Source: a virus. From it: DNA of 44,873 nucleotides. This document shows positions 1 to 44,873 of this stretch, in pieces. The notes beneath the pieces are model-generated. The model was not told where the DNA came from. It worked only from the letters and a program-made list of their open reading frames with translations, and did not search any database. The stretch covers positions 1 to 44,873 of the IMG/VR virus record IMGVR_UViG_3300034063_000843; one strand, given 5' to 3'. The translations under genes were made by a program, and so were the position numbers. The stretch's first letter is position 1, and each line of letters begins with the position of its first letter.

Positions 1-1974
1 AGTAGTTTGTGCTTCTTGACCTGCGATTAAACTTACAACTCCATTGTAATATGCCAAGCCACTTTCAACTGATTTTTGGTTTCCACCGAACGCTGCATCA
101 TACGCAACATTTTCAACTAATATTCCAACATCTCTTCTGCACTTTTCTTGGCTATAAGTAAATGATGTATTCGTTGCAGTATTCCACCAAATACTTGATG
201 TATTTCCTATATTGGTGGTAATTTGATCAGAGATCCAATTAATAACTTGTTCTTGCAAGAAAGGTTTATTTGCTAGCATTAAAGTTCTAGCATTGAAGAA
301 TCCAGGATTTTGCTGTCCTGAATTTATACTCATTCCAGCAGTAATAGTTCCTGTAGTAACTGTAACTAATAAAGTTGTGGTGTTCTTAACCCAAGTACCA
401 GTGCCAACTGCTTCAGGAATTTGAACTGTTTGATTTGGTTGATATAATGTTCCATCTTTCAACCAAGGTCCGCTCTGATTTGTACAGTTTTGTACATAAG
501 GAGAATGGAATAAATCAATTCGTTTATCACCTTCTAATGGAGGAAACGCTGTCGCATAGGCTCCTCTATTAAATCCAGGAGCATATGGGCCTTCTAATAA
601 TCCACTTCGACCATTTAAAAATGTCATGTAGTTTAGATAACATCCACTATCTACATGGAATAAATCTTGTGTTTTATTAATTGGTTCAATAAATGTAGTT
701 CTAATGTCAGAACCACGAATACTTGTATAAGGTTTTAATCTTAATGGATTATCTTCAAGATAACGCCCGGCGCTGACTAAAATCTGTGTACCTGGTTGAT
801 AATACGGACTGTTTAATGCACCTCCAATTGTACGACATGCTCGGCTAGAATCTTGCGCACGACCGTCATTGGTATCATTTCCGTCAACAGTGACATACAA
901 TGTATTTGTAACTACTGGTGCAGTACCAACTGGATTAGTACCACGAACTCTAATATCACCAATAATCTCAGTTAAAGGATCTTTTGGTATAATTTGTATA
1001 CTACCTGTCGTGGATCTAATAATTTTAGTGTATAAATTTTCAATGAATCCGTCTGTCCACTGCCTATTTTCTTGACCAATTGTACCAGTAGAATCTACTT
1101 GAGGTAATACATTTGTCGCTGTTACATTTCCGCCAACATAAGCATCTTGAGCAACATTAATATTTTCTCCGACAAATACATTTTTTTGTATTCCAGCTCC
1201 GCCAACAACTTGCAAAGCACCTGTTAAAGTACTAGTCGCTTGATCTGTTTCAGCAACGATTATTCTATCTGTGGTAATTCTTCCTAAGAAAGGATTATAA
1301 TTTAATCCGTCTTCAGTTCCTATTTCATCAATAAAAACTGCACTTTGATTTGAAGGATCTTCGTTAATGAAAATTAATTTTAGTTCTTGATCTATATTTG
1401 TTGCAGTATAATCAACGAAAGTTGTTGTGTTTGCAGTTTCGATTCTACCATAAATGTATCCGCCGACGTTTAAATCTTTTTCAATACCAACACCGCCAGC
1501 AATATATAATGCACCTTGTTCTCGTTGTTCTTTTGTACCGTAAACATCATTTGGATCGTATGGTCGTCCTTGTGGTGAAGGTAAGTACGGATTCCAAACG
1601 TTTTCTGTATTAGTAATTGTGTTTCTGTAAGTAGTACCTGTTCCTAAAGTCAAAAAACTTCCTACATATAACCTATTCCAATAATTTTCTTGGGAGCCAA
1701 TATCGTAAGTTTCTTCTTCTTGAGGAATTAAGTTATTAATAAACTGTGCAATAGGGTTAATTGTATCAGCATCAGTGTTACCGAATATAGAGTTATTATT
1801 AACAGTTAAATCTCTTTCAACTGTGGCATTTTGATCAACAAACAGATCTCCCGTCACCCTAGTTTTGGGAGATTGTAAAATAATGTTACTATTCGGCACA
1901 AAAACTAATACATAACCGTCTAGGGCCTTAATTACATAATTTCCGGGATAATTTGATACATTAGTAAGTGACAT
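1..1974 (-). CDS. Tail-fibre-like virion protein (C-terminus cut off by window edge)
   Basis: An open frame runs from ATG at 1974 off the left edge, giving 658 visible residues. The start follows GAGGAT and a late-promoter-like AATAAATA. The N-terminal half has repeated units of the type GALxVxGGxGI-K-xxVGxxI (for example 'ALYIAGGVGIEKDLNVGG' and 'ALQVVGGAGIQKNVFVGE'), common in trimeric phage fibres. Around residue 360 comes 'YVTVDGNDTNDGRAQDSSR', followed by 'GGALNSPYYQPGTQILVSAG', the usual entry into a pectate-lyase-like right-handed beta-helix in marine T4-like fibre proteins. No signal peptide or membrane segment is seen. It is the last gene of the leftward late block, after capsid genes. 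It probably forms part of a tail or neck fibre, but receptor binding cannot be judged because the C-terminus is missing. Confidence 0.7.
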   Translation of the reverse strand, partial: MSLTNVSNYPGNYVIKALDGYVLVFVPNSNIILQSPKTRVTGDLFVDQNATVERDLTVNNNSIFGNTDADTINPIAQFINNLIPQEEETYDIGSQENYWNRLYVGSFLTLGTGTTYRNTITNTENVWNPYLPSPQGRPYDPNDVYGTKEQREQGALYIAGGVGIEKDLNVGGYIYGRIETANTTTFVDYTATNIDQELKLIFINEDPSNQSAVFIDEIGTEDGLNYNPFLGRITTDRIIVAETDQATSTLTGALQVVGGAGIQKNVFVGENINVAQDAYVGGNVTATNVLPQVDSTGTIGQENRQWTDGFIENLYTKIIRSTTGSIQIIPKDPLTEIIGDIRVRGTNPVGTAPVVTNTLYVTVDGNDTNDGRAQDSSRACRTIGGALNSPYYQPGTQILVSAGRYLEDNPLRLKPYTSIRGSDIRTTFIEPINKTQDLFHVDSGCYLNYMTFLNGRSGLLEGPYAPGFNRGAYATAFPPLEGDKRIDLFHSPYVQNCTNQSGPWLKDGTLYQPNQTVQIPEAVGTGTWVKNTTTLLVTVTTGTITAGMSINSGQQNPGFFNARTLMLANKPFLQEQVINWISDQITTNIGNTSSIWWNTATNTSFTYSQEKCRRDVGILVENVAYDAAFGGNQKSVESGLAYYNGVVSLIAGQEAQTT

Positions 1975-1992
1975 TTATTCGATCCTCAGATG

Positions 1993-2000
1993 TATTTATT
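1993..2000 (-). promoter_or_regulatory. Late-promoter-like box AATAAATA before the fibre gene
   Basis: On the minus strand the octamer AATAAATA ends 18 bases before the fibre ATG and differs from the T4 late consensus TATAAATA at one position. It lies just past the stop codon of the upstream gene. The same octamer lies 18 bases before gp6 on the other strand, which supports a recurrent signal, although such words are frequent in AT-rich DNA. Confidence 0.4.
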
Positions 2001-2001
2001 T

Positions 2002-2526
2002 TTAATGGATTCTTATTTGTACCGTGTCTATCATTGCAGAATTTTTATGAGGCCATCTTGGATGACTCATAAATCTTAAAACAATTCCGAATGAATTGTT
2101 AATAACACCTGAGTTTGATATGTTTGTTTCCCATAAGTCATTTTCGTTTCCATAAATTTTAATTGGTGCTAAATCTAAATTTGCTTTATTATCTCCAATT
2201 AATTTGTCATTGAGACACAATTGAATGGTATCATCAGTTATTCTACCGAATCTATTCATTGTAATTTTTACTTCAAAACCTGATATGTTCGACGGAATAT
2301 TGATAAAATTAAATCCGGTTAACTTTAAAAAATATGTTTTTTCAACTAAATCTTTTTTTGGATCACGAGCAATGTGTAATAAGTCTCTTTGAGTTTTAAC
2401 AAATTTACCGTCTAAATTTTTTAAACTATAAAAGTTGTCAATTTCAGTCCATTGAACATGAGAGGTTTCACTATCTTCTTCGGAATATTGAATGATGTTT
2501 GTAGGTAAAGCCCAATTTGATGTCAT
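2002..2526 (-). CDS. Conserved small virion protein of marine T4-like phages
   Basis: This 174-residue protein lies between the decoration-like gene and the fibre gene. It has no signal peptide or membrane segment and looks beta-rich. The segment 'GFEVKITMNRFGRITDDTIQ' followed by 'LCLNDKLIGDNKANLD' resembles, from memory, a conserved block in fibre- or neck-associated structural proteins of marine T4-like phages. It starts only about 20 bases after a strong terminator, so its expression depends on read-through or on a very close promoter. A GGTAAATA word lies 5 bases before the ATG, which is too near to be its promoter. I cannot give a precise function; a virion structural role is inferred from context. 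Confidence 0.55.
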   Translation of the reverse strand: MTSNWALPTNIIQYSEEDSETSHVQWTEIDNFYSLKNLDGKFVKTQRDLLHIARDPKKDLVEKTYFLKLTGFNFINIPSNISGFEVKITMNRFGRITDDTIQLCLNDKLIGDNKANLDLAPIKIYGNENDLWETNISNSGVINNSFGIVLRFMSHPRWPHKNSAMIDTVQIRIH

Positions 2527-2544
2527 ACTACTATTTACCTGTAT

Positions 2545-2571
2545 AAAAAAATAGGGGGCGAGCCCCCTATT
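2545..2571 (-). terminator. Strong rho-independent terminator after the decoration-like gene
   Basis: A perfect 10-bp inverted repeat (arms 2550-2559 and 2562-2571, each AATAGGGGGC or its complement) closes a 2-base loop. On the minus strand it is followed directly by a run of seven T. It sits 20 bases downstream of the stop codon of the 216-residue protein and reads correctly for leftward transcription. Confidence 0.9.
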
Positions 2572-2591
2572 AATTTAGATTTAACTAGACA

Positions 2592-3242
2592 TCAATGATT
2601 GTCAACTAAGACATCAGTACTGTTTGCTGCATCTAAATTCCATCCAACAGAAGCACCGCTGTTAAAGACAAAACTTCCACTGGCTGTAGATTGAACAACT
2701 ACGGCTCTGCGGGCAGTTAATTTTTTAACCCAATAAGTACTTCCATTTCCATCTGTTGCAAGAATATTCATCTGACCTGCAACTAGTTGATCTGTATTAG
2801 TACTGACTAATCTTGCTACATCTGTACCATTTGCTGTTTGAACACGGTATTTTTTACTTGCTACCTGTTCGTCGATGTCTGCAACTAATGCAGAACCGCC
2901 TGTTAAAAATGCAGTAGCACGAATAACGTTGCTTACGCTAGTTGTTAATGTAGCAGTTGCACTTCCAATAACACTCATACTAGTTCCAGTAAACGAAACT
3001 GATGGTACTGTTAGGTATCCAGATCCTGCAGAATCTACTGTTACGCTTGTTACTGTGTTTCCAGTTTTTACAGCAGTACCAGCAGCAGTTGTTCCGCCCG
3101 GCAAGTCCGGTGCACTGAAAACAACGGTAACTGTTAATGTAGATTCAGGGTTTGTTCCAAGTGTAACTAAACTAACACCTTCACCACCTGTACCTGTTCC
3201 TTTAGGTACTCCGAAATATTTTGATTTAATAGGACGTCCCAT
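2592..3242 (-). CDS. Small virion protein after gp23, candidate head decoration protein
   Basis: This 216-residue protein begins 'MGRPIKSKYFGVPKGTGTGG', a start shared with small virion proteins in marine T4-like phages. The ATG follows AAGGAG at good spacing. Residues about 65-100 contain a 'GSGYLTVPSVSFTG' module of the Gly-Tyr type also found in the giant protein at the other end of the window. The C-terminal half has 'YWVKKLTARRAVVV' and ends in 'WNLDAANSTDVLVDNH'. The sequence is Ser/Thr/Val-rich and beta-like, with no membrane segment. It lies alone between two strong terminators directly after the major capsid gene, with its own late-type promoter box. A capsid-surface role is likely but rests on position and composition. 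Confidence 0.6.
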   Translation of the reverse strand: MGRPIKSKYFGVPKGTGTGGEGVSLVTLGTNPESTLTVTVVFSAPDLPGGTTAAGTAVKTGNTVTSVTVDSAGSGYLTVPSVSFTGTSMSVIGSATATLTTSVSNVIRATAFLTGGSALVADIDEQVASKKYRVQTANGTDVARLVSTNTDQLVAGQMNILATDGNGSTYWVKKLTARRAVVVQSTASGSFVFNSGASVGWNLDAANSTDVLVDNH

Positions 3243-3312
3243 TTGTTTTTCTCCTTATATTTGGCGTTCTAGGCCATACGCGGTTGGACCTCCGCATAAT
3301 ACTCTAGACTCT

Positions 3313-3321
3313 GTATTTAAT
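3313..3321 (-). promoter_or_regulatory. Late-promoter-like box ATTAAATAC
   Basis: Read leftward, ATTAAATAC lies immediately after the gp23 terminator and 70 bases before the ATG of the 216-residue protein. A promoter is required here because transcription from gp23 should end just upstream. The word resembles the box before the gp48-like gene (TTAAATAC). Confidence 0.45.
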
Positions 3322-3345
3322 AAAAAACCCGCCGAAGCGGGTTTT
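3322..3345 (-). terminator. Rho-independent terminator after gp23
   Basis: A 9-bp stem AAAACCCGC (3324-3332) pairs with 3337-3345. On the minus strand the loop is TTCG closed by C-G, a very stable tetraloop, and it is followed by a T run (TTTTTTA). It lies 26 bases past the gp23 stop. The right arm also ends in TTTT in the plus direction, so weak bidirectional activity is possible. Confidence 0.92.
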
Positions 3346-3370
3346 GATGGTGTAAAAATCAAGTAGTTGA

Positions 3371-4552
3371 TTACTTGAAACTTACGTTTGCACTTGTGAT
3401 TGCAACCTTACCTAAGTAATCAGCAGCGTTACCTAGAGAAGATGCTGTGTTTGTTAACTCAACATATCCGTAACGTGTTAGGAAGCCAACTACTGGCTCG
3501 AATGTTGCTGGATCTAGAACAACACCAGAACTCATTAGAGGAATATATGGGCAATAGAACGCAGCAGCGTCTGCTTCGCTAGAACCCTTATAACCAACAA
3601 GAATTTGGTTGTTGTCGTTTGTGTCGCTCATGTATGCATCAACATAAACACGCATTGCACCATTTAGAGTACCAACGAACTTGGTGTTTGTTGGAGCCTC
3701 GAATGTGCCTTCTGTTGTACGTGCAAATGCACTGGTTGTTGCGCTCTGTAGAATTGTTAGAGCCTGGTTAGAAACAACTGCCCAGTTAGCAGAACCACGA
3801 CGTGTTCTTTGAGCAATTAAGTTACTTACACGGTTGATTTGAATTGCTAGAGCAGCATGTTCGTCACCAACGAATGTAGCAGTACCAGAAACTAAAGCCT
3901 GGTCGTATGTTTCTTCAACACTTGCTAGAGCACGTAGATTTGTTAAAATCTCTTGGTCAATTTCAGCAGTAATTTCTTGTGCTAGAGCAGCCATAATTTC
4001 TGCTTCGATATCAATACCTTGTTGTGCTTGTGCATCTTGTGCAGCCTCAAAGGTCCAGCGTGCGCTTAGTTTACGAGACTTAGCTTCGACTGGTGTCTTT
4101 AAGATTTGAATGCTCATACGCTTACCTGGTGTACCTTCTAGAGCGGCAGTTGTTGCTGCGCCGCCTGCAGAAGCGTTATTTCCAGAATATGCTTGAGCAA
4201 TCTTGAATGGGCTTAGTGCTTCTTCACCTGCTGTCACAACATCACCAGAACCAACACCGTCAGCATAACGAACACGTAGAGTGTGGATCTGTGCAACAGG
4301 TCCTGTCATTGGCTGAACACCAATGATTTCGTTAGCAATAACTGTTGGCATAACACGACGAATAACTGGAAGAATGACACGATTTAGTGTAGCAATATTT
4401 CCAGCACTTGTTGCACCTGCTGTTGCAGACTCTGCTAAGTAACGACGTGTGTTTTCTAGGCAAACGCCCATAGAAGCTTTACGGTTACCTTGTAGGCCTT
4501 CAAGCAGAGCTTCTTTGGTCTCTGACCATCTTTCATTTAAAAGTTTTGACAT
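3371..4552 (-). CDS. gp23: Major capsid protein gp23
   Basis: This 393-residue protein forms the hexameric lattice of the T4-type head. N-terminal 'MSKLLNERWSETKEALLEG' and the segment 'VILPVIRRVMPTVIANEIIG' followed by 'VQPMTGPVAQIHTLRVRYAD' are diagnostic of gp23 of the marine T4-like group. The length is shorter than T4 gp23 (521) because the T4 insertion domain is absent. 'YLAE' at residues 38-41 followed by Ser fits the gp21 protease recognition pattern (L/I)-x-E, so removal of the first 41 residues during head maturation is predicted. A good Shine-Dalgarno (AAGGAG) precedes the ATG. Codon choice is richer in G/C than in neighbouring genes, as expected for the most highly expressed virion protein. 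It is followed by a strong terminator. Confidence 0.97.
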   Translation of the reverse strand: MSKLLNERWSETKEALLEGLQGNRKASMGVCLENTRRYLAESATAGATSAGNIATLNRVILPVIRRVMPTVIANEIIGVQPMTGPVAQIHTLRVRYADGVGSGDVVTAGEEALSPFKIAQAYSGNNASAGGAATTAALEGTPGKRMSIQILKTPVEAKSRKLSARWTFEAAQDAQAQQGIDIEAEIMAALAQEITAEIDQEILTNLRALASVEETYDQALVSGTATFVGDEHAALAIQINRVSNLIAQRTRRGSANWAVVSNQALTILQSATTSAFARTTEGTFEAPTNTKFVGTLNGAMRVYVDAYMSDTNDNNQILVGYKGSSEADAAAFYCPYIPLMSSGVVLDPATFEPVVGFLTRYGYVELTNTASSLGNAADYLGKVAITSANVSFK

Positions 4553-4571
4553 TTAAGTCTTCTCCTTGAAT

Positions 4572-5663
4572 TTATTTTGATAGACCCGCCAATTTGCGGA
4601 TATCTACAATGTTATCTAAGCCTACCTCGGGCTTTACTTCACGGTTGCCTGTTACAGCAGTCCCTTCTGTTAAAGTAGTTTTCTTTTCTACTTTTGTTTT
4701 TGCGCCTTCCATTACTGCGGGTAGGTATTTGTCGAATGCAGAACGTAGTTTTGGTGTTTGAACACTTTCTAACAATTCTTGCATTACCCCTCTTTTTTCA
4801 CCACTAAGTGGTGACATTAATTCGGCCATTAATTGTTTGCGCTCCATTAGATCTTTAGTAACGCGAATTTCACGTTGTGCAGATTCTACTAAAGTCGACT
4901 TTTCTTCAACAGCCTGTTTTGCTTCTGCTAGTTCTTGTTCTTTCTTTTGAATAATCTTTAACAATTTGCTTGTTTCAGATTTTTCATTTAAGTAAGAACC
5001 GGCATACTCCTGTGCAAATGCTTCATAAATTCTTCTTCCAAAATCATTGTTACGAGCACTGTCAATATCTTCCTTAAGCTGAGTAATTTCAGCAGTAAGT
5101 TTCTTAGTCACAGCCTCTTCAACAACTTTTGCGGAACGTTTAATGAATGCAGTTTTGAGTTCTTCAAATTTAGATTTCGCTTCACGAATAAGTTTAACTT
5201 TTGTTTCTGCTAAATCTTGTTTATCGACCGCAAATTCTTTAATTTCTTTAGCAAGTGCGTGTACAATAAACTGTTCTAATTTTTCAAAATTTTCACCTAC
5301 CTTACGGCGATCATTTTGAAATTCTACTACTTCTTTACCGAGTTGTTTGATTACAAATCCTTCTAGCTTTTTAGCATTCTCATTCATCTTTGAAAGATAT
5401 GCTGATTTTGCTTCTGCTAGAGCCTTTTTGTCTTCATGCAATTCGGCCATTTCTGCGGCCAATCTGTCGCTTAACATTTTGTCGATTGCTTCAACCATAA
5501 TGTGTTTATCATGATTGTACTTCTGAGCAAATTCTTCACGAAGTTCAGCGGTTACTTGGTCGCGATTCTCTTGTAATTTTTGGGCAAGAGCAGTTTCTAA
5601 CTCAGACTTAACGTCTTCGTTAATTAACCCACTTTCAACCAATTTTTTGAATGCGTCCAACAT
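4572..5663 (-). CDS. gp22: Prohead core scaffold protein gp22
   Basis: This 363-residue protein is almost entirely charged and helical (Lys/Glu/Ala-rich with long heptad-like stretches from about residue 15 to 270), as expected for the scaffold core around which gp23 assembles. It is identified by position (gp21-gp22-gp23, as in T4), length and composition. A 'LTE' followed by Gly near residue 329 is a possible gp21 cleavage site; in T4 this scaffold is degraded by gp21 before packaging. A clear GAGGAG ribosome site precedes the start, 19 bases after gp21. Confidence 0.9.
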   Translation of the reverse strand: MLDAFKKLVESGLINEDVKSELETALAQKLQENRDQVTAELREEFAQKYNHDKHIMVEAIDKMLSDRLAAEMAELHEDKKALAEAKSAYLSKMNENAKKLEGFVIKQLGKEVVEFQNDRRKVGENFEKLEQFIVHALAKEIKEFAVDKQDLAETKVKLIREAKSKFEELKTAFIKRSAKVVEEAVTKKLTAEITQLKEDIDSARNNDFGRRIYEAFAQEYAGSYLNEKSETSKLLKIIQKKEQELAEAKQAVEEKSTLVESAQREIRVTKDLMERKQLMAELMSPLSGEKRGVMQELLESVQTPKLRSAFDKYLPAVMEGAKTKVEKKTTLTEGTAVTGNREVKPEVGLDNIVDIRKLAGLSK

Positions 5664-5681
5664 TTATATTTCTCCTCGGGC

Positions 5682-6311
5682 TTATTTTAGACCTTTAATA
5701 ATATTAAGGAGTGATTCCTTAAGATATTTTTGGGCCTTTGGATCTTCTTTTACTTCTGTAGCAACTCTAAATGCTTTATTTCCTCCCCTAGTGTTCATCA
5801 AATGCTCATAAACAGGAGTCGGATAAGCACCTGGGGCGCTAGGTTGTGCAACTATATCCACAGTAATAATTTCAAAGTCAGATACTTTGCCAGTCATATC
5901 GTCAACGTTGCCGCTGCCTCTACTACTGACGCCAAGTTTTACACCACTTTCAAGCATTGTGCGAATAAGGTTGCCCATTGGGGTTGGTAAGATTTTAAAC
6001 TTACCGTATCCATTAGGACCGTCCATCCACATGTTCATAATCATGTGACTAACACGGTCTAAATTAACTTTAAGATCATCTGGATGATCTACTTCTCCAA
6101 GAACACTATAACCACTTTCGATCTGTTGATTTAAAGTTTTAACTGCACGTTCAATTTCGTCAACAGGATATACTCGTTGATTAGCATTTCGAATACCTCC
6201 TTGGATAGCAATACCTTTTAAATAAAGATTTTTGCCATCTTTGTCGTCCGACTCCATTATGATACCGGACTGATCAAAACTTAAATGTTCTTTTAAATAT
6301 GCAAATTTCAT
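5682..6311 (-). CDS. gp21: Prohead core protease gp21
   Basis: This 209-residue protein is close to T4 gp21 (212). Conserved blocks are 'LYLKGIAIQGGIRNANQRVY', 'GEVDHPDD' with the catalytic His at residue 76, 'LGVSSRGSG' with the nucleophilic Ser at about 130, and 'ITVDIVAQPSAPGAYP' around Asp152. These match the serine-protease fold shared with herpesvirus assemblins. It is built into the prohead core and cleaves scaffold, gp23 and core proteins, then itself. It starts 13 bases after the acidic core gene and is followed by gp22. Confidence 0.95.
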   Translation of the reverse strand: MKFAYLKEHLSFDQSGIIMESDDKDGKNLYLKGIAIQGGIRNANQRVYPVDEIERAVKTLNQQIESGYSVLGEVDHPDDLKVNLDRVSHMIMNMWMDGPNGYGKFKILPTPMGNLIRTMLESGVKLGVSSRGSGNVDDMTGKVSDFEIITVDIVAQPSAPGAYPTPVYEHLMNTRGGNKAFRVATEVKEDPKAQKYLKESLLNIIKGLK

Positions 6312-6324
6312 CCAGGTTCTCTAA

Positions 6325-7368
6325 TTACTTGCTATATGGCTTTAAGAATTGCTTGCTTGTTGCAGGATCAATGCTAGTTTGACCGGCTTTGTCGCCTGTT
6401 CCGGAACCTACTGGACCTGGACCTGCGCCCTTCCTCTCGGCACCGTGTCCACCTGCGACTTTGCTTAGGTTTTTAACACCCATTTTTCCGCCAGGAACAT
6501 TTCCTTGTCCTTTGTCAAACTTTTCACCGGATGCTTTTACAACACCATGATTAACTTTGCCAGGACTTGTTCCAGTATTACTTTGTCCTTCAACTCCACC
6601 TTGAACTAGGTTTCCTGCATTAACACCTGCAGGACCTGGTTTGTTTTTACCGGATGCAATTGGGCTACGGCCTTCTACTGGAGCACCATCTTTATCACCT
6701 GTTCCTGCTCCGACATATTGACCTTGGCTTTTCATGGAATTTTTGTCCCAATCATTACCAACTTTTTCAACATATTCACGGGTCATGCGTTTGCCTTCAG
6801 CAAACCCCATTTTTAGATCTTCTGGCTTATCGTCACCGGGCATTGCGTCGCCCATGTCACCCATGTCATCCATGCTGCCCATTTCTCCACCTTTTGCCAT
6901 TTCTAATTCAGCAAAGGCTGCTTCTAGTTCAGCAATAGCATCTTTAATTCCTGACATGGCATCTTCTTCAGAACCAGGTTCGTCAGCAGAAATTTCTTTT
7001 TCAAAATCGCCAGTTTTTTCTAATCCAGAAGGTTCTACGTCGTCGTCTCCTTCGTCCATGTCGTAAGCATCTTCAAATTCGGCGTCGTCCATTCCTTCTT
7101 CGACATCATCTTCGGCAGATTCTTCGACATCGTCTTCCATTCCTTCTTCGACATCATCTTCGGCAGATTCTTCGACATCGTCTTCCATTCCTTCTTCGAC
7201 ATCGTCGTCCGTCATACCTTCTTCAACGTCGTCTTCTGCTTCTTCAGCAATTAAATTTTCGTAAATTTCTCTAGACTTTTCAACAACGATTTCGTGAAAA
7301 AGTTCGTGGGCTTTATCCATTTCTTCGTTGACGACTAAGTCTACAAGTTCTTCAAACTTTTTAGACAT
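6325..7368 (-). CDS. Acidic prohead core protein in the gp68 position
   Basis: This 347-residue protein lies between the gp67-position gene and gp21, where T4 encodes core protein gp68 (141 residues). Residues 1-45 ('FEELVDLVVNEEMDKAHELF' and following) form a helical module typical of this locus in marine T4-like phages. Residues about 45-115 are an extremely acidic repeat tract (DDVEEGMEDDVEESAE units). The C-terminal half (about 200-347) is a Gly/Lys/Pro-rich, probably disordered chain containing 'GAGTGDKDGAPVEGRSP' and 'GPGPVGSGTGDKAG'. It is likely packaged in the prohead core and processed by gp21. The AAGGAGA ribosome site is strong. Function is assigned by position, not by clear homology to T4 gp68. 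Confidence 0.65.
   Translation of the reverse strand: MSKKFEELVDLVVNEEMDKAHELFHEIVVEKSREIYENLIAEEAEDDVEEGMTDDDVEEGMEDDVEESAEDDVEEGMEDDVEESAEDDVEEGMDDAEFEDAYDMDEGDDDVEPSGLEKTGDFEKEISADEPGSEEDAMSGIKDAIAELEAAFAELEMAKGGEMGSMDDMGDMGDAMPGDDKPEDLKMGFAEGKRMTREYVEKVGNDWDKNSMKSQGQYVGAGTGDKDGAPVEGRSPIASGKNKPGPAGVNAGNLVQGGVEGQSNTGTSPGKVNHGVVKASGEKFDKGQGNVPGGKMGVKNLSKVAGGHGAERKGAGPGPVGSGTGDKAGQTSIDPATSKQFLKPYSK
7091..7216 (-). repeat. 48-bp tandem repeat in the acidic core gene
   Basis: A 48-base unit starting at 7091 recurs almost unchanged at 7139 and partly at 7187 (about 2.6 copies). It is in frame and encodes 16-residue acidic units of the type DDVEEGMEDDVEESAE. Copy number is likely to vary between related phages. 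Confidence 0.85.
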
Positions 7369-7410
7369 TGCAAATATTCTCCTTATTTTGGTTGCGGCAA
7401 GGCTGTGTTA

Positions 7411-7418
7411 TTATTTAA
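7411..7418 (-). promoter_or_regulatory. Possible late promoter before the acidic core gene
   Basis: On the minus strand TTAAATAA lies 42 bases before the ATG, in a 125-base non-coding gap (7369-7493) that otherwise holds a stem-loop. The match to TATAAATA is only partial and the surroundings are very AT-rich. Confidence 0.25.
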
Positions 7419-7446
7419 AAAATATTAAAAAAATGCAGACGAAATA

Positions 7447-7470
7447 GGCCAAAAATAGCAATTTTTGACC
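7447..7470 (-). terminator. Stem-loop between the gp67-position gene and the acidic core gene
   Basis: Arms 7447-7456 and 7461-7470 pair with one mismatch around a 4-base loop. On the minus strand it is followed by CCTATTTCG rather than a clean T run, so termination would be weak; an RNA-processing or stability role is also possible. Confidence 0.35.
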
Positions 7471-7493
7471 TAAAAAATTAAAAAAAATTATTT

Positions 7494-7736
7494 TTATGGT
7501 GCTGCTTCAGGTGGAGGTGCAGCATATATTTTTCTTACCAGTGCCAAATCTTCTTTTCTTTCTTTTTCCCTTGCATCGCCTGCTTTTCTTAATTCGTTTA
7601 ACATTCTAAGAGTTAATCTAGTTTTTCTTAAATCATCAGGATTTAAGACGCTAGTGTCTTTGGAAGATTCATATCGAGGATCTTCCTGCATTTCTGCATT
7701 CTTTTTATCAAAATAAATGAATTCTCTTAAAAACAT
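7494..7736 (-). CDS. Small conserved protein in the gp67 (prohead core) position
   Basis: This 80-residue charged, helical protein lies directly after portal gp20, exactly where T4 encodes prohead core protein gp67, which is also 80 residues. Core block: 'NPDDLRKTRLTLRMLNELRK', then 'EKERKEDLALVRKIYAAPPP'. The ATG lies 5 bases past the gp20 stop codon. No sequence-level match to T4 gp67 can be claimed by eye. A prohead core or portal-associated role is inferred from position and size. Confidence 0.55.
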   Translation of the reverse strand: MFLREFIYFDKKNAEMQEDPRYESSKDTSVLNPDDLRKTRLTLRMLNELRKAGDAREKERKEDLALVRKIYAAPPPEAAP

Positions 7737-7744
7737 GATAATAT

Positions 7745-14242: not shown

Positions 14243-15733
14243 TCAAGGAGTAGTAGGTTGATTAGATCTCTTCGATAATACGTTATTTACTGTTTTTTGA
14301 ATACTTTGTAAATCTCGTAATCTTAAAATTTTAATTGCTTGATTAATTTGAGCCACAGTAAGTTTTGTAGATGGCTGACTTGATGTTTGAGATACCGGTG
14401 AAGATTGAGTTGATGCAATATTCATAGATTGAAAAGTTGACGAAATAATAGAATCGTCAACTCCGGCATTTTTTAAAATATCAGCAATAGCATTGCTGTC
14501 TGTCGGACTTCCTGCCGCCTTCCATGCTTTCATTAACTTATCGGCGGTAATTTTAGTAGTTAAATTTGAACCAAATTGTTTAATTGTATCTGCAATACCT
14601 TCTTGAACTAGATATTTTCTATCTACAGTATAGAATATTTTTTTAATTTGTTGAAAAGATAAACTTTCCGGCGTTGATTGCTGCGTTGGTTTTTGATTTC
14701 CAACCGCACCTGTAACAGCGCCTTGTGCAGCCACTGCCAAAGCGTCAGACGCAGCCATTACACTTTTAGCACCATCTACAATTGCTTGTCTTGCATTTTC
14801 ATCTTGTGCTAATTGAGCAGCATAACCAGGATCGGCTAATTTGGCTGCTGCATCTTTTGCCTGCTGAAACAATGCTTCTGCTTGACTATATTGACCGTTC
14901 CTCCAAGCCTCTGCTGCTTGATTCCATGCACCACGTATAGGTTCTAAATCTTCAGGTTTGCCTATTACATCTCGTAAATTTTGAAATGTAGAAGGTCCCG
15001 TACCACTAACCATAAAGGAAAGATTAAGTCTACGTGCCCCAGGAAATAAGTTATCAGCAACCATTTTTAACCCACTGCCTAAGAAATCTCCAATTTTATC
15101 AATACTCCAACCGGCTAAAGCACCAACTGCGGCTGCTTTAGCACCCTTGCCAATTGCAGTCGAAAGTTTTTCACCTTTCATTAATTCAGTAGTGCCTCTC
15201 AGTATTTGACCTGCGATAGCACCACCTAAAGGTCCTCCTGCTAATGATGCCACAGCAGTTAATACACCAATAATTACTGCGGTTTTTCCAGGATTTGCTT
15301 TAGCCCATTCTCCTGCTTGAGTTAAGTTTTGAGTTAAATTTGGAAACTTAGAACTAATCTTTGCTTTTAGTTCTTCAAATTTTTGATCAAACGCCTGTAC
15401 AGGTTTAGTGTTTTGCGCCCACTGCCCTGCTTTGTTAATAATATCGTTAACTTTTTGAACTGCTTGGACAGGCAATTTTGCAACATCTACGGCTTTTCCC
15501 AATCCAGTTCTGTTAGATCCACTAGCAGTTGCTGATTGCTCTACATTTTTAAATAATTGAGATATTTGATCTGTAGTTAATGTTGCTTCAATTAAAGGTA
15601 AAAACTCTCTATGTATTCTTTTAATTATTGTATTTTGTTCTTCAGTCAAACCTCGGCATATATTCTCTAAGAGAATTCGGCTTTCGTTTAATTTTTCTTC
15701 TACAATTAATCTTTGAGAAAAAGTTAAAGGCAT
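14243..15733 (-). CDS. Glycine-zipper virion structural protein
   Basis: This 496-residue protein is counted from ATG at 15733; a GTG four codons upstream is in frame but gives no better ribosome site. A helical N-terminus ('SQRLIVEEKLNESRILLENI') is followed by a long amphipathic region. Residues about 145-205 are a hydrophobic Gly/Ala-rich segment ('VIIGVLTAVASLAGGPLGGA' then 'IAGQILRG') that looks able to insert in a membrane. A region 'EAWRNGQYSQAEALFQQAKD' resembles a TPR-like helix pair. The last 39 residues repeat the 'QINQAI..LR.RDLQS' module of the next gene. A TATAAATA late box lies 22 bases upstream. It is likely a late internal or ejected virion protein; no enzymatic motif was seen. 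Confidence 0.6.
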   Translation of the reverse strand: MPLTFSQRLIVEEKLNESRILLENICRGLTEEQNTIIKRIHREFLPLIEATLTTDQISQLFKNVEQSATASGSNRTGLGKAVDVAKLPVQAVQKVNDIINKAGQWAQNTKPVQAFDQKFEELKAKISSKFPNLTQNLTQAGEWAKANPGKTAVIIGVLTAVASLAGGPLGGAIAGQILRGTTELMKGEKLSTAIGKGAKAAAVGALAGWSIDKIGDFLGSGLKMVADNLFPGARRLNLSFMVSGTGPSTFQNLRDVIGKPEDLEPIRGAWNQAAEAWRNGQYSQAEALFQQAKDAAAKLADPGYAAQLAQDENARQAIVDGAKSVMAASDALAVAAQGAVTGAVGNQKPTQQSTPESLSFQQIKKIFYTVDRKYLVQEGIADTIKQFGSNLTTKITADKLMKAWKAAGSPTDSNAIADILKNAGVDDSIISSTFQSMNIASTQSSPVSQTSSQPSTKLTVAQINQAIKILRLRDLQSIQKTVNNVLSKRSNQPTTP

Positions 15734-15755
15734 AATTTTATCCACTCTATATCAC

Positions 15756-15763
15756 TATTTATA
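15756..15763 (-). promoter_or_regulatory. Perfect T4-type late promoter TATAAATA
   Basis: TATAAATA on the minus strand exactly matches the T4 late consensus and lies 22 bases before the ATG at 15733. It follows immediately after a 6-bp hairpin (15765-15770 with 15774-15779) that closes the structured region. It should drive the 496- and 236-residue protein genes. Confidence 0.75.
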
Positions 15764-16204
15764 AACGAACTGCGTTCGTATGCTTCTTCGTCTAAGGACT
15801 CGAAGCATATTTAGATAGTTAAGAGAGATATATCATCTAGATTAAGTGGTCACTCTTTGCCCGAGCAGGGCAAAAAAATAACTGAACATCATCTGAGTTG
15901 CACAGTCACATAGCATTACTGCATTACAGTGGCGGTCGACCGGTACCACGAGCAGCGTCTTTATTCGACGGCAGGAGCATCTAGGCATGCTATCACCTAT
16001 ATGTCCGTTAGGGAATTACCCTTCTTTTTGCCTATTCAATCCTCTTCAAACAACCAAATCGCAGGGCTTAGTAGCGATCCTCATCCTTTCGGGTAGTGGT
16101 TGAGTACTCACAGCGGCGAGAGTTTTCCGTTCCCTGCGATCCGAGATCCAGGTATTGGGCATAAGAAATTAGCCTACGCTGAGCCTTTACCGCTTAAAAG
16201 TGCC
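15764..16204 (-). ncRNA. Candidate large structured RNA, family not recognised
   Basis: This roughly 440-base stretch has stops in the frames examined, no ribosome site and clearly higher GC than the genes on both sides. Helices visible: 16058-16066 with 16132-16140 (ATCGCAGGG, 9 bp, enclosing a sub-domain); CC-GAAA-GG tetraloop hairpin at 16085-16092; 15929-15935 with 15940-15949 (GTGG/CCAC plus CGG/CCG around TCGA); 15856-15862 with 15868-15874 (TTTGCCC, 7 bp); 15801-15807 with 15781-15790 (bulged); and 15765-15770 with 15774-15779. Palindromes lie at 16101-16110 and 15835-15842. The strand is chosen because both flanking genes read leftward and the GNRA loop forms on that strand. I found no tmRNA, RNase P, SRP, group I intron or tRNA signature. 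It could instead be a long structured leader or a processed 3' end of the gp46 operon. Confidence 0.5.
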
Positions 16205-16630
16205 TTAAGATTTTAATATGTGTGAGCCATGGACACGGACTTGTATATGCCCGTTATAATATTCGTTTGTTTCTAAAACTCGCCTTGAAAATTGTTCTCT
16301 TGCCTCAATGTAACTGCATTCTGCTTTAGATTTACAAAAATAAAGTATTTCTCTTATAAAATTTTCTGTGCCTAGTTGTACTACATCTTTATTCAATTGT
16401 TCGTTTGAGCCATAATAATCTTGCCAGTCGCTGTCTATTTTGCTTCGAATTTTCTTTTTCTTTTTTGTGCCGTTCTTTAACTTTACAGTCTTGTAGGTCG
16501 TTTTACTAAATTTTGCCAATTTTTTGCCAATGTATTTTCTATTTGTTATTTTGTTAGTAATGATATAAACAAAGCCTACACAATCTTCGGGTAATTCTGT
16601 TATGGTATTATTTTGATATAGCCAAGTCAT
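16205..16630 (-). CDS. GIY-YIG family endonuclease-like protein
   Basis: In this 141-residue protein, 'GFVYIITNKITNRKYIGKK' (residues 19-37) is a GIY-YIG core of the Y-I-I/Y-I-G variant found in small phage nucleases. It is followed by 'SDWQDYYGSNEQLNKDVVQL', 'FIREILYFCKSKAECSYIEA' and 'YYNGHIQVRVHG'. The Arg after the second strand, the Glu in 'YIEAREQF' and the closing Asn are candidate catalytic residues. No DNA-binding module typical of homing endonucleases is appended, so it may be a stand-alone repair or structure-specific nuclease. It overlaps the upstream small gene by 23 bases and directly precedes the structured RNA candidate. Confidence 0.75.
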   Translation of the reverse strand: MTWLYQNNTITELPEDCVGFVYIITNKITNRKYIGKKLAKFSKTTYKTVKLKNGTKKKKKIRSKIDSDWQDYYGSNEQLNKDVVQLGTENFIREILYFCKSKAECSYIEAREQFSRRVLETNEYYNGHIQVRVHGSHILKS

Positions 16631-16898
16631 GTTTTTTCGTCTTTTTCGTTGCTTTTTCTTCTCTAAGACGAATTTTTTCTAATCTTTTGTTTGCCATAAA
16701 TTCTTGTGATACTTTTTGACCTTGTCTTTTCATTTCATTAGCAATTTTTGCAATAGATCTTAAACTCCTTCTAGAAACCATAGCAGGATCTCTACCTTTG
16801 GTTCTTATAAAGAGTTGGTGAGAATTGTGTAAAGTAGCAAACTCTGAAATTAGTTGAGAGTATAAATTTTTATATTTTTCTAATTCAATGTTCGACAT
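16608..16898 (-). CDS. Small basic conserved protein between gp46 and the GIY-YIG gene
   Basis: This 96-residue protein is counted from ATG at 16898 ('MSNIELEKYKNLYSQLISEF'). An earlier in-frame ATG at 16910 gives four more residues and lies deeper inside gp46. It is highly basic and helical, with 'LFIRTKGRDPAMVSRRSLRS' and 'ANEMKRQGQKVSQEFMANKR'; the C-terminus is Lys-rich and suggests nucleic-acid binding. It overlaps the end of gp46 and is probably translationally coupled to it. I do not recognise a named family; a recombination or replication accessory role is inferred from the operon only. Confidence 0.6.
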   Translation of the reverse strand: MSNIELEKYKNLYSQLISEFATLHNSHQLFIRTKGRDPAMVSRRSLRSIAKIANEMKRQGQKVSQEFMANKRLEKIRLREEKATKKTKKHDLAISK

Positions 16899-18663
16899 AA
16901 TCAATATCATTTGAATAACTTGTAAATCCGTTTTCTTTTGTTACTTTTAATACGTTGTTAACTCGTCCAATCAATTCATCTTTATGAGATATTAAGTATA
17001 TATTCTTATTTCTATCCCTGGCCATTTTTTTCAATACCGCTAAACTGGCTTCAACGCCGGCAAAGTCCATTCCTGCATCAACCAATTCATCAATAAACAA
17101 CAAATTGATACTTTGGTACAGTCCTTCCCAAACATCTCTAAAAGCAAAACTCATTGAAAGGATCAGTCTATTTCGTTCTCCCCTGCTTAAATTATCAAAG
17201 TCTAATTCTTGACCTAATTGAGTAATTTCTACAGTTAAATCGTTTTGAAACACAACCTTGTGAGGAAGCCCTAACTTGTCAATGTAATAGGTTAATCTTT
17301 TGTTTAGGTAATTTAAATTTTGATCTATAATTTTCTTTCTGATAAAACTATCTTTATTAGTTAATAATTTTAATAAAAACTCTTGATGATCTTTTAATTT
17401 TGTTAGATCGTTAATGGCAGTCCAATCGACTGTTTGAATTGCAGTTTTCTTTAAATCATCTATTTGTTCTTGATAAGGATTTTTTTCGTCTGCTTTTTCT
17501 AACAAAGATTTTTCTAAATTATCGAGATTATTTTTGTGTCCCAGTGCTTCTGCTTCTGTTTCGTAAAATGTGTTAGGTTTAGGAAAAACATTTTTTTCGC
17601 TAATTTCTTCTGATATTTTTTCTAAATCATTTACTACCTTATCAAAGTAAGTTTGTGCATCGGCTAAATTATTCATAGCAGTTGCAGTCATTTCTTGGTG
17701 TTTATGATCGTGCAACTCTTGTTCACACGCCGGGCAAGTTTTACTAGATAGAGACTCTACTTCTCGAACATATTTGTCTCTAGTTTTTTGAGCCTGTATA
17801 ACTGCGCTTTCTAGGGTTGCTTTTTGTTTGTTAAGACCTCGAATTTTTGTATCAAGTTCTTCCCAAAGTTTTAAATTTTTATGATTTTCTAATTCTTGAA
17901 TAATATCTACTGATTCGAGATTAACAATGGCTCGACCTAAACTTTCCAATTCTTGTTGATGTTTAGTATCCCATAGATTACTTTTTAATTGCAAACTATC
18001 AATACTTTTTTGTATGTTTTCGTTTGATGTTTTAATAGTTTCAATTTTTAAATTTTCTGCTAAAATTTTATCTTTGGTATTTTTGATTTCAATTTTTAAA
18101 TTTTCTGCTTTTGTAGAAAGAATAGTAATTCCAAGAAGTTGTTCAATAATTTCTCGTTGATCTGCCGCTCTCATTGCAAGGAACGGTTCAGTGTATGTAT
18201 TAAGGGCAACAAGATGTTTAAACATTGAATGACTCATTTCGAGCATTTCTTCAATTGTTTTTTGAGTTTCTCTACTATCTCCTTGACTTTCGTCTTCATC
18301 TTTGGCTTTTAATTCTTTGTTATTAACAAACAATTTTAAAATGTTAGATTTTCTGCCACGCTCAATTCGATAGTGTGCGTTGTTTTTTTCAAAGTCAACA
18401 GTAACTAACATGTTTTTACCGTTGATTTTATTAATAAGATTTTCTTTTTTAATATTAGTTAATGCTTGGCCGTACAATGCGTAACTTAATGCATTAATAA
18501 TTGTAGTTTTACCGGTACCGTTTCTTGAACCAGTATCGTCTCCGCCAAGGTCTAAGTTTGATCCAAGCACAAGAGTTAAATGATCTTTATTAAAATTTAC
18601 TGCCTGAGTTTGATTACCCACGCTCATGAAATTTTTAACAGTAATAGTTTTTAGTTTAAACAT
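16885..18663 (-). CDS. gp46: Recombination endonuclease subunit gp46 (Rad50/SbcC-like)
   Basis: This 592-residue SMC-type ATPase has the following motifs: Walker A 'GSRNGTGKTT' (residues 45-54); Q-loop region around 'LNTYTEPFLAM'; coiled coils about 185-305 and 325-450 flanking a zinc hook Cys-Pro-Ala-Cys (310-313); ABC signature 'LSRGERNRL' (492-500); Walker B 'LLFIDELVD' (521-529); and H-loop 'ISHKDE'. With gp47 it resects DNA ends for recombination-dependent replication. Length is near T4 gp46 (560). Its start overlaps the glycosyltransferase stop by 8 bases, which suggests translational coupling. Confidence 0.96.
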   Translation of the reverse strand: MFKLKTITVKNFMSVGNQTQAVNFNKDHLTLVLGSNLDLGGDDTGSRNGTGKTTIINALSYALYGQALTNIKKENLINKINGKNMLVTVDFEKNNAHYRIERGRKSNILKLFVNNKELKAKDEDESQGDSRETQKTIEEMLEMSHSMFKHLVALNTYTEPFLAMRAADQREIIEQLLGITILSTKAENLKIEIKNTKDKILAENLKIETIKTSNENIQKSIDSLQLKSNLWDTKHQQELESLGRAIVNLESVDIIQELENHKNLKLWEELDTKIRGLNKQKATLESAVIQAQKTRDKYVREVESLSSKTCPACEQELHDHKHQEMTATAMNNLADAQTYFDKVVNDLEKISEEISEKNVFPKPNTFYETEAEALGHKNNLDNLEKSLLEKADEKNPYQEQIDDLKKTAIQTVDWTAINDLTKLKDHQEFLLKLLTNKDSFIRKKIIDQNLNYLNKRLTYYIDKLGLPHKVVFQNDLTVEITQLGQELDFDNLSRGERNRLILSMSFAFRDVWEGLYQSINLLFIDELVDAGMDFAGVEASLAVLKKMARDRNKNIYLISHKDELIGRVNNVLKVTKENGFTSYSNDIDYVEH

Positions 18664-19486
18664 TGATTGATTCTAAGTTTTTTCTTTCAAATTCACCAAA
18701 AATTTCAAGAACATCTTTGGGAATTTCTTTTTCAGGGTCAACCTTTACATAAGGATTGTTTCGATTGAACATATCTTCACCTTTTAAAATTTTTTCTTTG
18801 ATGTGTTCGGGTGTTTTAAATTTGTCTTGATTAAATTCTTGGTGAGCAAATGTTTCGATTTTATATTGAATAGTTTTTACATCACCCCAATAAGTTAGGT
18901 GCCATCCGCCTCTAGAAATTAAACCATAACCGTATTTTTCATTTCTTAGTTGTTGCGGGCTTAGTTCTTTAACAATTTTGTTAGTGCTGATTGTAGTACC
19001 TCTTATTGGGACAACCTGTTTTTGTCTAAAATTATATGCATAATGATCTTGCTCAACTGCTAATCTATCCCAACCTTTAGAAAAATATTCTTTGGCAATG
19101 TTAATACATTCTTTATGAGGAATTTCGTCAAGGTCACTAATCATAATAATATCGTGGTCATCGAATAAATTTAATGCTTTGCTAATATAGTTTCTTTGAG
19201 CATTTTCTTGTTGCCACGGCCCTGTGTCATAATCTCTTTCCCAGGAAGGTAATTTATTATAATTAAACTTTTCTCGATCTACAATAAAGGGAAAATAGAG
19301 AATTTTATCTAAAAATTCTCTATACCTAAATAAATTTTCTGCAAAGTGCAAAGGTTTTTCATGACCACTTTGTGTAATGTTCGATTCTACAAGAACAAAA
19401 AAGTCGACATGATCTTTTAGATATTGTAATCTTCCTTTTAATAATTCAAATTCATTAAAAAACATAAAACAGTCTACTATTTTCAT
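18656..19486 (-). CDS. Glycosyltransferase family 17-like protein
   Basis: This 276-residue protein has 'DCFMFFNEFELLKGRLQYLK', 'VDFFVLVESNITQSGHEKPL', 'DIIMISDLDEIPHKE' (Asp-x-Asp metal/nucleotide-sugar site) and 'ISRGGWHLTYWGD', the pattern of GT17 (beta-1,4-N-acetylglucosaminyltransferase-like) enzymes. No signal peptide or membrane segment, so it should act in the cytoplasm. Substrate is unknown: phage DNA, virion protein or host glycan are all possible. It sits between gp47 and gp46, overlapping both (ATGA with gp47, 8 bases with gp46), so it is made as part of the early recombination operon and not with virion or DNA-modification genes. Confidence 0.8.
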   Translation of the reverse strand: MKIVDCFMFFNEFELLKGRLQYLKDHVDFFVLVESNITQSGHEKPLHFAENLFRYREFLDKILYFPFIVDREKFNYNKLPSWERDYDTGPWQQENAQRNYISKALNLFDDHDIIMISDLDEIPHKECINIAKEYFSKGWDRLAVEQDHYAYNFRQKQVVPIRGTTISTNKIVKELSPQQLRNEKYGYGLISRGGWHLTYWGDVKTIQYKIETFAHQEFNQDKFKTPEHIKEKILKGEDMFNRNNPYVKVDPEKEIPKDVLEIFGEFERKNLESINV

Positions 19487-20496
19487 ATGCTGTTGTAAAT
19501 TTTTAATAAAACGTTTTTGTCAAAATCTTTGCTATCAATATTAACTAGTTGTTCTGAAACAATTTGATCAACACTTTCAAATTTTTGATCTGGGTTGTCA
19601 TCAATAGTCCCTTCAAGATTTATTTTATCTTGAATTAAACTTATTTCTCTAATATCGTGTTCTTTAGTGAAAGTTTCTTTAATAAAATTTGCTTCTTCAA
19701 AACTAATATCGATATCTAAATTTACTTTTAAGTACATTTTAGATTTTAAAATTTCATCCTTCTTATCAATTAAATCTGAAAGTTTAACATGTCTAAATTT
19801 GGGACAATCGAGCCAGTTTATATATTGTGGCTCACCTCCCCATTCTAGTATCATCATACCGCGCTCGTCGTCCCAAGAGTCTGCAAAATTATGAGGAAAT
19901 GCATTACCAATATAATGCACTTTTCCTCTACTTTGTCTTTTATGAAAATGACCACTAAAAACGTAGTCTTGATTTTTAAAATGTTCTGCTTGTAATTCAC
20001 CGGTGTCTGGCATTTGAACCATGGCGTTCATGTAAAACAACGGTAGTTCAAAATGACCGAACATATATCGACTTTTAATTTTACTGATATCTTTCCATTC
20101 GTCGCCTACCAACCACGGTACTAAAGTCACATCACCTATGGTGCATACATTTTCGACTACAGTGACGCCTGGAATATGTCTTCCAAAGGCAGAACTGTGG
20201 ACATCTCTTTTGTCTTTGTAAAATAAGTCGTGATTGCCCGGAAACCAAAAAAATTGTTCAAAAGAAGATCCGAGTTTTTCTAATAACTTAATACTTGTAT
20301 CTAGTGTTACAAGATTTAAACTATTTCGATTATGACTCCAATCCCCTAAAAATATTCCAGTCTCACAATTATTTTTTTTGGCTTCTAAAATAAACCAATC
20401 GATAAACTCTTCGCAATCTTTAAGATGTATCGGTGAATTACTTTTTAATCCAACATGAAGATCTGTAAAACAGGCTACCTTTTTAAAAAGGTTCAT
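19483..20496 (-). CDS. gp47: Recombination endonuclease subunit gp47 (Mre11/SbcD-like)
   Basis: This 337-residue protein (T4: 339) is a calcineurin-like phosphoesterase. Metal-binding motifs in order: 'TDLHVG' (Asp12, His14), 'LGDWSHNR' (Asp52, His55), 'PGNHD' (Asn88, His89), 'FGHFE' (His149) and 'SGHFHKRQ' (His184, His186). It partners gp46 as the nuclease subunit. An AGGAG ribosome site precedes the ATG. The gene is first in its operon, behind a sigma70-type promoter whose -35 overlaps the end of gp55. Confidence 0.96.
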   Translation of the reverse strand: MNLFKKVACFTDLHVGLKSNSPIHLKDCEEFIDWFILEAKKNNCETGIFLGDWSHNRNSLNLVTLDTSIKLLEKLGSSFEQFFWFPGNHDLFYKDKRDVHSSAFGRHIPGVTVVENVCTIGDVTLVPWLVGDEWKDISKIKSRYMFGHFELPLFYMNAMVQMPDTGELQAEHFKNQDYVFSGHFHKRQSRGKVHYIGNAFPHNFADSWDDERGMMILEWGGEPQYINWLDCPKFRHVKLSDLIDKKDEILKSKMYLKVNLDIDISFEEANFIKETFTKEHDIREISLIQDKINLEGTIDDNPDQKFESVDQIVSEQLVNIDSKDFDKNVLLKIYNSI

Positions 20497-20516
20497 ATAA
20501 TTTTTCTCCTAGTATT

Positions 20517-20545
20517 ATTTTAAATATATTAAGAGTAAAAGTCAA
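20517..20545 (-). promoter_or_regulatory. Sigma70-type promoter for the gp47-GT17-gp46 operon
   Basis: On the minus strand, TTGACT (20545-20540) and TAAAAT (20522-20517) are 17 bases apart. The -35 overlaps the last codons of gp55. The gp47 ATG lies 20 bases past the -10, with AGGAG between. This fits early or middle expression by host RNA polymerase. Confidence 0.65.
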
Positions 20546-21447
20546 GCCCCAGGTTCTTCTTCATCTTCTAACGATTTGGTTTTAGGTGCTCTAAAATTTT
20601 TATAAATTTCGGCCTGTCTTGCAGTTTCTTCTGCGTATTCGTGTTGATATTGTCGAGTAATACTTGGAGTTAATCCGGCTTCTTCCAACATGTCGTCTCG
20701 AATGTTTTGATTTTTCTTTTCAATGTTTAACACTCTAGTAAAACTATTAGTTACTGCCGCAGTATAATATGCAAAAGGATTTTCTGATTTGCTTTCGTCA
20801 AATTGCAACCCAATTTGACTTAGTTGTAGTATGGCTTGTCCCTTCATTTCGTCTACGTAAGTATAACCACGCCAGTTTGATCTCTGTGCATATCGTTCAC
20901 TTAATTTTAAGAACATCTTTCCCAATTCTTCAGTAATTCTTCCATGATCCTTTGAAAATTTTCCTTTTTCTAAAGTGCCCTTCCAATGGCTTTTACCGAC
21001 ACACACTAATTCGTCGTTTTCATCAAATTTCCAATGTTGGAACGGGGGAAAATTAACTTTATCGTGACTATCTGCGGTAGTTTTTGTTGTTTTTTTTCTT
21101 CCCGGAGACAGGGGAATATGATCAAATGTCATTATTCTAAATATTAGATCTGTTTTTGGAATAGTTTTATAATTTGGGATACATTCCGAAAGTTTTGTTT
21201 TTTTATCTCCTTCGGTTTTTAATTTTAAAAATAATTCTAAACCTAATCTTTTTGCTCGATTTCTTTTTGCTTCTGCTATTGATCGAATATTAATTTTATC
21301 TATATTTGACAAGATTATATCATGTTGGCTGTATTCTTTTTTAGTAAAACTCGAAAAACTGCATTTGCTCTTATGGATTTCTGCTAATAAATCTTTATTA
21401 TTTAAATATTTTACTTTTCGTAAAGTCGGTAACACTGGGTCGGTCAT
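20542..21447 (-). CDS. gp55: Late transcription sigma factor gp55
   Basis: This 301-residue protein is counted from ATG at 21447, which has AAAGGA at good spacing; the longer in-frame start at 21492 would lie upstream of the predicted transcription start. The C-terminal half has the gp55 core: 'KSHWKG', 'YAQRSNWRGYTYVDEMKGQA', 'LQLSQIGLQFDESKSENPFA' and 'AVTNSFTRVLNIEKKNQNIR'. This sigma region 2-like fold recognises TATAAATA boxes with the sliding clamp as activator. T4 gp55 is 185 residues; the extra N-terminal part of about 120 residues is basic and carries a conserved-looking start ('LPTLRKVKYLNNKDLLAEIH'). Confidence 0.92.
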   Translation of the reverse strand: MTDPVLPTLRKVKYLNNKDLLAEIHKSKCSFSSFTKKEYSQHDIILSNIDKINIRSIAEAKRNRAKRLGLELFLKLKTEGDKKTKLSECIPNYKTIPKTDLIFRIMTFDHIPLSPGRKKTTKTTADSHDKVNFPPFQHWKFDENDELVCVGKSHWKGTLEKGKFSKDHGRITEELGKMFLKLSERYAQRSNWRGYTYVDEMKGQAILQLSQIGLQFDESKSENPFAYYTAAVTNSFTRVLNIEKKNQNIRDDMLEEAGLTPSITRQYQHEYAEETARQAEIYKNFRAPKTKSLEDEEEPGA

Positions 21448-21470
21448 TATTGTTTTTTCCTTTGTAGTTG

Positions 21471-21499
21471 ATTGTATTAATAAAAACTGCAAATGTCAA
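21471..21499 (-). promoter_or_regulatory. Near-consensus sigma70 promoter for gp55
   Basis: TTGACA (21499-21494) and TACAAT (21476-21471) on the minus strand are separated by exactly 17 bases. The predicted start near 21464 gives a short leader containing AAAGGA before the ATG at 21447. This is the best host-type promoter seen in the window. Confidence 0.8.
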
Positions 21500-21526
21500 C
21501 CATTAAACGGGTGGTTTATTTATTGG

Positions 21527-21534
21527 TTAAATAC
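21527..21534 (+). promoter_or_regulatory. Possible late promoter for the baseplate operon
   Basis: TTAAATAC on the plus strand lies 19 bases before the ATG at 21554, a spacing like the other late boxes here (18-22). It fits TATAAATA at six of eight positions. The 106-base gap thus holds a late promoter facing right and an early one facing left. Confidence 0.4.
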
Positions 21535-21553
21535 AATGATAAGGAAAAAAGAA

Positions 21554-22480
21554 ATGAGCACTGAAGTTTATACTATCAATGGAAAGCAAGTTTCAAAGGC
21601 TGAGTATGAAGCGTTTAGAAGTTCTATAGATTCAACAACATTGCCTAGTAGAACAGACAATGCAAGACAAGCCAGGCAACAAACAGCAGAAATTTTTACT
21701 CCAGAAATTGACATTTATGGAGCAGGAAGAAACTTGCCTCGTGAAGAAACTCCTGAAGTTGACTACGGTGCTAGACCGACTCCTGCAGGAGATCCTGGTG
21801 CTATGCCTAAAAAACAAAAAGGCGATCCTGTTGTCAATGTTTATGATGTGGGAGGAAAAAAATTAGGACAAGATCTTAGAGTTAAAATTTTAGTTCCTCC
21901 TAATTATTGGACAAAAATTACTTCAGGGCCAAATGGCGCATTGAGAACACTTAAAGGTGTAATTTTTCCATATACCCCTAGCATTCAGTTTGATTTAAAA
22001 GCAGACTATAGTTCGGCAACACCGCTGCACTCTAACTTTCAGATAAATTTTTATCAAAAATCTTCAATAGGAAATATTAGTGTTTCGGGAAAATTTACTG
22101 TAGAATCAAAAAACGATGCATTGGTATTGCTATCGACTATGCATCTTCTTAAATCCTTGACAAGGATGCGATCTGGAGGAAGGACAGGGGATCCTGACAG
22201 CGGTAGTCCTCCTCCAGTTTGTAGGCTCGTAGCACATGGAAAATTTATACTTGATAATGTGCCGGTAGCCATAGGTAGTGTTAGGATGGAACTGCCCGAT
22301 AGTGTTGATTATTTTACAATCGTCGATGATGAAATTTTTGGATCAACTTCAGTTCCTGTTGTCTCAACAATTTCTGTTACTTGTATACCTATGTACAGTA
22401 GAGCAGAAATGCAAGATTTCAGTGTTACAAAATATATTAACAATGAATCGAATTTTATATCTTCTAAAGGGTTTGTATAA
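21554..22480 (+). CDS. gp48: Baseplate tail-tube cap protein, gp48-like
   Basis: This 308-residue protein is counted from ATG at 21554, which has AAGGA 9 bases upstream; the frame is open further upstream without a good start. The N-terminal ~110 residues are polar and likely disordered. The core 'RTLKGVIFPYTPSIQFDLKA', 'HSNFQINFYQKSSIGNISVS' and 'KFILDNVPVAIGSVRMELPD' resembles the tube-cap/junction proteins of marine T4-like phages annotated gp48, with a tube-like beta fold. It would join the baseplate hub to the tail tube. It heads the rightward baseplate operon and overlaps gp53 by one base (TAATG). It could alternatively correspond to gp54. Confidence 0.65.
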   Translation: MSTEVYTINGKQVSKAEYEAFRSSIDSTTLPSRTDNARQARQQTAEIFTPEIDIYGAGRNLPREETPEVDYGARPTPAGDPGAMPKKQKGDPVVNVYDVGGKKLGQDLRVKILVPPNYWTKITSGPNGALRTLKGVIFPYTPSIQFDLKADYSSATPLHSNFQINFYQKSSIGNISVSGKFTVESKNDALVLLSTMHLLKSLTRMRSGGRTGDPDSGSPPPVCRLVAHGKFILDNVPVAIGSVRMELPDSVDYFTIVDDEIFGSTSVPVVSTISVTCIPMYSRAEMQDFSVTKYINNESNFISSKGFV

Positions 22481-22779
22481 TGGCATTGTATTCTAAAGAC
22501 AGTCCTTATTATTTGACATCTGTATCAAATGGTTATCTTGATACCTATGTTCCTAGAGATATACCTGCAGAAAAGGATGATATTTTATACACCATTACCT
22601 CGACATACGAAAATAGGCCAGATTTATTGGCTTACGATTTGTACAAAAATGAAAAGTTATGGTGGGTTTTTTCTGTAAGAAATAAAGCAAAAATTAAAGA
22701 TCCAATTTTTGATATGCGGGCAGGCACAAATATATATCTTCCTAAAATAACAACCATTCAACGAGTGTTAGGTATCTAA
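22480..22779 (+). CDS. gp53: Baseplate wedge protein gp53
   Basis: This 99-residue protein has the conserved core 'YENRPDLLAYDLYKNEKLWW' then 'VFSVRNKAKIKDPIFDMRAG' and 'TNIYLPK', characteristic of gp53 of marine T4-like phages (a LysM-like wedge component). It is half the length of T4 gp53 (196), which carries an extra domain. It starts within the stop codon of the preceding gene and ends 1 base before the next start, so the three genes are translationally linked. Confidence 0.92.
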   Translation: MALYSKDSPYYLTSVSNGYLDTYVPRDIPAEKDDILYTITSTYENRPDLLAYDLYKNEKLWWVFSVRNKAKIKDPIFDMRAGTNIYLPKITTIQRVLGI

Positions 22780-22780
22780 T

Positions 22781-25700
22781 ATGTCTTCCAGGATAGATGT
22801 TCAAAATAATGTATATGATTCTCCAGAAATTTCTAGAAATACTAATTCTGAAGAAAATCAATTTCAGGAACAAAACAAACAAGAAGTTGTTCAGTCCGGT
22901 GAAAAAAATATCCTTCACAATTATAGATCAGTTACATATAATTGGACATTGGCCGGATGTAAAAAAGAATTTCTTTCAAATCCACAACTATTAAGTGAAG
23001 GAGAATTAGATTTTGTAATTTTAAAATCTGGAGGTAAAGGTACCACAGGTCTTTCAACTAACGTTGCAGGTATCGAAAGAAAAGTTGGAGAAGAAAAGAT
23101 TACAGTAATGGAAGGAAATGAAGTTGTAGTTGCAGGAACTAAAGACATTACTGTGACAGATTATAGTGCATCATCTACAGTCGCAGGCTTTAATAAAGAC
23201 AGTCCTGGTCGATTTGACATGTTTATAGACAATGTAGAAATTCAATCAGTAGCATCATTTAGTAAACAGTCAAATGTATCAATGCCTACGTCAATCAAAT
23301 TTGAAATAATTGAACCATATAGTGTAAATGGATTTCTTGAAGCTCTTTATGTAACTTCTATTGCAACAGGATATACAAGTTATGTGCAAGCAAATTTTAT
23401 TTTAAAATTAGAATTTAAAGGTTATAAAGATGGCAACGAATTTTCAGATCCAGAAACAGTTCCAAAATCTACTCGATATTTTCCTATAACATTTTCAAAT
23501 ATTGAAGTTGATATTACTGAAAGAGGAACTCGTTATAGATGCGAGGCTGTGCCTGCAAACGAAAAACTTTTTGGTGAAGCAAATCAAATTAAGAAACCTC
23601 TCAAATCCGAAGGAAATACAGTTAAAGAAATTTTATATAATCTTATTAAAAATTTAAATTCGCAAACAGTTCAAATGTATAAAGATACAAATGCTGGACT
23701 AGATAGTACACAAATTGACGAATATTTTATTAAGTTTAAAATTTTTGATAATGAACAAGGATGGATAGATAGTGATGACAGTCCATTGGCAAAATCTATT
23801 TTTGTCAAAGTTATGAAAGAAAATGCGTTATATAAGATGGAAGATCCTGCCGAAACAACTCAGCCTACTGCTTATAAGGTAGAAGGTGCTCCGCAACAAA
23901 ATCCTCAACCTACTCCTCAGGATCAATCTAGAAATCCTGAAGGGTCAAAGTTAACTCCTACTAAATCAGTAATTCATATTAATGAAAACGCAAACGTTCA
24001 CGAAGTTATTGCGTCAGTTATAAGAGACAGTGAATATACAAAAAATTTAATTGCTTTCTTAGGAAAAGTTCCAAATATTCCAGACCAGTTTGGAATGGTT
24101 GATTATTTTACGGTTCGAATAGAAGTAACATTAAAAAACGGAATTAATAAAGTAACAAAAAAACCAGCACAAAATATTACATATGTTGTTTCACCATATA
24201 AGATTCATTATACAGAAATACCAAATTATTCAGATGCAATTATTAATGAATCTGAACTTAAAAAATTAAGTTTAAGAGAATATAATTACATATATACTGG
24301 TCAAAACTATGATGTTATAAATTTTAGATTAAATTTTAATACATTGTTTTTTGAAGCATTACCTGCTGCTATGGCTAATGATAAAAGGCCTAGTTCTCAA
24401 CTTGGATCTACTAGTGATGGTGGTAAAAAAATTGGAGCAGAATCACCGACTGTTGGAGATCAAAAACAATCGCAAGTTCCTCTTCCACCTAAAAAGATAG
24501 CAATTACTCCAGTTCAAGCATATGGAGGTAATGCAAGTCAGCCATTAGACGATCCATATTCTGTTATGGCGAGACATATGCATGAGGCTGTAGTTAATTC
24601 TAAAGCAAGTCTTGTTGATGGAAAATTAGAAATTTTAGGCGATCCATTATTTTTAATAACCGGCGGTATAGGCAATATAAATTTGGAACCAGAAAAAAGA
24701 GGTCTAAATAAAAATGGCGAAGCGAATCATCTTTACGGACAACTTTTAATAACAATTAATTTTAGAAATCCAATTGATATTTTACCTTTAGAAAACGGAG
24801 GTACTATGTTTTTTGATAAAAATAGAGTACCTTTTAGTGGATCATATCAAGTTACTGAAATTTTAAGTACTTTTAGAGAAGGTGTGTTTAAACAAACTTT
24901 AAGTGTTATTAGAGTACCTGGTCAAATATTAGATTATAGTGTAAAACCTACTGATCCAAAAACGCTGTTAGTTCAAACAAGTGATCCTGTTGATCAAGTT
25001 AGGGCTGATTCTTCAACTGCTAGGGGTGCTAGTTTTAGACCTAGTTCTGCAACGATAGCAGAACAACTTAGCCAAGGATCTTCTGCTACAACTGCCGCAG
25101 ATCAAATTCAAGAAGAGGCACCTCCTCCACCCCCTCCACCTCCCAGCGGTGGTCTTGGTGGTACTCCTGTTACTAATTTAACTAGATCCTATGGACTGGC
25201 AGGCAGACCTAGCGGATTATTTGCAGGATCATCTGTTATTGGACAACCTTTGCCAGTTGATGTCTCATCAAACATTAGATTAATGTCAAATAACATTCCT
25301 TCATCTGCAATCTTTCAAGGATCAAGAATGCAAAACAGTGTTACAGGACTTTATATTAATTCTAGACAGGCTAAAGATATAGTACCAGCAGTTTCAAGAA
25401 TTCCTCAACCTTCTATTAATCCTGGTGGTTTATTTGATCGAGCCAAGGGAGATATAGATTCTGCAGCAGCATTGGCAATTGCTACAAATGTTCTTACTGG
25501 AAATTTGCCTAAAGAAAGAGCTATAGGGTTATTAGCAACAGGAGTTATTAATTCTGCATTAAAATCTATTAAAAATCAATCTAATGTCGGTTCTGGAATT
25601 GGTGAGGGGGCAACTGTTTCTATAACAAACCCTGCTGATACTAGTTTGCCTGAAAATCAATTTTCAGGTACAGTAGAGCCTTTTAAGAAGTTAGGTAAAG

Positions 25701-26473
25701 ATACCTTAAATGCAGTTTCTGGAATGGCAAATGATGTTGGAAAGTTTGTTGGAAAAGTTGGAGATAAAATTAAATCTTTTGCCGGAGGTCCTGCAGATCC
25801 AGAAGCAGTTGCTGCCGGCGTAGGAATTAATCCTTCTTCTTTATCTGGTATTGATCCTAAATTACAAAGTAAAGTTTTAGGGCAAATAAAAGACCTATCA
25901 AAATCTATTCCCTCTGATGTTAATTTAGAACAAGCCGTGGATACAGGTTTAGCGTTTGATATATTGCCGTCGAGCAAGATTCCAAATATTCCTCCTACTG
26001 CGCCATATTCTGTTGCACCTAATCCTTTATCTGAGATTGACAAAAGTTATGCAAGATCTGTAGTTTCTAAAAAAGGAGTGCAAGGTCTTGCAGACTTATA
26101 TGGGTCTAGAAGTTTTAAAAATTTGTCAACGAATATTGTACCAGAAGATTTATTAAGTCAAGTTTCAAATAACCCTCAAAATTTTGAAATTAATCCTTAT
26201 AAAAATTTAATTTCGACTGAAAATAGAATTGATAGTACTATTATTAAAGATAAGTATGAAACTTCGTCAAAATTAATTTCGAATCAAATAGGAAGTAAAT
26301 CTGTAAAAGATAAAAGTATATTAGGATCAGTTGGGTCTAAATTTGGAAGTAATGCATCTTCTCCAAGTCCACTTGATCGACTGTTTAATAAATTAAATGA
26401 TCCCAATGCGCCTCCTTATACAGGTGATGATCCAATAATTAGAAAAAGATTAGGACTACCACCGTTAGAATAA
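22781..26473 (+). CDS. Large baseplate structural protein, probable hub component
   Basis: This 1230-residue protein lies between gp53 and the gp5 spike. N-terminal third: 'NYRSVTYNWTLAGCKKEFLS' and 'VEIQSVASFSKQSNVSMPTS', then 'IKFEIIEPYSVNGFLEALYV', a beta-rich region compatible with a gp27-like hub. The middle region (about 540-750) includes 'INFRNPIDILPLENGGTMFF' and 'SGSYQVTEILSTFREGVFKQ' plus 'TLSVIRVPGQ', typical of hub/spike-adaptor proteins. A poly-Pro linker follows (about residue 781) and the C-terminal ~430 residues are Ser/Asn/Gly-rich. T4 gp27 is only 391 residues. No separate gp27 is seen, so this protein may supply that role. Function is inferred from position. Confidence 0.6.
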   Translation: MSSRIDVQNNVYDSPEISRNTNSEENQFQEQNKQEVVQSGEKNILHNYRSVTYNWTLAGCKKEFLSNPQLLSEGELDFVILKSGGKGTTGLSTNVAGIERKVGEEKITVMEGNEVVVAGTKDITVTDYSASSTVAGFNKDSPGRFDMFIDNVEIQSVASFSKQSNVSMPTSIKFEIIEPYSVNGFLEALYVTSIATGYTSYVQANFILKLEFKGYKDGNEFSDPETVPKSTRYFPITFSNIEVDITERGTRYRCEAVPANEKLFGEANQIKKPLKSEGNTVKEILYNLIKNLNSQTVQMYKDTNAGLDSTQIDEYFIKFKIFDNEQGWIDSDDSPLAKSIFVKVMKENALYKMEDPAETTQPTAYKVEGAPQQNPQPTPQDQSRNPEGSKLTPTKSVIHINENANVHEVIASVIRDSEYTKNLIAFLGKVPNIPDQFGMVDYFTVRIEVTLKNGINKVTKKPAQNITYVVSPYKIHYTEIPNYSDAIINESELKKLSLREYNYIYTGQNYDVINFRLNFNTLFFEALPAAMANDKRPSSQLGSTSDGGKKIGAESPTVGDQKQSQVPLPPKKIAITPVQAYGGNASQPLDDPYSVMARHMHEAVVNSKASLVDGKLEILGDPLFLITGGIGNINLEPEKRGLNKNGEANHLYGQLLITINFRNPIDILPLENGGTMFFDKNRVPFSGSYQVTEILSTFREGVFKQTLSVIRVPGQILDYSVKPTDPKTLLVQTSDPVDQVRADSSTARGASFRPSSATIAEQLSQGSSATTAADQIQEEAPPPPPPPPSGGLGGTPVTNLTRSYGLAGRPSGLFAGSSVIGQPLPVDVSSNIRLMSNNIPSSAIFQGSRMQNSVTGLYINSRQAKDIVPAVSRIPQPSINPGGLFDRAKGDIDSAAALAIATNVLTGNLPKERAIGLLATGVINSALKSIKNQSNVGSGIGEGATVSITNPADTSLPENQFSGTVEPFKKLGKDTLNAVSGMANDVGKFVGKVGDKIKSFAGGPADPEAVAAGVGINPSSLSGIDPKLQSKVLGQIKDLSKSIPSDVNLEQAVDTGLAFDILPSSKIPNIPPTAPYSVAPNPLSEIDKSYARSVVSKKGVQGLADLYGSRSFKNLSTNIVPEDLLSQVSNNPQNFEINPYKNLISTENRIDSTIIKDKYETSSKLISNQIGSKSVKDKSILGSVGSKFGSNASSPSPLDRLFNKLNDPNAPPYTGDDPIIRKRLGLPPLE

Positions 26474-26485
26474 TGGAAGAATAAT

Positions 26486-28810
26486 ATGGCAAATTTTGAA
26501 AAAAGACGCTCGGCAAAATTAGGGTCGCCCGGCCCTTTTTTAGCAGAGGTTAGAAATCACCTAGATCCCACTTATATGGGAAGTTTAGAAGTTGCACTAT
26601 TTAAAGGTGTAGCACCAGATTTTGATCTTCAAGCAGAAACATATATTGTTAGATATTTAAGTCCATTTGCAGGAAATACAAGCATAAAATACGAAGGCAC
26701 TAACAGTTCTGATTTTAACGATGTTCAAAAAAGTTACGGATGGTGGGCAGTACCTCCGGACATTGGATCAACAGTTATGGTTGTGTTTATTGACGGGGAT
26801 CCTAATCAGGGATATTGGTTTGGTTGTGTTTCTGACATGTTTCAAAATCACATGATTCCTGGAATTGCAGCATCAAAACAATCTGCTATTACGGACGAGC
26901 AACGAAGAAAATACGGTACAGATTTGTTACCAGTTGCTGAATTTCATAAATCTTCTCGAAAGTTTTCTTTAAGTGTTGACAAATTTACCAAACCTGTTCA
27001 TCCTTTTGCTGATAGGCTATTGCAACAAGGTTTATTACTAGATACTACAAGAGGTGTTACGTCTAGTTCTGCAAGAAGAGAAATACCTAGCGGAGTATTC
27101 GGAATATCTACACCAGGGCCCATTGATGATAGCCCCGGTGCAAAACGTGGAGAAATTGGATATCAATCTAAAGCAAGGATACCTGTAAGCAGATTGGGTG
27201 GTACAACTTTTGTAATGGATGACGGGGATGTTAATGGTCAAAATGAATTAGTAAGATTAAGAACACGCACCGGGCATCAAATATTAATGCATAATAGTCA
27301 AGATTTAATCTACATTGCTAACAGTAAAGGTACAGCATGGATTGAATTAACTAGTAACGGTAAGATTGATATTTTTGCTCAGGATAGTGTTAGTATTCAT
27401 ACTGAAAATGATTTTAATTTTAGAGCAGATAGAGATATAAATTTAGAAGCAGGTCGCAACATACACATTAGGGCCGATGGAAACATGGAAACAAATATTG
27501 TCGGCCATTATTTTTTAAATGTTGATAAAGATGCCAAAATTTCTGTTACGAAAACTTATGATAAAACGATTGGGGGAGTGGCTAAAGTTTCGGTTGCTAA
27601 TTCGTTTAATTTAAATGTCGCCGGTGATATTAAAGAAACAGCGGGCGCAAGTTTTAATATAGGAGCAGAATCAAATATCAACATAGGAACTGCTGCAACA
27701 CTAAATTTAGGCGCCAACGGACAAATTATAGCAAGCGGGTCAGTAATTCATTTGAATGGCCCTGCTGCTGCCGCACCTAGCAGTGCAGAAAATGCAGCAA
27801 TTCCTCCAGATTTGCCTTTATTCACTTTACCTAATAGAAAAGCAAACTCTGGTTGGTCAAACGGAGAATTTTATAAAGCACCAGATATTAAAAGTATTAT
27901 GCAGAGGGTTCCAACACACGAACCGTGGGATCAACACGAAAACATTAATCCTCCAAAAGTAGAACCGCCCAAAACAGATGTAACATTGGCAGATAGAACA
28001 GCCGACGGAATCCCTCCAAATCCTGCTTCTGCTGCTGCTCGAGCATCGGGACAAGTAAGTCAAAATACACCGCCAGTTGAACCAACAAACCCTCCAGTAG
28101 TTGTTCCGGGAACTTGTACAATTGAATATGCTAGAGCAATTAACAAAGGAACATCTGGGTTTGGGATAGATGCTTTAAAAACTGCCGCAGAAAAATATGG
28201 GTTAAAAAGTCCTTATGCAGTCGCTTCGTTATTGGGGATTTGCGGAGGAGAAACATTATGGGAAGTAAAAGAAGAAAATTTTAATTATACTGCTAATCGA
28301 TTGTTACAAGTGTTTCCTAGTATATTTAAAGGAGATCGAAGCCTTGCAGAAAAGTATGCAGGAAATCCTAATAATAGTTTACCTGAATTTTTATATGGGT
28401 ATCAAGGCGCAAAAGGTAGAGAATTAGGAAATAAAGAACCTGGTGACGGAACAAAATTTATTGGCCGAGGCTATATACAAATAACCGGTCGAGCCAACTA
28501 TGAAAAATATGGAAAATTAATGAAATGGGATTTAGTTAAAAATCCTAAACTATTAAACAGACCAGATCTTGCAGCGGAATCCGCAGTTATATATCTACTA
28601 GACAGAGTTAAATTAGATCAAACTAATCCTGGTTATTTTGAAGCCGCTTGCAAGGCTGTTGGAAATAATACTGCTGATATTAAAGCAAAGAAAAAAGGTT
28701 TTTATGAATGCTTTTTAGGTCAGTTGCAAGGACAACTTTTAGGAACAGGCTCTGGTGGAATTGTAACAGATGGTCAGGGAAATCCTATAAGAACCGGGTC
28801 TGGAGGTTAA
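26486..28810 (+). CDS. gp5: Baseplate central spike gp5 with C-terminal GH19 lysozyme domain
   Basis: This 774-residue protein has three parts. Residues 15-130: gp5-type OB fold ('GPFLAEVRNHLDPTYMGSLE' to 'DGDPNQGYWFGCV'). Residues 240-425: VgrG/gp5-type triple-stranded beta-helix ('LRTRTGHQILMHNSQDLIYI', then 'DRDINLEAGRNIHIRADGNM' and 'NIGAESNINIGTAATLNLGA'). After a Pro/Ala linker, residues 545-750 are a GH19 chitinase/lysozyme-like domain with 'GICGGETLW' (candidate catalytic Glu589) and 'FIGRGYIQITGRANYEKYG'. It would pierce the outer membrane and cut peptidoglycan. In T4 the lysozyme (GH24 type) lies between the OB fold and the helix; here it is C-terminal and of another family. Confidence 0.9.
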   Translation: MANFEKRRSAKLGSPGPFLAEVRNHLDPTYMGSLEVALFKGVAPDFDLQAETYIVRYLSPFAGNTSIKYEGTNSSDFNDVQKSYGWWAVPPDIGSTVMVVFIDGDPNQGYWFGCVSDMFQNHMIPGIAASKQSAITDEQRRKYGTDLLPVAEFHKSSRKFSLSVDKFTKPVHPFADRLLQQGLLLDTTRGVTSSSARREIPSGVFGISTPGPIDDSPGAKRGEIGYQSKARIPVSRLGGTTFVMDDGDVNGQNELVRLRTRTGHQILMHNSQDLIYIANSKGTAWIELTSNGKIDIFAQDSVSIHTENDFNFRADRDINLEAGRNIHIRADGNMETNIVGHYFLNVDKDAKISVTKTYDKTIGGVAKVSVANSFNLNVAGDIKETAGASFNIGAESNINIGTAATLNLGANGQIIASGSVIHLNGPAAAAPSSAENAAIPPDLPLFTLPNRKANSGWSNGEFYKAPDIKSIMQRVPTHEPWDQHENINPPKVEPPKTDVTLADRTADGIPPNPASAAARASGQVSQNTPPVEPTNPPVVVPGTCTIEYARAINKGTSGFGIDALKTAAEKYGLKSPYAVASLLGICGGETLWEVKEENFNYTANRLLQVFPSIFKGDRSLAEKYAGNPNNSLPEFLYGYQGAKGRELGNKEPGDGTKFIGRGYIQITGRANYEKYGKLMKWDLVKNPKLLNRPDLAAESAVIYLLDRVKLDQTNPGYFEAACKAVGNNTADIKAKKKGFYECFLGQLQGQLLGTGSGGIVTDGQGNPIRTGSGG

Positions 28811-28818
28811 AATAAATA
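28811..28818 (+). promoter_or_regulatory. AATAAATA word before gp25
   Basis: The octamer directly follows the gp5 stop codon but ends only 5 bases before the gp25 ATG. Transcription would start inside gp25, so it can serve at most downstream genes or be chance in AT-rich DNA. Confidence 0.15.
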
Positions 28819-28823
28819 TTATT

Positions 28824-29261
28824 ATGCCTTACAAAACTATTGAAATTAATGTTTCTAATTACAGAGAAACTCATACTAATAAATTAAGCCAATTTTATAA
28901 AGGGTTTAGTACAGTTAACCCATTAAACTTTGGATCAAAATTGTATGATTATGATCTTATCAAACAAAATATTTTAAATCATTTTAATACTAGAAAAGGT
29001 AGTAGGGTGATGAATCCTCAGTTTGGAACAATAATTTGGGATTTATTAATGGAACCTTTAACTGAAGAAACAAGAGAATTGTTAACTAATGATATAAAAA
29101 CAATTTGTACTTTTGATCCTAGAACATATCCTACACAGATTGATATAAGAGAATACGAACAGGGATTTTTATTAGAAATTACTTTGAATTTAACTGAGAC
29201 AAATCAAAGTACGCAATTGAGGTTAATGTTTGATCAAAAACTTGGCCTTCTTGCAGAATAA
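28824..29261 (+). CDS. gp25: Baseplate wedge protein gp25 (lysozyme-like fold)
   Basis: This 145-residue protein (T4: 132) has the gp25 family pattern 'SKLYDYDLIKQNILNHFNTR', then 'KGSRVMNPQFGTIIWDLLME' and 'PLTEETRELLTNDI', including the conserved 'F.....L.EP' core (here 'WDLLMEPL'). It belongs to the sheath-initiator family shared by contractile tails and type VI secretion (TssE). In the wedge it binds gp6 and gp53 and nucleates the sheath. It lies between gp5 and gp6 in the conserved order. Confidence 0.95.
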   Translation: MPYKTIEINVSNYRETHTNKLSQFYKGFSTVNPLNFGSKLYDYDLIKQNILNHFNTRKGSRVMNPQFGTIIWDLLMEPLTEETRELLTNDIKTICTFDPRTYPTQIDIREYEQGFLLEITLNLTETNQSTQLRLMFDQKLGLLAE

Positions 29262-29281
29262 AGTATGCAGTTTATTTTAAA

Positions 29282-29289
29282 AATAAATA
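29282..29289 (+). promoter_or_regulatory. Possible late promoter before gp6
   Basis: AATAAATA ends 18 bases before the gp6 ATG, in a 46-base gap that is otherwise featureless. Same word and spacing as before the fibre gene at the left end. Confidence 0.4.
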
Positions 29290-29307
29290 TGGTATCGAGT
29301 TAAAATT

Positions 29308-32300
29308 ATGATTCCATCTACAAATACAAAATTATTAGTGGCAGAAGATTGGAAAAAAGTATACCAATCTTTTAAAAATGCCGATTTTAAAAGTTATGAT
29401 TTTGAAACCCTTAAAAGGGTAATGATTTCTTATCTTCGTGAAAATTATCCTGAAGAATTTAATGACTTCATTGACAGTAGTGAATACATTGCGTTAATTG
29501 ATTTAATTGCGTACCTTGGCCAAAATTTAAGTTTTAGAATTGACTTAAATGCTAGAGAAAACTTTTTAGAAACTGCTGAACGTCGTGAGAGTATTTTAAG
29601 ATTAGCACAGTTAATTAGTTATAATCCTGCAAGAAATGTTCCAGCAAACGGATTTTTAAAAGTTACTGCTATTTCTACTACAGATAATGTTTTTGATGCA
29701 AACGGTGTAAATTTAGCAAACACAGTTATTGCGTGGAACGATCCAACAAATCAAGATTGGTATCAGCAATTTGTCAACATAATGAATTCTGCAATGACTA
29801 CAGCGTTTGGCAATCCAGTTGATAGAGATACAATATCTGGAGCGTTAACAGAAAGGTATGTAGTTAACAGTTCTAATAATGATGTGCCTATTTTTAATTT
29901 TTCAAAAGTTATTAATGGGGTGTCAATGAATTTTGAAATTGTTCCTTGTACTTTTACAGGAGAATCGTACATTTATGAAGATTCGCCAGCACCTGGAAAA
30001 TCATTTAGTTTAATTTATAAAAATGACAATCAAGGCTCGGCTAGTCCAAATACAGGATTTTTAGTTCATTTTAGACAAGGAACATTAAGTTTGGCGAACT
30101 TTAGTTTAGATAATCCGGTACCTAATGAAATTGTTGGCGTTAATACTCCTAATATTAATAATTCTGATGTTTGGTTATGGCAATTAGACAAAAACGGAAA
30201 TTATAGTACATTATGGACTCAAGTCCCGGCATTACTAGGAAATAACGTAATTTATAATAGTTTAAATCAAAGTTTGAGATCTATATATGCTGTATCAACT
30301 AGAAATGATGATCAAATTGATTTAAATTTTGCTGATGGCGTTTTTGGAGATTTACCTAAAGGAGATTTTCGATTATTTTACAGACAGAGCAATGGTTTAA
30401 GTTATATAATTAAACCAGAGCAGATGTCTGGAGTAGTTATTACTATTCCATATTTTAATTCATTTGGTCAGTCTCAAGAATTGCAACTAACGCTAAGTCT
30501 TGAATATACGGTAAGCAATAGTGCTGGCCCAGAATCAAATGCTAGTATACAGTTAAAAGCACCTCAACTTTATTACACACAAAATAGAATGATTACTGGA
30601 GAAGATTATAACATTTCTCCATTAAATGCCGGGTCTGATATTTTAAAAGTTAAAAGTATTAATAGAATTTCTAGTGGATTAAGCAAATATTTTGATATTT
30701 CTGATGTAACAGGAAAGTATAGTCAAACAAACATTTTTGCAGATGACGGGATTTTGTATAAAGAAGAAATAGAAGAATTTTTTGAATTTGATTTTGCCAG
30801 CCGATCTCAAATACTTTCTGTAATTAAAAATCAATTAGCGCCTATTGTTAATAGTTCAAAATTAAAAAATTTTTATTTAGACAAGTATTCTAAAATTGAT
30901 TTAGCATATTTAGGTATAAGATGGACCGAAGTTAACAAAATTCCTAACGAAAGTAGAGGATATTTTAATTTAGGATCTCAAGTTTTTTCAGTTGGAACAT
31001 TTTCTATATCTAATTTAAAATATATAACTCCAGGTGCTTTAGTAAAATTCATTGCTCCTACCGGCAAGTATTTTGACGATAACAACAACATTAAGACTAT
31101 TCCAACATCAAATATTATTCCATCTGGTGGAAAAATATATTTTTGGTCGATGGTAAAACAGGTAGTATTAGATGGTTCAAACGGTGGGCTTGGTGCGCTC
31201 GACGACGGCACTGGTCCTATAATTTTTTCAACAAAAATTCCCGGTGACGGTACAAATTCAAATAGTGCTATTCCTACAGAAGTTATACCCAAGTATAACA
31301 ATTTGCTGTCTTTTGGTTTAGAAAATGAAATTTCTAATTTTTGTTTAGGACAAAGAAATTTTGGTTTAACAATTGATTCTGTTTCGAGGGAATGGCAATT
31401 TATTTTAAATTCTAATTTAAATCTTCAAGATGCATTTTCGTTAGCAAATCAAAATAATATCGAAGATATAGGATTAGATTCAAGTTGGATAATTTCATTT
31501 GTATGGACTGGTAAAAAATATAAAGTAACTTATAGAACTTTAAATTTTGTTTTTGAAAGTAATCAAAAAACAGCATTTTTTGTTGACAACTCTTCTGTGA
31601 ATTACAATTTTAATGATAATACAGTTTTAAAAGATAAAATTAATGTATTATCGGTAAATTCAGTTCCAACAGGTATACCAAAATGGTTTGGAGGCCCTAC
31701 AAATCCTTCTAATACTATTGGACAGGATGGGTCTTATTATTTGAACACTACTAATGGAACTATATTTCAAAAAATGTCAGGAGTTTGGGTACAAAGTTCA
31801 AATATTACTGGAGAATTAGGTAATGATTTTCTATGGCAAATTGAAAGTCCTACAATAGAAAAAGATGGCTATGTAAATCCTAGAAAAGTTAAAATAAATT
31901 TTTATGATTTTAACACGCTAGGTCAAATTGAAGATCCTGATTCTTTTGATAAAATTGTCGGCGATAATAAATTTGTTTATTTTAAATTAGATTCTGATGG
32001 CATTTATAGATTAACTACAGATGTAAGAGATGCTATTGAATCAGAAGATAATTGGAATAGTTATCTTTTGAATCCAATTAACCAACCGATTAATAATGGA
32101 GATTTATTTTATTTTTATAATCCAAACGAGAATGTGGTAAAAAAGTGGTCTACAGAAACTTCAACTTTGATATTTGACGAAAACTATATAGGAAGATCAG
32201 GAAGGGCTGATTTAAAGTTTCAATATACACACAATAGTGGAAACAATAGAAGAATAGATCCGAGTAAATCAAATATTATTGATATATATCTTTTAACAGT

Positions 32301-32847
32301 TTCGTATGATAATGAATTTAGACAATATCTATCAGGAGTGGTTAATCAAGAACCACTTGCGCCAACTACGCAAAGTTTAGAACAAAACTATAAATCAAAA
32401 TTAGACAACATTAAATCTATTAGTGATGAAATTATTTTTCATCCTGTAAAGTATAAAATTTTATTTGGAGAAAAAGCAGATCCTAATTTGCAAGCAACAT
32501 TTAAAGCAGTAAAAAATAACGAAAGACTAATAACTGATAATGATATAAAAACTAAAATTTTAAATGCTATAAATGAATTTTTCTCTTTAGAAAATTGGGA
32601 ATTTGGACAAACTTTTTATTTTAGTGAACTTTCTACATACGTAATGAACAAGTTAACTCCAGACATAACTAACTTTGTTATAGTACCAAAAGGTAATTCA
32701 GGGTTCGGAAGTTTTTATGAAATTTCAAGTCAACCGAATGAACTTTTTATTCATTCAGTATCAATTAATGATATCGAAGTAATAAGTGCTATAACTGCGT
32801 CGCAATTAAAGTCATCTTCGAATATTGTAACATCAAGCGGAACTTAA
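29308..32847 (+). CDS. gp6: Baseplate wedge protein gp6
   Basis: This 1179-residue protein has a diagnostic N-terminus: 'SSEYIALIDLIAYLGQNLSF', 'RIDLNARENFLETAERRESI' and 'LRLAQLISYNPARNVPANG'. 'YYTQNRMITGEDYNISPLNA' and a conserved C-terminal block ('SDEIIFHPVKYKILFGEKAD', 'FFSLENWEFGQTFYFSELST') also fit gp6 of marine T4-like phages. gp6 dimers make the ring that closes the baseplate and triggers sheath contraction. T4 gp6 is 660 residues; the excess lies mainly in residues about 520-890, a beta-rich insert with 'NTTNGTIFQKMSGVWVQSS', a fragment common in phage fibre-type proteins. Confidence 0.93.
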   Translation: MIPSTNTKLLVAEDWKKVYQSFKNADFKSYDFETLKRVMISYLRENYPEEFNDFIDSSEYIALIDLIAYLGQNLSFRIDLNARENFLETAERRESILRLAQLISYNPARNVPANGFLKVTAISTTDNVFDANGVNLANTVIAWNDPTNQDWYQQFVNIMNSAMTTAFGNPVDRDTISGALTERYVVNSSNNDVPIFNFSKVINGVSMNFEIVPCTFTGESYIYEDSPAPGKSFSLIYKNDNQGSASPNTGFLVHFRQGTLSLANFSLDNPVPNEIVGVNTPNINNSDVWLWQLDKNGNYSTLWTQVPALLGNNVIYNSLNQSLRSIYAVSTRNDDQIDLNFADGVFGDLPKGDFRLFYRQSNGLSYIIKPEQMSGVVITIPYFNSFGQSQELQLTLSLEYTVSNSAGPESNASIQLKAPQLYYTQNRMITGEDYNISPLNAGSDILKVKSINRISSGLSKYFDISDVTGKYSQTNIFADDGILYKEEIEEFFEFDFASRSQILSVIKNQLAPIVNSSKLKNFYLDKYSKIDLAYLGIRWTEVNKIPNESRGYFNLGSQVFSVGTFSISNLKYITPGALVKFIAPTGKYFDDNNNIKTIPTSNIIPSGGKIYFWSMVKQVVLDGSNGGLGALDDGTGPIIFSTKIPGDGTNSNSAIPTEVIPKYNNLLSFGLENEISNFCLGQRNFGLTIDSVSREWQFILNSNLNLQDAFSLANQNNIEDIGLDSSWIISFVWTGKKYKVTYRTLNFVFESNQKTAFFVDNSSVNYNFNDNTVLKDKINVLSVNSVPTGIPKWFGGPTNPSNTIGQDGSYYLNTTNGTIFQKMSGVWVQSSNITGELGNDFLWQIESPTIEKDGYVNPRKVKINFYDFNTLGQIEDPDSFDKIVGDNKFVYFKLDSDGIYRLTTDVRDAIESEDNWNSYLLNPINQPINNGDLFYFYNPNENVVKKWSTETSTLIFDENYIGRSGRADLKFQYTHNSGNNRRIDPSKSNIIDIYLLTVSYDNEFRQYLSGVVNQEPLAPTTQSLEQNYKSKLDNIKSISDEIIFHPVKYKILFGEKADPNLQATFKAVKNNERLITDNDIKTKILNAINEFFSLENWEFGQTFYFSELSTYVMNKLTPDITNFVIVPKGNSGFGSFYEISSQPNELFIHSVSINDIEVISAITASQLKSSSNIVTSSGT

Positions 32848-32848
32848 A

Positions 32849-35800
32849 ATGGCAGAAAAAAGAAAAACCGTAAATCTTCTTCCTGAATATATTAGATCAG
32901 AAAAAAATTCTAAATTTTTATCTAGCACCATTGATCAATTTATTCAAGAGCCCGAACTTGAAAGAATTAATGCATTTATTGGTTCAAAATTAACACCTAA
33001 TTATAATACAATTTTAGATCTTTATTTAGAAAAAGATACCCCATTAAGAAGAAATTATCAGTTAGAGCCGGCTTTAATTATTAAAGATTCTCTGTCAAAT
33101 GTAAAAGATGCTATTGCATATGATGATTTATTAAATGAAATAAAAAATCAAGGTGGAAATACACAAGATCATAATAAACTTTTTAAAAATGAGTTTAGTG
33201 CATACGATCCATTAATTGACTGGGATAAACTAATCAACTATTCTTTTTATTACTGGTTACCGTCGGGTCCTGAATCAATACTAATTGACAATTTGTCTTC
33301 AAATGTTTTGCCATCTATTTTAGGAAATCAAAATTATACTACTAGTTATGGATACAAATTATCCAATGGTATGAAATTAACATTTAGTAAAAATGAAACT
33401 TATAATGGATTTGAAATAAGCGTTGGTAGAGAATATATCGTTGAAGGGGTAGGAGATTCTATTGTTTTAGTTGATTTTGACAAATTAGAAATTAATAAGA
33501 ATTTTGCAGAAACTTTTAACGAAAAATTTGATAATGCACCGTTTGATTCGTTGCCCTTTGACGGCGACAGAAAACTTCCCGGAACACCCGAATATATCAC
33601 AATTAATAAATCTAGCAATGATTTAAATCCTTGGACTAGATATAATCGATGGTTTCATGAAGATGTAATTAAGACTGTTGCTCTGATTAATAATAAATCA
33701 CCAATTTATCCTGTTCAAAGTAAAGCAAAGAGACCAATTATAGAATTTAAAGCAAATTTAAAACTATACAATTATGGTGTTAAGGGAATTGGCAATGTTG
33801 ATTTAATAGATACAATAACAACTAACGCTTTTGATCAAATTGATGGAACATACGGTTATTATGTAGACGGTGTGTTAGTTGAAGGCGGACAAAAAGTTAT
33901 TTTCAACAATGATTTAAATGAAAATGTAAAAGGAAAAATTTACAGCATTGAATTTAAAAATAGAATTCAAATTAACTTAATTGATACAGCAACTACAAAT
34001 TTAACTTCACTTTTAAATGGAGTTGTTAGTTCTTCAATAGACGGTGTACCCTTATTAGAAAATCAATTAGTGGTTTATAATGCTGCTGCTGATTTAACCA
34101 AAAGAGGAATTATTTATAGAGTTCAACAATTCAATGACAACTCAGTTCTAAAATTAAGATTAGTTGAATTTTATAAAACAAAAGATAGAGATTTAGTTTA
34201 TATTAAAAATGGAAATTCTCAATCAGAATCTAGATGGTATTTCAATCTAAGCCAGTCGACTTGGATTAAAGAAATAGGCGATGAATTAATTAAATCTATA
34301 AATTATGATCCGTTTTTAGATTCTACTGTGATAAAATTAGTAGAATTTTATAACCCTAATGACTTAGACTCTGTAGCAATTAATCTTGGAAATATTTATG
34401 GAGGAACTGAATGGTATTTCAGTGCTGACGATAAAAACTGGAAATTTGGTCAGCAACATGCCTCTATAAATGATGCTCCGTTGTTTGATTTGTTTGATAA
34501 AAATGGTATTAGTTTTACTAAACAAGAAATAACTAATGATTTTTCGGGAACAAAGATTTTTGGTTACGAAATTGGTAGTGGAATTTCTGATTCAATTTTA
34601 GGATTTCCTTTAAAGAATAATAATTCGGGAATAGGAAACTATCTTTTTAAAAACTATTTCACTACTGATACAATAAATGTTACTATTGATAACGTAACTT
34701 CTCAAAAAAGTCTTGCATTAGGATATTTAAAATTAGGTAACTTTTTAGTTAATGTTTGGTCTTCGGCGGAAGGATATAAAATTCCAATTGTTGAAAATCA
34801 AACGGTTCAAACAAATACAACAACAATAGAATTAAAATCATTAGATTATCCTTTTGATACATCTACTCAAGTAATTTCTTATGTTAACAATAATATTGTT
34901 CAATCTACAGTTTCTTTTAATCAAACAGCAACGGTCACATTTTCACAGCCGCTAAAAGAAAATGATGCCATTTATTTTAATATATTTTCTAATAATTCTC
35001 CAAACAACAACGGATTTTATGAACCTGTTTTAAACTTAACTAACAATCCATTAAATGGTCCAATTTCTAGTTTTACATTAAGTGAATTATCAGATCATGT
35101 AGGATCGATGATACCAAAAATTACAAATTTTCAAGGACAATTTCCGGGAAAAAGCAATTTAAGAGATTTAAGCAATTATTCAAAATTTGGTACAAGGCTT
35201 ATAATTAATTCTACTCCGCTAGTATATTCAAAATTATTTTTAGCAAAAAAAGATCATAATGTTTTAGATTCCTTAAGATTTGTTGGGTACTTATATAACC
35301 AATATAAATTAAATTTGTTTGACACATTAGGAAAGATTGAAAGTCAGTTTTCTCCTGCAGAAGCATTAGATATTGCACTGAAGTATATTAACAGAAACAA
35401 CAATATAGATTCTTTATTTTACAGGTCCGATATGGTACCTTATGGTGAAGACAAAATTGTTACTGAATTTACGGTTGGTATCGTAGTTAATAAAATTTAC
35501 CCTATTAGAGATAATTTTGACAATACAAAGTTAAGTTTTAATGCACTTTCTGTGTATGTAAATGATAGTTTACTAATTAACGGTCAAGATTATCAAATAA
35601 ATTCGTTAGACTCGACAGTAGAAATATTATCAAATTTATCTACTGGAGATAAAATTAAAATTTATTTTTATAACGACACCACAGGATCTTTTGTGCCACC
35701 GACTCCTAGCAAATTGGGGTTGTATCCAAAATTTAAACCTGCAATAGTCGAAGATACTTCTTATGTACAAGGTCCAGTGACGATGATACTTGGACACGAT

Positions 35801-38800
35801 GGAAGTTTAACAAAGGCATATGGTGATTACAGGGATCAAATTATTTTAGAATTTGAAAAAAGAATTTATAACAATATCAAAGTAAGTTACAATTCTAAAT
35901 TGTTTGATATGAATTCTGTCATTTCTGGTGCTTTCAGAATCAACAGATATACAATCGACGACTCTAATAATATTTTAATAAAAGAATTTATAAATTGGAC
36001 AAATCAATTTAATGTTAATTTTTCGTCAAATACAACCTTTGATGAAACAAATCCTTTTACATTTAACTATTCAACAACTGTTGATACTTTATTTTCAAAA
36101 AATGTAAGCGGTTCATGGCGAGGAATATACCAGTATTTTTATGATACAGATAAGCCTCATTTAACACCGTGGGAAATGTTGGGTTTTAATGAAAGACCAA
36201 ACTGGTGGACAACTACTTACGGATTAGCACCGTATACATCTTCAAATGTATTGCTTTGGACAGACTTGAGTAATGGATACATTCGAGGAGAAAATAGATA
36301 TAACTTAAATTATGCAAGATCTGGATTGTTATCTATTATACCGGTAGATGAATTTGGAAATTTAAAATCTCCTGATACATTTTTAGTATCAGAATCTTCT
36401 ATATTTGAAAAACAACAAGATTGGAAATTTGGAGATTTCAGTCCTGCAGAAGTTGCATGGAGAAGAAGCAGTCTTTGGCCTTTTGCATTAAACATTGTAG
36501 CGGCCTTACTTGATCCTTGTTCATATACTTCTAAATTGTTTGATGTTAGTAGGACAACTATTAATGAATTAAATCAAATTTTATACAATGATGATTTATA
36601 TTTGAACCCAAATAAGTTAATTTTAGATAATGAAAATAACCAAAGTTCTGGATTTGGAAATTTAATTATAGAATATGGTAGATTGAAAAATCTCAATTAT
36701 TTAAACACTTTAAAAAATGATTTGTCTTTCTTAGACTTTAATCTATTTCATAAATTGGGAGGATTTACAAGTAAAAACAAAATTCAATTGATTATGGACA
36801 CTGTTGATGTTTCTTCTATGTCACAGGGCGCCATTTTACCTCCTGAAAATTATGACCTTATTTTAAATAAAAGTAATACAATTCAATCATTTAGAATTTC
36901 TGGTATTGTAATTCAAAAATACAATGGAAAATTTTTAATTAAAGGATACGATAAATCAAATCCATATTTTGAAATTTTTCCTGCTATTATATCTGGAAAT
37001 TCAAAATCAGTTACGGTCGGAGGGATTGCAGAACCGTTTACTGAATGGTCTAGCATTACTGGTAATGCAAATTCTAGTGTAACTTTTTCTGATACAACTA
37101 CAGCCAACGTTAATACCACTAGGTATTATAAATCAGGTCAACTGGTTAGATACAATAATTCATACTATAGAGTAAAAGTTGGTCATAATGCTTCTTCAAA
37201 TTTTGATCCTACATTATTCCAACCAATATCAAAATTACCAGTAAAAGGCGGAGTTACTGTTTTAGTCCCATCTTTATTTGAATCAAGGTCTGTTCGTATT
37301 CCGTATGGAACAATGTATTCTACAATTCAAGAAGTTTATAATGTTATTTTAGGTTACAGTCGTTGGTTAGAATCAAATGGTTTTATATTTGATCAGTATG
37401 ATAATGACCTAACTGAGATATTAGATTGGAAATTTTCCGCGAAAGAATTTTTATTTTGGACAACTCAAAATTGGAGTAATAATAATCTCATAACAATTAG
37501 TCCTTTTGCAAAATCTTTAAAATTTGGAAATAAGAATTCTATAGTTGATGATATCAATTATAATTCTTATGAATATAACTTATTAAAAGCAGATGGAAAA
37601 AGTTTTCCAAAAGAAAATATTAAGTTATCTAGAGATGATGGTATTTGTGTCATCGAAACTGTTAACACTGAAGAAGGATTGTTTTTTGCATTATTGAATA
37701 CTGTACAAAAAGAACATGCAATGATTTTTGATAATAGGACATTATTCAATGATATAATTTATGATTTAGACACCGGCTACAGACAAAGAAGATTAAAAAT
37801 TTCTGGATTTAGAACAGCAAATTGGAACGGTGATTTCTTTAGTCCGGGATTTGTTTATGATGAAGTTTTTGTTGGCGATTGGAAACCATTTGTTTCCTAC
37901 TTGCCGGGTTCAATTGTTAGGTATAATGGAGTTTATTATCAATCAAACATTAAAATTGTGGGAAGTGAATTTTTTAATTTTAATGAATGGTCGAAATTAA
38001 GAGAACAACCTTCTCCAGATTTATTGCCTAATTTTTCTTATAAGATTAATCAGTTTGAAGATTTTTACAGTTTAGATATTGATAATTTTGATATCTCTCA
38101 ACAACAATTAGCGCAACACCTAATAGGTTACTCTGAGAGACCTTATTTAAATAACATTTTTACTAACCCAACAACTCAGTATAAATTTTATCAAGGTTAC
38201 ATTAAAGAAAAAGGAACCAAAAACGCATTAGATAAAATTGTAAAAGTTGGATCTTATGCTAGAAAAGGAAGTATTAATTTTACTGAAGAGTGGGCATTTA
38301 GAGTCGGTCATTATGGTGGATACGAAACATTCCAAGAAGTAGAATTTAAATTAAATGAAGGAAATTCTTTAGAAAATCCTTATATTGTTAAGTTTAGCAA
38401 TGAAGTTCCTGCAGAAAAAAATAACTTAATTAATTATATTCTATCAGAAGATATTTTAATTAAGCCTACAAATTTTGAAATAAATGACGTATTTAAGATT
38501 AGTAAAAATGAAGTGCAAGACGAAAGTTTATTTCAATTTCCTTCAGCAGGTTATGTTAGACCCGATGATGTAAATGTAACAGCATACAACACTAACAGTA
38601 TTCTTGATATTGCAAACAACAATTTATTAAATGAAAAAGATACAATATGGATAGGATTTTTAGACAATGGAAATTGGGACGTTTACAGGTATTCTAAACA
38701 AACAGCAAAAATTACAGGAGTGTTTGTAAGTTCACCTGGAATTGATATCACATTTTCTTGTGATCTATTTCATGATTTAAAAATTGGAGATATTGTTTCC

Positions 38801-41800
38801 GTTGTTAATTTTAATGATCAAGTAAACGGTATCTATAATGTTAAAGCAGTACCAAAATTAAATCAATTTACAGTTGATTCTACTCTATCTTCGATTGTAG
38901 ACGACGATCTTGTTGAACTAGGTAGTATTTTTAAATTTCAATCAGTTAGATTTGAAGATTTTTTAAAAGTTTCAGAGTTTAAAGAATTATATAAATTTGA
39001 AAACGGAGAAAAAATTTGGGTAGATAAAGTTGATCAAAAGTGGTCTGTCTATGAAAAAGTTAAAAATTATAGTACAGGAACCTATTTTAATTCTTTGGGT
39101 AATCCTTTTGGACAAGAATTAGGGTATTCAATTTATGCTAGAGACAATTCTCAAGTTGTTTTAGTTTCTTCTCCATCTTGGAACAGCGGTAGTGCTAATA
39201 GTGTTGGAAGAATATGGGTTTACAACCAAAAACAGAATATATTAGATAAGTTGTTCGAATACATTTTAAATTCAAACAACAAAATTTATTGCAGTACATC
39301 GACAAATTCTGAATTTGGATATACATTAAATTATGATGATGGTAAAGAATTAATTTTTGCTGGAGCACCTAAAGCATCTAATATTATTACTAACAACACT
39401 GGAACAATTTCTTTTAGTACGGGCACGGGAAGTTCTAAGGGATTTATTTCTGAAGGATTAGTAAAAATTAGTAGAGAAAAATCTACAGTAGAAGAGGAAG
39501 AAACTGTAGCAATATTGCTTGCTCCAGGCTCTTACTCTAACACATCTGCTAAAGCAAATTATTTAAGATTCGGAAATACAATATATGTTGATAAAGTTAA
39601 CAAATCAACTGCTACGACAGTATTAATTGGAGCACCTGGCGATGGAGTTAACAATACATCAACTGGATTTGTGTTTGCATATCATTTAACTACTTCTACT
39701 GATTCTAACGCAATAAGTTTAGTTCAACATACCGCTGGTATATCTTTAACTTCTTCCGTAATACTTACTCAATACAGTAAGTGGGGTGAAAAAATATCCG
39801 GAAGCGATAATGGAAATTTTATTGCAGTTTCGGCACCTGGATTTACAACCGGTAGTAAAACAGGGTTGGTGGAAATTTTTAATAAAAATTTAGTTTCAAA
39901 GCAAGTTATATATTCTCCGTTTGAAGAAAATCGAACATTTGGTTCTGATATTTTTGTTTCATCGTCAGGAAAATTCTTATTAATTTCGTCTCCTGACATA
40001 AAAAATAGTGATGGTACATTTGGAAATATTGCAGTTTATTCTGCTACAAATTTAACATCTACTGGAACTTACGTCTTAAATCAAATTATAGAAAATCCAT
40101 CGTTTACTACAGATTTAAAATTTGGAGTAAGTATTTCTCTAAACAAGAATGAAGATATTTTAACAGTAGGCGCTCTTGGAAGAAATAGATCATCAACTTA
40201 TGTATTTGATGAAAATTCAAATGTAGGAAAAACAACATTTGATAAAGGAAGCACAGAATTTATTTCACCTGTTGACGATTCTGGAACTGTTTATGTTTTC
40301 AACAACTTAGATGGATATTTTATTCAATCTGAAGAATTAAGCGATTCTTCAATTTTAGAAGGAAGTAGATTTGGTTTTTCTGTGTCTTCTCTAAATGATT
40401 TTATTCTTGTAGGCGCACCGTGGATTAAAAATGCTACTTCTCTAGACGATTCTACGTTCTTTAAATTTGACAAATTAGATACTTCAATCAACAGTTGGAA
40501 AGTTTTAAGAAATCAACCAAATCTAGTAGATTCTCAAAAAATCAAAAGTATTAAATTAATAGATTCTTTTAAAGAAGAAATAATTGAGTATCTAGATATT
40601 TTTGATCCTGTAAAAGGAAAAATTATAGGATTAGCAGAACAAGAGTTAAAATACAAATCTACGTTTGATCCTGCAATGTATTCGATAGGAACTGCATTAA
40701 ATTCTGTAGATTCAAATTCTAGTTGGATTGATGACCATATAGGTGATTTATGGTGGGATCTAAGTACTGTTAAATATCTATGGTATGAACAGGGCGATGA
40801 AATATTTAGAAAAAATAATTGGGGTAAAATTTTTCCTGGATCAAGTATAGATATTTACGAATGGGTTAAATCCGATTTATTGCCGTCAGAATGGGCTGCG
40901 CAAGCAGATACTAATGAAGGATTAACAAAAGGAATTAGCGGACAACCAAAATATCCAGATAATTCAGTAATGTCTGTTAAACAGGTGTTCAACAATGTTA
41001 CTAATTCTTTTGAGAATGTTTATTATTTCTGGGTAAAAAATAAAGTTACTGTACCTAATTCTCGTAATAGAAGAATCAGTGCTATACAAGTTGCTAATTT
41101 GATTTTAGATCCTGCTGCAAATGGAATAAGATTTGCATCGATATTGTCTCAAAATGCTATTTCGTTTGCGAATGTTCAACCAATTTTAGTCGGCGATAGA
41201 ATTAATTCAAACATTTCATTTGATGAAATTAATAATAATATTCCTAAACATACAGAATGGTTGCTATTAGAAGAAGGAAATAAAGACAGTGTCCCAACTA
41301 CCACGTTAACTAAAAAGTTATTTGATAGTTTATTAGGTCACGATGATTTAGGTCAAACAGTTCCTGATTTAAATTTATCAGTAAGAAATAGGTATGGCAT
41401 AGAAATAAGACCTCGTCAATCAATGTTTAAAGATAGATTATTGGCGTTAAGAAATCTTGTTGAGTTTACTAATTCTGTACTAATAAAAAATAAAATTACT
41501 GGGTTTTATGATTTTACTAACCTAAATAAGAAAGAAGAAATACCAGATATTTTATCTAGAGAGTATGATTTTATTGTTGATGATTTAGAAGAATTAGATC
41601 AAATTGATATTTCTAAATTCTCACAAGCAGAACTAATCTATAGTACATATAATGGAAAAGTAGTTAGTGTTGAAATTATAAATCCTGGTTTTGGGTATAG
41701 CATTCCTCCAAAAATTGAAATACTTTCTAGTTCTGGAGAAGGTGCCGAACTATTATCTGAAATTGACGGAAGTGGAAGAGTTATTAATGTAATAATTTCT

Positions 41801-44800
41801 AACCCTGGAAAAAATTATCTAGGAAATTTAGATAGTTCAGAAAAAATTATTATAAGAGGGCACACGACGATTGTTCGAACAAATTCAGAATACGGAAACA
41901 GGTGGACTAAACATCTTTTCAATTATGAATTTAAAAATTGGACAAGAATTCAGACACAATCTTATAATACTCCGTTGTATTGGAATTATGTAGATTGGGT
42001 AGACGAAAATTACAATGGTTATAAAGACTACGCAGTAGTATTAAAAGATCCAACAGAATTGCCGATAGCGTCTTCTACTGTCACGGGTGATTATGTAAAA
42101 ATCAATAATGTAGGTGATGGTCGATACATAATTCTAGAAAAATTAGATAGTGATCAAATAGGAGATTTTGCCCTACAATATAAAATTGTCTATAGCCAAA
42201 ATGGAACAATTCAAATTTCTGATGAAATTTGGAATTTTAAAGAATCTAATTATTCCTATGACGCTGCTACATTGGAAGAAACTTTATATGATCAAATTCC
42301 TGATCAAGAATTAAATCATATTTTATATGCCCTAAAAGACGATATTTTTGTAGGTAATCTAAAAATAAATTGGAATTTATTCTTCTTTAAAGCAGTTCGA
42401 TATGCATTTACTGAACAAAAACTTTTAGATTGGGTATTTAAAACTAGTTTTATTTCTGTTAACAATCAAGTTGGCGAATTAGATCAAAAATCAGTTTATA
42501 GGTTAGACAACGAAAACTATTTCGAAGATTATATTAGAGAAGTAAAACCATATAGAACAAAAATTAGATCTTACACATCAAAATACTCATTAACAAATGA
42601 AACTTCAAATAGTGTATCTACAGATTTTGATTTGCCTGCATATTTTAATACTGTTTCAAACAGTTATGAATTAGTTGGATTGACAAGTAGTGAGATTACT
42701 GAGTATCCTTGGAAATGGTGGGCTGACAATTACAAATATTATGTTAAGAATGTCTTAGTTGCTGACAACGGAGAAGGATACACACAGAATCCTACGGTAG
42801 TTATAACTCCTGCACTCGGTGATACAGGCAGTGGAGCAACTGCAGAAGCATATATTCGAAATGGCGGAGTATTTAAAGTTTTAGTTTCAAATCCTGGAAG
42901 CGGATATGTTCGACCACCTACTGTTACTATAGTCGGTGGCGGCCCAAATGTTGTAAAACCTGCAAAGGTTTCGGTAGAATTAGGCAATGATTATATTAGA
43001 AAAAATATATTAGGCATTAAATTTGATAGAACTGGAGTTAATGAAGAAATAGATAGTTCTAGAATTACTGAAACTTTTGAGTGTACTGGAAATAATAGAT
43101 TTAGATTAACATGGTTAGCGCAACCGAATAAATCAAAAATTGTTCCTTTATTGGATAGTAAAATTATTTTTTCAACTGATTATACAATTGAATATTTTAC
43201 AGAAAATATTAATAATTATACAAGTCAATATTGTGAGTTTGTATTTTTAAATTATATTCCAAAATTAGGACAAAAATTTAAAATTACCTACGAGAAAAAT
43301 ATATCAATTTATCATGCTGTTGATAGAATTAACAAATTTTATCAACCAACGGACGATATGGTAGGTAAAGAAATCCCGCTATTGATGTCGGGAGCAGAAT
43401 ATAAAAATACAGTAATTCAAGGGTTAAATTTTGGTTATTCGTTACCATGGAATTACGGTTATTTTGATAACGATTCAGCGTGGTCAAATTTAGTTAACTA
43501 TTATACTTCGGCTAAATTAGTTAAAAATATAAATTATTCTGGAACAGTTCTTTATCTAGATTCTGTTGAAGGTGTAAGTATTGGTCAGAAAATTTTATTA
43601 ACAAATACTTCTACATCTCATATAAGAAGTGATGCAGTAGTATCTGCTGTTAATACTTCTACTAAAACAGTTTCTATTGCAAATTCTGAATACAGATTAA
43701 AACGAATTATATCTGATTCCTTAACTACTCAAGGAAATATAGTATTTTTTACTACCGAAGATTTTAATGGAAAAATAACTAGTGGTTCTATTATAGAAAT
43801 ATCCGGAGTTGACGACGGAACTATTTTAGGATTTGACGGAAAATATATTGTTACTAATTCTGGAACAGATAGATTTACTGCTGTAGGAACCGGAACACAC
43901 GCTATTACATTATTGACAACATCAACAGTAAAAACTTTAGGTGTAACTGCAAAGGTAACTGTTCCGGCGGTATTTAATGAAGTTAATGTAAATTCTCTTT
44001 ACAACATTTATTCTTTTGAAAATTTAGTATCTAATACTTCAACAGTGGCCTATGACACAAATGTTTTATTTAACAGTGTTTCTACGGTTACCATATATGT
44101 AAACGATCTATTGTATGGAAGTTATTATAATGTTTCAACTACTTCAAATAACACATATAATGTTGAAATTTTTAATCTAAATTCAAATGTAACAAACAAA
44201 ATAAAAGTTGATTTGTATGGATATCCAATTGTAGAATTTTGGAAAGATAACTTTAGTTTTGATGAATTAGATACTGAAATAAGTGCAGGGTCGTGGAACG
44301 GTTCTGGAAATTTTGTAGGAGCCCTTGGCATTAATCCTGGTGATTTAGTTATTGACGGTAGTGGATTAATATCTCAAAATATTGGTCAATCACCGGAAGA
44401 GCATGTTAAAGGTAATACATATGAATCTGTTTCTATCAATGTGTTTACTCAAGAAAATAAATCGTCGCCGATTGCAATGTCCGGTATAGTCCCTATTAGT
44501 GCAAACGCTATATCATCGTTTAAATTGGGAGTACCTTTAGAAGAATCAATTTATATAACTGTAAATTTCGAAGGAAAGATGTTAGATAGAATATATGAAC
44601 CTCCTAGCAGTGGAGTTGTTGATGAGTATTTCTTTACAACCTCTTCTCAATTTTACGTTATGAATGATGAATTGTATATTGCGCCTCAAGATGTTAACGG
44701 TAAAGTAGGTTACAATTTATTAACTATTGGCGGAGAATATGTTGCAGACTCGGTTACGTTATTAACTGAATATGGACAGAGTACTGCGACATTGATTAGT

Positions 44801-44873: not shown

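Follow-up and report, generated by a model that had tools for sequence, protein, structure and literature searches.

What lies in the noncoding interval between a GIY-YIG gene and the next gene, probably for a virion protein, in this viral genome? We analyzed the entire 44,873-nt stretch of IMG/VR record IMGVR_UViG_3300034063_000843 (here called the window). A first-pass annotation, made from the letters alone, had picked out positions 15764 to 16204 as a GC-rich, stop-filled island that could encode a large, unrecognized structured RNA. We found that the description of the island was correct. Its GC content is 46%, compared with 34% for the window, and is reached in 22 of 889 sliding windows; its longest open frames are the same as those in shuffled sequence, which indicates that it is noncoding. 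We rejected a coding remnant because there is no frame and the indels do not come in threes. Elsewhere in the window, an open frame at 13522 to 14232 on the minus strand contains an array of AAPAAGTAP-like repeats and locally reaches 64% GC. ARAGORN detected neither a tRNA nor a tmRNA in the window.

The RNA is on the minus strand, in the same direction as the upstream GIY-YIG gene. When folded as a single sequence, this strand was marginally better than shuffled sequence (z, -1.74; 6/100), while the plus strand gave a z of -0.37. Helices drawn from one sequence are thus weak evidence, and the proof of structure has to be comparative. Our starting sample was 80 viral contigs gathered through homologous GIY-YIG genes. 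A profile search of these contigs showed that conservation runs for ~440 nt, three times the length of the Rfam model described below. Using nhmmer, we found 57 full-length homologues at first and later 115, which correspond to 89 nonredundant viral contigs. We tested these 89 sequences (mean identity, 64%) for covariation with our own implementation of a G-test with a tree-based null, rather than R-scape. There were 44 covarying column pairs at an E value of <1 and 28 at <0.05; 32 were Watson-Crick or wobble pairs, spread over the whole length. Independently of the tree-based test, RNAalifold on a 59-sequence alignment predicted 57 pairs, 39 of them with compensatory changes.

A structure model drawn by hand with pseudoknots contains 72 pairs in 14 helices (Table 1). 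P10 crosses both P11 and P12, and the conserved RNA ends with P15 on its 3' side. The covariation score of the model is 0.495, compared with 0.175 in shuffles, and 681 cells changed on both sides; shuffles gave 168 ± 13 such cells, and slid controls never exceeded 97. We rely on these compensatory counts, as the model was drawn with the sequences in view and its fraction of paired cells (94.3%) leans toward the model for that reason. We are nearly certain that a structured RNA is encoded on the minus strand at 15764 to 16194. The comparison thus bears out the large structured RNA that had been suggested, and the covariation in relatives that the first-pass annotation had named as a check is significant over the whole length. 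It also refutes one of the helices proposed at that stage, the 9-bp long-range helix 16058-16066/16132-16140, in which 67.8% of cells are paired, compared with 69.6% in shuffles. Two further candidates in the 5' domain that came from single covarying pairs, a P2 pseudoknot and a long P1 helix, were dropped, since too few of the sequences in alignment A1 conform to them. Beside P7, the noncanonical column pair 16093/16083 switches between U-C and C-U (61 and 27 sequences).

Table 1. Positions of the RNA, its structural elements, and its neighbors in the window
Feature	Position	Strand	Basis
Whole conserved RNA, ~430 nt	15764..16194	-	nhmmer homologues and covariation over full length
5' domain, RF01718 (Polynucleobacter-1)	16048..16184	-	cmscan, 101 bits, E 8e-21, full model
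3' core, most widely conserved part	15829..16007	-	Profile match in 163 sequences; not in Rfam
Helix P3 (16179-16175/16163-16159)	16159..16179	-	98.6% paired, 5/5 pairs compensatory
Helix P5 (16122-16119/16110-16107)	16107..16122	-	90.3% paired, 3/4 pairs compensatory
P6 (16102-16098/16055-16051) around P7 (16092-16091/16086-16085) and P8 (16078-16074/16062-16058)	16051..16102	-	98-99% paired; 8 pairs compensatory
Hairpin P9 (16003-15995/15986-15978), with loop 15993-15987 pairing with 15916-15910 as pseudoknot PK3	15910..16003	-	PK3 98.8% paired, 7/7 compensatory
Interlocked P10 (15969-15965/15939-15935), P11 (15956-15952/15922-15918), and P12 (15949-15946/15932-15929)	15918..15969	-	P10 99.7%, P11 93.2%, P12 98.3% paired; 8 pairs compensatory
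Direct repeat 1, AACTCAGATGATGTT	15885..15899	-	Identity covariation with repeat 2
Hairpin P13, separating repeats 1 and 2	15855..15875	-	89.8% paired; varied pairs in divergent set
Direct repeat 2, AATCTAGATGATATA	15829..15843	-	Identity covariation with repeat 1
3' hairpins P14 (15807-15802/15786-15781) and P15 (15780-15774/15770-15764)	15764..15807	-	P15 98.8% paired, 6/7 compensatory; P14 71.3% paired
T4-type late promoter of downstream gene, TATAAATA, outside the RNA	15756..15763	-	Sequence
SegE-type GIY-YIG protein gene (PF19835), upstream	16205..16630	-	Pfam E 1.3e-30
Variable gene, probably virion protein, downstream	14243..15745	-	Open frame

The RNA had been called unrecognized, which we found to be true of its 3' two-thirds and wrong for its 5' third. 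An Rfam search, also suggested in the first-pass annotation, matched a known family: cmscan aligned the 5' domain to positions 1 to 141 of the 141-position model of RF01718, "Polynucleobacter-1," at 101 bits against a gathering cutoff of 37 bits. RF01718 was also above the cutoff at 20 of 20 loci checked (69.5 to 121 bits), and its consensus helices, P3, P6, and P8, are kept with compensatory changes. The 5' third of the RNA therefore belongs to this orphan family, which was described in a 2010 survey whose table lists it for Burkholderiales and for fresh water/estuary (Weinberg 2010, PMC2864571). The RF01718 model is 141 nt long and free of pseudoknots, whereas the RNA here is ~430 nt long, combines twin repeats with a 3' core that contains pseudoknots, and is found in phages. 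The model implies an RNA that is complete within 141 nt, but covarying structure runs ~290 nt further. This continuation concerns the extent of the model and not the membership of the 5' domain. A second Rfam family in the window, RF02980 (freshwater-2, cis-regulatory type), matched 3240 to 3320 on the minus strand at 51.9 bits (cutoff, 49.9), and the match ends at an apparent start codon on that strand.

We found the RNA in many other phages. A pattern scan that was independent of the GIY-YIG gene was positive at 95 of 120 loci. At about one-third of the positive loci, nhmmer detected the 3' core alone, and in 10 such loci no Rfam family reached its gathering score. At most core-only loci, the core lies ~180 to 230 nt from the upstream gene, the same distance as elsewhere; judging from this spacing, these loci likely contain a diverged 5' domain. 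The core model, run over the full length of 37 contigs, was positive in 34, of which 33 have one RNA and one (G010) has two. Among named phages, BLAST found neither the window RNA nor two divergent versions of it, and the covariance model R1 found no RNA in four named relatives searched whole. The named phages with the nearest GIY-YIG gene are Methylophilales phages of the Kyanoviridae, and the RNA core is absent from the one such phage that was searched whole. Scanning bacterial genome contigs with the core pattern gave one clear match and no strong match in the rest. The matching contig (L230) is short, is binned in a Bacteroidetes MAG, and is probably a phage fragment; RF01718 had no match in four genomes reached from this search. 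We concluded that the structured RNA is common in freshwater T4-like phages. As far as the searched databases and literature show, its 3' two-thirds and the identity-covarying repeats described below are new.

In the window, the RNA sits at the end of a series of gp47/gp46 (SbcD/SbcC-like) and GIY-YIG genes and starts ~10 nt past the GIY-YIG stop codon. The gp46- and gp47-like genes are separated by a glycosyltransferase family 17 gene (PF04724; 18656 to 19486, minus strand). The last part of the GIY-YIG gene might contain a promoter, but its synonymous sites are not unusually conserved; no sigma-70-like site scored above chance. As a terminator, P15 would be weak, because it has no good U tract on the minus strand. 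The position just behind the GIY-YIG stop codon and the lack of a detected promoter of its own are what would be seen if the gp46/GIY-YIG operon mRNA simply ended in this structure, which would then stabilize or terminate the transcript and have no function in trans; in many contigs, moreover, P15 abuts the stop codon of a convergent gene. A length of 430 nt, pseudoknots, and sequence-matched repeats, however, go far beyond the needs of a terminator. In addition, several phages have genes inserted between the GIY-YIG gene and the RNA, and one paralogue is at another locus. We consider it unlikely that the RNA is simply an operon 3' end, although this explanation deserves to be kept in mind.

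For the neighbor on the other side, we found no Pfam or PHROG match. About half of the contigs have a codirectional next gene that starts within ~200 nt, and the RNA could act as the leader through which this virion gene is regulated in cis. The 2010 table entry for Polynucleobacter-1 suggested such a role with a cis-regulatory label of "y," which denotes probable and unproven (Weinberg 2010, PMC2864571). We found, however, that in all 44 contigs with a codirectional downstream gene, that gene is separated from the RNA by the TAAATA core of a late promoter. In another 23 contigs, the downstream gene is convergent, and only 2 of these have the TAAATA core. In the window itself, the terminal hairpin (15780-15764) directly adjoins the late promoter, as had been noted from the sequence. 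The RNA is thus not placed in the 5' UTR of a regulated gene, and we regard a leader function as very unlikely.

The upstream neighbor changes while the RNA stays: it is usually a GIY-YIG protein and sometimes a PD-(D/E)XK-looking protein. By eye, with no profile, we saw a PD-(D/E)XK-looking protein in place of GIY-YIG upstream of the core at six loci (L126, L117, L152, L190, L195, and L105), and L105 has, in addition, an RNase HI-like open frame between that gene and the RNA. Between the GIY-YIG gene and the RNA, six loci (L033, L039, L112, L121, L111, and L106) contain SGNH hydrolase-, sulfotransferase-, or methyltransferase-looking inserts. Because its neighbor is of the SegE-type GIY-YIG kind, or looks like PD-(D/E)XK in some phages, the RNA might be a ribozyme or an intron-like element that moves together with a homing endonuclease. 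We saw no interrupted host gene and no Rfam intron or ribozyme match. The RNA is often missing where a GIY-YIG gene is present, as in several viral contigs and all four named phages that were searched whole. We consider a ribozyme or mobile element very unlikely.

The 3' core contains a repeated module, located after the PK3 strand and again after P13, which consists of GTGAC, a short spacer, and X-A-(CTC or TCT)-r-G-A-T-r-A-w. CTC is always in repeat 1, and TCT is always in repeat 2. Of 156 loci that have both repeats, 155 have the same 7-mer behind CTC and TCT; since this search picks the best-matching pair, we relied instead on alignment-fixed columns. In these columns, the two copies agree at r1 in 88 of 89 sequences, at r2 in 88 of 89, and at w in 87 of 89, and all three agree in 26 of 26 sequences of the divergent set. 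Among 125 nonredundant phages, offsets -1 and +3 to +9 are identical between the copies in 124 to 125, and r1, r2, and w vary freely yet together (null identities of 0.50, 0.51, and 0.67, respectively). On a tree built with the repeats masked, we counted 31 joint changes at r1, 18 at r2, and 15 to 16 at w. Phage recombination may inflate these counts; a lower bound comes from the number of distinct matched 7-mers, which is at least 12. The two copies also share the rare changes seen at otherwise fixed positions (GCATAAT, AGTTGAA, TGGTAAT, and GAATGAT). To our knowledge, it is very unusual for two segments of one RNA to coevolve by identity and not by complementarity.

Because fixed differences lie right beside the matched segment, simple gene conversion is an unlikely cause of the identity. 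G010 is a 302-kb phage contig with two paralogous RNAs, L317 (165,915 to 166,081) and L318. One of its RNAs carries AGATGAA twice, and the other carries GCATGAA twice and scores 35.5 bits with RF01718, just below the cutoff. That the two RNAs differ and yet are each internally matched suggests that the identity constraint belongs to each RNA, a conclusion based on this one contig. We also considered mRNA-like repeats, in which a triplet followed by UAA/UGA recurs ~50 nt apart and recalls T4 gene 60 bypassing, and rejected them since no open frame fits. A complementary partner for the repeats was not found within the RNA and was not enriched within the fetched loci; seven larger contigs had none whose position was consistent by homology.

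Crossover regions typically need to be identical without having a set sequence, and the repeats might accordingly act as DNA, for example, as a recombination or replication site whose crossover sequences must match. The spacing between the repeats varies from 47 to 59 nt, though, which argues against a link by DNA phasing, and the two sites are too close for easy looping. The repeats are also inside an RNA with strong helical covariation, and a search for extra copies as DNA motifs gave no clear excess beyond the RNA. We therefore think that a DNA site has little chance of being the explanation.

We favor the view, with some confidence, that the locus encodes a standalone, probably trans-acting ~430-nt noncoding RNA of freshwater T4-like phages, with duplicated segments for an RNA-specific partner. 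According to this model, which was built from sequence comparison, the rigid pseudoknotted core would present both repeat segments, and one partner would read the sequence of both ~11-nt segments. The partner would be specific to each RNA, because the segments of the two RNAs in G010 differ from each other and match within each RNA. The likeliest mode appears to be base pairing to a nucleic acid target with a duplicated seed, which we would rank by analogy ahead of a coevolving protein dimer; with such pairing, the target of the RNA in the window would include AUCAUCU. Some bacterial regulatory RNAs carry two identical copies of one short seed, which is typically conserved. The RNA here similarly has two copies of one motif, but its motif is variable and matched within each RNA. 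The partner may be host encoded or a protein.

A bolder form of this trans-acting model is that the twin segments are guides. Phages would then have an RNA-guided system: each RNA would carry two copies of one short guide and would have its own target, and the effector would be the neighboring nuclease or a host protein. We hold this to be a long shot. Stated more cautiously, the twin segments may reflect a new kind of RNA constraint, identity between two segments, with a reader in trans.

GOLLD and ROOL are likewise large structured phage RNAs of unknown function, and we compare them with this RNA only as to how they might work. The RNA is about half the size of GOLLD, and the window has no tRNA gene. 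Neither GOLLD nor ROOL matched the window at the gathering score or 15600 to 16400 at E values up to 5. For this family, our results mean that the orphan RNA reported in 2010 is a fragment of a much larger, pseudoknotted phage RNA. Its full length and phage context change which function to look for, and its identity-matched segments make that function testable by single and double mutants of a simple kind.
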